Shown here piece after piece: positions 1 to 52,921 of a stretch of DNA of 52,921 bases. How positions within the stretch are numbered: position 1 is the stretch's first letter; each line of letters starts with the position of its first letter. The position numbers and the translations under genes are program-made. The stretch comes from a virus: IMG/VR virus record IMGVR_UViG_3300022868_000023, positions 1-52,921 of that record; one strand, 5' to 3'. The notes beneath the pieces were generated by a model. The model was not told where the DNA came from. It ran no database searches and saw only the letters and a list, made by a program, of their open reading frames with translations.

Positions 1-546
1 GTCTAACCACGGCGCGTACAGTTCCCAACGCTCCATCACGCCAGGATAATATACAGGGCCATACTTGCTATCATCCACCTGAAGTCCAGTGATAACTGCT
101 GACAACGCTTCGTTGAAGCCGCCAAGTCTTCGGTACGCCGCTTTGTCTAGGTGTCTGTCCTGCTCGCGTTTGCTGAGAATATGGTGCGTCTGCGACACGG
201 CCACGTCTCTGAGGTCGCGGTAGATGAATGTCATGGCCAAACCAGCATAGTCCAATATGGCACTTATTTCCGTGTTGTACCCACAGTGCCCGAAGTGGTA
301 GTATCCAGGTCTCGTTTGGCATAGCGCATAGGTCACGTATCTTACGTTGTGCCAGTCGTTCGTCCAGGCGTGATAGGCGAATGAGCTGATCATCGTGCCC
401 AACTTGGCGTACCGGCGAGCTGGCATCATGCGCGCGAAGGGCTGCAACATGGATTTGACCAAGTGAAGTCCGGCTTTGGGAAAACCGTTGCAGTACCAGC
501 TCGGAGCTAAAATTGTCTCCGGTGGTGTGTCGGCCATGCCGCGCAT
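1..546 (-). CDS. Sulfotransferase-like protein, C-terminal end cut by window edge
   Basis: An open frame runs from an ATG at 546 leftward to the window edge without a stop, giving the first 182 residues. Near the N-terminus is NGFPKAGLHLV, which resembles the 5'-phosphosulfate loop (PKSGT/S) of PAPS-dependent sulfotransferases. About 90 residues later YRDLRDVAVS matches the 3'-phosphate-binding motif (RDPRDVAVS). Sulfotransferases move a sulfate group from PAPS to a hydroxyl or amine of a sugar, lipid or protein. The ATG at 537 is an alternative start; neither has a strong ribosome-binding site, and the gene follows the HigA-like gene closely, so it may be translationally coupled. Substrate unknown; a surface glycan or virion target is only inference from the position downstream of the head genes. 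The family call is fairly firm, the role is not. Confidence 0.7.
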   Translation of the reverse strand, partial: MRGMADTPPETILAPSWYCNGFPKAGLHLVKSMLQPFARMMPARRYAKLGTMISSFAYHAWTNDWHNVRYVTYALCQTRPGYYHFGHCGYNTEISAILDYAGLAMTFIYRDLRDVAVSQTHHILSKREQDRHLDKAAYRRLGGFNEALSAVITGLQVDDSKYGPVYYPGVMERWELYAPWLD

Positions 547-557
547 TTCGACGGATT

Positions 558-902
558 TCAAAGGGCTGCCTCTAACCGCTGCCATAGCTCCATTGCGCTT
601 GCGATGATACTCCGGATCGCCGTCACAGTTTCCAACCACCCCTCAAATTCGGGTTCAGCAGGCATGGTGTCCATATAGTATTCGATCGCGGCAACAGGGT
701 CTGGCGGCGGAATGCTATGATGCTTCTCTTCGTAGGCATCTAATAGAATGGTAAGCACCTCAAGTCTGTCGGCATCAGGCGCGTCGGCCTTCGTCTCCCA
801 CAGCTCGTCGATCTGAGCCATGGCCCAGTCATAGTCCTCTTTAGTCTTGATTGGCCTAACGTCCACAGCCACCCCTAAGCAGTTATTTGATTTGTTTCCC
901 AT
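558..902 (-). CDS. HigA-like antitoxin N-terminal domain protein
   Basis: 114 residues. The stretch VRPIKTKEDYDWAMAQID, then DRLEVLTILLDAYEEKH and PPDPVAAIEYYM, matches the N-terminal helical domain of HigA-type antitoxins (pattern: IrteaDYeaAl, gDrLevL, YEekHypi, PpDPieAI). Normal HigA proteins continue into a helix-turn-helix DNA-binding domain; here the last 35 residues are helical but show no clear HTH. No HigB toxin is seen next to it in the window. It may act as a stand-alone antitoxin against a host toxin, or have been recruited to another task. Start chosen at the ATG at 902, preceded by a GAGGTGAG ribosome-binding site. Confidence 0.6.
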   Translation of the reverse strand: MGNKSNNCLGVAVDVRPIKTKEDYDWAMAQIDELWETKADAPDADRLEVLTILLDAYEEKHHSIPPPDPVAAIEYYMDTMPAEPEFEGWLETVTAIRSIIASAMELWQRLEAAL

Positions 903-940
903 GTCTCACCTCTTGTTTGAAACTATCTCTTGGTTTGGAA

Positions 941-995
941 GGGGCGGGCAGCGAGCCAAGAGGTTCTCGCGTTTAGCCGTCGCCTAGCCCGCCCC
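941..995 (-). other. Inverted repeat in the 5' region of the HigA-like gene
   Basis: A perfect 9-base inverted repeat, GGGGCGGGC (941-949) with GCCCGCCCC (987-995), encloses a smaller GCGAG/CTCGC arm. It lies in the 150-base gap between the glycine-rich gene and the HigA-like gene. No T-run follows the stem on the minus strand, so a classic terminator is unlikely; attenuator, mRNA stabiliser or weak terminator are all possible. Confidence 0.4.
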
Positions 996-1053
996 GTATT
1001 TTCTAACTCATTATACTTATGTTCGTAATTCTGTCAAATCGAGCAAGCTAGAC

Positions 1054-3582
1054 TCACCCACGCAGTACGCCCGCGTAGACGAAATCCACGTCTGCAGATT
1101 TTGACGTAGTAGTCGTTGAGTTGACCACTACTGTAGCGAAGAGATTCACGTCAGGCGAAACGCCCACGTCTCCCGTCAGCGTGCCCTCAAGCACTCCGTC
1201 TATGAAGAATTTTATTTCTGAGCCGTCTGCAGAAACCTCGATCCTCAAGAGATTAAACACGTCAGCCACTGGCGCGGTACCCGTAGTCGCGTTGCCTGCG
1301 TCTTGCACTGTACTATCAACTGCGCACATAAAAAATTGATCGACGGTCGAATCCGTGTCATATGTGAAGCAAGCTGCGTCATTGGCGACAGCGGTTACGG
1401 TTCCCGCGGCGATTGTGAACGGCTCTTCCAGTGCGGTAGAGTCGGTAAACCCTGCATTCACAGAGATGTCCGTGATGGCGGTGTCGATATTCAGCCTAGT
1501 TTCAAAGACCAGTCCGCCGTTATCGGCCTGCATCGGGATATGGCATACTATTTGCGAAGCATCAGCAGCCGTTACGCCAGAAGCATCACCAGTTGTTAGC
1601 CGGATAACGCCGTTCTCCTGTGTAGCGAGAATCGCGGCGTCAATAGCCTCGGTATCCGTACCAGCATTGAGTATCCACGGCGTGTCGTTTTCGGTAATCG
1701 CTTGATACAGGAAGTCGTCGAATATCTCGAAGTACGTCTCGTGCTTCTGCCCTAGTTCCATATCCACCGGCACACCGAACTCAACTTCCTCAAAGTCATT
1801 TAGTGTATTGACGGTGATATAGTCGTTGGTCGCTTCCTGGATGTCCAGGGCCGTTGCTACGTTGTCAGATAGTGCGACGATCAACGACTGTCCTGCTACT
1901 GCGTCGATAGTGCCGTCGCCGGTACCAGGTTGGTCAGAGAAAGTCGTAGTGCCATTGAGCGTGATGCTCCCTACTGTGCCAGCACCTACGCCGGTAGCGC
2001 CTGCGGTTATGACGATTTCACCAGCAGCGCCCGCGGTTGCTCCAGCGGTTCCGCCTGTGATAGTAACGCCGCCGCCAGCAGCAGTGCCCGAAGCAGGCGT
2101 GCCGCCGTCAATTGTAACAGCGCCACCAGCCCCAGCTGCTCCGCCAGCTCCACCGTCGATGTCGATTGCGCCACCGGCGTTCGCTCCGTCGCCAGCGCCG
2201 CCTGTGACTGCTACCGCGCCGCCAACGTCTGCCGCGCCTGCTCCGCCATCGATGTCGATAGCCCCGCCTGCGCCTGCTGTAGCGGATGCTCCGCCTACGA
2301 TGGTAACGTCTCCGCCGATGCCAGCCGTTGCTCCGGCTGCGCCGCCTGCGACACTGACGTCTCCGCCAGCGGCAGTGGCAGTCCCGACACCGCCAACGAT
2401 GTCTACGGCCCCACCTGCGCCATCAGCCCCGCCGATCCCGCCATTTATCGCTACTGGGCCGCCAGCTCCGGCTGCCCCGCCAGTTCCACCGTCGACGTCG
2501 ATTGTGCCACCAGCGAAGGCGCCGTTTCCTGCGCCGCCCATGATTTCTACGTTACCACCGAGGGCTCCGGTTCCTGCCCCGCCGTCGATGTCTACAGCCC
2601 CACCAGCGCCTGCTGTAGCTGACGCTCCGCCGACGACGTTTACGTCGCCGCCGACGCCCGCTGTCCCAGCCGCGCCGCCCGCGATATCGACAGCGCCGCC
2701 ATTAGCGGCAGTATTGCCTATACCGCCGGTGACTGTAACTGGGCCACCAGCCCCATTTACTCCGCCAAGGCCGCCGTCGATGTCTATCGTACCACCGGCA
2801 AAAGCGGCATTTCCTGCGCCGCCTGTGAGCTCAACATTTCCGCCAACGGCAGCTGCTCCAGCGCCAGCATTAATGTCCACGTCCCCACCGGCGCCTGCGG
2901 TATCCCCTGCACCGCCAATGATGTTTACGTCACCACCATCGCCGGCGGTTGTAGCATCAGTGCTTTGTAGCCCAAGGTCTTCTCCCTCTACTGTGACGAT
3001 AGAGCCTGCACCCGTTCCCGCTGCGTCTGAAAGCGTCAGGCCCGCGTTTGCCGTGATGCCACCACTAGCATGGAGTATCATCGTTGGCAAAGTAGCATGG
3101 CTTGCAAGGGTAATCATATCCTCGTAAGTTGTTACGCCAACGTCGTAAGCCTGCAAGTTCAGAGCATCGCCAGCCACAAGGCCGCAGCGGATGTCGATGT
3201 CGTTGCTGCTTCCTACTAGGGCGATGTCGTCACCAGAACTTCCCAACGTCATATAGTTATCCGCGTTGGCATCATAGATGATGATTTGCGGATACGTGGC
3301 GGCTGCCAACGCTTTGTCGGCAGTCATGTCAGCCTTTTCCAGGACGATTAGCGTATTACTGGCCCCAAGGCCCAAAAGCAAGGCGTCCTGTGTTTGGTTA
3401 GTATCCCATTCAAGCGCGCAATCAGTGCCTGTACCGATGATAAGCTGGGTGTCGTCTATGAAAGTCACGCTACCCTGAAAATCTACAGTACCACCCGATT
3501 GCACCTCAATTTCTCCGCCGGAGGCTATAACTAACTTGTCGCCTCCCGTTTCCAAATATACAGTCGTATTATATTGACTCAT
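1054..3582 (-). CDS. Glycine-rich repeat (beta-solenoid-like) virion or fibre protein
   Basis: 842 residues. Residues about 215-540 are roughly 20 imperfect repeats of 15-17 residues, each a short beta strand of the type xVxI followed by a GG turn and a Gly/Ala-rich stretch ending in GG. Blocks of about six repeats recur as a higher-order unit (compare NVELTGGAGNAAFAGG with NVEIMGGAGNGAFAGG). The N-terminus also has a strand-turn pattern (GGEIEVQSGG). The last 250 residues form a non-repetitive domain rich in beta strands, suggestive of a jelly-roll/lectin-like head. It lies three genes downstream of the major capsid gene in the same direction, so a head fibre, tail fibre or receptor-binding appendage is the best guess. 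The family is not recognised. Confidence 0.65.
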   Translation of the reverse strand: MSQYNTTVYLETGGDKLVIASGGEIEVQSGGTVDFQGSVTFIDDTQLIIGTGTDCALEWDTNQTQDALLLGLGASNTLIVLEKADMTADKALAAATYPQIIIYDANADNYMTLGSSGDDIALVGSSNDIDIRCGLVAGDALNLQAYDVGVTTYEDMITLASHATLPTMILHASGGITANAGLTLSDAAGTGAGSIVTVEGEDLGLQSTDATTAGDGGDVNIIGGAGDTAGAGGDVDINAGAGAAAVGGNVELTGGAGNAAFAGGTIDIDGGLGGVNGAGGPVTVTGGIGNTAANGGAVDIAGGAAGTAGVGGDVNVVGGASATAGAGGAVDIDGGAGTGALGGNVEIMGGAGNGAFAGGTIDVDGGTGGAAGAGGPVAINGGIGGADGAGGAVDIVGGVGTATAAGGDVSVAGGAAGATAGIGGDVTIVGGASATAGAGGAIDIDGGAGAADVGGAVAVTGGAGDGANAGGAIDIDGGAGGAAGAGGAVTIDGGTPASGTAAGGGVTITGGTAGATAGAAGEIVITAGATGVGAGTVGSITLNGTTTFSDQPGTGDGTIDAVAGQSLIVALSDNVATALDIQEATNDYITVNTLNDFEEVEFGVPVDMELGQKHETYFEIFDDFLYQAITENDTPWILNAGTDTEAIDAAILATQENGVIRLTTGDASGVTAADASQIVCHIPMQADNGGLVFETRLNIDTAITDISVNAGFTDSTALEEPFTIAAGTVTAVANDAACFTYDTDSTVDQFFMCAVDSTVQDAGNATTGTAPVADVFNLLRIEVSADGSEIKFFIDGVLEGTLTGDVGVSPDVNLFATVVVNSTTTTSKSADVDFVYAGVLRG

Positions 3583-3673
3583 ATTTCACCCCTAAGTCTA
3601 AGGGGCATCTTCATACCCCCCATTATTCTGTTGTAAGCCGGGGGCGAACAGAAGCCCGCCCCCAGCCCAAGGT

Positions 3674-4120
3674 CTATCCCACGAGTAGCACTGAGTTTCC
3701 AGATGGGAACGTGCCCGGTTGCGTTACGGGCAGGGTCTTGGCGTTCCATCCATAGAACACCACACACCCATAGTCGTTAGCACCAGCAACGCCAGTGACA
3801 TCCAGAGTCACATAGTCAAAGCCGTCACTGAGCCGCTCTGTAGCGAACTCAAGGACGAACACCTGATCGTCGTCGTCGGCCGCGATGACATCTGTCGCCC
3901 CAGTCAAGTCTTTGATGCTCGCTGTTTCGGTAGCATCAGTATCCTGCTCAACCTGTAGTGTCAACGCGCTATCCAATGCTCCCAAGTAAACAACAAAGGC
4001 GCAGTGGGTATAGTTACCCACATAGATATACGACGCGCTAAGCGGATAGTGCTGGTTGACCAGCGTATCCTCAGTATTAAGCAGGAGCGTGTACATGTGT
4101 CTGTACCAGTTTTGTCGCAT
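3674..4120 (-). CDS. Hypothetical protein downstream of major capsid gene
   Basis: 148 residues, predicted mostly beta, with an acidic AADDDDQVFVLEF stretch in the middle. A good ribosome-binding site (GAGGAGATAAGAAAATG) supports the start at 4120. It follows the capsid gene by 39 bases, the slot often filled by a head decoration, head-tail connector or minor virion protein. No family recognised. Confidence 0.6.
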   Translation of the reverse strand: MRQNWYRHMYTLLLNTEDTLVNQHYPLSASYIYVGNYTHCAFVVYLGALDSALTLQVEQDTDATETASIKDLTGATDVIAADDDDQVFVLEFATERLSDGFDYVTLDVTGVAGANDYGCVVFYGWNAKTLPVTQPGTFPSGNSVLLVG

Positions 4121-4159
4121 TTTCTTATCTCCTCAACAGACATTCCTGTCTGTTATATT

Positions 4160-5587
4160 CTAGGCACTAACTTTTTGGACTGCCAGTTTGTACGTCTCAA
4201 CCAACTGCCCACCAAGCCTGCGCCGCATTACGAACTTGACCGTGTTCAACTCAGCCTCTGTACCACCCAGGAAGCGCTCGACAGTCATGCCCACGCGGTC
4301 GGCGATGTAGTACGCACTGAAATCGCCAAACAGGATGGGATATGCATCAGCAGCGATGCTCGGCATACCTTCTTGCATGTACACGGGATAGCCAAGCAGC
4401 ATAAGCGGTTGTCCTGCTTGCTGGTCGGGTTCCCAGAGGTAGTTGCCCGCGCCATCCTTCATCGTGCGGATCTCCTCAACAGTCGCCCGTTCCATAAGCC
4501 ATCTGGCCCTGGGCAGATACTGCGACGCGATAGCATAAACCATTCCGATCAGGCCGTGCTTGGTAACCGCAGCGCCTGCGCCGTCCCACGTTAGGGCGTT
4601 GGCATTGCCAGTATCCTCTTCAGTCAGCCCCCCGACGTTAGCACTGCCAGGCAGGATGCCCAAGGGGCTCGCGCCACCAGCGCTCGTCAAGAATCTGTTG
4701 TCCTCATCAATCCCCGCCGCCTCTGCATACTTCGTCGCCAAGAAGTCCTCAACGTCGAAGAAGGCATCCTCAAGCATGTTCCGAGAGATTGGCGTAGTTG
4801 CCATAACCGTATGAATGGCAATGTTTTCCATGCCAAACGTCAGGTTCGTTTCTGATTGGCCCGCCGTGGGCGTCTCGTCAACCCATGTTACTCGGACAGC
4901 GGACGTATACTGGTCATCACCCCCAGTACCTACAGGGATGCTAACCATGTCGCGGCTGGTCGTCAGCTTGAATGCCCACGGGCGGATCATCGTAAATCCT
5001 GGCATACGCTCGATGACGCGGGAGTTGAAGTCTATTGGGACGGCGTAGCCGCCTAGCACATCACTCCCCTCGACCATCGTAGCTTTTAGGACCTTGACGT
5101 CATAGATGCCCTGGGCCAACGCGTCCTTGATAGCCGCGGGCGTATAGACGATGTTGCGCATTGCTTTGCGCTCAATCGAGTCCATATCGTCCAGCCCAAC
5201 ACGCAAGTACTTGTTGAACGCTGCTTTCTGGGCCCAGTATTTCCCTACATAATCGTGGCCGTGAAGATTGGTCAGGAGGGACTTGACCATATTGTCGGTA
5301 TCCCCGAATTTGGTTACATAAGCAGCCTTATGCACCATCTGTGCTGGTGTCTCAGTCGGCTCTACTGGATCGGGTGTCGGCAGATTGCCCCCACCCATCA
5401 TCGGCAGTGGCGGGCGTACGGGTTCAGGTGTAGCCGCCTTGATATTGTCTACTTTCTGCATTTCCTCAATGGCCTCGGCAGTGCCCTCAGCTTCCTCGCG
5501 GAGCCTGCGACCGTTTTCCAAGTCGCCGTCCTCCAGGGCCTTGTGCGCTTCAATCTTGAGAGATGCAAGTTTCTCTTGCAGATTCAT
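4160..5587 (-). CDS. Major capsid protein, HK97 family
   Basis: 475 residues from the ATG at 5587, preceded by AGGAGG. The first about 60 residues are a charged helical segment (NLQEKLASLKIEAHKALEDG, then EEMQK) typical of the delta/scaffold domain removed by the prohead protease. A Pro-rich linker follows, then the capsid fold: DVLGGYAVPIDF, a middle region with TPISRNMLEDA and SPLGIL, and a C-terminal RRRLGGQLVETYKLAVQKV strand. These are hallmark segments of HK97-type capsid proteins (phage_capsid). The protease gene directly upstream and the portal and terminase further upstream support the call. Stop is TAG. Confidence 0.92.
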   Translation of the reverse strand: MNLQEKLASLKIEAHKALEDGDLENGRRLREEAEGTAEAIEEMQKVDNIKAATPEPVRPPLPMMGGGNLPTPDPVEPTETPAQMVHKAAYVTKFGDTDNMVKSLLTNLHGHDYVGKYWAQKAAFNKYLRVGLDDMDSIERKAMRNIVYTPAAIKDALAQGIYDVKVLKATMVEGSDVLGGYAVPIDFNSRVIERMPGFTMIRPWAFKLTTSRDMVSIPVGTGGDDQYTSAVRVTWVDETPTAGQSETNLTFGMENIAIHTVMATTPISRNMLEDAFFDVEDFLATKYAEAAGIDEDNRFLTSAGGASPLGILPGSANVGGLTEEDTGNANALTWDGAGAAVTKHGLIGMVYAIASQYLPRARWLMERATVEEIRTMKDGAGNYLWEPDQQAGQPLMLLGYPVYMQEGMPSIAADAYPILFGDFSAYYIADRVGMTVERFLGGTEAELNTVKFVMRRRLGGQLVETYKLAVQKVSA

Positions 5588-5589
5588 AA

Positions 5590-6618
5590 CTATCCTCCTA
5601 CTTCTAGGTCTAACAAGGCCAGCCGTTCGCGTTCCACAGCGATTTCCCATTGGCGCGCTTCTTCATCAGCGCCTTCGCCATCGTCAATCTCTGGGAACTC
5701 CAATCCGGCAGCCTTGTAAACTGCTTTCAATTCTGATACTGGGCGCTCCAGCATCCGATATTCCATGGGGGTTTGCGTCATAGAAACATCTACGATGCAC
5801 CACTGTTCTAGCCACCCATCTTTCGCAACCTTTCGATGCCCAGAAAGACATCCCGTACTCGTGTGCAGGCTGCCTTCCGCAATCATGGCCGCGATGGCCG
5901 CGCGGTACTCATTGCCTTTCTTCATCTCGGCTTCGTACCACAAGCCCACGTCGTCAACTAGCATGATGTCTACTAGGCCCACGACGCTGGCCTTCATTGT
6001 CTCATCCGCCCCGTGGTGGTAAAACAGTGGCAACTTGCCCACGGCATCGTATACATTCAGCATCTCGCCAGTTTTGTCCGTGAAGTATTCCTTAACCAAA
6101 TCCCTGCGGTCTGGCCCACCCCAAAGAGCAGCGTAAGCACCGAGGCGGTGTTGGCCTAATGCCTTGATCGCCAATCCAACAGGGGCGCCGCAGTTGCCCT
6201 TGGGGATTACGGTCTTGGTTTGAGCCTTCACTACATCAGCGCTGCTACTCGGCGCGCCCTTTGCCGCAACAGTTGGTTCAATCGCTTCACCGCCTATATG
6301 CTCACCAACGCTAGGCGCGTCGGGAATAGCCTTCGTTACTTCTACCCATTCGCGTTCGACTTCTGGGCGTTCCACTTCAACCCACTCGTCTTCATCAGCG
6401 AATGTCATTCCCCCACCAGCCTGGGTAAAGGGGACCTTGAAGTTCTTCGTTCTTTCCACGATTACGTGCTCGTCCCACACTTCTCTTACCCATACACCTT
6501 CTGCCCCAGACCAATACGCTTCCTCCTCGCCGCTCACTGTGTAGAACTGCTGCCGGATCCGCGAGGTCAGCTCGTCCAGGTTTTCAGCCTTGTTCAAATC
6601 AATTATTTCTTCACTCAT
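5590..6618 (-). CDS. Prohead protease (S78/XkdF-like)
   Basis: 342 residues from the ATG at 6618, with AAGGAAGGT ahead of it. Residues about 195-275 hold LPLFYHHGADETM, then VGLWYEAEMKKGN and SLHTSTGCLSG, the His and Ser-containing pattern of HK97-type prohead proteases (peptidase S78; the PBSX XkdF branch also fits). The enzyme trims the capsid N-terminal domain and scaffold during head maturation. The N-terminal 160 residues are acidic and unassigned and may act as scaffold. It abuts the capsid gene (3 bases apart). An AGTCTTTGTACAAAGAG palindrome lies 32 bases upstream of the start. Confidence 0.8.
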   Translation of the reverse strand: MSEEIIDLNKAENLDELTSRIRQQFYTVSGEEEAYWSGAEGVWVREVWDEHVIVERTKNFKVPFTQAGGGMTFADEDEWVEVERPEVEREWVEVTKAIPDAPSVGEHIGGEAIEPTVAAKGAPSSSADVVKAQTKTVIPKGNCGAPVGLAIKALGQHRLGAYAALWGGPDRRDLVKEYFTDKTGEMLNVYDAVGKLPLFYHHGADETMKASVVGLVDIMLVDDVGLWYEAEMKKGNEYRAAIAAMIAEGSLHTSTGCLSGHRKVAKDGWLEQWCIVDVSMTQTPMEYRMLERPVSELKAVYKAAGLEFPEIDDGEGADEEARQWEIAVERERLALLDLEVGG

Positions 6619-6669
6619 ATCTTTACCTTCCTTATTGTCCAGCCAGAAAAGTCTTTGTACAAAGAGAAA

Positions 6670-6712
6670 GCGCCCATGCATCGTGGACACGTTGGTCCAA
6701 ACACATGGGCGC
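6670..6712 (-). terminator. Probable Rho-independent terminator between the holin-like cluster and the protease gene
   Basis: Perfect 9-base inverted repeat GCGCCCATG (6670-6678) with CATGGGCGC (6704-6712), and an inner TGGAC/GTCCA arm. On the minus strand the stem is followed by TTTCTCTTT, a fair U-rich tract. It would separate the genes at 7.0-7.5 kb from the protease-capsid operon. No promoter was clearly found between it and the protease start. Confidence 0.55.
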
Positions 6713-6770
6713 AAGGGGCGCAGCTTATTCGTATTATGTGACCATTTCGCGAATAGTCGGTTTCTTATTC

Positions 6771-7001
6771 TTATAGATGCATGTTACACAACGCCGCCAA
6801 CCGTGACAACGCACGTTCGTCCATTAACCCAAAGTCTATAGCTAGGCGCACCAGATGAGCCAAGCCCAAGATATTCGTATGCTTTTGGCCGTGATGCCTT
6901 GACGTGATGCTGATGCGTCCCCCAGGCAGCAAATAACCGCAGGGAAGAACACACCCTGAAGCGTGCGCACACGTCAACGGGATTCTTTCTTCGTTAGCCA
7001 T
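6771..7001 (-). CDS. Small hypothetical protein
   Basis: 76 residues (MANEERIPLTCAHASGC...), starting at the ATG at 7001 that overlaps the stop of the 29-residue gene upstream (ATGGCTAA), so probably translationally coupled. Contains several Cys and His residues but no complete zinc motif. Unknown function. Confidence 0.45.
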   Translation of the reverse strand: MANEERIPLTCAHASGCVLPCGYLLPGGRISITSRHHGQKHTNILGLAHLVRLAIDFGLMDERALSRLAALCNMHL

Positions 7002-7083
7002 GATAGCGTGGCGGGCGCCGCGGGCGTAGCGAGAGTAAAATGGCAATAATTATCGCTATGACCAACAGCGCCCGCTCCCACAT
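6994..7083 (-). CDS. 29-residue single-span membrane peptide
   Basis: Starts one base after the TAG of the upstream gene. Sequence MWERALLVIAIIIAILLSL followed by Arg/Pro-rich residues: a hydrophobic helix with a basic tail, inside-positive. It could be a small lysis accessory (holin partner) next to the membrane protein upstream, but this is context only. Confidence 0.45.
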   Translation of the reverse strand: MWERALLVIAIIIAILLSLRPRRPPRYHG

Positions 7084-7084
7084 G

Positions 7085-7465
7085 CTAAAGCGTGAAAGCC
7101 CGGCTACCCATGACCGCCCGTTGGGCAACGGCCATATCGACCGCGTCTAGCGTTTCGACGAAGCGTCCCCATTGCTCCCAACAAAGGGCCAGGTACTTAT
7201 CCTTGTTGATGAAGAAGCGCAGGAATCTAATTTCAGACAAGTAGTTATCCCAAAACGGCCCGGCAATGGCCCACACGTCCTCTTGGCTAACTTCCTGTAG
7301 GGCATCTTCAGCAAACTCCATGACGAGTTCTCGCACCCACACCCAGACGTCCGCGAGTAGGCCATCTTTGTGCTTCTTCGCGAGATATATGGCCAGCCCG
7401 GCTAGGACGACTACTACCTGCCAAATCTCACCGAGGTTCTCAATGATCCAATTCCACCATGCCAT
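7085..7465 (-). CDS. Membrane protein, possible holin
   Basis: 126 residues with a strong ribosome-binding site (AAAGGAGAAAG). The N-terminus is aromatic and followed by one hydrophobic segment (QVVVVLAGLAIYLAKKH, residues about 16-32); the rest is soluble and helical. Size and one N-terminal membrane segment are compatible with a class of phage holins. No endolysin is visible nearby, so the lysis role is tentative. Confidence 0.5.
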   Translation of the reverse strand: MAWWNWIIENLGEIWQVVVVLAGLAIYLAKKHKDGLLADVWVWVRELVMEFAEDALQEVSQEDVWAIAGPFWDNYLSEIRFLRFFINKDKYLALCWEQWGRFVETLDAVDMAVAQRAVMGSRAFTL

Positions 7466-7497
7466 GCTCTTTCTCCTTTACTTTAGCAAATTCTATG

Positions 7498-8361
7498 CTA
7501 TTCTGTTCCGCCTTGTGTCTGTACTGCGTCAAGCAGTATCCACCCCTTATGGTGGGGCAGCTTGCCGTTCTTTACGCTGCCCATGTGGCCGTTGTGAAGC
7601 CCGCGCCCTTGACACATGCGCTTGAGGTTCACGCCAGCGGGGATAATCTCGCCGGTATCCCTGTGGATGAACGCGGGGTATGGCTTAGCCATAGCCGCGC
7701 CTATTTTGAGCCTTGTCCCCTTCGTGAGATGTTTCCCCCAGTTGTGGTTAAGCTCGCCTGTCAGGGATGCGCCTATCTTCTGTTTGTGGCCTTCAGTAAG
7801 GATATGGCCTAGACAGTTTTGGTTGCCCATCTTACGCTCGCTCTGCTGGCGCTTAAATTCGCCAGTGTGCTTGTACCCCTTGCCGTTTTGATTGCCTAGG
7901 CCATATTGATTGCCCAGTAGAGATATGCTTATCTTTTGTTTGCTTTCCTCTGTGTGATTACGCCCTAACCAGTGTTGGTTGCCCATCTGTGAAGCACTCA
8001 TTTTGAGCCTTGACTTTTCTGTATGCTTACGCCCCGCCATTGACGATTTGGCATTTTGTGCAGTATTGTAGCTTTTTCCCTCAGCAATGCGCCTGTCAAT
8101 CCACTTTTGTTCTACTGCAACAAGCAAAGCAGGGTCTTCTACTACTTCCAGAATATGGAACTCAAATATATCCTCGCCGTCCTTGTCCCAGGCCGCTTGG
8201 AAGTCTACGCAATGGTGTCTCCCATTACGGAGCGTATAAAGATGCTGCTTCTGCCGTTGCTCAATGTTCCCCGAGCTTCCAGTATATGCATACCCGTCCA
8301 GCCCGTTCTCAAACTCGTAAACACCCTGTATCATGCCACAATATACGTTACGAAAACGCAT
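7498..8361 (-). CDS. GIY-YIG homing endonuclease with NUMOD repeats
   Basis: 287 residues. GVYEFEN and YTGSSGNIEQR are the GIY and YIG motifs with the following Arg; AVEQKWIDRR carries the catalytic Glu and a YN-type segment follows (SYNTAQNA). The middle has several copies of the NUMOD3 DNA-binding motif (GRKHTEKSRLKMS, GRNHTEESKQKIS). The C-terminus (FIHRDTGEIIPAGVNLKRM) is a helix-turn-helix-like NUMOD1 type module shared with the gene at 42168. Such enzymes cut specific DNA sites and spread their own gene. The start overlaps the end of the portal C-terminal fragment by 14 bases, so the element is inserted at the very 3' end of the portal locus. Confidence 0.88.
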   Translation of the reverse strand: MRFRNVYCGMIQGVYEFENGLDGYAYTGSSGNIEQRQKQHLYTLRNGRHHCVDFQAAWDKDGEDIFEFHILEVVEDPALLVAVEQKWIDRRIAEGKSYNTAQNAKSSMAGRKHTEKSRLKMSASQMGNQHWLGRNHTEESKQKISISLLGNQYGLGNQNGKGYKHTGEFKRQQSERKMGNQNCLGHILTEGHKQKIGASLTGELNHNWGKHLTKGTRLKIGAAMAKPYPAFIHRDTGEIIPAGVNLKRMCQGRGLHNGHMGSVKNGKLPHHKGWILLDAVQTQGGTE

Positions 8362-8569
8362 TGTGTGCCTCGGAAAATATAGCTTTTACGCTATTGGTAT
8401 CTTTGGCCCCTTGCAGTTTTGCGAGTATGTCTACAACTACCATCTCTGGTATCAGTGCCGCCACGAATTCTCTCTCATTAGGCAGCTTACCCCTCTCCAT
8501 TTCCCCGAGGGCTACTTTGCGCCACCTCTTCAACTCGCCCCGTACAGCTACACGAAGTGCTTTGTCTTC
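8348..8569 (-). pseudogene. Portal C-terminal domain, in frame after an amber codon
   Basis: 73 codons continue the portal frame immediately after its TAG (8570-8572) with no start codon other than an internal TTG at 8533 and no ribosome-binding site. The sequence ELKRWRKVALGEMERGK, then FVAALIPEM and an acidic end, looks like the usual C-terminus of many HK97-family portals (helical K-A-L-R-x-L-K-x-G-K pattern, then F-x-S-x-x-I-P). It is probably translated only by readthrough, or is a broken end of the gene, or the TAG is a sequence error. It ends in TAA overlapping the GIY-YIG start. Confidence 0.6.
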
Positions 8570-9964
8570 CTATAAGACATCACCCTGATCCTCCGGTTCT
8601 TCGGGCACATCATCGCCCCCTCCCCCAGCAAGACGATTCGTCAGCCTCTCCGGCGCTTCAGAACCCGTCAGCGTGCCAACTCTTTGTCTCAATACCTCAA
8701 CGCCACCAGGGGCAGCCAAGTGCTTCAGCAAGCGGACGGGTATTTTGCAGACCTCGTAGCCTATGGGTTTTAAATCCAATACCGCGCGGTTCTCGTCTAT
8801 CGTCCTGTCCTGGGAATATTGCGCGTATTCTTGCACGCTTATTGCCCTATCAGTGGGAATGACGTTCGGCGACTTGGCCAGGAAATCATCACCGTAGAAT
8901 TGCCGCATTACCAGCGTCCACTGGGCAGCAAAGCTGTCTAGTATGGGTTGCGTAGTGTTCTGGGCAAAACTTGCCAATACAGCATACAGATTCTCGCTGG
9001 CTACTTCGCCCGTTACTAAGCCGTTTGGTATGCCAAAAATCTGGTAAATCTGTCCACGGTTGAATTCGCGACTGAGCCGCAGTTGCATCTCCTCCATTGA
9101 CTGTTGGATAATTTCAACAGAGAGGTCTCCACCACGAACGATGGCCGATGCGCGACCTTGCCCAAATTGCTCGTGGATTGCCTCTTTAGCCTCAACAAAA
9201 TCAGTATCAGAGATTTCAGGTGGCAACGACAAAATAGCGGTCGGTACAGCGTTGTCTTCGCCATAGAACTGCTGTTCCCAATCTGCCTGGGCCAAGTCTG
9301 TTCTAATAGGCGAAAGCGCTGCTGTCAGGCTGCTGAGTCCCTCCCAATAGCTCCAGAAATTCGGGAAGCGCAGACAGAATACGTTCTCGCCAGGCAACTG
9401 GTGCTTCTGCCCGTCAATGGTAATGACGTAATCAATGATAATGCGCCCTGTTATCCGCGACCTGTGCAACGTTTTGGGCAATGGAGACACTTTGTTCGAT
9501 GGCAGGGGCCAAAGTTCCACCGGCTCGCCACGGCCTATCTTGGGCGTTGAGATAAAAATGTGTGCGTTCCCACGTAGAAGATACCAGCCCAAAGTATATC
9601 GCGCGATATAGTCGTAGCTGAACATATCGTTCGGCATACGAAGCAGTTTGTCGAACGCGTGGTTTGGCGTCGCAACAACTTCCCCGTCTGCCTCCTGTTT
9701 GGCCGCAAATGGCCGCGAGTCCTGGCGAGCTACCGCACTTCCAATGACACGTAACGCAGTCCAAACCGCGTATGATGTAATCGCAATAAGTTCAGCGTCA
9801 GACGAATCCACGGTTTGCCCGGCCCGCGACTCGGCCAGCTTCCCCATCAGGTTCATAATTACGCGCTGAGAACTGGTATTGCCGTGCAACGGCGCCCGCG
9901 CGTATGCCCACGCGGAAGACCAATAGTGTAACCACCGCCCTAATGTGTTGGGAGGCCCTGTCAT
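8570..9964 (-). CDS. Portal protein, HK97 family
   Basis: 464 residues to the TAG. Typical portal segments: VWTALRVIGSAVA near the N-terminus, LLRMPNDMFSYDYIARYTLGWYLLRGNA in short blocks, then GEPVELWPLPSNKV, NVFCLRFPNFW, and FGIPNGLVTGEVASENL followed by FAQNTTQPILDSF, which matches the wing/stem/clip region of HK97-type portals. The portal forms the dodecameric DNA gate at one capsid vertex. The gene ends with an acidic linker (DDVPEEPEDQG) just before the TAG; the family's usual C-terminal helical domain follows in the same frame (see 8348-8569). The start at 9964 has only a weak ribosome-binding site. Confidence 0.88.
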   Translation of the reverse strand: MTGPPNTLGRWLHYWSSAWAYARAPLHGNTSSQRVIMNLMGKLAESRAGQTVDSSDAELIAITSYAVWTALRVIGSAVARQDSRPFAAKQEADGEVVATPNHAFDKLLRMPNDMFSYDYIARYTLGWYLLRGNAHIFISTPKIGRGEPVELWPLPSNKVSPLPKTLHRSRITGRIIIDYVITIDGQKHQLPGENVFCLRFPNFWSYWEGLSSLTAALSPIRTDLAQADWEQQFYGEDNAVPTAILSLPPEISDTDFVEAKEAIHEQFGQGRASAIVRGGDLSVEIIQQSMEEMQLRLSREFNRGQIYQIFGIPNGLVTGEVASENLYAVLASFAQNTTQPILDSFAAQWTLVMRQFYGDDFLAKSPNVIPTDRAISVQEYAQYSQDRTIDENRAVLDLKPIGYEVCKIPVRLLKHLAAPGGVEVLRQRVGTLTGSEAPERLTNRLAGGGGDDVPEEPEDQGDVL

Positions 9965-10014
9965 GTTTTTCTCATAGTCTCAATGCTCTTCTTCTGACTC
10001 TAAGTAATCAGACT

Positions 10015-10734
10015 TTAGCATTTCCTATATTGTTCGTTGAAGTTCAATGTCGCGTTGCACTTCTCGCAGATATAATTCCCAACAGTTGTTGCCCCGCAAT
10101 GCCAACATTCCCGTGTAAGATTCTGCAACTCTTTCTCTGGCAAACGGTTGCCACCACAGAACTTGCAGGTGTGGCTATTCCAATCGCATAGAGCGCCGCA
10201 CCAAGGACACAAACGCGCCTTGGGCTGGCTTACAAAGCCCACGTCGCCCAACATTGCACCCCAATCAGGCACGCGTTCCTCATTCGTGGTGAAGCAGAAA
10301 CCTGGCCCTAGCAGCAACGTAACCTTTATTGCAGGCCATGTCTCGCTGTTAAGGGTGCGGTCAATGCCCACTAACCATCCAGTCCACTTAGCGCGCTCTA
10401 CAGCCTTGTCCAACAAATCTGTTCCACCGCCACATTGCGGGCAAGTCAAAACGCCTGTTGTATAGGTCGTGCCACAATAACGACAAACATGCCCCCATCC
10501 AATGTCGCGGTAGCCAATATGCGAACCGCATTCTAGGTGGTTCATCGTTGCCGCGCTGTAGCCAAGTTCCAGTTCCATGTGCGCGGTTACGCCCGTAGAA
10601 ACTAGGGCAAACGAGCCGTCAAATGTTGGCATTCTTACCGTATCGTTTTCAACGCTTAGGTTGGCCGCATATATGTGGCTCCCCAAGAACTTGCCACCAA
10701 CGGGCAAAAAGTGGCGCATCTGTGTTGTCGCCAT
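10015..10734 (-). CDS. Triple zinc-ribbon protein in the packaging/head module
   Basis: 239 residues with three treble-clef/zinc-ribbon pairs: CRYCGTT...CPQCGG (about residues 85-105), CPWCGAL...CKFCGG (about 175-195) and CWHCGAT...CEKC (about 210-230). The N-terminal 80 residues are beta-rich. Start supported by AGGAGT. Its place between portal and large terminase suggests a structural or packaging role, possibly DNA or protein binding; the family is not recognised. Confidence 0.65.
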   Translation of the reverse strand: MATTQMRHFLPVGGKFLGSHIYAANLSVENDTVRMPTFDGSFALVSTGVTAHMELELGYSAATMNHLECGSHIGYRDIGWGHVCRYCGTTYTTGVLTCPQCGGGTDLLDKAVERAKWTGWLVGIDRTLNSETWPAIKVTLLLGPGFCFTTNEERVPDWGAMLGDVGFVSQPKARLCPWCGALCDWNSHTCKFCGGNRLPEKELQNLTRECWHCGATTVGNYICEKCNATLNFNEQYRKC

Positions 10735-10751
10735 GAAAAACTCCTGTTAAT

Positions 10752-11591
10752 CTATATCTCTGGCATGCAGTAACGCATTTCGGGCTTGGTGGGAATCGCG
10801 GCGGCTAAACCAGCGTAATATTGCAATAGGGCGCCGCGCCTTGCAAGCTTAATTATGCTTATCTTCTGCTTGGTTGCGTCACTGTGCTTATGGCCCAGGT
10901 GGTATTGGTTTCCCCTTTTGGCATCGCTCATCTTTTGCTTGGCCGCGAGGGTGTGGTGTTTCCCCCACATGGGATGAAGAGGGCCCTTAACGGCATCGCC
11001 TATTTTGCGTTTGTGGTCTTCGGTGAGCTTCTTGCCTAAGTGGGCCTCGCGGTTTTTGCGGTTGGCTTCTTCAGTGTGGTGTTTCCCCCACATGGGGTTG
11101 CCCTCACCCGTATTGTTATCGCTCATCTTCTGCCTAGACTCTGGGGTATGCTTATAGCCCCGGGTGTTCTGGTTGCCCATCATGCGTTCGCTTTGCTTGC
11201 GGCAAAACTCCTCAGTATGCTTGTAGCCCAGGCAATATTGATTGCCTGTCGAGGCCTCGCCTATTTTTCTCTTGTGGTCTTCTGTAAGGGTGCGCCCCCG
11301 CATCGGCGCGCCGGCGAAAGGTGCAACGTTATAGCAATTTCCCCAAAATGCATCCAAATACTCCTGCTCTATCTCTGTGAGCAGGCTGGTGTCTTCAATT
11401 ACTTCCAGGACACAGAACTCAAACGCGCCTTCACCATACTTGTTCCAGGCGCGCTGGAGATGAATGCAGTGATGCTTCCCATGGCCAAGTGCGCGGCGGT
11501 GCTCCCCCCAACGCTTCTCAATATTTATTGAACCTCCTCTATACGCTTTCCCGCTCTGGCGATGCGTAATCTTGTAAATGCCCTGAGTCAT
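10752..11591 (-). CDS. GIY-YIG homing endonuclease with NUMOD3 repeats
   Basis: 279 residues. GIYKITH and AYRGGSINIEKRWGEH are the GIY and YIG-type motifs, EIEQEYLDAF holds the catalytic Glu, CYNVA the C-terminal core motif. At least seven NUMOD3 repeats follow (for example GYKHTEEFCRKQS, GKHHTEEANRKNR). It sits 22 bases after the terminase stop in the leftward arm, with its own GGAG site. Unlike the three right-arm copies it has no structured RNA leader. Confidence 0.87.
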   Translation of the reverse strand: MTQGIYKITHRQSGKAYRGGSINIEKRWGEHRRALGHGKHHCIHLQRAWNKYGEGAFEFCVLEVIEDTSLLTEIEQEYLDAFWGNCYNVAPFAGAPMRGRTLTEDHKRKIGEASTGNQYCLGYKHTEEFCRKQSERMMGNQNTRGYKHTPESRQKMSDNNTGEGNPMWGKHHTEEANRKNREAHLGKKLTEDHKRKIGDAVKGPLHPMWGKHHTLAAKQKMSDAKRGNQYHLGHKHSDATKQKISIIKLARRGALLQYYAGLAAAIPTKPEMRYCMPEI

Positions 11592-11612
11592 ATTTTCTCC
11601 AAAAGCGGACAG

Positions 11613-13280
11613 CTAGAAAAAGTCAATGAGGACTTTGCGTGCCGGTGCGAAGGTCAGCATCAGTGCCTCAAACCGATCAGGCGAGCGCTTGAGCTTCTCC
11701 CGCAACACCCGCTTTTTTGTTACCTGGAGTCCGAAATCTGTGTTGTCATACCGCGGTGCCAAAAGTTCCTCCAACAAGAGCTCGTCGGGCGGCAGCATCG
11801 CGCCCTTGTCCGTAGCGAGCCACTCTGCCACCTCGAAATAAAGCTGATCCCGTAATCGCCGGAACTTGAGCCGCGCCTCGTTTTGCGTCGGGGTTTTCGT
11901 CGGCTTCTCGCTGACCTTCACGCCCTGAGCGCGCGCTCCTTCTTTCCGCATAGCAGGTGCGACGCCTGCACCAATCCCAATCGCGTCTACGTAGGCTACT
12001 TGTGCCCCGACGTCCTTGTAAATCTGGGTAGCCCTTAGAGCGCTCTCTCCTGTATCGACGCCCCTCCACGACAAGAGTCGCGCCACCCATCCGCCATAAC
12101 GCTTGCACAAGACTGTAGCGTCGGGGCCTTGCTCCCCAATGTCTAGCCCAATTATAGGACTCGTCCCCTCTGGTGGCTTCTCACCGTGTACTGCAACGTA
12201 AGCATCCCAGCGCGCTCTCGCAGCATCAACATCGGCCTGTGGAATAAGCTGCTGCTCTTCCTGGGACGGATACCTCGCCAATACCATATACGCGAGCTCA
12301 GGTATTTTGACCGCCCGCCATCCAGCAGCCAACGGTGCATACGTACCGCCATCGTCTCTCTTGGCAGTTGTACCCACCAAGCAATCGGGCACTTGGAAGC
12401 AATTGCTGTCCGGCTCTTCACCTTCTACCAACGGTCGAGACCACTCGTTGATGCGCCTTACGGTCGTTTCGCGAGATACTGCGCCTGGAATGATGTCTCG
12501 TCCAGTTACGACGTTGATGTGGTCCAAAGCTGAAATCTTTACGACGTTGGCCTTGCCGTCTCGTATCATTCGATATACCGCGCCCATCTTGGCACGGGGA
12601 TTGAACATGACGAGCAATCTATCGTGCGACCCGCTCATGCAGCTCTCAATCCCCCGGTAGACCTCGTCAGGGACTGCGTCGCCCTCGTCCACCACAAAGA
12701 GCAAGTGGGGACTATGCCGCCCTGAAAACTTGGCCTCTCGTTGTGCCGCTGTGCCGCTCTGGGGTATGGTCACACCTGTGAGAAAAGACGGTTCGGGTTG
12801 CGCCGATGTTGCTGTTCGCTCAATGTGCAGGTTCAATATCTTGCTGCCAGAAAAGAGCCAGGGCGACCGGTTGTTCACAGCCCCGATTTCGCCCCAAAGC
12901 AGTTGTTTCAAGTTGCGCTCTGGCGGGGCCGCAGTGCTGTAGACTTTGGAATCAGGGAACATGGTAAAGAACCACGCGCAGATGTGTGCTGCCGCAAAGG
13001 TCTTTCCTGTCGAATTGCCGCTCATGGCAATGGTTATGCGGTTATCCCTGACAGATTCCATCAGGCGCTTAATATCGTCGGTCAGCACTCCTACACCTAG
13101 CGCTTGTAAGCAAAACCCGACAGGATCGTCCACGTATTTGCTGCGCAGGGCGTCTAGGGTTTTCGCCCTGGCAGCCGCGGCGCCGCTTGGTAGAGCCACG
13201 CCCTTTTCTTTCGCTATCGCCTCGATCAGCGCGAGGTCGCGCAGCAGGCGGAGTCGATCAGTATCGTCATTCGGCATCAT
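11613..13280 (-). CDS. Terminase large subunit
   Basis: About 555 residues. The ATPase domain has a Walker A loop GNSTGKT (residues about 87-94) and Walker B LLFVVDEGD (about 190-198). A nuclease domain follows, with IGLDIGEQGPD (about 377) supplying the first acidic metal ligand and YVDAIGIGAG the second. This motor cuts and pumps phage DNA into the head. I place the start at the ATG at 13280 (or 13277) inside the upstream gene; the frame also extends two TTG codons further. The overlap with the putative small subunit and the downstream portal gene fit a packaging operon. Confidence 0.92.
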   Translation of the reverse strand: MMPNDDTDRLRLLRDLALIEAIAKEKGVALPSGAAAARAKTLDALRSKYVDDPVGFCLQALGVGVLTDDIKRLMESVRDNRITIAMSGNSTGKTFAAAHICAWFFTMFPDSKVYSTAAPPERNLKQLLWGEIGAVNNRSPWLFSGSKILNLHIERTATSAQPEPSFLTGVTIPQSGTAAQREAKFSGRHSPHLLFVVDEGDAVPDEVYRGIESCMSGSHDRLLVMFNPRAKMGAVYRMIRDGKANVVKISALDHINVVTGRDIIPGAVSRETTVRRINEWSRPLVEGEEPDSNCFQVPDCLVGTTAKRDDGGTYAPLAAGWRAVKIPELAYMVLARYPSQEEQQLIPQADVDAARARWDAYVAVHGEKPPEGTSPIIGLDIGEQGPDATVLCKRYGGWVARLLSWRGVDTGESALRATQIYKDVGAQVAYVDAIGIGAGVAPAMRKEGARAQGVKVSEKPTKTPTQNEARLKFRRLRDQLYFEVAEWLATDKGAMLPPDELLLEELLAPRYDNTDFGLQVTKKRVLREKLKRSPDRFEALMLTFAPARKVLIDFF

Positions 13281-13863
13281 CAACAACAGTAAAGGACATA
13301 GACAACTTTGCGATAGTAACCTGGTATTCGGCCTTCAGTTGTTCACTCGTCATGGTCAATAAATGTGCCACATCAGGCAGCCCCGCCGAGTCTCTCTCCA
13401 TCTGCATGCTGATGTGGACAGCCCGCAACGCAGCGGCCGATGTCTCGAAGCCCTCGAGGCGGATGTGTGCCATCCCCTTTTTTTGAAGTTCAATGAGAGA
13501 AGACTTGTGCCTGGTGAGCATCTCTTCCAGATAATCGGCCTCTGCACCCATGAGAGCGCGTCGGACGTGGTCGTCAAAAGCGCGCGAGCGAGCGGGCCAA
13601 TCAAACGCGGTTTCCCAAAACGCCCAGTCGCGTGGAACCGCGGCACGTCCTTTGTACGCGGCGAGTCGCTCAGGGTTGCGCACCATGAGCATTTGCCTGT
13701 ACGCCTTTTCACGGCTGCGCTTGCCGGGGAGTAGACTGCGCCAGAAGAAAAATGCCTCAAATGCATCATCTGGCTCGTCAGGCAACTGGTGCCAGGGCGC
13801 GGTTTCATCGCCCACGAGCAATTCTAACTTCTCTGGTGTTAGGGCAAGGGGGCTATCGGTCAC
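13267..13863 (-). CDS. Putative terminase small subunit
   Basis: 198 residues from a GTG at 13863 with TTTGGAG ahead. Helical, with a conserved-looking WPARSRAFDDHV and a coiled C-terminal half that carries the ELQKKG segment. Placed directly upstream of and overlapping the large terminase, and first gene after a strong promoter, as is usual for the DNA-recognition subunit. No clear HTH motif was seen, so the call rests mainly on position. Confidence 0.6.
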   Translation of the reverse strand: MTDSPLALTPEKLELLVGDETAPWHQLPDEPDDAFEAFFFWRSLLPGKRSREKAYRQMLMVRNPERLAAYKGRAAVPRDWAFWETAFDWPARSRAFDDHVRRALMGAEADYLEEMLTRHKSSLIELQKKGMAHIRLEGFETSAAALRAVHISMQMERDSAGLPDVAHLLTMTSEQLKAEYQVTIAKLSMSFTVVDDAE

Positions 13864-13907
13864 AAATTCTCCAAAGCGGACGCGAAGATAGACTTATAGA
13901 TTTTCGC

Positions 13908-13936
13908 ATTATACCACAGAAACGCGATTTTGTCAA
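13908..13936 (-). promoter_or_regulatory. Sigma70-like promoter of the packaging/head operon
   Basis: On the minus strand TTGACA (13936-13931), 17-base spacer, TATAAT (13913-13908). It lies 45 bases ahead of the small terminase start. The spacer is nearly the same as that ahead of the GIY-YIG RNA modules at 41969 and 47818 (shared AAATCGCG and CTGTGG blocks). Confidence 0.85.
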
Positions 13937-13976
13937 ATTGGAGAGGTCAAGTGTGCAGATATGTCAAGTAGGGGAA

Positions 13977-14507
13977 TTACAGCGACTCGACGTAGAACGG
14001 GCCACAGACACCGTTGCTGAAATATGCCGCTACTTCTAGGGCGCGGAATATCCTGGCCTCTGCTTCCAAACGGCCCGTAGATCGCAAAGCACCAAGTGCA
14101 TACTGTGCGCCACACCCCACGGCATCGTAACCGTCACGCCGCCGGAGAACCGCAAAGTCGCCGTTTACCTCATACAATTTCCCACCATACCCCATGAGGA
14201 ACTGCCCACCTACCTCTACGTTGTTCTCAATGGTCGTAAACCCACCCTGCGCTAGCAACTCGCGAACCGCGGGCACGAAGCTGGCAACCAGAAACTCCAT
14301 GCCGTCCTCGCATTCTTGCTTCGGCATAGTTAGCCCGTACTGCAACAGTTGCCCCATGCGAAAGCTGGTAGTGTACCCCATCAAAACATCGCCTACTACG
14401 AAGACTTTCCGGCCTATGCCCTGGCGGATATTCCAGCCATCAGCGGCAGCAGAATCGCCGCCCATCCAGACTTTCCCCTCTTGTTCGATGCCAATAATGC
14501 ATGTCAT
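13977..14507 (-). CDS. HslV/proteasome-like Ntn-hydrolase peptidase
   Basis: 176 residues. After removal of Met the protein starts with Thr, the nucleophile position of proteasome beta/HslV peptidases. TCIIGIEQEGKVWMGGDSAA gives the conserved strand-Asp pattern (GGDS), and RKVFVVGDVLMGYTTSFR gives the catalytic Lys and the following helix start. A late GCGAQYALGAL matches the GxGxxxAxGAL helix of this family. It is a threonine protease, possibly working in head maturation or on host proteins. It lies between the methyltransferase and the terminase operon, transcribed the same way. No HslU-like ATPase is present. Confidence 0.8.
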   Translation of the reverse strand: MTCIIGIEQEGKVWMGGDSAAADGWNIRQGIGRKVFVVGDVLMGYTTSFRMGQLLQYGLTMPKQECEDGMEFLVASFVPAVRELLAQGGFTTIENNVEVGGQFLMGYGGKLYEVNGDFAVLRRRDGYDAVGCGAQYALGALRSTGRLEAEARIFRALEVAAYFSNGVCGPFYVESL

Positions 14508-14531
14508 GCTTCTGCTCCAATCATCCTGATT

Positions 14532-14572
14532 TGTGCTACGATAATGCTCTTTTCACGCATTTACGTAGCACA
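14532..14572 (-). other. Perfect inverted repeat between methyltransferase and HslV-like gene
   Basis: TGTGCTACG (14532-14540) pairs with CGTAGCACA (14564-14572), with an inner ATGC/GCAT arm. It begins 3 bases after the methyltransferase stop. No T-run follows on the minus strand, so it is a weak terminator, RNA stabiliser or a binding site. Confidence 0.45.
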
Positions 14573-14574
14573 GA

Positions 14575-15342
14575 TTATTCCAACAATCTCAGTTGTGTGC
14601 CGGTGACTTTCGCCAGTCTCTTCTCGGACATCGCCGCGTATTCCGGATTCAGTTCGATCCCGATGTAACTACGCCCTAATTCCTTGGCAACGACGGCTGT
14701 GGTTCCGCTTCCAAGAAACGGGTCTAGGACAACATCTCCTTTGTAACTGTAGAGTTTTATCAACCTCTCTGCAATGGTTTCAGGGAAAGCGGCGGGGTGT
14801 TTCGTCGCGTTGGGTGACACAGCAGGAACACGCCAGACGCTCTTTGTCCACTGCAAGAACTCGTCTCGTTCTATGTCGCTCTCGCCCTTGGTTTCTTTCC
14901 CGTCCATCTCGTTAGAGGCCACGATGATGAGTTCGTGGACATCCCGTAGGCACGGATTAGATGCTGACATCCACGAGCCCCAGCTGGTAGCCCCAGACCC
15001 TCGCCCAGACGAGTCTTTAGCCCAGATGATATGGCCTCTAAGGTGAAACAACTCAGCCAACTGCATTGTAATGGCTGATCCCAGTGGAAGATACGGGTGA
15101 CGACCATAGCCCTGGCATACTATTACGGCAATCCTGCCATCCGGTTTCATCACCCGCTTAGCAGCCACCCAGGTTTTCATCATGTCTGCTAAGTATTTGG
15201 TGTCGTTTTCCCAATGCGAGTATTCTCTGGCGTTCAGGTACGGCGGGCTCGTTACTACTAGGTCTATACATCGCTCTGGCATTTCTTGCATTGCCGTAAC
15301 GCAATCGCCGCAGATTATGGTGTCTACAACCTTGTCAGCCAT
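14575..15342 (-). CDS. DNA methyltransferase, beta class (N4-cytosine or N6-adenine)
   Basis: 255 residues. Motif IV TSPPY lies at about residue 31 and motif I DPFLGSGTT at about residue 210, followed by GRSYIGIELNPEY; this order (IV before I) marks the beta class. TSPPY favours N4-cytosine but N6-adenine enzymes share it. It transfers a methyl group from S-adenosylmethionine to DNA, probably protecting the phage from restriction or marking regulatory sites. No target-recognition domain is obvious between the motifs and no partner restriction enzyme is seen. A GGTCTTTGTACAAAGAG palindrome lies just upstream (15353-15370). Confidence 0.88.
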   Translation of the reverse strand: MADKVVDTIICGDCVTAMQEMPERCIDLVVTSPPYLNAREYSHWENDTKYLADMMKTWVAAKRVMKPDGRIAVIVCQGYGRHPYLPLGSAITMQLAELFHLRGHIIWAKDSSGRGSGATSWGSWMSASNPCLRDVHELIIVASNEMDGKETKGESDIERDEFLQWTKSVWRVPAVSPNATKHPAAFPETIAERLIKLYSYKGDVVLDPFLGSGTTAVVAKELGRSYIGIELNPEYAAMSEKRLAKVTGTQLRLLE

Positions 15343-15369
15343 TGTCTCCCCAGGTCTTTGTACAAAGAG

Positions 15370-16257
15370 TTATTCAATCTCCCACCCTACAACATATTGT
15401 GGGCAAGTCGAGCTGTACTTGGCATCTAGCGCAGCTATCTCGCCACGGACGACCAGGAAACAGCCCTGCCACTCGCCAGTGTCAGAGTACCAGAGTCTCG
15501 TCTTGGCGCACTGAAGCGGCTGTATCGCTTCCAATAACCCCTCTTTGTCGTGTTGGGTAACGTGGGTCTCCCCGTTAGAGATGCGACGGATGAGGAAGTA
15601 GGTCTCGTCCTGTACAGGGCCAGGCGCGTGCTGTGCCGCAAGCGCCCTGTCCAGCACGTTGCCCAGCCGGTTGGGGTCATCCATGCGCCACCCCTTGCAC
15701 CCAGCCTCCCCACAATCACAGGGATACGCGTATTGGCCTAATTCATGCAGTTGTTCTACCGTCAGGCCTGAGCGTTTAGCATAGCCTTCAATGAATGCTC
15801 GTTTCGCAAGAATTTTCTCGGCGTCACCTGATACTGTGTCAACCCAGTCCGCTATGCCAAGAAGCGCATTCTGCAAGCTGGCATTTATCTCTACCCAATC
15901 GCTACATAGCAAATATTCTGTTAGATGCTTGGCCAAGGCCCCAGGGGAAAGGGTTAAACACTCCAGTGGTTTATCCTCGCGAACCTGCACCCCCTCCCTG
16001 TCCGCCAGCGCCTCATCAACCAACGTTGCCAGTTGAAGAATGCAGGCGCCTGTATTATAGCCAGGCCATGTGCCTTGGGTAAATAGATATTCCCTCATTC
16101 TGTCGGTTATTGTCATCTTCTTACCCCCTGTCATTATTGCATGGTCCAACTTCCGCGATGCTTGAGCCATGAACGCGTCCTCCCAACCGGCAAACCAGGG
16201 CTCCATCATCTCTTGGTCGCGAATCACCTGTTTAAGTTCCCTTGATATATTTATCAT
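15370..16257 (-). CDS. Hypothetical protein with a Cys-rich patch
   Basis: 295 residues, helical in the first two thirds, with YPCDCGEAGCKGWRM near residue 180 as a possible metal site and a beta-rich C-terminal domain. The start at 16257 has GGGGC ahead; an internal ATG at 16116 (MTITDRM) has a stronger GGGGGTAAGAAG site and may be the real or a second start. A perfect AGTCTTTGCGCAAAGACT palindrome lies 15 bases upstream of 16257. Confidence 0.55.
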   Translation of the reverse strand: MINISRELKQVIRDQEMMEPWFAGWEDAFMAQASRKLDHAIMTGGKKMTITDRMREYLFTQGTWPGYNTGACILQLATLVDEALADREGVQVREDKPLECLTLSPGALAKHLTEYLLCSDWVEINASLQNALLGIADWVDTVSGDAEKILAKRAFIEGYAKRSGLTVEQLHELGQYAYPCDCGEAGCKGWRMDDPNRLGNVLDRALAAQHAPGPVQDETYFLIRRISNGETHVTQHDKEGLLEAIQPLQCAKTRLWYSDTGEWQGCFLVVRGEIAALDAKYSSTCPQYVVGWEIE

Positions 16258-16289
16258 GTTGCCCCATTATTAGTCTTTGCGCAAAGACT

Positions 16290-16556
16290 TTACTCTACCC
16301 ATTCCAAGCTAATCTGATTCAGAACTGCCCGCATACGCCGTTCATCCCCTCTCCATACTGCCGACCACCTCTTCCTCCACGAACCCTGGCAATGTCTAAT
16401 ATAGCGTTGCAACAAATCGCCAAGGGGGGCACTGTATACTGGGCGCGGGAAAGTCCCTGTAAACGCCTTCGCACCACTGCCATCTACAAATGTCATTGCA
16501 ATGTCTTGCGTCTCGCCAGTATCAAACTGCTTCTTCCAATCAACAAATATTCCCAT
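16290..16556 (-). CDS. Small hypothetical protein
   Basis: 88 residues; N-terminal beta-like half (DIAMTFVDGSG) and a basic, Trp-rich C-terminal helix (WRKRWSAVWRGDERR). Strong GGAGG site. Bracketed by two copies of the AGTCTTTGCGCAAAGACT palindrome (16272-16289 downstream, 16572-16589 upstream). Unknown. Confidence 0.55.
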   Translation of the reverse strand: MGIFVDWKKQFDTGETQDIAMTFVDGSGAKAFTGTFPRPVYSAPLGDLLQRYIRHCQGSWRKRWSAVWRGDERRMRAVLNQISLEWVE

Positions 16557-16588
16557 TGCCTTGCCTCCGTTAGTCTTTGCGCAAAGAC

Positions 16589-17875
16589 TTATGCCAGCCG
16601 TCGCTCAGCCAACGCCAACGCCTCTTTCACACGCCTGCCGGCCATATCCTTGCCATACATCCTCTTGTGCAACTTGCGGACTGCACGCGTAGACGGCATC
16701 GTATCCCCACGTCCTCGTTCACGTAGAATGCATGCAATCAATGCATCTGGCACAGGTTTGCGCCTACGCCCACCACCGTTGACAGGGGGGTGATAATCGG
16801 GCAAATGCGCCGCCATCTGTTCCCGCCAGGCAGTAGCGTCTATGGTCTGCCCATTACCTCCATTGGTGGGATATTTCTTGCATATGGACTCCACGGACTT
16901 TCGTGGATCGCTCACCAGTGGTGCTTGGAACCGCGTCTTTTGCCCACACGTGATGAGTATGCCGTCGCCTAACCCCAGCAGTTTGTGTGCATCCGTACCA
17001 CTACATCCAGCGGCTACCAGGGCGTCGTCACCAGACATGACGCGGAACAGGACGCGGGTCGGAAAGTTCGCTTTTGCAATACTGCCGACGTCGCTCGCCA
17101 TGGGTTTTTGTGTAGCTGCAACGAGGTGTATGCCGTGTTTGAGCCCCTGCGTTACTATGTGCTCAAGACAGCGAATCATGTCTGCGCCACCGAATCGGAG
17201 CATGTCTACCAGCTCATCAACGAATAGGACGATGCGGCTATCTATGCGATCCTGTGACCTACGAACTTCCATTTCTTGGGCAACGTGGGCAAGAAGAGCG
17301 CCAGCAGCGTTTGGCTCTGTGGCAATGGGCCTCCACAAATGCGGCAGTCCATCTAACGTACCAAGGCCCTTTTCACCGATGTCTACAATGGCTATACGTA
17401 ACGCATCAGGTGATGTGTTCTGGGCCATGCTTAATGCTACTGAACGGAGAAAGTTGCTCTTGCCTGAGCCAGTCGTGCCAGCGATGAGAGCATGGGCAAC
17501 CGCGGGAGAGTCGAATCGCAACACCAGTGCTGTCGCGTCCGCGTCCATGCCTATGAGGGCCGTGTACGGTTGCAGTTCCCCAACGTATTCCATGAGCGCA
17601 GGAAAAGATACAGCTTGCGGGTCTCGTCGTGGTATGTCAATACGTATTGTCGCTCCTTGGCGCGATATATCTACGTCAGTCACACCCAGCGCCATCGCAA
17701 TGGGTTCAGAGAGCCTCTTCACTGCATTAGGGTCGGTCTTAGGCCCAACCGTTAGCACAAACTGCAACAAGCGGGGCGCGAGCGTACCGCGCCATACGAC
17801 AGCGTTGATACCCCTCTGCGCCAGCAGGGTTTGGATTTGGGTTGCTTGCATCTGAAAGAGGTTGTTGGATGTCAT
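16589..17875 (-). CDS. FtsK/SpoIIIE-type DNA translocase
   Basis: 428 residues. ALIAGTTGSGKSNFL (about 128-142) is the Walker A loop typical of FtsK motors, RIVLFVDELVDML (about 215-227) Walker B, and GIHLVAATQKP (about 250) the motor-domain sensor segment. The N-terminal 110 residues resemble the FtsK alpha domain. The C-terminal tail (about 350-428) is basic and HTH-like, possibly a substitute for the gamma DNA-recognition domain. No membrane segments. Such soluble FtsK-like motors occur on plasmids and phages and move double-stranded DNA. Start supported by GAGGG. Confidence 0.85.
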   Translation of the reverse strand: MTSNNLFQMQATQIQTLLAQRGINAVVWRGTLAPRLLQFVLTVGPKTDPNAVKRLSEPIAMALGVTDVDISRQGATIRIDIPRRDPQAVSFPALMEYVGELQPYTALIGMDADATALVLRFDSPAVAHALIAGTTGSGKSNFLRSVALSMAQNTSPDALRIAIVDIGEKGLGTLDGLPHLWRPIATEPNAAGALLAHVAQEMEVRRSQDRIDSRIVLFVDELVDMLRFGGADMIRCLEHIVTQGLKHGIHLVAATQKPMASDVGSIAKANFPTRVLFRVMSGDDALVAAGCSGTDAHKLLGLGDGILITCGQKTRFQAPLVSDPRKSVESICKKYPTNGGNGQTIDATAWREQMAAHLPDYHPPVNGGGRRRKPVPDALIACILRERGRGDTMPSTRAVRKLHKRMYGKDMAGRRVKEALALAERRLA

Positions 17876-17895
17876 TGTTCATCCCTCAATAGACC

Positions 17896-18156
17896 CTAAT
17901 TCGCCGTATTCAACGCCAAGCACCGAGCGACCCGCTCCTCTAAAGAACGGACAGGGTGGTCCGTCGGAATGTAATCAATCGCGAATGTCTCAGCCAGCGC
18001 CATGAGCGCGTCTCTAAAACCCCTGCGATACAGTTGCATCTCGCGCAAGTCAATGGCAGACGCTATGGCACAGTTTGCCTGATCAATGCCCCGAAGGGCT
18101 CCTCGCAGGTCTTCGCGTGACCAAACACGAAAGCCTGAACGATTCAGTTTTCTCAT
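17896..18156 (-). CDS. Small hypothetical protein
   Basis: 86 residues, helical and basic at the N-terminus, no cysteine cluster. Clear GGAG site. Lies just upstream of the FtsK-like gene. Unknown. Confidence 0.5.
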   Translation of the reverse strand: MRKLNRSGFRVWSREDLRGALRGIDQANCAIASAIDLREMQLYRRGFRDALMALAETFAIDYIPTDHPVRSLEERVARCLALNTAN

Positions 18157-18164
18157 AGTTACTC

Positions 18165-18566
18165 CTAAGAGGGCTTATCACCCATATCACTAAACAGTAC
18201 ATCCGGCAGCATTTTCAGCACCGGCCCCTGTTCCGGCGGCGGCGGTGCGGGCCAGTCACCATATTGCTGTACAGGCGGAGCATAGCCCCGATACGGCGTG
18301 GGCGAGGGGAAGATGCGGGACCGTAGAGCAGCTTGGCTTCCTTCGCGGTACCGGGCCTCTCCGTTTGCCTTGTTCCACAGCACAGATATTGCCAGCACAG
18401 CAGAAATGAACAAGACGAGCAAGAATATGCTCAACCATTTTACTAACAGTTTGTTTAATTCCGGTTCGGGCAGAGCGCTCAGGTAGAATCCCAACACTGC
18501 CAGCAAGCATAGCGCCGCTAACAAAAGCGCCCATTTGATGCCACCGAAGTTCTTGTCTTTCCTCAT
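18165..18566 (-). CDS. Membrane protein with two N-terminal spans and a Pro-rich tail
   Basis: 133 residues from the ATG at 18566 (GGGGTGGCG ahead). Two hydrophobic helices (about 10-30 and 43-65) separated by a short acidic loop, then a Pro-rich segment (PSPTPYRGYAPP, PAPPPPEQGP). Could be an anchor or partner of the FtsK-like motor two genes downstream; this is only positional. Confidence 0.55.
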   Translation of the reverse strand: MRKDKNFGGIKWALLLAALCLLAVLGFYLSALPEPELNKLLVKWLSIFLLVLFISAVLAISVLWNKANGEARYREGSQAALRSRIFPSPTPYRGYAPPVQQYGDWPAPPPPEQGPVLKMLPDVLFSDMGDKPS

Positions 18567-18574
18567 CGCCACCC

Positions 18575-19228
18575 CTATGCATCCAGCCCCAACGCCCCCA
18601 ATAAGTGTTGCGTTTGCCACTGGTACTCTTCGTCCCAATCAGGCGCCACCCCTCTAGCGTCTTGCGCTACGCGCCGAACCATAGGCCCGATGGTCTTCCA
18701 GCTTGATGTATCACCCAATACCAACCACCAGAACGCGTCCCAAACGACAAGTTCTGCCGGTGTCCGGTTGCTAATTTCGCCCGCAGCCCATACCGCATCT
18801 ACTTCTTTGCGTGTAGCCTCACCGTTGGCGAGCCGCCTGGCCATGGCCATCACAGGGCGCAGGTTGTCATGTTCTAAAGCAGCCCGTTCAGCGTAGTCAC
18901 AGATGAGGTTGCGCATTGCCTGTTCGTTCCACGTTGTTAGCCGCTTGACTAAACGGCAACTTGCTGTTGTAACACACCCGCAAGGGCATTCAATAATCGC
19001 CCCGCCAGGTTCAACCTCGAACTCGTATAGTTCAGCATCCAACCACGCAACTACATCCTCTGCTCGTGGACGAATGAAGCAGTAACAATCCCCGGTTATT
19101 TGCATTTCGTCACCTTCGCCCTCAATCGGGTAGCCCTCATACGGCAGCATCCATTCGCCTACGTACCACTGCCAGTCAGTGAATGTTTCTATGCACCCAG
19201 TTTGCATAAACTTGTAGTAAGTCATCAT
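18575..19228 (-). CDS. Hypothetical protein
   Basis: 217 residues. N-terminal beta-rich part with a Cys cluster (ECPCGCVTTASC), then a long helical part. Start overlaps the stop of the upstream gene (ATGA-type coupling). No family recognised. Confidence 0.55.
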   Translation of the reverse strand: MMTYYKFMQTGCIETFTDWQWYVGEWMLPYEGYPIEGEGDEMQITGDCYCFIRPRAEDVVAWLDAELYEFEVEPGGAIIECPCGCVTTASCRLVKRLTTWNEQAMRNLICDYAERAALEHDNLRPVMAMARRLANGEATRKEVDAVWAAGEISNRTPAELVVWDAFWWLVLGDTSSWKTIGPMVRRVAQDARGVAPDWDEEYQWQTQHLLGALGLDA

Positions 19229-19581
19229 TCATCCTCCTTGCATCGTTCTGCAACCATAAGCGCGGCGCGGCAAATAGCCAACGGGACTGTATCTGCCCAA
19301 GCGCACACATTGGGGATGTCAATCGCGACAATGGCAACGTAGCAATTCGCAGTAGGGAAGACATTGTCATATATATCAATTCTTATATTAGTTGTGTCAT
19401 GCCCCTTCCAACCGCGCCTAAAGAATTCTACTATCGGCCACGCCGATGCAATGTTGGTAGAATAATCAGGTATCCAATCAATCTCAGTCGGTGCCTTGGT
19501 GAACCCAAACACTTCCTGCGCTACCCACAAATCCATCTTGCGGCCTGCCGGTGTATCCTCAATGACTGGCGTCATAAACAT
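19225..19581 (-). CDS. Phage ABA-sandwich (DUF2591-like) protein, copy 1
   Basis: 118 residues. Pattern AGRKMDLWVAQEVFGF, then YSTNIASAWPIVEFF and PLAICRAALMV is that of the phage ABA-sandwich family (DUF2591), a small protein common in phage accessory regions with no known task. Tandem paralogue of the next gene upstream. Confidence 0.7.
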   Translation of the reverse strand: MFMTPVIEDTPAGRKMDLWVAQEVFGFTKAPTEIDWIPDYSTNIASAWPIVEFFRRGWKGHDTTNIRIDIYDNVFPTANCYVAIVAIDIPNVCAWADTVPLAICRAALMVAERCKEDE

Positions 19582-20039
19582 CAGTTATCCTCCCTACATT
19601 GTTCTACAACCATAAGCGCTGCCCGACAGATCGCCAGCGGGACTGTGTCTGCCTGAACGCGAACCGTGGCTGTAAAGGTATCTTTGTTAGCCAAGTACAG
19701 AAACGCGTCTCTGGGCGGATAGCTCGCAGGACAGCCATTAAACATCATGCAGGCAGACAGGTTGCCGCTAAACCCCCCTATCACCACTACTTCGACTCCG
19801 TCGCTCAGCATCTTTCCCACTATCTCCCATGCTGCCGCAATGTCGGTAGAGTAGTGGTGGGGCCAAGTAGAGGGAAGCCATACGCCATAGGTCTTCCATG
19901 TACCGTCCTGGCATCGCTGCCAATTATAAATCCGTTCTGGTTCAATCAGGCCAAACACTTCCCGCGCTATCCGCAAATCTAGTTCGCGGCCTGCTGGTGT
20001 GTCGCTAATGTTTGTGTGCATAATATTGTCTTCTATCAT
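19581..20039 (-). CDS. Phage ABA-sandwich (DUF2591-like) protein, copy 2
   Basis: 152 residues. AGRELDLRIAREVFGL, YSTDIAAAWEIVGKM and PLAICRAALMVVEQC match copy 1 segment for segment, with a longer middle. The two genes share a base at the junction and are a tandem duplication that has diverged. Good GAGGG site ahead of 20039. Confidence 0.72.
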   Translation of the reverse strand: MIEDNIMHTNISDTPAGRELDLRIAREVFGLIEPERIYNWQRCQDGTWKTYGVWLPSTWPHHYSTDIAAAWEIVGKMLSDGVEVVVIGGFSGNLSACMMFNGCPASYPPRDAFLYLANKDTFTATVRVQADTVPLAICRAALMVVEQCREDN

Positions 20040-20080
20040 TGCACCCTCTTTATTGCATGGTTTAGGGCAATTGGGGGGGG

Positions 20081-20470
20081 CTATGGATAATGGCCATGTT
20101 TTGCCTTGTATTTCTCGGTTTCTATATCAATGGGTGTAAGTAATTGGCCCCCGTGCTTAATGAGCGGCGACATGCTGATATAAACATGCCCCTTATTCTG
20201 CTCCATCGCTCCAGTGGCTGTGGTCCTTGTGATGTCCCACCAATTTACCCGGAAGGCAATTCTACACATAGGGCAAACGTGTTTTATAGACCCAGAGCTA
20301 TGGGCCTCAACAGCGCCAGTTTCTGGATCGCGCCAATCGAAACTGCTGCAGCGATTGGGGGGAAAGATGTCCTCTAATGTATCTCCCCCGCACTGGGGGC
20401 ATACATATTTTGACGGCGGGAATCGCGTGCCCGCTTCGTCTGCGTTTGCCCAATCTCTTAGTTTTAGCAT
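20081..20470 (-). CDS. Zinc-ribbon protein
   Basis: 129 residues with CPQCGG near residue 24 and CPMC near residue 67, a split zinc ribbon. The remainder is beta-rich. Unknown partner; could bind nucleic acid. Weak ribosome-binding site. Confidence 0.55.
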   Translation of the reverse strand: MLKLRDWANADEAGTRFPPSKYVCPQCGGDTLEDIFPPNRCSSFDWRDPETGAVEAHSSGSIKHVCPMCRIAFRVNWWDITRTTATGAMEQNKGHVYISMSPLIKHGGQLLTPIDIETEKYKAKHGHYP

Positions 20471-20485
20471 TTCTGGCCCAGTGCC

Positions 20486-20665
20486 TTAAAAAGCATCTCC
20501 GCACAAAACACAAAGAATAGCAAGCCCCATCAATACAGCTATTGATAGCCCGCACGTAACAAGAACGCGGTCTGTAACATGGCTGATTACGTCAGTAAAG
20601 GCGATGGCAAGTATCCCCAAAATACAGGCCGCCAAGGCAATGCCAGACAGAATTAATGCAAGCAT
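20486..20665 (-). CDS. 59-residue membrane protein
   Basis: MLALILSGIALAACILGILA is followed by a short polar turn and a second hydrophobic helix (LSIAVLMGLAILCVLCG). Two membrane spans. Overlaps the next gene upstream by 13 bases. Confidence 0.5.
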   Translation of the reverse strand: MLALILSGIALAACILGILAIAFTDVISHVTDRVLVTCGLSIAVLMGLAILCVLCGDAF

Positions 20666-20880
20666 TGGCCCGCCACATTGCTACACTCAAGAAGAGCACA
20701 AACCAACATAGCTGCTACTGTCAGCCCCCACACAAGCAGCAGTGCCGCGCCAATCGCATTCGCTATCTCGCGCAAGACGCGCCCGCCCCTGACGGCAAAG
20801 AGAATCTCGCTGCCAATAACAGCAAACACCAAAATGGCAAAAATCCTGAGAATAGCACAAAACATCATTCGGCTACACAT
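20653..20880 (-). CDS. Small membrane protein
   Basis: 75 residues from the ATG at 20880, chosen because GGGGGAGGAGAA lies directly ahead. Two hydrophobic segments (ILRIFAILVFAVIGSEILF and IGAALLLVWGLTVAAMLVC). Overlaps the upstream gene. Confidence 0.5.
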   Translation of the reverse strand: MCSRMMFCAILRIFAILVFAVIGSEILFAVRGGRVLREIANAIGAALLLVWGLTVAAMLVCALLECSNVAGQCLH

Positions 20881-21272
20881 TTCTCCTCCCCCTGTCCATA
20901 CGTTGCCATTCTCCATCCTTCTGACGCGAAGCGCACAGTATGCTTGTTGCCTCGCAAGAGACTGCTGGCAATATACTCCCCAAGCAACCCCTGTATCTTA
21001 TCCAGGGCATAAGCTGCCAACGCGGGCACAGTTGCTTCTGGTATCAGGCCCGCCGCAAAGAGTTGTTCAGCGCACCACTCGTAACGTTCGCATTGTTCGA
21101 GTGTCAGCGCAAGAAGGCGGTGTTTGTCAGCCGCATAGACCAATTCCCACTTCGACACGCCGGTATCAAACACAATCTCGGTGCCAATCGTGGCTTCTAG
21201 CTTATGGAGCTCGTCTAGCAAAGCGTTTATCTGGTCATACAACTTGGCCCTGGCATCATAACTATTCATCAT
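20865..21272 (-). CDS. Hypothetical protein of a local paralogue family
   Basis: 135 residues. The middle part (LEQCERYEWCAEQLFAAG, LIPEATVPALAAYALDK) resembles the core of the next two upstream genes (pattern L/SxEQxExYxAxAxLxxxxxIxxxTLPALVxFLL). Start overlaps the upstream stop (ATGATGAATAG). Confidence 0.5.
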   Translation of the reverse strand: MMNSYDARAKLYDQINALLDELHKLEATIGTEIVFDTGVSKWELVYAADKHRLLALTLEQCERYEWCAEQLFAAGLIPEATVPALAAYALDKIQGLLGEYIASSLLRGNKHTVRFASEGWRMATYGQGEEKCVAE

Positions 21273-21492
21273 CTTCTTCCTTGGCACAGAGATTCTCAAC
21301 AATCTCTTCTATGTGTTCTGTCACAGCCTCACTGACCCCAACCAAAAGAAACTCAACAAGGGCAGGCAACGTATCGTCTGCTATCAGTCCCTTAGCAAAT
21401 ACCAACGTTGCTACAGCCTGATAGCGTTCGTGCTGTTCAGGTGACATACGCACTTCGCATGATACGTCGTCCAAGCCAGTGCCGTCACTCAT
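21262..21492 (-). CDS. Small acidic protein of a local paralogue family
   Basis: 76 residues; CEVRMSPEQHERYQAVATLV and TLPALVEFLLV are nearly repeated in the next gene upstream (CEVRMSLEQYEGYRALATLM, TLPALVDFLLA). Acidic C-terminus EEDDE. Overlaps both neighbours. Pattern recalls ribbon-helix-helix-like repressors or anti-toxins in length but no firm match. Confidence 0.5.
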   Translation of the reverse strand: MSDGTGLDDVSCEVRMSPEQHERYQAVATLVFAKGLIADDTLPALVEFLLVGVSEAVTEHIEEIVENLCAKEEDDE

Positions 21493-21811
21493 CCTCTTCC
21501 CCCAGGAGGCTTTCTGCAAACGCGTAGAAATCCTCGACAACTTCGCACACATATGTTGTAACGGCTTTCCCCCACTCGGCCAGGAGAAAATCCACTAGCG
21601 CAGGCAGCGTGGCCTCTGGGATCACGACCCTAGAATGCATCAATGTTGCCAAGGCCCGATAGCCTTCGTATTGTTCAAGCGACATGCGCACTTCGCACGG
21701 TATATCAGACAAGCCCAGATCAATGACTGGTGTATCGCTGCTCTTCTCCCGATCCTCAATGTCCGCATCTGGCGGCGCTACAAAGCCTCCTTTGTTGTTA
21801 TCGTTACTCAT
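21485..21811 (-). CDS. Small acidic protein of a local paralogue family
   Basis: 108 residues from the ATG at 21811, which overlaps the stop of the gene upstream (ATGAGTAA). The C-terminal 75 residues are paralogous to the gene downstream; the N-terminal 35 are polar and probably disordered. Ends in GEEDE. Confidence 0.5.
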   Translation of the reverse strand: MSNDNNKGGFVAPPDADIEDREKSSDTPVIDLGLSDIPCEVRMSLEQYEGYRALATLMHSRVVIPEATLPALVDFLLAEWGKAVTTYVCEVVEDFYAFAESLLGEEDE

Positions 21812-21977
21812 CTTCTGCCTCCGCTGGCGCTGTCCGCCACTCATCTTCGCCCAGCGGCTCAATAGAATACCCCAGAGGATACTGCCCTGTAGGGTATCCC
21901 CTGGCGGGGGGTTCCTTTTCGTCCATTATTACTACCCAACGAATGCCGTTGTCCTCAAGTGGAAAGCGATTACTCAT
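21804..21977 (-). CDS. 57-residue hypothetical protein
   Basis: Begins MSNRFPLEDNGIRWVVIMDE and ends in an acidic tail. Fits exactly between two genes with overlapping start and stop codons on both sides, which supports that it is translated. Unknown. Confidence 0.45.
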   Translation of the reverse strand: MSNRFPLEDNGIRWVVIMDEKEPPARGYPTGQYPLGYSIEPLGEDEWRTAPAEAEDE

Positions 21978-22230
21978 CTTCTTCCTCCAGCAACCCCTCC
22001 AAGAAATCCGCTATGCCAGCAGGCAAACTGTCTTCCTCGTCCCATGCCTGCATAGCCGCAGCATAGTCTTTAGCGACTGTTGCCAGTTCAGTAAACGGCA
22101 AACTCAACACATCAACCACTGCCAAGTCGTCGAGCAGGCGGGTCAATGCAGGCATATCCCCTTTTACAGCAGCAACGATTATATCCATCTGTTGCCCAAT
22201 AGTGGGCTTGCGAAACAAGTATCTGCTCAT
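21970..22230 (-). CDS. Small acidic protein
   Basis: 86 residues, helical, ending EGLLEEEDE like its downstream neighbours, so perhaps a more distant member of that family. Start overlaps the upstream stop (ATGA). Confidence 0.5.
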   Translation of the reverse strand: MSRYLFRKPTIGQQMDIIVAAVKGDMPALTRLLDDLAVVDVLSLPFTELATVAKDYAAAMQAWDEEDSLPAGIADFLEGLLEEEDE

Positions 22231-22448
22231 GGTTCTCCCCCCACGTCTTGAGGCCAGTCAGTAACCGCAATCGCGCCAGGCTTTGTCACAAAGACATCCC
22301 TCTCTATCCATACAGAATTAAGATACACCCTCAACGCCTCCCTCACCAACGCCGAGATGCTAGGCTTCGGCAACTGCCCCCGTAAGAAGAGGGTCGCAGA
22401 TACGCGCTTGCAGAAATCACTCTCCCCGGCCGTAACGCGAACGTTCAC
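22227..22448 (-). CDS. Small protein, paralogue of the gene at 23192
   Basis: 73 residues from a GTG at 22448 with GGAGGGGGC ahead. FCKRVSATLFLRGQLPKPSISALVREALRVYL parallels the other gene's helix (in short: RGQL, SALxxEALxxYL, RDVF). The N-terminal strand followed by two helices looks like a ribbon-helix-helix (CopG/Arc-like) fold, so a small DNA-binding regulator is plausible. Confidence 0.5.
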   Translation of the reverse strand: MNVRVTAGESDFCKRVSATLFLRGQLPKPSISALVREALRVYLNSVWIERDVFVTKPGAIAVTDWPQDVGGEP

Positions 22449-22666
22449 GTCGCCCCCTCCATCCAGACGGAATTAATCAATCCGCCCACAACACGGTTTC
22501 TGCTTGCCAACTCAAGCGACTGGCTCCCCATGATGAGTATATGGTCTTCATCGCCCACAGCACCCTGCGCACCCGCCATCGTTTTGAAGGCCCCAGTAAG
22601 CTCCCACTTGCCACCATCAGGCCAATCACCCTCGCCCACAAATAGCAGATACATCGGCTTTTTCAT
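22445..22666 (-). CDS. Small protein, tandem paralogue of next gene
   Basis: 73 residues from the ATG at 22666 (TTGGAGGCGGC ahead). YLLFVGEGDWPDGGKWELTG and AFKTMAGAQGA match the neighbour's YLLFAGEDYRSYGGIWDLKA and FFGTMEEARAA. Tandem duplication, unknown role. Confidence 0.5.
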   Translation of the reverse strand: MKKPMYLLFVGEGDWPDGGKWELTGAFKTMAGAQGAVGDEDHILIMGSQSLELASRNRVVGGLINSVWMEGAT

Positions 22667-22911
22667 GCCGCCTCCAAGTTGCAGGATATGCCGACCGCAG
22701 GCTCGGTCCAGCCCAGCTTGCCATAGTTTACAAGTGCTAGTTTTAACACACCGTCCCCCACAGTGACAATGTGTGCCCAATAACCACCCCACTCACTAAG
22801 CTCTTGAGAACCAGCCGCGCGGGCCTCCTCCATTGTCCCGAAAAATGCTTTGAGGTCCCATATGCCCCCATAGGAACGATAGTCCTCTCCGGCGAATAGA
22901 AGATATATCAT
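22663..22911 (-). CDS. Small protein, tandem paralogue of previous gene
   Basis: 82 residues, overlapping the downstream copy by 4 bases. Shares the YLLFAGE and TM-A motifs; C-terminus LKLALVNYG also parallels LELASRNRV in the other copy. Unknown. Confidence 0.5.
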   Translation of the reverse strand: MIYLLFAGEDYRSYGGIWDLKAFFGTMEEARAAGSQELSEWGGYWAHIVTVGDGVLKLALVNYGKLGWTEPAVGISCNLEAA

Positions 22912-22919
22912 GTCGCTAC

Positions 22920-23117
22920 CTAGTCAAAACCGGCCTGTGCCCAAGCAATGTATGCAAAGATGATAAAGCTGATAAACACCATAAGAAAAATCGTTAGGGC
23001 CGTTCCGGCAGACGCACCCTCACCCAACAGCGACGCAGTGCGCCCCGCTACACCAAGCAGCCAACTGACTGTTCCGTAAACCAACAGTGCACCTATGATC
23101 CATACCTGGTTCTTCAT
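22920..23117 (-). CDS. Small membrane protein
   Basis: 65 residues from the ATG at 23117 (TTGGGGGCAAC ahead). Two hydrophobic spans (VWIIGALLVYGTVSWLLG and LTIFLMVFISFIIFAYIAW). Unknown. Confidence 0.5.
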   Translation of the reverse strand: MKNQVWIIGALLVYGTVSWLLGVAGRTASLLGEGASAGTALTIFLMVFISFIIFAYIAWAQAGFD

Positions 23118-23191
23118 GTTGCCCCCAATAGTGGTCTCGTAACCCGCGACGGCATCTTGTTCACCATGTCTATGTATTCCTGTGATGTGTC

Positions 23192-23419
23192 CTAGTCCCG
23201 TGGTGGCATCGCGAAATAGGTTGGCCAGCTGCTCACGGGGCAGTCGCGAGCCCCTGATTTGAATACGTCCCGCCCTACCCCCAGTACATCCAAGTACCGC
23301 GCCAACGCTTCTTTTATGAGTGCCGACGCCGTTGGCTCCCCCAGTTGCCCACGTACAAACAACTCTTTTGCTACGCCCCTGCAAACTCGCCCCTCTTCAT
23401 ACGTCATGTCAATGTCCAT
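23192..23419 (-). CDS. Small putative ribbon-helix-helix protein, first gene of the leftward arm
   Basis: 75 residues from the ATG at 23419, preceded by AGGAGG. Paralogous to the protein at 22227: RGQLGEPTASALIKEALARYL and RDVF in the same places. As the first gene after the divergent control region it may be a regulator of that region. Helix content and size fit a CopG/Arc-like dimeric DNA binder, but the fold is inferred only. Confidence 0.5.
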   Translation of the reverse strand: MDIDMTYEEGRVCRGVAKELFVRGQLGEPTASALIKEALARYLDVLGVGRDVFKSGARDCPVSSWPTYFAMPPRD

Positions 23420-23452
23420 CAAACTACCTCCTATATGTGATATTGTACCACC

Positions 23453-23481
23453 ATTTTACCACACGTCGCAGAAACGCGCAA
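23453..23481 (-). promoter_or_regulatory. Weak leftward promoter candidate
   Basis: Minus strand TTGCGC, 17-base spacer, TAAAAT (23458-23453), 34 bases ahead of the ATG at 23419. An alternative -10, TACAAT, lies at 23447-23442 but has no good -35. Confidence 0.4.
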
Positions 23482-24020
23482 ATGGCAGAACGCACAAAAG
23501 CGGAACGGAACGGATACCGCGACAAGAAACCCGAATCAACGCCAAAAGAGAGCAAATAATGCCAGAAAACTGAAATTTCAACTAGCAAAATATCGCATTT
23601 GCACCAAATCCCGCAAAATGGAACGGAACAAAAGTGCAACTACCAACACCAAAACAGGCCACAGTGTCAGGCACAGGCGTTCCGCTCCACGCTCCCAGGG
23701 GCAACGCAACGAGCCGACAGCACAGAGCGACAGGCAATAAGGACAAAGAAGGCCCAAAACGGGAATCTGGTCTGGGAACAGGTAGAACAGCGACTTATGT
23801 AAACTGGACATAATGTTGGGGTGGGGGGTGTTATGTCTACCCGCGCGCGCCCCTGCACGCTGGCCCGGCGTGTGCTATATGCATTGCGATGCACATTCAG
23901 ACTATATATGATATGTAAGCTGAACATGTGTTCTACACTACGTGTACAATCGATTGTACTCACGCCATAGTTATGCGCGATACTCTCAGCTTGTTATGTC
24001 TTGTGTTAGCGAATTGCCTA

Positions 24021-24049
24021 TTGACAACGTGGTCCAGATGCATCATAAT
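24021..24049 (+). promoter_or_regulatory. Rightward promoter 1 of the right arm
   Basis: TTGACA (24021-24026), 17-base spacer, CATAAT (24044-24049), 62 bases ahead of the first right-arm gene. Confidence 0.75.
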
Positions 24050-24051
24050 GG

Positions 24052-24080
24052 TTACAGTGTATCATATGGTACACTATAAT
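24052..24080 (+). promoter_or_regulatory. Rightward promoter 2 with an operator-like palindrome in its spacer
   Basis: TTACAG (24052-24057), 17-base spacer, TATAAT (24075-24080). The spacer is spanned by AGTGTA(8 bases)TACACT, a palindrome with a CATATG core, placed so that a bound dimer would block RNA polymerase. The nearest candidates for its repressor are the 296-residue protein just downstream and the small gene at 23192. Confidence 0.65.
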
Positions 24081-24111
24081 GTACGACTAGATATATCCTG
24101 GGAGGGATACA

Positions 24112-25002
24112 ATGTCCAGCAAGAATCAAGACACGACTGCTAATAGCACGGCAGACGTGACGGAAATCGGTGAGAATGAGAAGACCGCGAAGACGCAAGA
24201 GGAAATACTCGCTGGGTACGCGGTGGAAGTGAACGGCAAGACCCTGGCCGAATACGAAAGCTTGATCCATGAAACGTGGAACGTATCCACGTTAGCACGT
24301 CTGAAAGTCGGTATGCTATTGTCCATAGTTGTGGACAACAAGATGCTTGACGGAATAGACGTCAAGTTTTCCGAATGGGTCCAGGATCAGTTTTCAATTA
24401 AACCGTCATACGCGTATTTGCTCATGCGTGTGTGGGCAGACAAAGAAATCCGTCTGCTAGTCCAGGATCATGCCATGCCGCTTGAAGCGGCTGGAAACGC
24501 GTTGTCGCTGGGGACGAAATACGGTACCGGCGCAAGAAAAGAACTGACGGACTACGCACTCGTTGCTGATGGCACGGTTTGCAAATCCGCTAACGTGCTA
24601 CGACGTAAAGCTGTAGAAATCAGAACGAAGGAGAACGCTCCAGCAGAAGCTCCAGCGCCGGCGTCTCCATCAGACGAGCTACGCGCCGCATTGTCTGTAC
24701 AACGTGTGCTAGCGCAGGAGCGCACACGCTTGATGAGTAGCGTCAAGGCAATTGACGTCCGCGCCAGTGCTAACAATGACGAAATCGCCCGATTGACAAT
24801 CCTGGTCAAAAGCCTGGCCGGCGATGTGGAAACCGAACCGGAAACCGAAGCTGAACCGGATCAACCGAATGCCACGCGCGCGGCTATGATTATGGCCACG
24901 AAGCATAACGTGGATTTGGACGATGTGACCGGTAGCCTGGCCGGCGGACGTGTGAACGTCCAGGACGTCAGGGACGCCATCAAGGCTGGACAAACCGCAT
25001 AG
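24112..25002 (+). CDS. Putative DNA-binding/regulatory protein with a C-terminal PSBD-like domain
   Basis: 296 residues, start with GGGAGGGATACA ahead. The central region (about 60-160) is helical with an HTH-like FSEWVQDQFSIKPSYAYLLM and an AMPLEAAGNAL segment, reminiscent of ParB/DUF3102-type phage proteins. An Ala/Pro-rich linker and a coiled helix follow. An acidic Glu/Pro stretch (about 240-255) leads to the last 42 residues, ATRAAMIMATKHNVDLDDV, then TGSLAGGRVNVQDVRDAI, which match the peripheral-subunit-binding domain pattern (A-x-x-x-A-x-x-x-x-V-D-L-x-x-V-x-G-x-G-x-x-G-R-V-x-x-x-D-V). First gene of the right arm, sole gene before a terminator, so an arm-level regulator is likely. Confidence 0.6.
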   Translation: MSSKNQDTTANSTADVTEIGENEKTAKTQEEILAGYAVEVNGKTLAEYESLIHETWNVSTLARLKVGMLLSIVVDNKMLDGIDVKFSEWVQDQFSIKPSYAYLLMRVWADKEIRLLVQDHAMPLEAAGNALSLGTKYGTGARKELTDYALVADGTVCKSANVLRRKAVEIRTKENAPAEAPAPASPSDELRAALSVQRVLAQERTRLMSSVKAIDVRASANNDEIARLTILVKSLAGDVETEPETEAEPDQPNATRAAMIMATKHNVDLDDVTGSLAGGRVNVQDVRDAIKAGQTA

Positions 25003-25021
25003 TCTAGCACGAACACAGAAA

Positions 25022-25048
25022 CCCTACCACAGATTCAACGTGGTAGGG
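25022..25048 (+). terminator. Terminator after the first right-arm gene
   Basis: CCCTACCAC (25022-25030) pairs with GTGGTAGGG (25040-25048), a 9-base perfect stem with a 9-base loop, 20 bases after the stop and followed by CTTCTTC. The U-tract is weak but the position is right for ending the regulator transcript. Confidence 0.6.
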
Positions 25049-25131
25049 CTTCTTCGCGTCTACAATCTACACCTAAGCCTAAGCCTACACCTAAGCCCAC
25101 GTGTATACTGAAACGTCGCATACCACACGTC

Positions 25132-25190
25132 CACGACCTCGCAGACCACCTGGCCACGACCTCGCAGGAGCATATGCTCACGACCTCGCA
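25132..25190 (+). repeat. Three iteron-like direct repeats
   Basis: CACGACCTCGCA occurs at 25132-25143, 25155-25166 and 25179-25190, spaced 23 and 24 bases, about two helical turns. Just upstream (25068-25098) CCTAAG is repeated three times. The surrounding 25,003-25,340 has no convincing gene. Regular spacing suggests a phased protein-binding array: a replication origin or a partition/operator site. Confidence 0.55.
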
Positions 25191-25244
25191 CACACACACG
25201 ACCACGACCACACGTATCCTGTAACGTCACAGAATCCCCCACCC

Positions 25245-25273
25245 TTGACAATGACGTCAAGATGTGCTATAAT
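25245..25273 (+). promoter_or_regulatory. Sigma70-like promoter
   Basis: TTGACA (25245-25250), 17 bases, TATAAT (25268-25273), followed by GTATACAGA, a tail shared by several right-arm promoters. Drives the gene at 25341 and probably the following cluster. Confidence 0.85.
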
Positions 25274-25340
25274 GTATACAGATGAAGCAGCAACCGCAGC
25301 AGCAACCGACAAGTCCAATCGATTGCACAAGGGGGAAACG

Positions 25341-25685
25341 ATGTACACCACGCTCTACACGTCCACAGAGCACTTTGACCACGAGAAGATGATGCAACTG
25401 CTTCTCAACCGCAACATTCTCTGCAATGTGTTCCCAATGCAGAGTGTCGCGCAGCGCCGGGAAACCGGCGAATGCTTTATCGAGACCGGCGCCAAAGTTG
25501 ACATCTTCGACATCGCGCCGGACGCATTGATCCAGCTATGGACATCTATGCGGGATCACCTGGGCATTCACTGTCTGTACATTGAGTGCGACGGCTATTC
25601 CAATTGTATCTGCAACTGGGCACCGTATCGCCAGCAGTGCGCTTCCAACGGCATGGTGCCACTGGAGTGCAGCGAGTACGACTAG
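25341..25685 (+). CDS. Hypothetical protein
   Basis: 114 residues, from the ATG at 25341 because AAGGGGGAAACG precedes it and the promoter lies upstream; a longer frame upstream is low-complexity repeat. Contains Cys residues scattered (CNVF, CLYIECDGYSNCICNW) that could bind a metal. CAATCGATTG lies at 25316-25325 in its leader. Confidence 0.6.
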   Translation: MYTTLYTSTEHFDHEKMMQLLLNRNILCNVFPMQSVAQRRETGECFIETGAKVDIFDIAPDALIQLWTSMRDHLGIHCLYIECDGYSNCICNWAPYRQQCASNGMVPLECSEYD

Positions 25686-25699
25686 TCCAATCGATTGAA

Positions 25700-25724
25700 G
25701 CCCCGCGGTAGTGAACCGCGGGGC
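25700..25724 (+). other. Strong GC hairpin in a leader
   Basis: GCCCCGCGG (25700-25708) with CCGCGGGGC (25716-25724), 9-base perfect stem, 7-base loop, between a CAATCGATTG copy and the ribosome-binding site of the gene at 25741. No T-run: more likely an RNA processing or stability element than a terminator. Confidence 0.45.
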
Positions 25725-25740
25725 GAAAGGAGTACGGCAA

Positions 25741-26066
25741 TGAAACGAAAGTCTGTCATTCTGGCAATCCTGTTGTTGGTAGTTGTGTTCGCGAGCGGGT
25801 GGTGCCCCATTGAGATTTGGGATCAAGTAGTGGGGCCACAACTTACCCAGGGCGAGTTAATCGCTTTGCTGGGTCCGCCCGATTTCGTTGGCACGTTTGC
25901 TAACGAGTATTATGACGGGCCACTATGGCAATACTACGATTTGACAGTAGATTGCGCCGGTGACGGCACGGTCTACAATCAAAACTTCCTGTTTGAAAAC
26001 GGAAGGGTTTTCTACGACTGGGTTGAATCCACACGGCGAGTCAATCTTTTCCTGCCGCTCATCTAG
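25741..26066 (+). CDS. Exported or membrane-anchored hypothetical protein
   Basis: 108 residues with a basic start (MKRK) and a hydrophobic core VILAILLLVVVFASGWC, a signal peptide with a lipobox-like Cys at residue 22. The mature part resembles a small SmpA/OmlA-like lipoprotein (LTQGELIALLGPPDFVG, YYDGPLWQYYDL). Possibly a cell-surface or superinfection-exclusion factor. GGAG site ahead. Confidence 0.6.
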
Positions 26067-26087
26067 TCCAATCGATTGGAGGATAAC

Positions 26088-26345
26088 GTGAAACCATACA
26101 ACGAGCAAGTGCTAGGACGTCCAGCAACTCTGTTTACAAAACCTGGCCAAACCATCAAGTGGTCTTGGACTGATTCGCAGAACTCCGGATCCGTCCCAAA
26201 CCAGTCTGTTGACGTGTTCGCAGACGACAGCGACAGCAACATATTCGAAGACTCTGAGAAGTGCGCCGCCGGTTATTGGAAGGACAAGCTTGTTGTCACG
26301 TGGCATACGCAGTGTGACACGTGGTGGGTTTACAGCAGCCTGTAG
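26088..26345 (+). CDS. Hypothetical protein
   Basis: 85 residues from a GTG at 26088, with CAATCGATTGGAGGATAAC directly ahead (palindrome plus ribosome-binding site). Trp- and Ser-rich (IKWSWTDSQNSGS). No family recognised. Confidence 0.5.
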   Translation: MKPYNEQVLGRPATLFTKPGQTIKWSWTDSQNSGSVPNQSVDVFADDSDSNIFEDSEKCAAGYWKDKLVVTWHTQCDTWWVYSSL

Positions 26346-26369
26346 CATCCAATCGATTGAACGCCGACA

Positions 26370-26398
26370 TTGACAACATCAGCCCCGTCTGCTATGGT
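26370..26398 (+). promoter_or_regulatory. Weak sigma70-like promoter
   Basis: TTGACA (26370-26375), 17 bases, TATGGT (26393-26398), 11 bases downstream of a CAATCGATTG copy. Precedes the gene at 26418. Confidence 0.55.
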
Positions 26399-26417
26399 GG
26401 GGCCAAGGAGAATTGAT

Positions 26418-26633
26418 ATGAAACCGTATCTCAAGATCAAGAAGGGCGCCTCGCGCCGAATGAGAGCGGACGCCAACCCGACTTTCGAAGAATGGATGGC
26501 TGCCCTAGACCGCATCCTGTGGAAGTACCGCGGACTGAGTATCTACGACCTGCCCGATTGCCAGTATCGTAACTGGTTCGACAGCCGCCTCAAGCCGGCA
26601 TTCGCAATCAACCGCGCACTACGAAACGCATAG
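26418..26633 (+). CDS. Small basic hypothetical protein
   Basis: 71 residues, strongly basic (MKPYLKIKKGASRRMR), helical. AAGGAG ahead. Could bind nucleic acid; no family. Confidence 0.5.
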   Translation: MKPYLKIKKGASRRMRADANPTFEEWMAALDRILWKYRGLSIYDLPDCQYRNWFDSRLKPAFAINRALRNA

Positions 26634-26751
26634 CAGAAACAGGCCACAGGAACAGGCCCAAATCCGTCAGGGGAACAGGCCCCATCGGTCATCATGTAGT
26701 CAGGCCCTCTCGCGACGCCGGGGCTACGGCTCGCGGCGCAAGGGGAGGCCC

Positions 26752-26780
26752 TTGACAACACAGGCCCCATACGTCATAAT
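26752..26780 (+). promoter_or_regulatory. Sigma70-like promoter in a 278-base gene-free stretch
   Basis: TTGACA (26752-26757), 17 bases, CATAAT (26775-26780), for the gene at 26912. Upstream (about 26,672-26,707) a related but degraded copy (AGGCCCCAT, GTCATCATG, GTCAGGCCC) looks like a duplicated, decayed promoter. Downstream TGCCGC/GCGGCA (26797-26816) forms a hairpin. Otherwise 26,634-26,911 shows nothing coding. Confidence 0.75.
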
Positions 26781-26911
26781 GGGGTCAGGCCCCTCCTGCC
26801 GCGGCCTGCTGCGGCACGCTTGTGGGGTGGTTAGCTAAATTGCACCACCAACGGCGGGAGGGGTCAAATACGCTTGTCGCAGAGACAGGCCAATCGATTG
26901 GAGAGGATACG

Positions 26912-27112
26912 ATGACCTACAACGAGTTTGCCAAGTTTTACCTTGAACACTACGAGGAGGCGCCCGCCGGAGAGGCAGGGTTCTGGATCGAGGTGCTAGA
27001 CGGAGACCTGTTCCACTTACAGCAGGTCATTGGGCAATCAGGCACGTACTTGGTTGCGACGGACGTCCTGACAGGTGAGGTCATTCGAGACGAGAGTCTG
27101 TGGCAGGAGTAG
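26912..27112 (+). CDS. Small acidic hypothetical protein
   Basis: 66 residues, start at 26912 after CAATCGATTGGAGAGGATACG. The sequence (GFWIEVLDGDLFHLQQVIG) is beta-rich and acidic. Unknown. Confidence 0.5.
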   Translation: MTYNEFAKFYLEHYEEAPAGEAGFWIEVLDGDLFHLQQVIGQSGTYLVATDVLTGEVIRDESLWQE

Positions 27113-27199
27113 CGTCTGATCAGCCTCTTGCCCATCGGGAGGTGGGCAGTGGGCTGCGCAGATGGCGCGGCACAATCGATTGAACAAGGAGAAGATACG

Positions 27200-27391
27200 A
27201 TGAAGATCAGCCGTTACGACAACGCGCAGGTGAGTGTTCAGGGAACCACGATGACTATCACCGTGAACCTGGACGAGGAACAGGTGGACGTCCGCCCATC
27301 AGCATCGGGCAAGACAATGGTTGTTGCCACGACAGGCGGCGCCAAGAAGATCAACGGGGTCTCTGTAAATCTAACAGTCTATCGTAAGTGA
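27200..27391 (+). CDS. Small single-domain hypothetical protein
   Basis: 63 residues (MKISRYDNAQVSVQGTTMTI...), a short beta-rich fold with basic end; start after AAGGAG, with CAATCGATTG at 27173-27182. Length and strand pattern are like small phage single-strand-binding or OB-like fragments, but no family match. Confidence 0.5.
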   Translation: MKISRYDNAQVSVQGTTMTITVNLDEEQVDVRPSASGKTMVVATTGGAKKINGVSVNLTVYRK

Positions 27392-27404
27392 TCCCCTCAG
27401 CCTT

Positions 27405-27605
27405 CTGTCACTGGTGGAGGCCAGTGGCAGAGGGCAAGCTGCACACCTTGGCGCGCCTCACTGGCCTTGTGCCGTGAGCGGGCTAGGTCCGTTGGAAGAC
27501 GGGCGACTAACATCATGGGGTGGCAGCCATGGTGGGTGGGACGTGGCAAGGTGTGCAGCTTCGCGGAATATGTTGCAGCCGATGAAAAATATTCCGTTGC
27601 GTAGA
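27405..27605 (+). ncRNA. Candidate structured RNA with a 14-base long-range helix
   Basis: Gap of 370 bases between genes. AAGCTGCACACCTT (27436-27449) is perfectly complementary to AAGGTGTGCAGCTT (27548-27561), closing a 98-base loop that holds TCAC/GTGA, CCGT/ACGG and CATGG/CCATG arms. It is flanked by hairpins CACTGG/CCAGTG (27409-27426) and CGGAATAT/ATATTCCG (27564-27596). A later GTATGC/GCATAC arm lies near 27,667-27,692. No conserved frame is visible. Could be a regulatory leader, a phage small RNA, or a single-strand origin. Confidence 0.5.
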
Positions 27606-27761
27606 CACATTGTAGATACCCGACAAACACAGTAGACTTAACAGAACATAAACGTACCCGTCCGGTATGCTTCTTTGTCACAAGGCATACTCTACTGGGA
27701 TGGTAGACAATGTGGCCGTTTCGGTCATAGGGGCAGGCTACAATCGATTGGAGGCATTGAC

Positions 27762-27971
27762 GTGAACATTGCGAATTACAGGGTGCTCGTCTGGAAGAAC
27801 GATGGCAGCTATGGCTGTCGGGCGTGGGCACACGCTGGGAGCAGGCGGACGATAAAGCAGTGCTTCGACAATGCCGTCGCGATTGCTGGCAAGCGCAACT
27901 GGCGGAGGGTGGTTGCCATTGCAGGCGACTATCTAACTGGCGAGACTGTGGCAGAGTGGAGGGCATCGTGA
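27762..27971 (+). CDS. Small basic hypothetical protein
   Basis: 69 residues from a GTG at 27762, directly after CAATCGATTGGAGG. Beta then helix, basic (KQCFDNAVAIAGKRNWRRV). Unknown. Confidence 0.5.
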   Translation: MNIANYRVLVWKNDGSYGCRAWAHAGSRRTIKQCFDNAVAIAGKRNWRRVVAIAGDYLTGETVAEWRAS

Positions 27972-28192
27972 AACAGGGAGATGTTTGTTGGGTAGTAGAC
28001 TATACAGGGGCGATTGAAAAGAAAGTCGTCAAAACGCGGGTTGCGCGAGTTATCGATGCGCATCCGGGCCGGTCTGGCGTGGTTATCAAGACAGAGGAAG
28101 GAAACCACGTTATGTCGGTAGCAGTATTCGACCACGCGCCGAAACTGGTGACGCTGTTGGACGAATACGGCAGTTTCACAAAGTGGGTTTGA
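27968..28192 (+). CDS. Small SH3-like hypothetical protein
   Basis: 74 residues from a GTG at 27968, overlapping the previous stop (GTGA). Strand-rich (VKQGDVCWVVDYTGAIEKKV), KOW/SH3-barrel-like. Unknown. Confidence 0.5.
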   Translation: MKQGDVCWVVDYTGAIEKKVVKTRVARVIDAHPGRSGVVIKTEEGNHVMSVAVFDHAPKLVTLLDEYGSFTKWV

Positions 28193-28216
28193 GTACAATC
28201 GATTGGAGGGATTGAG

Positions 28217-28546
28217 ATGGCGTGGACAACATGCGAGAGAGACGGAAAACTAGCAATCACGTTAGGCTGGGGCAAGGACTACCACACGCCCTCTGAGACC
28301 TGCGAGACCAGCATCAGCACCATTGACGCCGACCGATGGACGGGGTTGATGGGTAGGGCGGTGGAGTTTACTGGCAACATCGCTGTGATCTGGATTGATA
28401 ACAGACCCTGGCGGATGGATACCAGCGAGTGGAAGCGGGTTACAGAAACCCGGCCCGTCAAGAAACCACGCAAGGGCAAGCGGCAGGGTATGCCCTATGA
28501 CTGGGTTTGGGATACAGGGAGCTGGCGCAGGGCTTGGGTAGACTAA
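28217..28546 (+). CDS. Hypothetical protein
   Basis: 109 residues; Trp-rich, beta-rich N-terminal half and a basic linker (RPVKKPRKGKRQG) before a Trp-containing end. Preceded by CAATCGATTGGAGGG. Unknown. Confidence 0.55.
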   Translation: MAWTTCERDGKLAITLGWGKDYHTPSETCETSISTIDADRWTGLMGRAVEFTGNIAVIWIDNRPWRMDTSEWKRVTETRPVKKPRKGKRQGMPYDWVWDTGSWRRAWVD

Positions 28547-28581
28547 CACGCGAAAACAGTTCAATCGATTGGAGGCCCAAC

Positions 28582-28956
28582 GTGAACGACAAGATGTATT
28601 ACGCCGCGTTGCATGAAGCAGGCCACGCAGTGATGGCCAGGAAAGTATGCGGTTATGAGGGGCCAATTGAGGTGTCTCTGTCCCGTTGCCGCTTCCCTGA
28701 TGGGTTTGCCCGCTGGGAGGATTTCTTGTTAGTCAAGTTGGCAGGGTTCGCAGCATGGGCAGTGCACGAGGAGGCCAAGGTCAACGCGCTTCCAGGCTAC
28801 GTGCGGCTGGGCGCTTTGTTTACTGATGTCGCCGACCTGCTTGACTTTGGCGTAGCCATGGAAGACCTGTTCATCCCATTTGACGTTGCGGTTGCTAACC
28901 TAGAACTGCACTGGGGCGAGGTGCAGAAGTTGGCAGCCCGACTGTTGGACGATTAG
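28582..28956 (+). CDS. Small protein with an HEAGH zinc-peptidase motif
   Basis: 124 residues from a GTG at 28582 (CAATCGATTGGAGGCCCAAC ahead). YYAALHEAGHAVMARK at residues 6-21 is the HExGH zinc-binding helix of FtsH-like (M41) peptidases; in that family the helix starts HEAGHA and a distant acidic third ligand follows. Here the protein is far shorter than FtsH and has no AAA domain; acidic residues near the end (VAVANLELHWGEV) might supply the third ligand. It may be an independent mini-peptidase or a non-catalytic relic. It is next to the GHKL ATPase gene that also bears a zinc-peptidase-like motif. Confidence 0.6.
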   Translation: MNDKMYYAALHEAGHAVMARKVCGYEGPIEVSLSRCRFPDGFARWEDFLLVKLAGFAAWAVHEEAKVNALPGYVRLGALFTDVADLLDFGVAMEDLFIPFDVAVANLELHWGEVQKLAARLLDD

Positions 28957-28974
28957 GGGCTTTGTTGCAAAGCC

Positions 28975-29003
28975 TTGACAAGCAGGGCTGAACGTGTCAT
29001 AAT
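28975..29003 (+). promoter_or_regulatory. Sigma70-like promoter of the GHKL ATPase gene
   Basis: TTGACA (28975-28980), 17 bases, CATAAT (28998-29003), then AGATACAGA. A GGCTTT/AAAGCC hairpin (28958-28974) directly upstream looks like a decayed relative of the AGTCTTTGNNCAAAGACT palindrome. Confidence 0.8.
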
Positions 29004-29054
29004 AGATACAGACGTTTGGGACACTTTGGGATAACGCACAAGGAGGAGGCTACA

Positions 29055-30428
29055 ATGAATGAGCGGCTTGTCCTGCCGCAGGACCACTTTAAAAGACGGG
29101 TAAAAAATCAGTACGGCGATGTGCTATTTGCAATCGCCCGCGAGGTGGTCCAGAACAGTGCAGACGCGGGAGCAACCCGCGTTGACTTCACAGTTCTGGG
29201 CAATGGGTATCGCGCCCAAGACAACGGATGCGGTATGACGTTGGAAGAGGCAAGAAAGAGATTCCTGCACCTGGGAGGCACATCTAAGGCAGACGGTGGG
29301 TTTACGGGCGTATTTGGGGCAGCAAAAGAGGTGCTGGCCCTGGCACATGATGAGTGGGCTATACGCGGGCAAGGCTTCACTACCACTGGCCACGGCGCGG
29401 GCAACATCGTCAGTAAGCCAGGCGGGATTACACGCGGGTTCTCCATTGAGGCAAGGTCGCCTGAACGCAAATGGGGATGGATGCGGGGCAAAATCGAGGG
29501 GCTCAGCCTGTTATCCAACGTTAGCATCTCTATCTACCAGGGCGGAGAGAAGATGCCCAAGGGCCGCAAGTTGCGCGATAGCCAGCTTGTCAAGGAGTAC
29601 GAGTTTGGCAAGCTGTATGTGGTGAAAAATAGGCTGCGCCCCAACGAGGAGCGAGGCCAGATGTATGTCCGCAGCAATGGACTCTTTACCTGCACATCGT
29701 GGATCGGTGGGGAGTGCCCATTCGTCTTCTACTTGGAGTTGGAGGGCAGTTCGACCGAGACACTGACCGAAAACAGGAATTACCTGGCCAACGATGTACG
29801 ACGAATGGTCATGGCAGATGTCCAATCGATTGCAAAACAGCCAGAGAGGCTGGAGCGTCGGTCTAAGCCAAAGACAGTCAGGCTGTACGGGAATGTTGCT
29901 ACGTTTACCATGCCAGCGGCAGGTGCTGGCCCGACGTGTGCAATAGTACCAACAACAGGGGGCAACAGCACAACCCATGCCGAGATGGGCAGCCTAGACG
30001 TGGTGGACGAGGTAGGCCCGGCCCTGTGGCGCAGGTCGTTCCTGATGGTAGATGCTAAGAATACCAAGATGACCACGCCGAAAGGCAACTTCAGGCCGAT
30101 GCTGAAGTCTACGCTGGAAGCGTGGCAGCACACCATCGGGCTAATTTGCAATGTGACCAAGATAAGCAGGCCGTTGGTAGGATTGGTCTGTGACGATGCG
30201 GTAGCGGGCTGCCATACCACGTGGAGAGGCCAGCACGCAGTATGCATCAACCCCAGTCAGAGAAGGCTATCACCGTTTGCATTCATGTCGTTGGCAGTAC
30301 ACGAGCTGGCCCATATGTCGGTCGCCTCGCACTGCCAAGACTACGAGAATGCGCGGATGGCCATCGACTTGGCAATTGGCGACTCGGCAGAAATGGTCAT
30401 CCATTGTGTGAGGGGTTATCTGTCTTGA
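29055..30428 (+). CDS. GHKL (Hsp90/MutL-like) ATPase with a C-terminal HELAH motif
   Basis: 457 residues from the ATG at 29055 (AAGGAGGAGGCTACA ahead). N-terminal Bergerat-fold motifs: AREVVQNSADAGAT (N box, about 28-41), DNGCGM (G1, about 55-60), GVFGAAKEVLAL (G2-like, about 83-94). A middle transducer-like region follows. Near residue 416 is AVHELAHMSVASH, an HExxH plus distal His as in zinc metallopeptidases. Bergerat ATPases drive conformational cycles in chaperones, repair proteins and MORC-type defence or silencing proteins. The combination with a peptidase-like end suggests an ATP-gated protease or an anti-host factor. The first part is firm; the peptidase activity is inferred from the motif. 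Confidence 0.75.
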   Translation: MNERLVLPQDHFKRRVKNQYGDVLFAIAREVVQNSADAGATRVDFTVLGNGYRAQDNGCGMTLEEARKRFLHLGGTSKADGGFTGVFGAAKEVLALAHDEWAIRGQGFTTTGHGAGNIVSKPGGITRGFSIEARSPERKWGWMRGKIEGLSLLSNVSISIYQGGEKMPKGRKLRDSQLVKEYEFGKLYVVKNRLRPNEERGQMYVRSNGLFTCTSWIGGECPFVFYLELEGSSTETLTENRNYLANDVRRMVMADVQSIAKQPERLERRSKPKTVRLYGNVATFTMPAAGAGPTCAIVPTTGGNSTTHAEMGSLDVVDEVGPALWRRSFLMVDAKNTKMTTPKGNFRPMLKSTLEAWQHTIGLICNVTKISRPLVGLVCDDAVAGCHTTWRGQHAVCINPSQRRLSPFAFMSLAVHELAHMSVASHCQDYENARMAIDLAIGDSAEMVIHCVRGYLS

Positions 30429-30453
30429 CAAACAGGCCGCGATGTGTCATAAT
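30425..30453 (+). promoter_or_regulatory. Sigma70-like promoter
   Basis: TTGACA (30425-30430) overlaps the end of the GHKL gene; 17 bases; CATAAT (30448-30453), followed by GGATACAGA. Confidence 0.85.
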
Positions 30454-30480
30454 GGATACAGAGACTACAAGGAGGCTACA

Positions 30481-30945
30481 ATGAACGCGAGTAAACTGCT
30501 GAATGAGGTAGGGCTTGGTGGGCTGGGGGCAATCTTCGGCGATATGTCCATCGCTGAGGGAGAGATTAAGAAGGCCCAGACCAGGCATCCAGAACAGGCT
30601 GACGCCATCTGGAACACCTTTCGGTCACTGCAACGGCCAGTGGTGTTGACGGGCAAGGCCGTGACCCTGTATCAGGCCCATTGCGCCGAGTTGCTGGACA
30701 GGGTTGCCAGTGGCGGGGACGTTGACTTTGCCACAAAAGCAGAGGTTGTCGCGGTGTTGTCCGACGCGACGTTGAGAACACGCCTGCGCGCCCCTGCTGA
30801 GCATCTGTACCAGAGGCTCTTTTCGGAGCTGGGCTTTTCTTTTGGGGAACTTGAACCGTACCAATACGGTTCTGCGTGGGATACCGAGGAGCAAAACAGG
30901 GTGTTCTCGCAGATCGCAAGGCGACTAGATACTAAGCGGCGGTAA
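30481..30945 (+). CDS. Hypothetical helical protein
   Basis: 154 residues, mainly helical, AAGGAGGCTACA ahead. No motif recognised. It follows the GHKL ATPase and has its own promoter. Confidence 0.6.
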   Translation: MNASKLLNEVGLGGLGAIFGDMSIAEGEIKKAQTRHPEQADAIWNTFRSLQRPVVLTGKAVTLYQAHCAELLDRVASGGDVDFATKAEVVAVLSDATLRTRLRAPAEHLYQRLFSELGFSFGELEPYQYGSAWDTEEQNRVFSQIARRLDTKRR

Positions 30946-30992
30946 CGAGTCTTTGCGCAAAGACTCCAATCGATTGTAACCAGAGGGCTGCT

Positions 30993-31172
30993 ATGATATG
31001 CGACCAGTGCGGAGAGAAGTACGAAGAAGAAGAGATGCAGCTCACGCGGTGTGGTCTTAACCTGTGTGGCCTGTGCTACGAAGACCACCGCAGAGAGGGC
31101 TGCACCGCCTGCGCCGAGGATGAGGCATTTGAGGCAGGGGACTATCTGTGTGATATAGGGAGAGGGACATGA
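30993..31172 (+). CDS. 59-residue zinc-ribbon protein
   Basis: MICDQCGEKYEEEEMQLTRC, then CGLCYEDH and CTACAED: four Cys-pair knuckles, probably two zinc sites. Stop overlaps the next start (ATGA). Preceded by an AGTCTTTGCGCAAAGACT palindrome and a CAATCGATTG copy one base apart (30948-30976), the only place where both families meet. Confidence 0.55.
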   Translation: MICDQCGEKYEEEEMQLTRCGLNLCGLCYEDHRREGCTACAEDEAFEAGDYLCDIGRGT

Positions 31173-31396
31173 CCGACATCACAAAGATTCCGCTAGACGA
31201 ACTGCGCGCAGACAAAAGAGCAAGCGAGGAAGATGCGCTTTTATGCTTAAATGCCATAGCGCTAGGGATTGGCACATACAGTGGAGAAAATACACAGAAG
31301 CGACTGGATGTCAACGTGGCAATTGTTGTCAAGATTGACGAGGAACTGAAACGCCGAAAGGAGGAGAGGCATGGAAAGGATTCCCTGGACAGTTGA
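31169..31396 (+). CDS. Small hypothetical protein
   Basis: 75 residues, helical, charged (IPLDELRADKRASEEDALLC). Overlaps both neighbours, in a three-gene coupled run. Unknown. Confidence 0.5.
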   Translation: MTDITKIPLDELRADKRASEEDALLCLNAIALGIGTYSGENTQKRLDVNVAIVVKIDEELKRRKEERHGKDSLDS

Positions 31397-31598
31397 TGAC
31401 CTAGCCGAGAAAACCACTAAGAGACTACGCGCGATGAAGCATTGGAGAGAAGTAGGCTTGGGGCATCATCAAGCCAATCTCGCAGCGGGAGAGGTAATAT
31501 ATCCTAGCGGATATGCTGTTCAAACGGTGATTGAGATTGAGCAGACATCCCTCGCCGCGATTGATGCAGAACTAGCACGCAGGGTTGACAATCCGTAA
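31371..31598 (+). CDS. Small hypothetical protein
   Basis: 75 residues, helical; GGAGAGGC ahead, overlaps the previous gene by 26 bases. Unknown. Confidence 0.5.
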   Translation: MERIPWTVDDLAEKTTKRLRAMKHWREVGLGHHQANLAAGEVIYPSGYAVQTVIEIEQTSLAAIDAELARRVDNP

Positions 31599-31613
31599 CG
31601 GGTATGTCATAAT
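31585..31613 (+). promoter_or_regulatory. Sigma70-like promoter
   Basis: TTGACA (31585-31590), 17 bases, CATAAT (31608-31613), 16 bases ahead of the ATG at 31629, so its transcript would be almost leaderless; likely drives genes up to the sliding clamp. Confidence 0.75.
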
Positions 31614-31628
31614 AGAAAGGAGGCTGCA

Positions 31629-31829
31629 ATGTTGAAAATCAGTAACCAAGCGAATGGCTACAAGATCAAACTTAGCAATCCGGGGTCAGGCAAGCGCGGG
31701 AAGAGCATATTCGCGCAGAACGTAGCTGAGTTACACGAGGCCATAGACCATTATTACATGGCTACTTTAGGGCATTGGGGCGAGAATGAGAACTGCCCGC
31801 TTTGCCGCGACATGCAGCAGCGTAGTTAG
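31629..31829 (+). CDS. Small hypothetical protein
   Basis: 66 residues; basic N-terminal half and a CPLC near the end. AAGGAGGCTGCA ahead. Unknown. Confidence 0.5.
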   Translation: MLKISNQANGYKIKLSNPGSGKRGKSIFAQNVAELHEAIDHYYMATLGHWGENENCPLCRDMQQRS

Positions 31830-31917
31830 TACAATCGATTGGAGACCATCGTTACCGGGGGGCTGACAACCCCAACGTCCGAGACACAAGAGTACAATAC
31901 ACCAAGGAGGAGACAAG

Positions 31918-32112
31918 ATGAAGAGGCCAACATGTATTGAGATAGCCAACAATTTTGACCTGTGGGGGGAGTACTTTGATCCCCACGCAACCACGACGCA
32001 AGAGGGGTTCGATGGCGGTTCGGCAGAGGAACGCCTTGCTCTGCTGCATGAGTACTACCCTATCGATGATTGCAACTGCGGATGGGCAGAGCACAACGGG
32101 GGTGTAAAGTGA
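31918..32112 (+). CDS. Small hypothetical protein
   Basis: 64 residues, acidic, with a CNCGW near the end. AAGGAGGAGACAAG ahead. Directly precedes and overlaps the sliding clamp gene by 4 bases. Confidence 0.5.
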   Translation: MKRPTCIEIANNFDLWGEYFDPHATTTQEGFDGGSAEERLALLHEYYPIDDCNCGWAEHNGGVK

Positions 32113-33209
32113 ACACGAAAGACTTAAAACGCGCATTGGGCCAGTCCAAACCATTCATCTCACGGTATTCTACGTTGCCCATTCTGAATAACGTAGCCCT
32201 CTATACTGGCGACGGGCGCCTCTGGATAGAGGCAAGCAACCTTGAAATCTTCTGCCGCATTCCCGTAGCCCACGCAGGCGAATTTGCGGGCATCACGGTA
32301 GAGCACAAGGTGCTGGCCAAAATCGCGGGCGCATTGGACTGCCCAACGTTAGACTTCGCCAGTGACAATGACCATCTTGTCATCACTGGCACAGGGACCA
32401 CAGCCAGACTGCCGGGGATTGACAGAGACGAGTTCCCCATTACCCCGCGCAAAGCGGACAAGATTATGGCCGTGATGGGAGCAGGTGTCTTGAAGCGCGT
32501 TGCAACGTTGGTCGCACCGTCCGCACTAACAGACGAATCTCGGCCTGTGCTGATGCAGGTATGTGTAGAGTTGACAAAAGAGGGTGCGCTATTCATTGCT
32601 TCCGACGGCTATATGCTATCGAAGCTAGGCGTCCAGGCAAACGGCGACTACGCGGCTATCGACGATGAAGCTACGCTGCTAGTCCCCGCCAAAGCATGGA
32701 AGGCTATCGCGGGATTGGCCTCGTCAGCGAACGAGGACGTGACGCTGGGCATAGTGTTGGACAAAGAGGGCGAGCCCCGGCAGGCCATGTTCAGTTTCGC
32801 ATCAGGGGCGCAGGCCGTAGCTATGCTGTACAATATGTCCCCATTTCCCAAATGGCAGGATATTTGGCCTGCGGCGTTTACGGGCAGCGCAGTTGTTACC
32901 AATCTGGGCAAAGCAATCAAGCCATTGCTGTCCCTGGCGGGCCGCGATTACCTCAAGTCCGCCTGGATATTTAGCGACGCGGGCCTACACATCAGCGCCA
33001 AGGGTGAGGACGGAGCCAGTATGGCACGCTCTGTTGAAGCGGTAGTTACGGGCGAACCGCTCACCATTCACTTTGACATAACGCGGGTCAATGATTTACT
33101 CAAACGCAAGAAGGGAAACTGGACTCTGCGATATGGCACTGATTTTAGCCCTATGGTATTCGAGATGGGGGCCTGGGCCACCGCCGTGATGCCTATGCTA
33201 GACAAGTAA
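32109..33209 (+). CDS. dnaN: DNA polymerase III beta subunit (sliding clamp)
   Basis: 366 residues from the GTG at 32109. LPILNNVALYTGDGRLWIEA near the start, LPGIDRDEFP at about residue 100 and PVLMQVCVELTKEGALFIAS at about 142 follow the repeating domain pattern of bacterial beta clamps (three similar domains per monomer). The C-terminus (DFSPMVFEMGAWATAVMPM) is close to the usual ..LLMPM/MPMRL end. The ring holds the replicative polymerase on DNA. No polymerase gene is seen in the window, so it may recruit the host enzyme. Overlaps the upstream gene by 4 bases. Confidence 0.85.
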   Translation: MNTKDLKRALGQSKPFISRYSTLPILNNVALYTGDGRLWIEASNLEIFCRIPVAHAGEFAGITVEHKVLAKIAGALDCPTLDFASDNDHLVITGTGTTARLPGIDRDEFPITPRKADKIMAVMGAGVLKRVATLVAPSALTDESRPVLMQVCVELTKEGALFIASDGYMLSKLGVQANGDYAAIDDEATLLVPAKAWKAIAGLASSANEDVTLGIVLDKEGEPRQAMFSFASGAQAVAMLYNMSPFPKWQDIWPAAFTGSAVVTNLGKAIKPLLSLAGRDYLKSAWIFSDAGLHISAKGEDGASMARSVEAVVTGEPLTIHFDITRVNDLLKRKKGNWTLRYGTDFSPMVFEMGAWATAVMPMLDK

Positions 33210-33219
33210 AGGAGCAGAA

Positions 33220-33678
33220 ATGACAGACAAACTAAAGGAACTAGAGAATCGCCGTACCGCGGCCTGCGCCAACTTCTGCGCAGGTGTCACAACAGAACAC
33301 CTTGAGGCTGGTTGGAATCTGCCCGCAATACTTATGGTAGTGGCAGAAATAGGCAATCACAGCCACGACAGTGTTGTCAGGAACCTGGCACGGAGCATAA
33401 CGAGATGTATGGGGGCAGTTGTGATCATACAGCGGGTTGACGACATTACAATTTCCCTTGTAGAGCAAGGGGATATGGTTGCAGTAGTATCGTCTAGCAA
33501 CGCCTTTCGCTGGGCGCTGCTGTTTGCTGGCGCAGAGGGTACGTTGGCAGCACTCAAAGCATTGCTGGAAGAGGCGGAGACAGTAGTAAGCCTCGACGGC
33601 TTCCGCCCCAGAGACTTTCATACCATTCGAGCGGCGCAAGATGCTGTCGCCGCCGCCGAGGGAGGGGGTGAAGACTAA
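33220..33678 (+). CDS. Hypothetical protein after the sliding clamp
   Basis: 152 residues, mixed alpha/beta, AAGGAGCAGAA ahead. Eleven bases after the clamp stop, so same transcript. No family recognised. Confidence 0.6.
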   Translation: MTDKLKELENRRTAACANFCAGVTTEHLEAGWNLPAILMVVAEIGNHSHDSVVRNLARSITRCMGAVVIIQRVDDITISLVEQGDMVAVVSSSNAFRWALLFAGAEGTLAALKALLEEAETVVSLDGFRPRDFHTIRAAQDAVAAAEGGGED

Positions 33679-33679
33679 C

Positions 33680-33754
33680 ATGGAACTGGCAATCGTTGCG
33701 TTGTTGCTTATGGGCGTTTGGCTGCTGCTACACGCGCTGGTCGGGGGGCGCTAG
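33680..33754 (+). CDS. 24-residue membrane peptide
   Basis: MELAIVALLLMGVWLLLHAL plus a short GGR end: one hydrophobic helix. Preceded by GAGGGAGGGGGTG. Too short to judge beyond a membrane microprotein. Confidence 0.4.
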   Translation: MELAIVALLLMGVWLLLHALVGGR

Positions 33755-33775
33755 TACAATCGATTGGAGGCTGAC

Positions 33776-34000
33776 ATGAGGCAAAACGGGTTCACCGAGG
33801 CAGGCATCAAAAAGATGCTGAACGAGGCCACCGAGCGCATAGCTATGATAGAAGCGGTGCTTGATGACAAAGCACGCGTTGAACACGCGGCGGCCCTAGC
33901 TGGGGCATGCGGATATGATATTCGACAGGGGTGGTTTAGGCTTTTCCACTTTTATGAGGCGCAGAGGCTGTTGGCACTAGCCCTACTCAGCGATGCATGA
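33776..34000 (+). CDS. Small helical hypothetical protein
   Basis: 74 residues from the ATG at 33776, directly after CAATCGATTGGAGGCTGAC. Helical. Its last base touches the next AGTCTTTGCACAAAGACT palindrome. Confidence 0.5.
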   Translation: MRQNGFTEAGIKKMLNEATERIAMIEAVLDDKARVEHAAALAGACGYDIRQGWFRLFHFYEAQRLLALALLSDA

Positions 34001-34016
34001 GTCTTTGCACAAAGAC

Positions 34017-34045
34017 TTGACAAGCGCTCCATAATGTGGTATAAT
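34017..34045 (+). promoter_or_regulatory. Sigma70-like promoter overlapped by a palindrome
   Basis: TTGACA (34017-34022), 17 bases, TATAAT (34040-34045). The palindrome AGTCTTTGCACAAAGACT (34000-34017) runs into the first base of the -35 box, a good position for repression or activation. Confidence 0.85.
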
Positions 34046-34064
34046 ATAAACAAGGAGAAGCGAT

Positions 34065-34382
34065 ATGCTTGACAACCGTTACTACTTCGTAGATGATGAG
34101 GGTATACCCATCAAGGCAACAGACATCCTGGTGTGGGCCAGGCAATGCAGCGTACCAAACAGCCGTGTTGCCCAGACTACCCTTGCCGGCGGGGTAGTAG
34201 TCTCAACTATCTTCACGGGGCTAAATTGCATTTGCCCCAAGCTCCCCCCTGTTGTCTTTGAGACTGCTGTATTCAAGGACGGGGAGACTGGAGTAGTACG
34301 CCGCTACTCTACGTGGGATGAGGCAGAAGCAGGCCACGCTGAAGAGTGTAGGCAATTGAGGAAGGCAGGGGACGATGGTTAA
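34065..34382 (+). CDS. Hypothetical protein
   Basis: 105 residues. Beta-rich, with a pattern (VFETAVFKDGETGVVRRYST, then WDEAEAGHAE) often seen in small phage proteins of unknown role. AAGGAGAAGCGAT ahead. Confidence 0.6.
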   Translation: MLDNRYYFVDDEGIPIKATDILVWARQCSVPNSRVAQTTLAGGVVVSTIFTGLNCICPKLPPVVFETAVFKDGETGVVRRYSTWDEAEAGHAEECRQLRKAGDDG

Positions 34383-34548
34383 CAATCTAGCAAATGCTAC
34401 ATGTATACTCGTTGTTCTCTTCGTCATACTAGCGCTGGCGAGTCTATTGGCTGATAAGCCAGATCGCGAGGAAGGACAAGCCTTTGCAACTAGTGTTTGG
34501 CAGATGGCCGTCGTGTGCCTGCTCGCGATCATCATTCTCAAAATGTAA
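34375..34548 (+). CDS. 57-residue membrane protein
   Basis: Two hydrophobic spans (TCILVVLFVILALASLL and MAVVCLLAIIILKM) around a charged loop. Start overlaps the previous stop by 8 bases. Its stop lies inside the next palindrome. Confidence 0.5.
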   Translation: MVNNLANATCILVVLFVILALASLLADKPDREEGQAFATSVWQMAVVCLLAIIILKM

Positions 34549-34575
34549 GTCTTTGTGCAAAGACTGGAGGGTAAT

Positions 34576-35025
34576 ATGAAAGTTACAGCAGAGATGTTGC
34601 GGGAGAAGGGCGCTTGCGAGTCTCAGGCGGAGAAGTTTGAGGCTGAATGGCCCAATGGCGTGAAGATCGCTGAGGCCAGCGCGAGGCGGGCAAAGGAACT
34701 GGGGCTAAATACCCGTTGGTTTGCTATGCACTTTCTGGCCCACGGGGCGCTCAAAATCTACTTGGCGGCTGATGCTGCCGCTTGGGCAGTATATGAAGAG
34801 GCTACGGCTGCGGAGCGCAAGGCTTATCTTAGAGCAGCAGACACAACAGAGGAAACCCGTTGGCGGCTGCGATACATGCCTGAAAAAGTCAAGGCCAACC
34901 ATCCAGCATGGCAAGCCCTTGCTAGGGCAAAACGAATCTTTACAGAGGCCGCAGCCCCTGCGCTAAAAGCATACTATGCCGTTTCGGCACTGGGATTAGC
35001 CCTTGCCGTTGAGGCGACCGACTGA
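34576..35025 (+). CDS. Helical protein of the MKVTxxML family, copy 1
   Basis: 149 residues. MKVTAEMLREKGACESQAEK, EWPNGVKIAEAS, and a long Ala-rich helical body match a second gene at 41095 (MKVTVQMLRDAWACLDQVA, EWPNGIEITEAS). Both start a few bases after an AGTCTTTGNNCAAAGACT palindrome plus GGAGG. Similar short proteins occur in other phages without known role. Confidence 0.6.
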   Translation: MKVTAEMLREKGACESQAEKFEAEWPNGVKIAEASARRAKELGLNTRWFAMHFLAHGALKIYLAADAAAWAVYEEATAAERKAYLRAADTTEETRWRLRYMPEKVKANHPAWQALARAKRIFTEAAAPALKAYYAVSALGLALAVEATD

Positions 35026-35027
35026 GA

Positions 35028-35151
35028 CATTGTTTGTGCCGTAATGGCACCAATGAGGGCGCTACGCCACCCGGTACAGGGGGCGGATTATAACGAAAGC
35101 CTGAACAGAGCTTCACTATCCATGGCCCCCTGCTGGCGCTCCATGGGGGCC
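35028..35151 (+). other. Structured gap with two hairpins
   Basis: First hairpin: CATTG (35028) and GTGCC (35036) pair with GGCAC (35046-35050) and CAATG (35051-35055). Second: GGCCCCC (35124-35130) with GGGGGCC (35145-35151). Between them a GC-rich stretch. No T-run, so terminator function is uncertain; no gene fits here. Confidence 0.4.
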
Positions 35152-35174
35152 TAAACCAAGAGAGGAGAGTAGTC

Positions 35175-35369
35175 ATGGTGCTTGAAAAAGATTATCTTGA
35201 AGAGGCAAAGGGGGTAGACAGAACAACCAACAACGTTGCCCCAGAGGATGAGCCTGGTGCTTGCATTGCGTATGGGATATGGACCTACGCTGTTATAGCG
35301 CTGGTAGACAGGGTTGACCAGATTGCGCCGATACTGCAAGACATTTCCAAGAGAGGAGAAAGAATATGA
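35175..35369 (+). CDS. Small hypothetical protein
   Basis: 64 residues, acidic N-terminal half and a hydrophobic helix (YGIWTYAVIALVDRVDQIAP). GAGAGGAGAG ahead. Could be membrane-associated. Overlaps the next start by 4 bases. Confidence 0.5.
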   Translation: MVLEKDYLEEAKGVDRTTNNVAPEDEPGACIAYGIWTYAVIALVDRVDQIAPILQDISKRGERI

Positions 35370-35728
35370 ACGTTCCTGTTGGCATGGAATGTCCACGATG
35401 CGGGGAGAGCAAGGCCCATTGGATAATCCGGATTCACAACGCGGACGGCTGGATGCGCTGCGTGACATGTGGCCAGGAGTACAGGCCCAACAAGGCGGAC
35501 GCCCCACACGACTGCTCAACCTGTGCATTTGCAGACTATCACCCCGCAACGTCAGGGGCGGCACACTTGGGCCAGGCCCCAGAGGAGGCGGTATACGAGT
35601 GCTGCCTTTCCGACCTTGTAACAGAGGAGCACGAACTAGAAGATTGCAGGTGGTGGATAGAAACCTTATGGACGCGTGCGGGAATCCAGTGTTCTACCAC
35701 GAGGAGGGAACATGCTAGGCAAGTTTAA
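35366..35728 (+). CDS. Double zinc-ribbon protein
   Basis: 120 residues: CPRCGES...CVTCGQ (about 8-36) is a typical zinc ribbon; CSTCAFA...CCLSD...CRWW (about 50-95) could form a second site. Overlaps both neighbours. Similar Cys-rich small proteins follow in a row. Confidence 0.6.
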   Translation: MNVPVGMECPRCGESKAHWIIRIHNADGWMRCVTCGQEYRPNKADAPHDCSTCAFADYHPATSGAAHLGQAPEEAVYECCLSDLVTEEHELEDCRWWIETLWTRAGIQCSTTRREHARQV

Positions 35729-35906
35729 CGTGCAAGATTGCCACAATTGCGCCTGGGCCCGAAGCACCAACGTACCACCTACGCTTCGCTACTTTGCAAA
35801 GAGGATGCCTGTCTACTGCCCATTCTATGGCTACATTAAGGCTAGCGATACTGATCGCGACTGCAAGGATTGGATGCCAGAAGAGGAGGGGCCAGATGAC
35901 GAGTAG
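35712..35906 (+). CDS. Small Cys-rich protein
   Basis: 64 residues with CHNCAWA, CPFYG and a late DCKDW, a pattern shared with the C-terminal half of the gene before it (CSTCAFA ... CCLSD ... CRWW). Probably one zinc site. Start at 35712 inside the previous gene. Confidence 0.5.
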   Translation: MLGKFNVQDCHNCAWARSTNVPPTLRYFAKRMPVYCPFYGYIKASDTDRDCKDWMPEEEGPDDE

Positions 35907-36102
35907 ATATTTGCGAATGACTGATGATGGATACAAGAACGTGGCCCCGTCACGCCGAGCAGAGGAGATTGACTCGGATGTAGTAGATCGCATGTCGTGC
36001 AAGAGATGCGGGAGCCAGATGAGATATGAGCCGTGGGCAAAGCCAGGCAGCTACGTTGCCTATGCAGTGTGTATGATCTGTCAAAGCGTTGAGGAGTTCT
36101 AA
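35896..36102 (+). CDS. Small zinc-ribbon protein
   Basis: 68 residues; CKRCGSQM...CMIC near the C-terminal half. Overlaps the previous stop. Third Cys-rich protein in a row. Confidence 0.5.
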   Translation: MTSRYLRMTDDGYKNVAPSRRAEEIDSDVVDRMSCKRCGSQMRYEPWAKPGSYVAYAVCMICQSVEEF

Positions 36103-36103
36103 G

Positions 36104-36340
36104 ATGATTACAAGTCTCTATGTTTGGTATTCTGATCATGCCAATCCCGCCTATCGTGCATGTGTCTATCGGGCCAACGGCAAGGGGCGGATGCGGGAAA
36201 TTAGCGCCCACAGGGCATACAGCCTGGCGTTGCTTGCCAACAGGCTCGTCAAACAGCACAAAGTACGCCTCTACCCCTTCTGCAGCGATGGCTGCGTTGG
36301 CTGGAGTGCATCGAGGATAGACAAGAGTTATATGTATTAG
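36104..36340 (+). CDS. Small basic hypothetical protein
   Basis: 78 residues starting at 36104; begins one base after the previous stop. Basic, helical middle (HRAYSLALLANRLVKQ). Unknown. Confidence 0.5.
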   Translation: MITSLYVWYSDHANPAYRACVYRANGKGRMREISAHRAYSLALLANRLVKQHKVRLYPFCSDGCVGWSASRIDKSYMY

Positions 36341-36362
36341 GTTTTATTGTTTTCCTCCTTCT

Positions 36363-36401
36363 TGCGGCGGGTGTCGGCCTGGACACCCGGCATCCGCCCA
36401 A
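36363..36401 (+). other. Stem-loop between the Cys-rich cluster and the first RNA/GIY-YIG module
   Basis: GGGTGTC and GACACCC pair around GGCCTG near 36,369-36,388, with GCGG/CCGC outside. No T-run follows. Possible terminator of the Cys-rich operon. Confidence 0.4.
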
Positions 36402-36459
36402 GACCAGTACAGGCAGTTGAATGGAGGAATAGCAGGATTGCACACTTGACCTCCTGGAT

Positions 36460-36488
36460 TTGACTTTTTTACGGTTCTGTGGTATAAT
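36460..36488 (+). promoter_or_regulatory. Promoter of RNA/GIY-YIG module copy 1
   Basis: TTGACT (36460-36465), 17 bases, TATAAT (36483-36488). The second half of the spacer (GTTCTGTGG) equals that of copies 2 and 3, the first half differs; the exact duplication with copy 2 starts inside the spacer. Confidence 0.8.
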
Positions 36489-36942
36489 GCAAAAGTGCCA
36501 GAATTGGAAAAGGGCTTTCTTTCTGCAGAAGGCTCAATATAACAATCGTAGAATAACCCCTACGTGCGACGGCTCTCTTCCGACTCTGGCACACAGACAG
36601 GCTGACTGCATCGCGTGCGTAGGGGTTTTCTGTATCAACAGGGGATGCAGAAAATGACAAAGGGTACTTATGAGATTAAGAACAGGTTGGATGGGATGGC
36701 GTATGGGGGGAGTTCTGGGGACATTGAGCAACGGTGGATGGCACACCTCTGGATGCTTCGCAACGACAGACATCACTGTGCGCATCTACAGAATGCGTGG
36801 AACAAGTATGGTGAGGACGTGTTTGAATTTAGCGTGCTTGAAGTGATTGAAGACCCAGATGAGCGTTTGGCGGCTGAACAGGCGTGGCTTGACATACATC
36901 ACGCCAACAAGACTTGCTACAACGTTGCCATTACAGCGGGGA
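36483..36942 (+). repeat. Direct repeat, copy 1 of 2 (with 47841-48300)
   Basis: By eye the two stretches are identical from the -10 region through the RNA leader and the first about 96 codons of the GIY-YIG gene, then diverge sharply. Recent duplication, gene conversion or transposition of the RNA-plus-catalytic-domain unit. Confidence 0.8.
36489..36656 (+). ncRNA. Pseudoknotted leader RNA, copy 1, ahead of a GIY-YIG gene
   Basis: Two interlocking helices. Helix A: GTGCCAGA (36495-36502) with TCTGGCAC (36585-36592), extended inward to about 18 pairs. Helix B: AACCCCTACG (36555-36564) with CGTAGGGGTT (36618-36627). A5', B5', A3', B3' alternate, so this is a pseudoknot. A third hairpin GGGCTTTCT/AGAAGGCTC (36512-36535) lies inside A. 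After B, TTTTCTG (36626-36632) can pair with CAGAAAA (36648-36654), covering the start codon and looping out AGGGG; this competes with the end of helix B by two bases. The copy at 41998 keeps all of these with different bases. Confidence 0.75.
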
Positions 36943-37292
36943 CGGCGGGGCCCATGGCAGAAGAGACGAAGCGCAGGATGAGCATAAGCCACATAGGTAG
37001 CAAACATAGCGAACAGACTAAACTCAAGCAGAGCATAGCCCACCTAGGCGAACTCAACCCCAGTTGGGGGAAGCACCATACTGAAGAGGCCAAGCAAAAA
37101 CGACGCACGGCCTTGAAGGGCAAGAAGCGCTTGCCATTTACTGAGGAGCACAAGCAGAATATAAGTAAGGCTAAACTGGGCAAGAAGCTCCAGCCGTTCA
37201 CCGAAGAGCACAAGCGCAATATAAGCGCGGCGGTTAAGCGGTGGTGGCTAAAGAAGAAAGCCGCTGATGCTGAAGGCGAAGTGGCAGACTGA
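36654..37292 (+). CDS. GIY-YIG homing endonuclease, RNA-module copy 1
   Basis: 212 residues from the ATG at 36654. GTYEIKN and MAYGGSSGDIEQRW are the GIY and YIG motifs with the catalytic Arg; LAAEQAWLDIHH holds the catalytic Glu; CYNVA ends the nuclease core. NUMOD3-like repeats follow (GKHHTEEAKQKRR, PFTEEHKQNISKAKLGKK). A basic Lys/Arg-rich tail ends it. The nuclease half is identical to the gene at 48012, the DNA-binding half is not. Confidence 0.87.
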   Translation: MTKGTYEIKNRLDGMAYGGSSGDIEQRWMAHLWMLRNDRHHCAHLQNAWNKYGEDVFEFSVLEVIEDPDERLAAEQAWLDIHHANKTCYNVAITAGTAGPMAEETKRRMSISHIGSKHSEQTKLKQSIAHLGELNPSWGKHHTEEAKQKRRTALKGKKRLPFTEEHKQNISKAKLGKKLQPFTEEHKRNISAAVKRWWLKKKAADAEGEVAD

Positions 37293-37296
37293 GGAC

Positions 37297-37325
37297 TTGA
37301 CAAACAGGGCGGCATGTGGTATAAT
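37297..37325 (+). promoter_or_regulatory. Sigma70-like promoter
   Basis: TTGACA (37297-37302), 17 bases, TATAAT (37320-37325), 6 bases after the GIY-YIG stop; restores expression downstream of the inserted module. CAATCGATTG at 37349-37358 follows. Confidence 0.85.
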
Positions 37326-37372
37326 GGAAACGGAACTGAACAGTTGTACAATCGATTGAACAGGGAGGCAAT

Positions 37373-37552
37373 ATGAGAACAGAGCGTGACAGAGAAATTG
37401 AGTGCGAAGACTGTTTGTGGAACGTGATTGATCCCGAGGACGACTACTGTGCCCTCGGAGAATCTGGGCCCGATGCGTCCTGCTTCGTGCCCGCAACCGA
37501 AAAGGAGGATGAGGAAGATGACAAAGAGACAAATGCAGTTCGCGTGGGATGA
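37373..37552 (+). CDS. 59-residue Cys-containing protein
   Basis: MRTERDREIECEDCLWNVID, then CALG and CFV: four Cys that could hold one zinc. Acidic tail. Start after CAATCGATTGAACAGGGAGG. Overlaps the next gene by 35 bases in another frame. Confidence 0.45.
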   Translation: MRTERDREIECEDCLWNVIDPEDDYCALGESGPDASCFVPATEKEDEEDDKETNAVRVG

Positions 37553-37751
37553 TGCAGACACAGACAAGGGCGAGTGTGCTCTGTGGTGCGACGAGGAGTT
37601 CGTTGAGCAGATCCGCGCCTTGGGGGGCGTGGCCAGCATTGTGCCAATATACCAGGGGCACTCGTGGCGCGTCACTTTCGACTTGCGCTACGACTGGGTG
37701 GGGGTAATGGACGACATCGAGGCTGTTATCATGGAGGGGAAAGATGACTGA
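37518..37751 (+). CDS. Small acidic hypothetical protein
   Basis: 77 residues from the ATG at 37518 (GGATGAGGAAG ahead). Alpha/beta with IPIYQGHSWRVTFDL. Overlaps the next start by 8 bases. Unknown. Confidence 0.5.
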   Translation: MTKRQMQFAWDDADTDKGECALWCDEEFVEQIRALGGVASIVPIYQGHSWRVTFDLRYDWVGVMDDIEAVIMEGKDD

Positions 37752-38475
37752 GCAAAACGAGGGGTACAGCGCTATCACACTAGAAGCCCTGTGGCAGCAA
37801 ATCAACACCCTGGCCCAGCGCGTAGAACAGTTGGCACAGAACGCTCACGGCGAGGCCCCTGAGGTCGTCTGGGGCAGCTTCGTAGACCCCCAGTCGGGCG
37901 CAGAGGTACGCATTACACGCCGGACAGGAAGTACAGACGAGGAATTCAACCGCCTCACCAACGGGGTCATGGACCGTCTCAGGGAGTCAGTTGAGGCGGG
38001 ATTTATCCCTGTAGCGTCGAGAGATGGTGTCGCTGCAATAGATCGGTATCGTCGGACCCAACGCAAGAATGGGAAACCGCCGACAGAGGAACCGCCGAGC
38101 AGCGTGCAGCCGGAGAAGCCAAGCACCCTACCATCCGTGCCTGCACCACCACCTGGCCCGCGTGCTGCGAGCGTGCCAACGCCAGCAAGCAAGGGCACGC
38201 CAACACAGCCCGATGGAACCGTAGTCATTGACGTTGTGGGCCTAGAGAAGGGGACGACGCGCGCAGGTGATGAACTGATCCGGGTCAAGGGCGGGGCGTG
38301 GAAACCCTACGGCGTAGCTGCCTATGTGGAGGTCTACCCCTCCCTGGACCAGTGGACGGACGTTGAGGCAATGGTCATGGGGCAAAACTATCCTGCTACG
38401 CAACTGGGGTTACAGGCTGTCGTTGAGGTCAAAGATGGAAAGGCCAAGCGCGTACTGAGTTTCCACAAGAAATAG
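37744..38475 (+). CDS. Hypothetical three-part protein
   Basis: 243 residues: an N-terminal coiled-coil-like segment (LEALWQQINTLAQRVEQLAQ), a charged middle, a Pro/Ser/Thr-rich linker (about 115-155) and a C-terminal beta-rich domain of about 85 residues (VVIDVVGLEKG...AYVEVYPSLDQW...VVEVKDGKAKRV). The end looks like a small OB-like domain; single-strand DNA binding is possible but unproven. GGAGGG ahead. Confidence 0.6.
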   Translation: MTEQNEGYSAITLEALWQQINTLAQRVEQLAQNAHGEAPEVVWGSFVDPQSGAEVRITRRTGSTDEEFNRLTNGVMDRLRESVEAGFIPVASRDGVAAIDRYRRTQRKNGKPPTEEPPSSVQPEKPSTLPSVPAPPPGPRAASVPTPASKGTPTQPDGTVVIDVVGLEKGTTRAGDELIRVKGGAWKPYGVAAYVEVYPSLDQWTDVEAMVMGQNYPATQLGLQAVVEVKDGKAKRVLSFHKK

Positions 38476-38479
38476 AGTC

Positions 38480-38579
38480 CCTCGCTGCCCTGTTCGCGAC
38501 CGTGGATGCCCAGACGGAAGAAACTAGACACGATGGCGCGGGGCGTCATCGAGCTGGGCTTGGCGGCAGGGCGGCGAGG
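38480..38579 (+). ncRNA. Candidate structured RNA: 100-base nested stem-loop
   Basis: Starts 5 bases after a stop codon. CCTCGCTGCCCT (38480-38491) pairs with AGGGCGGCGAGG (38568-38579), 12 pairs with one G-T. Nested inside: GCCCAG (38508-38513) with CTGGGC (38554-38559), then CGATG (38531-38535) with CATCG (38547-38551). No frame. Too large for a terminator and lacks a T-run. Confidence 0.55.
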
Positions 38580-38642
38580 CGCGTAAGATGAAGCGTGCCG
38601 GTTGAGTCTTTGTACAAAGACTTGTACATATGAGTGAGTCAT

Positions 38643-38725
38643 GGGACATGCACAGTCGGAGTGCTGGGCTATACGTGTACCGGTGAAGACGGTAGCCCCT
38701 TGGGGTTCGATTCCTCTGTGTTCCA
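38643..38725 (+). tRNA. tRNA-like element (degenerate, anticodon loop would read GAA)
   Basis: GGGACAT (38643-38649) pairs with GTGTTCC (38718-38724) as a 7-pair acceptor followed by A; GCAC(7)GTGC (38650-38664) is D-arm-like; TACCG(GTGAAGA)CGGTA (38678-38694) is anticodon-arm-like with U33 and GAA; TGGGG(TTCGATT)CCTCT (38701-38717) has the T-loop consensus. Against a normal tRNA: no bases between acceptor and D-stem, a 13-base insertion before the anticodon arm whose GGGC can pair with GCCC after it, and a T-stem mismatch. Could be a decayed tRNA, an attachment-site remnant or a tRNA mimic. No CCA is encoded. Confidence 0.35.
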
Positions 38726-38976
38726 ATGACTAGGCCAAGCCTGTGGATGCACCAATCTATACGTGAAGCCAGCTACGTTGGGGAGTACGAGAACCCGGAT
38801 AAGTCGCAATGCTGGACAGCCTAGACGGGGTGCTTGGGCAGGCAAATAAACAGGGTTGCGTCAACGCGGCAGCGCTGGGGGATGAAATTCGGGACTGCCA
38901 ATCTCGACTGCCTGGACGTGAATAAGGCAGACAACGTGTGGTAGCCGTGTGGGGAAAACGGCACGTAACCCTATAA
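38726..38976 (+). other. Gene-free stretch downstream of the tRNA-like element
   Basis: About 250 bases with no credible gene. Short complementary segments exist (GCCAGC/GCTGG near 38,767-38,815; GGCAG/CTGCC; GCCGT/ACGGC near 38,943-38,962) but no single clear fold. Ends at the palindrome AGTCTTTGCGCAAAGACT (38977-38994) and a variant CAATAGATTG (38998-39007). Confidence 0.4.
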
Positions 38977-39018
38977 AGTCTTTGCGCAAAGACTCTACAA
39001 TAGATTGGAGGAAATGAC

Positions 39019-39279
39019 ATGAAGGGGCCGCAGAACTACGAGGAGCTACGCAAGTGGGCAAGCGAGGAGATGCGCATAGAGACAGGGGTGCTGGAAGACC
39101 GCGCTGATGCCATGAGGAGATTCGCCTCCTACATGGATGCGTGTGAAGAGTGGTCGCCGGAAACTTACGCAAGCGCCTTGGCAGTGGCTGACATTGAGGA
39201 TTATGGCGATGACGAGGAGCTAGAGGCACTCCACGAGATCGTAGAAAATTGGCCCGCTAAGGAGAAACACGGTGACTAG
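39019..39279 (+). CDS. Small acidic helical protein
   Basis: 86 residues, helical and acidic (YGDDEELEALHEIVENW). Preceded by TTGGAGGAAATGAC. Unknown. Overlaps the next start. Confidence 0.5.
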   Translation: MKGPQNYEELRKWASEEMRIETGVLEDRADAMRRFASYMDACEEWSPETYASALAVADIEDYGDDEELEALHEIVENWPAKEKHGD

Positions 39280-39706
39280 CAACAATACAAGCATCAAAGA
39301 CCGGCTCAGGGCCCTGCCAGATGAACTGTTCCTGGCAAGAGAGCAGGAGTACGACGCATTCAAGGCCCATCGAGAGATTGAGCAAAAGCTGGAAGAAGAG
39401 GAGGTTTTGCTTCTTCAACGTTGCCCGCCGCTGGGCAAGAATGCTGAGGAACGGAGGCGGTCAAGCACAATTACGCTTATGGGGGATGGCAACATCATTC
39501 ACTATCGCAACCTTCTACGCAGTACTGAAGATGCGTTGGCGGCCAGAAAGCGCGACACCCAAAAACTGGCAGATGAGATGGCCGCGCTAGGCCGTCTTGC
39601 CTACATAATTCAGAGTGAGAATATCAAGGATGCCGCAGGAATATTTGGCGCCGCGATTGCAGGGATAAACGTTGGAAAAGGCAGGGCGTTGAGCCCCACA
39701 TTCTAG
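39272..39706 (+). CDS. Hypothetical coiled-coil protein
   Basis: 144 residues from a GTG at 39272, overlapping the previous stop. Long charged helices (HREIEQKLEEEEVLLLQR). A C-terminal Gly/Ala segment. Unknown. Confidence 0.5.
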   Translation: MTSNNTSIKDRLRALPDELFLAREQEYDAFKAHREIEQKLEEEEVLLLQRCPPLGKNAEERRRSSTITLMGDGNIIHYRNLLRSTEDALAARKRDTQKLADEMAALGRLAYIIQSENIKDAAGIFGAAIAGINVGKGRALSPTF

Positions 39707-39925
39707 GTGAACCCACTTTTAATGGACAGCACTCTACGCGGCGAGCTGTGGTTGGTTATGAGTTCACAACTTTTTGAGGCCCTCGTTGAGGGCGGGGAAT
39801 TGGCGGGGCACGTGCTTACTGTGCCCAAGGGTATTTACGAAGAAGTAAAAGACAACTGGGGGATGATCAGCGGGGCATTTGAGCGAGCAGGATATGACGT
39901 GGAGGTGAGGATATGCGAACGCTAA
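39707..39925 (+). CDS. Small hypothetical protein
   Basis: 72 residues from a GTG directly after the previous TAG. Alpha/beta. Overlaps the resolvase start by 13 bases, so the four genes 39019-40470 look coupled. Confidence 0.5.
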   Translation: MNPLLMDSTLRGELWLVMSSQLFEALVEGGELAGHVLTVPKGIYEEVKDNWGMISGAFERAGYDVEVRICER

Positions 39926-40470
39926 ACGAGCTAGAACGCGTAATAATCGGAGTAGACCCTGGCATGGGAGTCGGCAAACCCTGCGCTGCGGTCGCTGTTG
40001 GCTTCTGGCCGGATGGTGAGGCTACGGTGCTTGATTGGGCTGACGCATGCATAGAGAAGGGTGACACGCTTGTATTCAGCCTGGTTGGGCGTTGGCAGTG
40101 GGAGGTGGTGCGGCTCGTAGAAATCCAAATGCAGTCTGGTCTTACACCAGTCTACGTTGTCTGCGAACAAGCTACAGCACGGGGCAAGTTTGGGTTCAAG
40201 AATCAGTCACTCGTGTATCACGTTGGACAGGTTTGTGACACGCTTGGTGTAACATTCCTGCCGCCGATTTCGCCAACGCGGCTCAAGAAGCTGGTTACGG
40301 GCAGCGGCAAGGCCACAGCCGCTGAGGTAGCCCGCAAAATCAGGGCTGAGGTTATCAATGGGGAGATGTTGCCCAAATCCGCAGGATTCGACCACGAGGC
40401 TGCTGCGGGGGCGGCTGTCGCGGGGAACAAGGAGCTTGTAGAGGAACTCAATATGGGGGTTGCGATATGA
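39913..40470 (+). CDS. RuvC-like Holliday junction resolvase
   Basis: 185 residues. IIGVDPGMGVG near residue 10 gives the first catalytic Asp, VYVVCEQATA near residue 77 the Glu, and FDHEAAAGAAVAG near the C-terminus the final acidic cluster (DHxxDA-like, here DHEAAA). This is the RNase H-fold pattern of RuvC and related phage resolvases, which cut branched DNA before packaging. The second Asp of the usual D-H-x-x-D is replaced by Ala, with the Glu just before possibly taking its place. GGAGGTGAGG ahead. Confidence 0.7.
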   Translation: MRTLNELERVIIGVDPGMGVGKPCAAVAVGFWPDGEATVLDWADACIEKGDTLVFSLVGRWQWEVVRLVEIQMQSGLTPVYVVCEQATARGKFGFKNQSLVYHVGQVCDTLGVTFLPPISPTRLKKLVTGSGKATAAEVARKIRAEVINGEMLPKSAGFDHEAAAGAAVAGNKELVEELNMGVAI

Positions 40471-40592
40471 ACTGGGAACTCGTTGGAAGATGCTGCGTGC
40501 GTTTTCTTGTACCTTTTCTTGTGTGTTTTCTTGTATCCTTTCTTGTATCTTTTATTGTGGCCATCAGCGCCTACGTTGTGAAGAGGGGATAA
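40467..40592 (+). CDS. 41-residue membrane peptide with FLVxFLV repeats
   Basis: Starts in the previous stop (ATGA). After a basic start it has FLVPFLVCFLVSFLVSFIV, encoded by five near-identical 12-base repeats around TTTCTTGTA. One hydrophobic helix. Repeat expansion or slippage could change its length. Confidence 0.45.
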   Translation: MNWELVGRCCVRFLVPFLVCFLVSFLVSFIVAISAYVVKRG

Positions 40593-40897
40593 TGACCACC
40601 ACAGCACGCGTTCTCGTCGTTGCATTTGGCCTACTGGCGACAGGCGTTACGTTCGTAGCATCGCGTGGCAAACATAGCCCGCTACACTATTTTACTGCCA
40701 CGTGGGCAATAGCAATGGGAATAGTGACGATAATCTGTGGGACACTGGGCTTTGGCCGAGCAAGCATGATGGGTGTCGTTGGCATCGCAGCCTGCTTCGT
40801 TACCGTGTTCCTGACAGACAGGCGCGATGGATTGACGCCCGCACAATATGCGTTGCGGGTGTTGAAAACGGGATGGAGGCAGAGACATGAATGCTAA
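40592..40897 (+). CDS. Membrane protein, four probable spans
   Basis: 101 residues from the ATG at 40592 (TAATG overlap). Hydrophobic segments at about 8-24, 35-52 and 55-72. C-terminal basic tail. Unknown role; part of a membrane-protein run. Confidence 0.5.
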   Translation: MTTTARVLVVAFGLLATGVTFVASRGKHSPLHYFTATWAIAMGIVTIICGTLGFGRASMMGVVGIAACFVTVFLTDRRDGLTPAQYALRVLKTGWRQRHEC

Positions 40898-41093
40898 TAA
40901 CTGGCTGTTTCGTGCAAGCGCTTTTATCGTTGGGTACATTGTGCTAGAGATAGCAGGCCAATTGGCTAAGGGGAAACGTTACGAGATAGCGCGACCCCCC
41001 GCGGTTTTCCTCTATCACTTGGCAATGGCGTGCCTGCTTGCAGCCATATATTGTAAACTGCAAAGTCTTTGCACAAAGACAGGAGGACAATAA
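40887..41093 (+). CDS. Small membrane protein ending inside a palindrome
   Basis: 68 residues, two hydrophobic segments (ASAFIVGYIVLEIAG and FLYHLAMACLLAAIYC). Its last codons (QSLCTKTGGQ) are written by the palindrome AGTCTTTGCACAAAGACA (41064-41081) and the next gene's GGAGG, showing the palindrome was added to or preserved in coding sequence. Confidence 0.5.
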   Translation: MNANNWLFRASAFIVGYIVLEIAGQLAKGKRYEIARPPAVFLYHLAMACLLAAIYCKLQSLCTKTGGQ

Positions 41094-41094
41094 C

Positions 41095-41505
41095 ATGAAA
41101 GTCACAGTACAGATGTTGCGGGATGCCTGGGCCTGCCTAGACCAAGTAGCCATCTTTGCGAAAGAATGGCCTAATGGTATAGAAATTACCGAGGCCAGTA
41201 CAGCGCGGGCAATCCAATTGGGGTTAGACATTCCCTGGTTTGCCCAACAGTTTCTGAGCGGCAACGCGCGGGCAGTTTGGAATGCGGCTGCCAAAACGGC
41301 CTACGCGACTTTCCAACAGGCCACAACAGAGGCGTGGGAAATCTACAAGCGCACAATGTGGCAAGAGCCTACCGAGCGGGCTAGGGCATCAGCCGCCTAC
41401 GAGAAGGTTGCCAAGCCCGCGGGGGATGCTTGGGACAGGTCGTGGATTGAGGCATTGGTACTTGCAGTCGAGACAATGGAGGCGTCAAGTGGAATGGACA
41501 ACTGA
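41095..41505 (+). CDS. Helical protein of the MKVTxxML family, copy 2
   Basis: 136 residues; paralogue of the gene at 34576 (same MKVT start, EWPNG motif, WFAxxFL motif and Ala-rich helices). Start directly after palindrome and AGGAGGACAATAAC. Confidence 0.6.
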   Translation: MKVTVQMLRDAWACLDQVAIFAKEWPNGIEITEASTARAIQLGLDIPWFAQQFLSGNARAVWNAAAKTAYATFQQATTEAWEIYKRTMWQEPTERARASAAYEKVAKPAGDAWDRSWIEALVLAVETMEASSGMDN

Positions 41506-41716
41506 ATGGCCTACAGAGCCAGGCGTTTATTGGTTCTATGGGTGGTGCGTTAGCTACAGACGTGTACCGGCTAACTTTTATTGCGTTGAAGTATGGAAGG
41601 AAGGGAATAGCATTGGCTATGAAGCTTGCGGGCACTCTCTATACAAATCCGAAGGCGCAGAGGGTGTTTGGCAGCCAGTACAGTTTCCCGAACCGCCAGA
41701 GGAGCAAGAGACATGA
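41489..41716 (+). CDS. Small Trp/Tyr-rich hypothetical protein
   Basis: 75 residues from a GTG at 41489 with TGGAGG ahead. WTTEWPTEPGVYWFYGWCV resembles the N-terminal strand pattern of small phage proteins of unknown function (often annotated as DUF551-like: W-i-p-v-x-x-x-x-P-x-x-g-x-Y). C-terminus Pro/Glu-rich. Confidence 0.5.
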   Translation: MEWTTEWPTEPGVYWFYGWCVSYRRVPANFYCVEVWKEGNSIGYEACGHSLYKSEGAEGVWQPVQFPEPPEEQET

Positions 41717-41958
41717 AACGATATACAGCTTTAGTTTGTGCGTTGGCCGTTCTAGTATTGGCAACGGTGCTGGTAGTCGGGGGTTGCAGCAAGTCAGCCC
41801 CTGCGACTGGGGCAGTAGTGACCGGAATCAGCATAAGGGGCAGCGGGGTCTATCGCTTTACCGACCTCAACGGTACAGTGACATGCTGGGTATACGGCTA
41901 TAGGGGCGGCATGTCCTGCATCCCAACGAAGGATATTGGACATAGCCCGCTTAAGTGA
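41713..41958 (+). CDS. Putative lipoprotein
   Basis: 81 residues. MKRYTALVCALAVLVLATVL followed by VVGGCSK: lipoprotein signal peptide with the lipid-modified Cys at about residue 25. The mature part is about 57 residues, beta-rich. Many phage lipoproteins block superinfection; that is only a possibility here. Confidence 0.6.
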   Translation: MKRYTALVCALAVLVLATVLVVGGCSKSAPATGAVVTGISIRGSGVYRFTDLNGTVTCWVYGYRGGMSCIPTKDIGHSPLK

Positions 41959-41968
41959 GTTGCTCAAT

Positions 41969-41997
41969 TTGACAAAATCGCGAATCTGTGGTATACT
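41969..41997 (+). promoter_or_regulatory. Promoter of RNA/GIY-YIG module copy 3
   Basis: TTGACA (41969-41974), 17 bases (AAATCGCGAATCTGTGG), TATACT (41992-41997). Spacer identical to that of the copy at 47818 although the RNA behind it differs strongly. Confidence 0.8.
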
Positions 41998-42170
41998 GGG
42001 GTAGAATTCTGGCAAGATGGAAAGCGGGCTTTTTCTTTGCAGCATAGCCCAATATACAATCGTAGATTACCCCCTACGTGCCCGCACCAACCCTCTTTTC
42101 ATCTTGCCATGAGAAGGCTTGCTGCCTGGCCGTAGGGGGTTTTCTGTATCGACTAAGGATGCAGAAGATG
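41998..42170 (+). ncRNA. Pseudoknotted leader RNA, diverged copy, ahead of a GIY-YIG gene
   Basis: Same architecture as 36489-36656. Helix A: TGGCAAGATG (42010-42019) with CATCTTGCCA (42100-42109), extended by GAAAG/CTTTT to 15 pairs. Internal hairpin GGGCT (42026-42030) with AGCCC (42046-42050). Helix B: ACCCCCTACG (42069-42078) with CGTAGGGGGT (42131-42140). Start-codon hairpin TTTTCTG with CAGAAGA. Helix A has an almost wholly different sequence from copies 1 and 2 yet stays paired, which is covariation. Unpaired blocks AATATA, CAATCGTAGA and TTTTCTGTATC are conserved. Confidence 0.75.
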
Positions 42171-42893
42171 ATAGCAGGGATTTATGAGATCAAGAACAGG
42201 CTAGACAGGATGGCGTATGGCGGGAGTTCAGGGAACATAGAGAGGTGGTGGGGGGATCATCGCCGGATGCTTCGTAATGATAAGCATCACTGCATACATT
42301 TGCAACGCGCCTGGAACAAGTATGGCGAGGACGTATTTGAGTTTCGCGTACTTGAAGTAATTGAAGACCACGATGAACGAAGGGCGGCAGAGCAGGAATG
42401 GCTTGACATACACCACGCCAATAAGACTTGCTATAATATTGCGATTACGGTAGGGAATGCAGGGCCTATGGCCAAAGAAACTAAGCAAAAGATCGCTACG
42501 CGCCTGACGGGCCACAAGCGCACTAGCGACGAGTGCCGCGCGATAAGCGAACGCATGGTGGGCAAGCAATACAGCCTGGACTGCAAGCATACTGATGAGC
42601 AGAACCGCGCGAAGAGCGAGCGTATGATGGGCCATCCAGTTTCTGACGCGACCAGGCAAAAGATAGGGGCTGGTAACGCTGGACCATATCCTGCATTCAT
42701 TCACAGAGACACGGGCGAGATCATCCCCGCTGGCAGAAATATGGAGCGATTGTGCCGAGAGCGCGGGCTGCAACCATCCTGCATGTGTGACGTAAAGAAC
42801 GGCAAGCAGTCTCATCACAAGGGATGGATGCCGCTTATTGAAATGAAGTCTTTGCACAAAGACTTTTCAAAACAGAGAGGAGATATGGAATGA
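42168..42893 (+). CDS. GIY-YIG homing endonuclease, RNA-module copy 3
   Basis: 241 residues from the ATG at 42168. GIYEIKN and AYGGSSGNIERWW are the motifs; RAAEQEWLDIHH carries the catalytic Glu; CYNIA ends the core. NUMOD3-like segments follow, then FIHRDTGEIIPAGRNMERLC, the NUMOD1-like module shared with the leftward gene at 7498. The final codons include an AGTCTTTGCACAAAGACT palindrome (42847-42864), encoding KSLHKDF. Confidence 0.87.
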   Translation: MIAGIYEIKNRLDRMAYGGSSGNIERWWGDHRRMLRNDKHHCIHLQRAWNKYGEDVFEFRVLEVIEDHDERRAAEQEWLDIHHANKTCYNIAITVGNAGPMAKETKQKIATRLTGHKRTSDECRAISERMVGKQYSLDCKHTDEQNRAKSERMMGHPVSDATRQKIGAGNAGPYPAFIHRDTGEIIPAGRNMERLCRERGLQPSCMCDVKNGKQSHHKGWMPLIEMKSLHKDFSKQRGDME

Positions 42894-43285
42894 CATATAA
42901 GATAGATGATACATCACTTTGCCGTAGTTGTGGCAAGCCCATAGAGTACATAGGGCCTTATTGGCGGCATACTACTACCAGCCCGCGCCATGACGGCATC
43001 CCAACGCCAAGCCTGTCTGCCTTACGACATCCTATACAGCCATTAGGGTTAGATGGGCATGGGACACTTCGTTTCAAAGCTAATGCCATTGTGCGCTTCC
43101 TCTTAGATGATGGCCCCAATGACATGAACCGCCTGGCCATCATGCAATTCTCGCGCGAAGACCAAGTACAATTCGCGCAACTCATAGGCTACTCACTGAG
43201 CGGGTTTGGCGACTTGTCTTACGTTGACGATGAGGACTACGAGAGGGCTGCTAGCTGCAAGACTGTGGCGGATTGGAGAAAATAG
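42890..43285 (+). CDS. Hypothetical protein with an N-terminal Cys pair
   Basis: 131 residues, overlapping the GIY-YIG stop by 4 bases. CRSCGKPI near residue 11 and a His-rich stretch (WRHTTTSPRHD) may form a zinc site of the type seen in small phage zinc-finger proteins. The rest is helical. Confidence 0.55.
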   Translation: MTYKIDDTSLCRSCGKPIEYIGPYWRHTTTSPRHDGIPTPSLSALRHPIQPLGLDGHGTLRFKANAIVRFLLDDGPNDMNRLAIMQFSREDQVQFAQLIGYSLSGFGDLSYVDDEDYERAASCKTVADWRK

Positions 43286-43288
43286 ACT

Positions 43289-43594
43289 ATGCCAAAGCGA
43301 ATCCAACGCAAGCGAGCGAAGGGCTGGCGGATGCCGCCAGGCGCAATCTACGTGGGCGATCCCACGATTTACGCCAACCATGCCTCTTGGCGAGCAATGG
43401 GGCGCGCAGGGGCCACAGAATGGTTCCGCCGAGAGACTATCCCCCATTGGCAGAGCGACGCCCCAGACGACTTTCGGCAGCGGCTCGATGAGCTCCGGGG
43501 CCACGACCTGGTTTGCTGGTGTCCACTAACTGACGACGATGGCAATCCGGTTCCCTGTCATGCTGATGTGTGGTTGGAACTAGCAAACCCATGA
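43289..43594 (+). CDS. DUF4326 family protein
   Basis: 101 residues. RIQRKRAKGWRMPPGAIYVG and later DLVCWCPL...PCHADVWLELAN match the DUF4326 pattern (R-x-x-G-x-x-x-P-x-x-x-V-G-R-P-T ... L-x-C-W-C-x-x-x-x-x-C-H-A-D-V-L-x-x-x-A-N). Found in phages and bacteria; Cys/His residues suggest metal binding; task unknown. Its stop overlaps the next start. Confidence 0.8.
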   Translation: MPKRIQRKRAKGWRMPPGAIYVGDPTIYANHASWRAMGRAGATEWFRRETIPHWQSDAPDDFRQRLDELRGHDLVCWCPLTDDDGNPVPCHADVWLELANP

Positions 43595-43956
43595 GTGCCT
43601 GGAACGCTATTCCTGCGGGGCAACCGTTGGGCGAAACACGTCGCGATCTCATAGGTATTCATTTTGCCCTGAACGAACCGTGCTCCTGCGGGTGCGGAAA
43701 TCCCATCCGCGAGCCGGTGAACATGCACCACGGCGTCTTGCCTAAAGCAAAGTGGCGGTACGTATCCAAAGAAAACTGGGATGTTCGGGACCACCCGTGC
43801 AATCTGTTTGTAATCAACGCGGAATGCCACGACAACCATCCAGGGCCTAGGTTCTTCTGGGCTTTGGCTGTCAAGAGGTATGGGGAGAAAGCGGTTCGTG
43901 CGTGGTATCAGGAGGCACAGAGGTGCTTCAAGAGCACATTGGAGGACTATTCGTGA
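43591..43956 (+). CDS. HNH-like endonuclease
   Basis: 121 residues from the ATG at 43591 (overlaps previous stop). CSCGCGNPI provides a Cys cluster, VNMHHGVLPK the first His pair of the beta-beta-alpha metal motif, and NLFVINAECHDNHPG the Asn/His end, the spacing of small HNH nucleases. Could be a recombination nuclease or a selfish element; it is embedded in a coupled gene run so a phage role is plausible. Confidence 0.6.
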   Translation: MSAWNAIPAGQPLGETRRDLIGIHFALNEPCSCGCGNPIREPVNMHHGVLPKAKWRYVSKENWDVRDHPCNLFVINAECHDNHPGPRFFWALAVKRYGEKAVRAWYQEAQRCFKSTLEDYS

Positions 43957-44258
43957 ACACATCGCCATTTATGAGAAAGTGCGCTTACTGTGGCGCGGCA
44001 GCAACCGGTATGGATGCAATAGGGTTGCCAGCCTGTTGGGACCATCAGGGCGAGGCCGACGAGTACTTTGAGCAGCGCATGGACCGTTCGCCCCACGAGG
44101 ATACTTACCTGCACTGCGACGAGCACGGTGATGCCTGGGCGCCTGGCTGTAAGCGTTGCGAGGCATGTTCACAGCACCACTACGGGATGCCAGTGAGCGA
44201 CTTCCTCGCATCACCAGCTAGCGAGATAACAATCTTCACCATTGACAAACGGCAATGA
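43953..44258 (+). CDS. Zinc-ribbon protein
   Basis: 101 residues from a GTG at 43953. CAYCGAA plus CWDHQ form one knuckle pair; HCDEHGDAWAPGCKRCEACSQ a second. The second part is repeated in the small gene at 45774 (HDDVWEIGCERCEECAQYYY). Overlaps the previous stop (GTGA). Confidence 0.55.
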   Translation: MNTSPFMRKCAYCGAAATGMDAIGLPACWDHQGEADEYFEQRMDRSPHEDTYLHCDEHGDAWAPGCKRCEACSQHHYGMPVSDFLASPASEITIFTIDKRQ

Positions 44259-44270
44259 TTGTGTCACAAT
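44242..44270 (+). promoter_or_regulatory. Sigma70-like promoter next to a palindrome
   Basis: TTGACA (44242-44247), 17 bases, CACAAT (44265-44270), immediately followed by CAATCGATTG (44272-44281), which would lie near the transcription start. Confidence 0.75.
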
Positions 44271-44290
44271 ACAATCGATTGGAGGCGACA

Positions 44291-44653
44291 ATGACAGAAT
44301 TGACATGGCGCGGCAGACCACTTAAAGAGTTGTCGCGTGAGAACCTTATACGGGTAGTGACAGAGCAACATACTGTAGCAACACGTATGGCAGAGAGGGC
44401 ATATACACGCCAGAAAGAGCGGGCGGCGGTGAGCGTTGACGGGAAAAGGGCAATGACTGATACGGGGTGGACATGGTACGGGGAAGCTGTAGAAGAAATG
44501 ACCCGCGAAGAGCTCATAGCGGCATTGGCTAAATTGAATGAGATGTATTGCAATCTAATCACACAATGCCACGAGCAATACGGGCCACAGGGCAGCATAG
44601 CGAACAGAGCCATGACGATGTCGCGCCAGTTGCGAGAGTTGTTGGCTTGGTAG
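44291..44653 (+). CDS. Hypothetical helical protein
   Basis: 120 residues from the ATG at 44291 (CAATCGATTGGAGGCGACA ahead). Two helical parts each with an L/M-x-REELI/ENLI pattern (LSRENLIRVVTEQ and MTREELIAALAKL), a repeated motif also seen at 45116 and 45409. Unknown. Confidence 0.6.
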   Translation: MTELTWRGRPLKELSRENLIRVVTEQHTVATRMAERAYTRQKERAAVSVDGKRAMTDTGWTWYGEAVEEMTREELIAALAKLNEMYCNLITQCHEQYGPQGSIANRAMTMSRQLRELLAW

Positions 44654-44721
44654 TCCCAGGGTACAATCGATTGGACACCCAACGTGATTTCATGGACACA
44701 TCACAGCAACGAGGGCATTGC

Positions 44722-44916
44722 ATGTACACATTCGGAGAAATCGTGGAACATCCGCATCCTGCGATACCAAATCTTTACACCTACATCGCGCCCATAGGTG
44801 TCAGGGGATTCTCGCTGTGTTACCGCATCCGGCGCCTAACAGGGGCTGATGGTGGGTCGCTAGATTTCGGCCTTGGCTGGGCATATTGGCTAAGAGGGGC
44901 ATGGGAGTTAGACTGA
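44722..44916 (+). CDS. Small hypothetical protein
   Basis: 64 residues from the ATG at 44722, chosen for ACGAGGG at 8 bases; an upstream ATG at 44692 lacks a site. Beta-rich (FSLCYRIRRLTG). CAATCGATTG at 44664-44673. Confidence 0.45.
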   Translation: MYTFGEIVEHPHPAIPNLYTYIAPIGVRGFSLCYRIRRLTGADGGSLDFGLGWAYWLRGAWELD

Positions 44917-45119
44917 TGGAAAAGACAATTACTTTCTTGGGCGTAGAGAGCATCCAATACGTCTTCACGGAGGGTGAAGTCGCAGAAGCGCTGATGGAGA
45001 AGTACCAAATCAAGCATAGTTACGACTGCGAGTTTGCTTTTTATGAGCCGTTTGATGAAAAGCCTGCTCGTGCTGTACTGGTAATCAGATATACAAAGCC
45101 AGTAGAGGAGAAGATATGA
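44916..45119 (+). CDS. Small acidic hypothetical protein
   Basis: 67 residues from the ATG at 44916 overlapping the previous TGA. Alpha/beta (FLGVESIQYVFTEGEVAEAL). Unknown. Confidence 0.5.
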   Translation: MEKTITFLGVESIQYVFTEGEVAEALMEKYQIKHSYDCEFAFYEPFDEKPARAVLVIRYTKPVEEKI

Positions 45120-45424
45120 CCGAGTCTTTGCACAAAGAGTCTGAAGGCGCATATACGGGCTCAGTGCGAGCAACATGGGTATGGGTAGAAGTGCCAGAAG
45201 TGCCGCTTGAAGAGTATACCCGCGAGGAGCTTGAAGCCGCCATAGAAAAGTGCCGCGAGATGCCCGACTGGAGGCAGGCGCGGGCCGAAGCAAAGTGTTG
45301 GAAGACACACGCTGTCAAGCTGGCAGATGTATTGCGTCAATATAGTAATGCGAGTCCGGCCCTTACCTACTTCGATGAAGCACTAGCATGGTCTAACGGA
45401 GAGAAGACATGGCCAAGAACATAG
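45116..45424 (+). CDS. Hypothetical protein whose first codons contain a palindrome
   Basis: 102 residues. Codons 3-8 (ESLHKES) are written by AGTCTTTGCACAAAGAGT (45123-45140), so here the operator-like palindrome lies just inside the gene. Body is helical with TREELEAAIEKCREM, the same REELxxAI motif as in neighbours. Confidence 0.55.
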   Translation: MTESLHKESEGAYTGSVRATWVWVEVPEVPLEEYTREELEAAIEKCREMPDWRQARAEAKCWKTHAVKLADVLRQYSNASPALTYFDEALAWSNGEKTWPRT

Positions 45425-45777
45425 ATGACATGACACTTGAAGAACTTCGCAAGGCGGTGAAGGACAAGGTTACAGAGTACTTACGCCATGGGCACACAGA
45501 CACCTCGGGGGACTGGTCTGCCACCCCCGCTGCTTATAAAGAGGCTATAGCCTTAGAGGAAGACAAGATAGTTGATGAATGCTTAGAAATAATAAGGAGA
45601 CCCATCAGGAAGCCAGTGGCGCCTGTAACCGTGGTTACTAAACGCAGGAATGCTACACTTGTCTCCTGCCCCGTATGTGGACACCCATGCAGGCATGATA
45701 GGTTGCTGCCAATGAGTGTGTCAAACATGCTCTCGCGCCTCATCGCTTTCGCCGGGGAACACCAGGAGGAGACATGA
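45409..45777 (+). CDS. Hypothetical protein with a zinc knuckle
   Basis: 122 residues. N-terminal MTLEELRKAV motif like its neighbours, C-terminal CPVCGHPCRHDR metal site. Overlaps both neighbours. Confidence 0.55.
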   Translation: MAKNIDDMTLEELRKAVKDKVTEYLRHGHTDTSGDWSATPAAYKEAIALEEDKIVDECLEIIRRPIRKPVAPVTVVTKRRNATLVSCPVCGHPCRHDRLLPMSVSNMLSRLIAFAGEHQEET

Positions 45778-45941
45778 CCAGGAACACAGACGACACCCCG
45801 CATGAAGTGGCTGACTGGGAAGATGGGTTCCCCCCATGCAAGCATGATGACGTATGGGAGATTGGCTGCGAACGCTGCGAGGAGTGCGCGCAGTACTATT
45901 ACGCGATGTCAGTAGCTGAACTCTTGGCGACGGAAGAGTGA
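45774..45941 (+). CDS. 55-residue zinc-ribbon protein
   Basis: PPCKHDDVWEIGCERCEECA followed by QYYYAMSVAELLA: same C-terminal zinc unit as in the gene at 43953. AGGAGGAGAC ahead, overlapping the previous stop. Confidence 0.5.
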   Translation: MTRNTDDTPHEVADWEDGFPPCKHDDVWEIGCERCEECAQYYYAMSVAELLATEE

Positions 45942-45988
45942 CAACGGAATTACACTCAAAATATGAGAAAATTCTCTGGGGGAGAAAT

Positions 45989-46051
45989 ATGAATTCAAAA
46001 ATTCGCGACACATGCCGTGGGGCAAAATTGGAGGAGACAACATGCAAGTGA
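45989..46051 (+). CDS. Possible 20-residue leader peptide
   Basis: An ATG with a strong GGGGGAGAAAT site opens a 20-codon frame (MNSKIRDTCRGAKLEETTCK) that ends 10 bases inside the next gene. It could couple translation of the gene at 46042 or be chance. Confidence 0.25.
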   Translation: MNSKIRDTCRGAKLEETTCK

Positions 46052-46377
46052 TCCTGAACCCTGGCACAGGGCCAGTAACCAACGCCACAGAAGCCAACGC
46101 CACCGAAAACATCAAGCACTTCCTGGCCGACGTTGGTATACCCAATATCAATTGGATGCGGGCCCCTAAGATGGACTACGGCGAGGGCCGGTATGCTTTC
46201 CTGCTCTGGAAGGGCAACCAGTGCTCCGAGGTCCAGATGCCGGGGCTACCCCTGGAACGTGTCAGGTTCATGGAAAACGAGGGGCAAAACATCTTTGACT
46301 TCCCCCGGCTGTACGTGGACAACGGCTCGTGGATATGGTGTATTGCTATCGATTGTGTTTTTGCAGACGAGGACTGA
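46042..46377 (+). CDS. Hypothetical protein
   Basis: 111 residues from the ATG at 46042 (GGAGGAGACAAC ahead). Alpha/beta; no motif recognised. Confidence 0.55.
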   Translation: MQVILNPGTGPVTNATEANATENIKHFLADVGIPNINWMRAPKMDYGEGRYAFLLWKGNQCSEVQMPGLPLERVRFMENEGQNIFDFPRLYVDNGSWIWCIAIDCVFADED

Positions 46378-46378
46378 C

Positions 46379-46570
46379 TTGCGCGTAACAGTATACAAAG
46401 ACAGCGACAGGTATCTGGCGCTGATAGCTGACGGCTGGTGGATGGCCTACGGTACGACGGCCAAGCAGGCACTCAAGAGGGTACTCAAGAGATACGAGCG
46501 GGAAATGAGACACAGGCTGACCAGGGAGGATATGCGATGGAATGGATTGCAGTTGAGCGTGGGTTTGTGA
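46379..46570 (+). CDS. Small basic protein, TTG start
   Basis: 63 residues (RVTVYKDSDRYLALIADGWW ...). Strand, then a basic helix (TTAKQALKRVLKRYEREM), the shape of HicB-like or Arc-like small proteins (x-Y-x-D-x-x-x-Y-x-A-x-x-x-x-x-x-A-x-G-x-T-x-x-E-A-L). Overlaps the next gene by 34 bases. Start uncertain. Confidence 0.45.
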   Translation: MRVTVYKDSDRYLALIADGWWMAYGTTAKQALKRVLKRYEREMRHRLTREDMRWNGLQLSVGL

Positions 46571-46743
46571 AAAACAAGCTGTACCTACTATGTGGGCGAA
46601 ACTATTGGGGCGAAAACGTAATGGACTTTGGCTTCTGGAATGGCGACGAATGGGACTTGGCAACTAACAACTTTGAACCCCAGTTCTATGCCGTGATAGA
46701 ATGGCCGCCAGAGTTGGAGGAGACTGATGGAGAAGCTAACTGA
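46537..46743 (+). CDS. Small hypothetical protein
   Basis: 68 residues from the ATG at 46537 (AGGGAGGATATGCG ahead). Trp- and Tyr-rich beta pattern (GRNYWGENVMDFGFWNGDEW). Unknown. Confidence 0.5.
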   Translation: MEWIAVERGFVKNKLYLLCGRNYWGENVMDFGFWNGDEWDLATNNFEPQFYAVIEWPPELEETDGEAN

Positions 46744-46957
46744 ACTAAGAACTTACAGGGTTGATTTGGTCTGTGCACAGTGCGGGAAGGGCCGCATGAT
46801 TCAAACAGGGGAGCTCCCCACCGACTACCCACCGCGGTTCCCACACCGATGCTCGACGTGTGGCTGTGAGAAGAGATTTGATCATATCTATCCTCGATAT
46901 ACAGAGAAGGACGTAGAGGTAAGTAACGTGGCCACCGCTGAGCAAGGAGGAGACTGA
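46727..46957 (+). CDS. Zinc-ribbon protein
   Basis: 76 residues: CAQCGKGRM...CSTCGCEK, a clean four-Cys ribbon. Overlaps the previous gene and shares its last base with the next start. Confidence 0.6.
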   Translation: MEKLTELRTYRVDLVCAQCGKGRMIQTGELPTDYPPRFPHRCSTCGCEKRFDHIYPRYTEKDVEVSNVATAEQGGD

Positions 46958-47163
46958 TGGAAGACCTGATTGAAGCGCTACAGATATTCTTGAAATATAG
47001 AAACAAGAAGTTCCCCACGCATTGCGAACATGACATCCTGTACGTTTGCGGGATTGACCAAGCCGCGGTGTCAGGCGAGGATAAGTTTAGGCTTGCAGAG
47101 CTTGGTTTCCTTCTTGACCCCGAGGGCATAGGGTTCATGTCGTATCATTACGGCGCGTGCTAA
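46957..47163 (+). CDS. Small hypothetical protein
   Basis: 68 residues. Helix then beta; several Cys/His (HCEHDILYVCG). AAGGAGGAGACTG ahead. Unknown. Confidence 0.5.
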   Translation: MEDLIEALQIFLKYRNKKFPTHCEHDILYVCGIDQAAVSGEDKFRLAELGFLLDPEGIGFMSYHYGAC

Positions 47164-47186
47164 CGTTGCACACTTGAGGAGACGAC

Positions 47187-47381
47187 GTGACCAATAACAT
47201 AGACGACATAACGCGCGAGGAATTCGCTGAGGCATGGGCCGAGATGCCCTGGTGGTACAGGGAATATCTCTATTCAAAGGCAGTCTTTTCACTACTGCCA
47301 TACTACTGCCTACCCGCGTGGCTGACACTGCTCGCGTTGCTGGCCATTGTAGCAGTTGCACACTTGAGGACTGGGATTTGA
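47187..47381 (+). CDS. Small membrane protein, GTG start
   Basis: 64 residues. N-terminal ITREEFAEAWAEMPWW resembles the REEL motif of neighbours, then two hydrophobic stretches (FSLLPYYCLPAWL and TLLALLAIVAVAH). Confidence 0.5.
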   Translation: MTNNIDDITREEFAEAWAEMPWWYREYLYSKAVFSLLPYYCLPAWLTLLALLAIVAVAHLRTGI

Positions 47382-47412
47382 CGCACCAACATAAGCGACA
47401 GGGAGATATGCC

Positions 47413-47796
47413 ATGAAGAGATTCGTAGCCTTTCTTATTTTTTGCATTGCTTTGACATCGTGTGGCAACGCGTGCGACACTGATGAATATTTCACCACAG
47501 TAAGCCCGTTGCTCCAAGAGTGGGACGACATAGTTAGTATAGCACATAGAACGTCACGGATTGCCCTACCCAGTGTGCTTTCTAATCTACAAAGTATCAA
47601 GCGACGTACCGAGCGCCTCGAAATCCCAGGGTGCTTTGAAGATGCCCACTCGTTCCTGATAAAAGACATGCACTATACCATCGAGGGCTTTCTAGCATTC
47701 GCCGGGAGCGCAGACGACGCGACCATAAGTCAGAAGTTCGGCCTGGCCCAGACCAATGGCGAGACGTGGCTGCTAAGATTGACATCTGCAAAATGA
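47413..47796 (+). CDS. Putative lipoprotein
   Basis: 127 residues. MKRFVAFLIFCIALTSCGNA is a short signal peptide with lipobox LTSC (Cys17). The mature part is helical. Second lipoprotein of the right arm, again directly ahead of an RNA/GIY-YIG module, as is the one at 41713. AGGGAGATATGCC ahead. Confidence 0.6.
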   Translation: MKRFVAFLIFCIALTSCGNACDTDEYFTTVSPLLQEWDDIVSIAHRTSRIALPSVLSNLQSIKRRTERLEIPGCFEDAHSFLIKDMHYTIEGFLAFAGSADDATISQKFGLAQTNGETWLLRLTSAK

Positions 47797-47817
47797 ACAT
47801 AACGCACACTCTGTAAT

Positions 47818-47846
47818 TTGACAAAATCGCGAATCTGTGGTATAAT
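47818..47846 (+). promoter_or_regulatory. Promoter of RNA/GIY-YIG module copy 2
   Basis: TTGACA (47818-47823), 17 bases, TATAAT (47841-47846). Spacer as in the copy at 41969 and close to the head-operon promoter at 13908. Confidence 0.85.
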
Positions 47847-48300
47847 GCAAAAGTGCCAGAATTGGAAAAGGGCTTTCTTTCTGCAGAAGGCTCAATATAA
47901 CAATCGTAGAATAACCCCTACGTGCGACGGCTCTCTTCCGACTCTGGCACACAGACAGGCTGACTGCATCGCGTGCGTAGGGGTTTTCTGTATCAACAGG
48001 GGATGCAGAAAATGACAAAGGGTACTTATGAGATTAAGAACAGGTTGGATGGGATGGCGTATGGGGGGAGTTCTGGGGACATTGAGCAACGGTGGATGGC
48101 ACACCTCTGGATGCTTCGCAACGACAGACATCACTGTGCGCATCTACAGAATGCGTGGAACAAGTATGGTGAGGACGTGTTTGAATTTAGCGTGCTTGAA
48201 GTGATTGAAGACCCAGATGAGCGTTTGGCGGCTGAACAGGCGTGGCTTGACATACATCACGCCAACAAGACTTGCTACAACGTTGCCATTACAGCGGGGC
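47841..48300 (+). repeat. Direct repeat, copy 2 of 2 (with 36483-36942)
   Basis: About 460 identical bases covering promoter -10, RNA and nuclease domain. The flanks on both sides are unrelated, so the repeated unit itself moved or was converted. Confidence 0.8.
47847..48014 (+). ncRNA. Pseudoknotted leader RNA, copy 2, ahead of a GIY-YIG gene
   Basis: Sequence identical to copy 1 by eye. Helix A 47853-47860 with 47943-47950; helix B 47913-47922 with 47976-47985; internal hairpin 47870-47893; start-codon hairpin ends on the ATG at 48012. Confidence 0.75.
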
Positions 48301-48653
48301 CAGCAGGGCCTATGGCAGAAGAGACCAAGCAAAAGCTAAGCGCGGCGCACAAGGGCAAGAAGCATACTGATGAGCACAGGCGCAATAATAGCAATGCCAA
48401 GATGGGACACGCAACTTCTCCAGAGACTCGCAAGAAACTAAGCAAGGCAGGCATGGGGCGCGTAGTCTCTGAGGAGACACGCCAAAAGTTGCGCGACAGG
48501 GAGTACACCGAAGAAGCGCTCTGCAACATGAGCGACGCCCAGCGCGAATACTCCGCAGCCAGGCGCAAGTGGCTTGTTGGCTGTGACACCAGGTGGTATT
48601 TTGACGAGTTTGATGAGGACGATTTAGAATACAGAAGGAGTCTGGGAAGATGA
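48012..48653 (+). CDS. GIY-YIG homing endonuclease, RNA-module copy 2
   Basis: 213 residues. First about 96 residues identical to the gene at 36654 (GIY-YIG core, catalytic Arg and Glu present). The rest differs: NUMOD3-like repeats (GKKHTDEHRRNNS, HATSPETRKKLS) and a distinct acidic C-terminus (YFDEFDEDDLEY). A new DNA-binding tail on the same nuclease suggests retargeting. Confidence 0.87.
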   Translation: MTKGTYEIKNRLDGMAYGGSSGDIEQRWMAHLWMLRNDRHHCAHLQNAWNKYGEDVFEFSVLEVIEDPDERLAAEQAWLDIHHANKTCYNVAITAGPAGPMAEETKQKLSAAHKGKKHTDEHRRNNSNAKMGHATSPETRKKLSKAGMGRVVSEETRQKLRDREYTEEALCNMSDAQREYSAARRKWLVGCDTRWYFDEFDEDDLEYRRSLGR

Positions 48654-48695
48654 GAAGGCACAAAGACAACGCGGCGCGGAACGAGGAGATCTAAT

Positions 48696-49991
48696 ATGGG
48701 GCGCAATCTATACGAAATAACACCACAAGGCGGGATAAAGTTCACGTCTCGCCGCATGGGACAGGTAAGAGTAGCCAACTATGTCTACGATATCTGGCTG
48801 CCTATCCTGGGCGCGAAGGGAGTAGCAGTGTATAGCGTATACTGCCGGTTAGAACGCGAGGGGGTAGTCAAGGCTATTACACAGGCAGACTTGGCGCGGG
48901 CCTGCCGAATAGGGCCAGACACGTTGCGGGGGATAAATGAGCAGCTTGAAGAGTGTGGATTTGTCAAGATTACAAAGCCAACAGCCTACAAGCGACTGAT
49001 GCATTGGACGACCGAAGTTGAAGTATACGACCCGCCAACAGAAGTGCCAGCAGAAATCGTGGAAAAGTACCAACACCGCCAGGGCTATAAAGCATTGTCC
49101 ACTTGGCTCGTAGCCCCCGAAACAGTAGGCCAGCAACTACCTAGTATTTCCGAGGAAACTAACCAGTCGCTTGACGAGCAACTGCCTAGTTGTCCCAACG
49201 TTGTATCCCTTGGGTTGAATACCTTGGATGTTGCAAACACTACGACTAACGTCGTGGGGCAAGAAAACAACAATAAGACCCACGTTGACGTAGTAAAGAG
49301 CATTACACCTACCAACGTAGAAGTCACACCAACCCACGTTGGGGACAAAGCAACTGGGCGTGTTCTGGGGGAGAGCATACAACTCTTGGAAGACGGCATC
49401 GAGATAGAGGGGCCATTCGATGTTGAGTTTATAGAGATGGCTGAACCAGACCACGTTGAGGACAGGGGGGCGGGTTTTCTCATGCCTGATGGGAGGTACA
49501 TTACGCAAGACCAGCTCACGGCAGACCTCGCGCCTGATGGTTATCCGCGCGACTGCGAGGAGATTTTCGAGTTCGCAACGCCAGCCCCTCGCGTTCAGCG
49601 CACAAAAGTTGAGCGTGAGGCCATCATCGCTAGGGCTATGGACACCTATCAGCACAAGCATTCGTTGGGCGGTGAGAGCGAAATCGCCCAGACCTGGGCC
49701 AACGTACCAACCGCGCAAGGTGTCATCCTAACCTGTTTCCACCGACTCAGCGGCATGGCAGAGCCTGTCACGAAATCGCGGCGTGACAGCGCGACACATG
49801 CTGCTGAAGTTTTATACAAAGAAATCGGATCAGCCCGCGACGTCTGCAAGAGGCTAGACGCGTTTTTCGCTGAGCGTGCCAAGGGCGAGAAGTATCAGTT
49901 TGACATCGTGAGTTTGCACAGCCTCGTGAATACGTTGTGCGCGATGCAGGAACAGGCGGCTGGACCGAAGATTATCAGGGTGGGGGGATAG
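48696..49991 (+). CDS. Replication-initiation-like winged-helix protein
   Basis: 431 residues. N-terminal domain (about 1-110) has VYDIWLPILGAKGVAVYSVY and a winged-helix ITQADLARACRIGPDTLRGI, then LEECGFVKITKP, as in phage replisome organisers and DnaD/RepA-like initiators. A long polar linker (about 140-290) follows and a helical C-terminal domain (about 300-420) that may bind helicase or DNA. Its position in the arm with sliding clamp and resolvase supports a replication role. Start at 48696 after GAGGAG. Confidence 0.6.
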   Translation: MGRNLYEITPQGGIKFTSRRMGQVRVANYVYDIWLPILGAKGVAVYSVYCRLEREGVVKAITQADLARACRIGPDTLRGINEQLEECGFVKITKPTAYKRLMHWTTEVEVYDPPTEVPAEIVEKYQHRQGYKALSTWLVAPETVGQQLPSISEETNQSLDEQLPSCPNVVSLGLNTLDVANTTTNVVGQENNNKTHVDVVKSITPTNVEVTPTHVGDKATGRVLGESIQLLEDGIEIEGPFDVEFIEMAEPDHVEDRGAGFLMPDGRYITQDQLTADLAPDGYPRDCEEIFEFATPAPRVQRTKVEREAIIARAMDTYQHKHSLGGESEIAQTWANVPTAQGVILTCFHRLSGMAEPVTKSRRDSATHAAEVLYKEIGSARDVCKRLDAFFAERAKGEKYQFDIVSLHSLVNTLCAMQEQAAGPKIIRVGG

Positions 49992-49993
49992 AC

Positions 49994-50572
49994 ATGGCTG
50001 AGATATGGAAAGTGTGTCGGGTAGATGCGGGCGGTACGTGGCGGAGTGCTATGGCAGATACGCCAAGCCTGCGCAGGCTTGGGCTGGACTTGGCGTATTG
50101 CTTACATGAGGAGACTGTAGCCCCAGAGGGGACTGTTGGAATTGTGGCCTTCTCTATACAGGAGGGGGCGGAGGGGTGGGGCGCTAGCCGCCTTGACTCA
50201 TTCGTTGTTTTGCGGTGTACTACCGACCACGACCCCGAACCGATTGATGCGTTATTGAGATTTTCTGCCTGGTGTCTATGGCGATGGGGAAAGAGGTTCT
50301 TGCGTGGGAGAGTGTCCCCTGACTGCCCTATAATACCTGTTCCACCAGGCACAGTAACCGTTCCTAGTCTAACGCCAGTTGAGTGTGTGTGGAGGAGTGA
50401 CGATGAGTGGAGAACTTGCGATTATCAGCGACGCGGGTTTTGTTTCAGGGCAAGATGGCGGGGTGACATTAGACCTTACTGTGAATATGCTGGGTGGGCC
50501 AGCCATAGCATCAGTTCCCTTCGTGCTAGGCGCGAACTTTGTAAGCGATGCGAGTATATGCAATGTCTATAG
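49994..50572 (+). CDS. Hypothetical protein; 3' part overlaps the next gene
   Basis: 192 residues. The first about 140 look like a normal alpha/beta protein. The last about 55 (rich in Arg, Cys, Trp) lie fully within the next gene in another frame, so the frame may simply run on by chance, or a frameshift has removed the true end. Starts 2 bases after the previous stop. Confidence 0.5.
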   Translation: MAEIWKVCRVDAGGTWRSAMADTPSLRRLGLDLAYCLHEETVAPEGTVGIVAFSIQEGAEGWGASRLDSFVVLRCTTDHDPEPIDALLRFSAWCLWRWGKRFLRGRVSPDCPIIPVPPGTVTVPSLTPVECVWRSDDEWRTCDYQRRGFCFRARWRGDIRPYCEYAGWASHSISSLRARRELCKRCEYMQCL

Positions 50573-50672
50573 CATCGAAGGGATGGCTTGCATTGTAGAG
50601 ACTATAGGCGACCACGTTCAGTTCGTTGAGCTATTCAAGCCTGTTGCACAATTACAAGGAGAGCAAAAATGA
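50403..50672 (+). CDS. Hypothetical beta-rich protein
   Basis: 89 residues from the ATG at 50403 (GGAGGAGTGACG ahead). GELAIISDAGFVSGQDGGVT and LDLTVNMLGGPAIASVPFV are regular strands. Strong ribosome-binding site supports it despite the 170-base overlap with the gene before. Confidence 0.55.
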   Translation: MSGELAIISDAGFVSGQDGGVTLDLTVNMLGGPAIASVPFVLGANFVSDASICNVYSIEGMACIVETIGDHVQFVELFKPVAQLQGEQK

Positions 50673-51013
50673 TGTTTGGCACGGGAGAACATCTGTCTAC
50701 TGAGGGATGGGACCCAGAATGCGCGGCTTTATGCCAGGCCATTAATTTAATTGAAGGCATAGAGACATGTGAATCTTGCTGCGGTCACGGGAAAAGCCCG
50801 TACAGAATTTGGTTCTACGCAAGGTGTCTCTGCCGCCTGCCATACGTGGCGTGTTGGTTTCAGTACGGGTGGCGGGTTACTGTACAAACAGACGACGATC
50901 TGTCGCCGGCGTGGTTTATGATTGAGGGACCTGCTGGGGCATACGACGAGGCCGACGAGATTGCTGGGCTGATTCGAGAAGTCATTCAAGGAGATGAAGA
51001 TGTACAAACCTAA
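50669..51013 (+). CDS. Hypothetical protein with an ESCCGHGK motif
   Basis: 114 residues. LIEGIETCESCCGHGKSPYR and IWFYA is a motif common in small phage proteins (Cys-Cys-Gly-His, probably metal-bound). Helical ends. AAGGAGAGC ahead. Confidence 0.6.
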   Translation: MMFGTGEHLSTEGWDPECAALCQAINLIEGIETCESCCGHGKSPYRIWFYARCLCRLPYVACWFQYGWRVTVQTDDDLSPAWFMIEGPAGAYDEADEIAGLIREVIQGDEDVQT

Positions 51014-51533
51014 AGCCGGTGATCGGGTAGAGTTCGTTGGGGCTGATTGGTACTATGGTGCCGTGCTCACAGGAGACCGGGGGACGGTTATGGAAGACGA
51101 CAAGGGCCTGGCCTACGTCTTGTGGAGGGATAAGCATAGCATCCCGCCGTGGTCTCTGTGTCGGCGCATAGATGAGGAGATAGTTATGCCAAAAGTGGGC
51201 GACAGGGCAGAAGTGGCATCTCCCACAGAGCAATGGCTAGACGCGTGCAAAGACTTTTATGGCCGCGTGTACTCCCACTGTACAAGCGCCAACATAGATA
51301 GTCTTGCCCACGAGTTGCACCGCAAGCACGTTGAGTTGTTCCCGCCACCAGAAACCAAAGACCCCGTTTGTCCTAAGTGCGGTTGTGGCGAAACAACTGT
51401 ATGGTATTGTGACGGTAAGCGCCTAAATCCAGAAGCTCTTTGCTTCAAGCGCGCTCGTGGCGATGAACATATGCACCGCTTCTGTGCAAATTGTGACTAT
51501 GAGTGGCTAGAACCGTGTCTGGATGCGAAATGA
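51000..51533 (+). CDS. KOW/SH3-like plus zinc-ribbon protein
   Basis: 177 residues from the ATG at 51000 (the ATG at 50994 touches GGAG directly). First 60 residues: KPKAGDRVEFVGADWYYGAV, then GDRGTVME and YVLWRD, an SH3/KOW-like barrel. C-terminal half: CPKCGCGETTVWYC...CANCDYEW zinc ribbon. Probably nucleic-acid related. Confidence 0.6.
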   Translation: MYKPKAGDRVEFVGADWYYGAVLTGDRGTVMEDDKGLAYVLWRDKHSIPPWSLCRRIDEEIVMPKVGDRAEVASPTEQWLDACKDFYGRVYSHCTSANIDSLAHELHRKHVELFPPPETKDPVCPKCGCGETTVWYCDGKRLNPEALCFKRARGDEHMHRFCANCDYEWLEPCLDAK

Positions 51534-51733
51534 TGGACACAGCCAACACGGAAACTGCGCGGGCAATAGTGGCACAGAATATGTTCAGATACATCGTGCA
51601 CTTAGAGAAGGCCCTGGAGAGAATAGCGACCGTTTACGATTGGCACGGCAAGATACCCGACGATAGTTACGTAGGTGAGAGCGTTGCGCTCTACGATTGC
51701 ATTGATATTGCTAAAGAGGCATTGAGTACATGA
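51530..51733 (+). CDS. Small helical protein
   Basis: 67 residues, helical (RYIVHLEKALERIATVYDWH). Overlaps both neighbours by 4 bases. Unknown. Confidence 0.5.
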   Translation: MMDTANTETARAIVAQNMFRYIVHLEKALERIATVYDWHGKIPDDSYVGESVALYDCIDIAKEALST

Positions 51734-52206
51734 TCTGGCACGACACCCTCATCCGCGAATGGGCCGAAGCAGGCGGAGTAACCCCATACGACGCCAACTG
51801 CGTCAATCCCGCGTCACTGGACTTGAGGCTGGGCAACAAGTTCATAGACCTGGCAACGATGTTGCCGTTTACCGCGGAGAAGATAACACTCGTTCACGGC
51901 GACGCTATTCTGGCGACCACGTTAGAGTACATCAAGATGCCCGCCAACATTGCCGGAAGCATCTACCTGAAATCGACATTGGCACGCCGGGGGTTGGACC
52001 ATTCCCTGGCCGGATGGGTTGATTGCGAATTTTCGGGGACCCTGACGCTTGAATTACACGCTCACCGTCCCATTGAACTGTACGCAGGCCAACGTGTGTT
52101 GCAGATGGTGTTTCATGTGACTGTTGGTATTCCCTCTGTGGGTTATCGTGGACGTTACATGGGGCAGACAGGGCCTACACCAGCACGACTTGACACAGTG
52201 CCGTAG
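51730..52206 (+). CDS. dcd: dCTP deaminase / dUTPase-like enzyme
   Basis: 158 residues. NPASLDLRLGNKF near residue 29, AGSIYLKSTLARRGL near residue 77 and WVDCEFSGTLTLEL near residue 98, with the catalytic Glu in TLEL, are the signature segments of trimeric dCTP deaminases; the related dUTPases share the fold. It would feed thymidylate supply or remove dUTP during phage replication. Shorter than E. coli Dcd (193 residues) at the C-terminus. Confidence 0.85.
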   Translation: MIWHDTLIREWAEAGGVTPYDANCVNPASLDLRLGNKFIDLATMLPFTAEKITLVHGDAILATTLEYIKMPANIAGSIYLKSTLARRGLDHSLAGWVDCEFSGTLTLELHAHRPIELYAGQRVLQMVFHVTVGIPSVGYRGRYMGQTGPTPARLDTVP

Positions 52207-52218
52207 CTGTGCTATAAT
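52190..52218 (+). promoter_or_regulatory. Sigma70-like promoter
   Basis: TTGACA (52190-52195), 17 bases, TATAAT (52213-52218), then GGGGGCAGA and the palindrome AGTCTTTGCGCAAAGAGA (52231-52248) in the leader of the gene at 52265. Confidence 0.85.
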
Positions 52219-52264
52219 GGGGGCAGAAGAAGTCTTTGCGCAAAGAGATGCCAAGGAGGCAACG

Positions 52265-52498
52265 ATGAAGCAAACACTAAAGCAGGTCTTGGTTCTGAAG
52301 CAGCGATACTGCGAGATGTGGCGGGATAAACCAGACGAATACTGGTATGCGCGAACGGCAGAGGAGATGCTAGAACTGTCGCTGGCGCTTCGTAACCAGC
52401 ACGAGCATACACCAGATACTGAGCTAACGCAGATCGCGTCTATTTGCCTCAACTGGCTGGAAATGCGACAAGACAGGGAGATAGCCAATGCAAGTTAA
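52265..52498 (+). CDS. Small helical hypothetical protein
   Basis: 77 residues, all helical (EYWYARTAEEMLELSLALRN), AAGGAGGCAACG ahead. The AEEMLEL segment is reminiscent of small MazG-like or phage accessory helices, no firm match. Confidence 0.5.
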   Translation: MKQTLKQVLVLKQRYCEMWRDKPDEYWYARTAEEMLELSLALRNQHEHTPDTELTQIASICLNWLEMRQDREIANAS

Positions 52499-52646
52499 TC
52501 AGGCAATGCTAGGAGTATTTCTTATTGGGCTGATGCTGGGCATTGTCGTCATGGGCTTCGCTATGGGGGCTGTGGTTGACACGGCATACGCCGCCCTGCG
52601 TGCCAAGAATAGTCTAATAGCAAAGCTGCGGAGGCAACATGAGTAA
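52488..52646 (+). CDS. 52-residue membrane protein
   Basis: One to two hydrophobic spans (MLGVFLIGLMLGIVVMGFAM) and a basic tail. Overlaps both neighbours. Confidence 0.5.
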   Translation: MQVNQAMLGVFLIGLMLGIVVMGFAMGAVVDTAYAALRAKNSLIAKLRRQHE

Positions 52647-52779
52647 TCTGCTGCGCAAGTTCATCTACTGGGCTTTTAACCGACACTGCGCCCAATTGCA
52701 CAATGCTGATTATGAAGTCTGCCGCGATTTCTGGTGTTGGTTAGCCTACAAACTGGAAGGATGTGTGGAGTTGCCATGA
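52639..52779 (+). CDS. 46-residue hypothetical protein
   Basis: MSNLLRKFIYWAFNRHCAQL followed by more Cys and Trp residues. GGAGGCAAC ahead, overlapping the previous stop by 8 bases and the next start by 4. Confidence 0.45.
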   Translation: MSNLLRKFIYWAFNRHCAQLHNADYEVCRDFWCWLAYKLEGCVELP

Positions 52780-52921
52780 CTATACCCAAGGGAGCGATGA
52801 GCAAAAGGGTCTACGGGCGCCTGTCAACCGACCCCGAACGGTTACGGCTGCTGGAGGCCGTGGCTGAGGCAAGTAAGGCGGAGGCGCGGCGCGCATTTAG
52901 TCTCATGGGCGACGAAGGGAT
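52776..52921 (+). CDS. Small protein, 3' end cut by window edge
   Basis: First 48 codons of a helical, basic protein (MTIPKGAMSKRVYGRLSTDP ...). The repeated Leu/Ala-rich pattern after it hints at a ribbon-helix-helix or helical regulator. Incomplete. Confidence 0.45.
   Translation, partial: MTIPKGAMSKRVYGRLSTDPERLRLLEAVAEASKAEARRAFSLMGDEG

What the first reader, a model, noticed from the sequence alone, without database searches (positions are those of the whole stretch)
36460..37292. Promoter, pseudoknotted RNA and GIY-YIG nuclease form a repeated module
Three GIY-YIG genes (36654, 42168, 48012) are each preceded by a promoter and a roughly 165-base RNA with two interlocking helices, an internal hairpin and a hairpin over the start codon. 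The diverged copy keeps the helices with different bases: helix A is GTGCCAGA/TCTGGCAC in one and TGGCAAGATG/CATCTTGCCA in the other; helix B gains a C-G pair. That is covariation, so the RNA fold is under selection. I know of RNA partners for IscB/TnpB nucleases and of group I introns carrying GIY-YIG genes, but not of a free-standing pseudoknot leader of this type. It may be an autoregulatory leader, a ribozyme, or an RNA that works with the nuclease.
Basis: partly seen in the sequence, partly recalled or inferred. Interest (0 to 1): 0.88.

Follow-up and report, generated by a model that had tools for sequence, protein, structure and literature searches.

The report
Pseudoknot leader on phage homing nucleases
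Some phage copies of a selfish DNA-cutting gene carry a knotted, terminator-like RNA leader that keeps its shape while its letters change, which suggests a so far undescribed switch that keeps the nuclease in check.

Summary
Three GIY-YIG homing-endonuclease genes (36654, 42168, 48012) each follow a near-consensus promoter and a ~160-nt leader with two interlocking helices (A, B). Copies 1 and 3 are identical, so the window holds two independent leaders. The same anatomy in other letters precedes a fourth paralogue (F3, related contigs) and GIY-YIG genes of other phage contigs (F4, F6, F7; weaker candidates F5, F8, F9). A location-blind scan of 2.84 Mb ranked GIY-YIG leaders first to fifth. 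In 56 hand-aligned pairs between related leaders, 21 changed on both sides, none on one side, none broke. Rfam has no match. Of 197 distinct upstream regions of relatives, 6 pass (3 of 1432 controls), so the RNA is no obligate nuclease partner.

A U-run follows or overlaps the end of helix B in F1-F8. My reading: an attenuator. Transcription starts near helix A, mostly stops at B, and leaks into the nuclease; in some copies a hairpin also takes in the ribosome site. Termination is inferred, not shown. Tests speak against an intron, HDV ribozyme or omega-RNA. A nuclease-binding RNA, as in type III toxin-antitoxin loci, is not excluded.

The parts
36460..36488 (+). promoter of copy 1, TTGACT-17-TATAAT
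   Evidence: (11 of 12)
36495..36502 (+). helix A, 5' arm GTGCCAGA, at the predicted transcription start
   Evidence: its first base is the 7th after the -10 hexamer; start site not mapped
36504..36509 (+). inner extension of helix A (helix C), 5' arm TTGGAA
   Evidence: pairs with 36578-36583; in the A-fold
36512..36535 (+). internal hairpin P2 (GGGCTTTC..GAAGGCTC), loop with CTGCAG
36536..36548 (+). conserved stretch AATATAACAATCG between P2 and helix B
   Evidence: in the block shared with F2; F2 and F4 share the block too (local alignment z 7.5)
36557..36564 (+). helix B, 5' arm CCCCTACG
36578..36592 (+). helix C 3' arm TTCCGA and helix A 3' arm TCTGGCAC
36618..36625 (+). helix B, 3' arm CGTAGGGG
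36626..36633 (+). U-run TTTTCTGT directly after helix B (terminator-like)
   Evidence: a T-run follows or overlaps the end of B in F1-F8
36626..36654 (+). hairpin P4 (TTTTCTGTATC..GATGCAGAAAA) that takes in the SD AGGGGA and reaches the first base of the start codon
   Evidence: z -4.1 against mononucleotide shuffles
36654..37292 (+). GIY-YIG / NUMOD3 homing endonuclease, copy 1 (212 aa)
41969..41997 (+). promoter of copy 2, TTGACA-17-TATACT
42010..42024 (+). copy 2 helix A 5' arm TGGCAAGATG plus extension GAAAG
42026..42050 (+). copy 2 internal hairpin P2
42069..42078 (+). copy 2 helix B 5' arm ACCCCCTACG
42095..42109 (+). copy 2 helix A 3' arm CTTTT+CATCTTGCCA
   Evidence: CATCTTGCCA 42100-42109; CTTTT before it read (the script found an earlier CTTTT)
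42131..42147 (+). copy 2 helix B 3' arm CGTAGGGGGT and U-run
42140..42168 (+). copy 2 hairpin P4
   Evidence: z -4.4
42168..42893 (+). GIY-YIG gene, copy 2 (241 aa); W at the position of I-TevI R27
47818..47846 (+). promoter of copy 3, TTGACA-17-TATAAT
   Evidence: 12 of 12
47853..47991 (+). copy 3 leader, identical to copy 1: A 47853-47860/47943-47950, B 47915-47922/47976-47983, U-run 47984-47991
47984..48012 (+). copy 3 hairpin P4
48012..48653 (+). GIY-YIG / NUMOD3 gene, copy 3 (213 aa)

Best explanation
A self-contained expression control unit of a free-standing phage homing endonuclease: promoter, pseudoknotted attenuator, nuclease gene. Transcription starts at (F1, F3, F4) or near (F2) helix A's 5' arm. 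As the RNA grows, helix A ties the 5' end to the apical part of the downstream stem-loop, and helix B closes just as the polymerase reaches a U-run, so most transcripts would stop there as an ~80-135 nt RNA with both ends sealed. Leaky read-through gives the nuclease mRNA; in some copies a further hairpin takes in the Shine-Dalgarno and reaches the start codon. In most families helix A competes with, or docks onto, a local hairpin (H) on top of helix B, so A may tune how readily the B terminator forms. Shown by sequence: promoters (F1-F4), helices A and B with compensatory change, U-run following or overlapping the end of B (F1-F8), hairpin H in six of nine families, P4 in F1/F2/F5 and marginally F3, lack of the leader in most relatives examined. 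Inferred: transcription start, termination, read-through, the role of A, and any signal that shifts the balance.
For: Families outside the window's copies: F3 = L019/L053, same phage group; F4 = L248, F6 = L410, F7 = L440/L441 from other contigs; candidates F5 = L029, F8 = L451, F9 = L473. Scan of 2,835,228 held bases, both strands, T-run required at the end of B: 13 distinct matches at 50 or more; ranks 1-5 (the fifth tied with the sixth) and 8 stand directly before a GIY-YIG start. Scan of 197 distinct GIY-YIG upstream regions without asking for T: 6 at 52 or more (three of the window's phage group, three others) against 3 of 1432 control windows; a T-run follows or overlaps the end of B in these 6, and in none of the 5 control windows at 50 or more. 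Six helix comparisons between related leaders, 56 pairs: 35 unchanged, 21 changed on both sides, 0 one-sided, 0 broken. The leader trait clusters on the protein tree: 5 changes for 9 tips (three of them candidates) against 8.9 shuffled, 0 of 500 as low. Hairpin H beats shuffles (p 0.07 or less) in F2, F4, F6, F7, F8, F9. The anatomy matches RCd22-abiF, where a start site 168 nt before abiF, a hairpin plus four U, and read-through were measured (passages of PMC12373285).
Against: No RNA data. The simple terminator scan did not call helix B (its rule allows loops of 3-8 only); before F6 it called another short stem ending at the same U-run, and in the window the calls were no more than in shuffles (10 against 11.0). 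U-runs are short (four to six U) and in F4-F8 partly inside the helix; in F9 wholly so. An antiterminator hairpin hiding B's 5' arm is no better than shuffled sequence in 9 of 9 families. Hairpin H is not supported in F1, F3, F5. P4 fails in F4, F6, F7 and is marginal in F3, F8, F9. No sigma-70 promoter was found before F6 or F7. F5, F8, F9 score 45-47, within the control range (control maximum 61). F8/F9 leaders do not reach z 3 in local alignment; their pairing as relatives rests on their proteins (84% identity) and the 5' part.
Confidence: 0.5

Rival explanations
1. Translational autoregulation: the pseudoknot is a binding platform for the nuclease or another phage protein that blocks initiation, as gp32 does on T4 gene 32 mRNA; no termination is involved.
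For: Helix B ends 16-47 nt before the gene match in the nine leaders; P4 takes in the ribosome site in F1, F2 and marginally F3 (in F5 it folds wholly upstream of the ATG). Several HEGs of T4-like phages have RBS-sequestering hairpins (passages of PMC2988022); gene 32 has a 5' pseudoknot (passages of PMC3014915). Related leaders keep some loop sequence (F2/F4 z 7.5, F6/F7 z 11.7).
Against: Does not explain the U-run at the end of B in families that share few letters; P4 is not general.
Confidence: 0.25
2. RNA that binds and restrains (or arms) the nuclease, as in type III toxin-antitoxin loci: an abundant terminated pseudoknot RNA, with the nuclease made by read-through.
For: Order promoter, pseudoknot RNA, U-run, nuclease resembles the type III order (passages of PMC5086642). 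Leaders of paralogues differ more than their genes (F1/F3 leader 0.59 against gene 0.80; F8/F9 0.57 against 0.79), as expected for orthogonal pairs.
Against: No tandem repeats in copy 1's leader; nuclease is GIY-YIG; 191 of 197 upstream regions of relatives score below 52; F6/F7 leaders are more alike than their genes (0.70 against 0.62). No RNA-binding was tested.
Confidence: 0.13
3. Remnant or compact form of a group I intron or of an HDV-like ribozyme.
For: Order of strands (A5, B5, A3, B3) resembles group I P3/P7 and HDV P1/P2 (recalled); T4 I-TevI, a relative, lies in a group I intron (record note).
Against: No Rfam match at gathering score in the window or in seven loci; around copy 1 at E up to 10 only two weak matches, both inside or at the end of the gene. 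Helix A varies from 7 to 14 bp; 0-1 nt between A3 and B3 in F6/F7 leaves no room for HDV P4.
Confidence: 0.04
4. DNA-level inverted repeats (operator or recombination sites) rather than RNA structure.
For: I-TevI represses its own promoter through a DNA operator (passages of PMC2988022); copies recombine or are joined in other contigs.
Against: Interlocked arms in fixed order, a place between promoter and start codon, the U-run on one side and turnover of letters on both arms fit RNA better.
Confidence: 0.06

Closest known systems
RBS-hairpin leaders of T4-type homing endonucleases (I-TevI, II, III, segB, mobE; seg43(25))
   Same: structured leader before a phage homing endonuclease, ribosome site in a hairpin, own promoter in several cases (passages of PMC2988022)
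   Different: those are single hairpins in the passages seen; here an interlocked A/B pair runs into a U-run and recurs in several phage contigs
RCd22 leader RNA of abiF (Clostridioides difficile phage phi027)
   Same: promoter, ~100-130 nt RNA, hairpin with four U, then RBS and gene, no promoter between (passages of PMC12373285)
   Different: AbiF is another protein; RCd22 carries two copies of an abiF motif; termination there is measured, here inferred
Type III toxin-antitoxin loci (toxIN, cptIN, tenpIN)
   Same: pseudoknotted RNA, terminator, nuclease in that order (passages of PMC5086642)
   Different: no tandem repeats, different nuclease; here helix B itself abuts the U-run; inhibition untested
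T4 gene 32 autoregulatory pseudoknot
   Same: 5' pseudoknot in a phage mRNA leader (passages of PMC3014915)
   Different: helices here are 7-14 bp, with a U-run at the end of B; no long unstructured run to the RBS was seen

Membership tests
GIY-YIG homing endonuclease | GIY-YIG domain above curated cut-off | tested here: met
   PF01541 in 3 of 3 window proteins
GIY-YIG homing endonuclease | Arg27 and Glu75 of I-TevI (catalytic roles recalled) | tested here: inconclusive
   E75 in 11 of 11; R27 in 10 of 11, copy 2 has W (R one place earlier)
Group I intron | match to group I covariance models | tested here: not met
   at gathering score, at E up to 10 for 36300-37400: no match
HDV-like ribozyme | P1 of fixed ~7 bp and a P4 segment between P1 3' and P2 3' (recalled) | tested here: not met
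   A 7-14 bp; 0-1 nt between A3 and B3 in F6, F7; no Rfam match
IscB/TnpB omega-RNA | RuvC/HNH nuclease with an RNA in nearly all members (recalled) | tested here: not met
   GIY-YIG; 6 of 197 upstream regions at 52 or more
Type III toxin-antitoxin | promoter, pseudoknot RNA, terminator, nuclease order | tested here: inconclusive
   order present, terminator judged by anatomy only
Type III toxin-antitoxin | tandem repeat antitoxin and ToxN/CptN/TenpN toxin | tested here: not met
   no tandem repeat in 36440-36700; Pfam GIY-YIG
Type III toxin-antitoxin | RNA inhibits the nuclease | not testable with these tools
   needs biochemistry
Transcription attenuator leader | stable stem running into a U-run between promoter and start codon | tested here: met
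   U-run follows or overlaps the end of B in F1-F8 (in F9 it lies inside the helix); promoter found for F1-F4, not for F6, F7
Transcription attenuator leader | mutually exclusive antiterminator | tested here: inconclusive
   hairpin H against A supported in 6 of 9; hairpin against B5 in 0 of 9
Transcription attenuator leader | observed premature termination | not testable with these tools
   no RNA data
T4-type HEG leader | RBS or start codon in a hairpin | tested here: met
   copies 1-3 and marginally F3; not in F4, F6, F7
T4 gene 32 type operator | gene product binds the pseudoknot | not testable with these tools
   needs binding assay

The most novel reading that the evidence does not exclude
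The terminated leader is a separate, stable pseudoknot RNA that binds its own GIY-YIG nuclease and holds it in check, one orthogonal RNA per nuclease copy: a type III-like RNA restraint on a homing endonuclease, so that the selfish gene spreads without harming its phage.
Probability: 0.12. Interest if true: 0.88.

Novelty: new variant of a known kind. Interest (0 to 1): 0.62.

Why it matters
How homing endonucleases in phages are kept from doing harm is known for a few T4-type genes, in the passages seen mostly through single hairpins and operators. Here a control cassette accompanies the nuclease in several phages, keeps its fold and changes its letters. Rfam has no match for it, so it is a candidate RNA family with a starting set of covarying members; if the RNA also binds the nuclease, it would be a new kind of RNA restraint on a DNA-cutting selfish gene.

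Tried and rejected
Motif patterns for the conserved stretch gave no new family; candidates at the anchors looked like chance.

An antiterminator hairpin at B's 5' arm was proposed after and dropped after (mean z 0.31). P4 as a universal part was dropped. HDV and group I readings were dropped. Some pseudoknot candidates upstream of relatives (L030/L032/L035, GC-rich ones far from the start) were taken as chance because the helices seem to lie in coding sequence, judged by eye. MAFFT did not align some helix arms in F6/F7 and F8/F9, so one search uses hand-set registers; helices were chosen because they pair, so their being paired is no test, only the both-sided changes and the blind scans are. 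In the leader alignments, F2/F9 (z 4.0) and F2/F3 (z 3.4) come from short runs out of register, so z of 3-4 means little there. In F6 the A 5' arm nearly repeats the gene's own start (CATGGAAAGC), so A's 3' arm could also pair there; not noticed by eye in the others, left open. Relatives in prokaryote genomes: 53 of the 91 loci L539-L629 were scanned, all 53 scored, best 41; the 38 left out were mostly weak matches with short ORFs. Ten phage or plasmid relatives were viewed; nine were scanned, best 50.0, 164 nt from the gene match and without a T-run.

Full report
WHAT WAS CLAIMED. Three GIY-YIG genes in a phage fragment, each behind a promoter and an RNA with two interlocking helices. The window is a 52,921-base virus record; of ten proteins compared with PHROGs, three on the minus strand are head or packaging proteins (major head protein, portal, terminase).

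THE OBSERVATION. Confirmed. The promoters match 11-12 of 12. Helix A starts at the 7th base after the -10 hexamer in copies 1 and 3, so at the likely first base; in copy 2 at the 13th. Helices A, A's inner extension C, the internal hairpin, helix B, a U-run and a hairpin at the ribosome site follow. Copies 1 and 3 are the same over 466 bp, so the window alone gives two leaders, in which A covaries (3 of 7 pairs) and B hardly varies.

MORE COPIES. A protein search found a fourth paralogue in related contigs with a strongly changed leader (F3 = L019/L020/L053, sequence). Scanning upstream of relatives with a pseudoknot descriptor gave F4 (L248), F6 (L410) and F7 (L440/L441). F5 (L029), F8 (L451) and F9 (L473) are candidates: their scores (45.5, 47, 45) fall inside the control range. 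F8 and F9 gain weight because their proteins are close (84% identity; tree distance 0.18) and their A helices differ by exactly two of seven pairs, both changed on both sides; two random changes in one arm would restore all seven pairs with probability 0.011. Their leaders as wholes do not reach z 3. F8 and F9 also have what I recall as Bacteroidota-type promoter elements upstream; this was seen by eye only.

CONTROLS. (a) 238,602 bases of G000, G001 (all but its last 528 bases) and G002, both strands: 17 hits, 9 of them the leaders, 7 reverse complements of leaders, 1 chance. (b) 2,835,228 held bases, T-run required: 13 distinct hits at 50 or more; ranks 1-5 (the fifth tied with the sixth at 55) and 8 are GIY-YIG leaders (F7, F6, F4, F2, F3, F1), seven are elsewhere. 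The held set is rich in GIY-YIG loci, though the stretches just before their starts are, by my estimate, only a few percent of it. (c) 197 distinct upstream regions against 1432 shifted windows on both strands, no T-run required: at 52 or more 6 against 3 (0.41 expected); at 44 or more 12 against 32 (4.4 expected). Of the six, three belong to the window's phage group and three to other contigs. So six are secure, a few more are likely, and most relatives examined have no such leader. The five control windows at 50 or more show no T-run at the end of B.

COVARIATION. Six comparisons between related leaders, hand-aligned: F8/F9 A 7 pairs (2 changed on both sides), F6/F7 A 12 (6), F6/F7 B 13 (7), F1/F2 B 8 (0), F2/F4 B 9 (3), F1/F2 A 7 (3). 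Total 56 pairs: 35 same, 21 two-sided, 0 one-sided, 0 broken. F1/F2, F2/F4 and F6/F7 leaders are homologous in sequence (local alignment z 24.3, 7.5 and 11.7). Leaders differ more than their genes in F1/F2 (slightly: 0.70 against 0.76), F1/F3, F2/F3 and F8/F9; F6/F7 is the reverse (0.70 against 0.62).

HERITABILITY. On a tree of 205 GIY-YIG domains the nine leader tips (candidates included) need 5 changes; shuffled labels need 8.9 on average and never 5 or fewer in 500. The leader is thus inherited in a few clades, with leaderless neighbours. Two other GIY-YIG genes of the window, behind portal and terminase genes on the minus strand, have no such leader.

FOLDS. The nested B fold and the A fold are close in energy in F1-F4 (B/A: -46.6/-42.3, -46.6/-43.8, -43.4/-43.4, -44.0/-47.8 kcal/mol); F6-F9 favour B, F5 favours A. 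Inside B a local hairpin H uses or displays A's 3' arm; against shuffled loops it is supported in F2, F4, F6, F7, F8, F9 (p 0.07 or less) but not F1, F3, F5. In F8 and F9 A's 3' arm sits in, or almost wholly in, the loop of H, so the pseudoknot there is the transcript's 5' tail docking into a hairpin loop. A hairpin hiding B's 5' arm is not supported in any family. The hairpin P4 at the ribosome site is strong in F1, F2 and F5 (in F5 wholly upstream of the ATG), marginal in F3, F8, F9, absent in F4, F6, F7 (mononucleotide shuffles).

MECHANISM. The recurring features are the A-B interlock and a U-run at the end of B some 16-47 nt before the gene match, with a promoter just before A where one was found (F1-F4). 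That is the layout of a leader RNA that mostly terminates before a gene. The measured precedent is RCd22-abiF (passages of PMC12373285). I commit to attenuation at 0.5, translational operator 0.25, nuclease-binding RNA 0.13.

KNOWN RELATIVES. Passages of PMC2988022: I-TevI, II, III, segB and mobE have RBS hairpins, seg43(25) a hairpin before the RBS; seven free-standing T4 endonucleases appear promoterless while others use promoters upstream of them. [quoted passage not shown] Paper searches for GIY-YIG with pseudoknot (no paper with all four terms; three papers for the pair, seen as listings only, on introns by their titles) and (listings) showed no report of such a leader in the held open-access library; subscription journals are not covered.

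LIMITS. All new members are metagenomic contigs; no named phage with the leader was found among the ten phage or plasmid relatives viewed, of hundreds listed. Everything about expression is inferred.

Noticed in passing
window 23947-44673 (17 sites, e.g. 25316, 37349, 44272): Perfect palindrome CAATCGATTG occurs 17 times (0.01 expected), only in this part, several times between a promoter and a start codon: probably an operator of this phage.
   Followed up: partly
window 36476-36941 and 47834-48299: Identical 466-bp block covering -10 region, leader and catalytic domain, with different C-terminal halves after it: cassette exchange or recent conversion.
   Followed up: yes
L008 and L012: These contigs join copy 1's upstream flank directly to copy 3's gene and downstream flank, lacking the ~11.4 kb between; L012 through the identical block, L008 just before the promoter. 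Recombination or assembly effect.
   Followed up: partly
window 42168-42893: Copy 2 has W where I-TevI has R27 (catalytic, recalled), with an R one residue earlier; the ten other aligned proteins keep R27. Possibly impaired although its leader is kept.
   Followed up: partly
window 8334-7498 and 11591-10752, minus strand: Two more GIY-YIG genes lie behind the portal and terminase genes without the leader.
   Followed up: partly
window 13936-13910, minus strand: Nearly the same promoter as copies 2 and 3 (TTGACAAAATCGCG..CTGTGGTATA) stands before the minus-strand gene block.
   Followed up: no
window 36564-36547, 42078-42061, 47922-47905, minus strand; L248 1431-1415: On the opposite strand, helix B's 5' arm and the bases before it form a terminator-like hairpin in copies 1-3 and in L248; the total number of such calls in the window is no more than in shuffles.
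   Followed up: no
L410 1390-1520 and L440 590-610: In F6 helix A's 5' arm nearly repeats the nuclease's own start (CATGGAAAGC), so A's 3' arm could also pair with the start codon; before F6 and F7 there are palindromes overlapping or abutting helix A's start (by eye).
   Followed up: no
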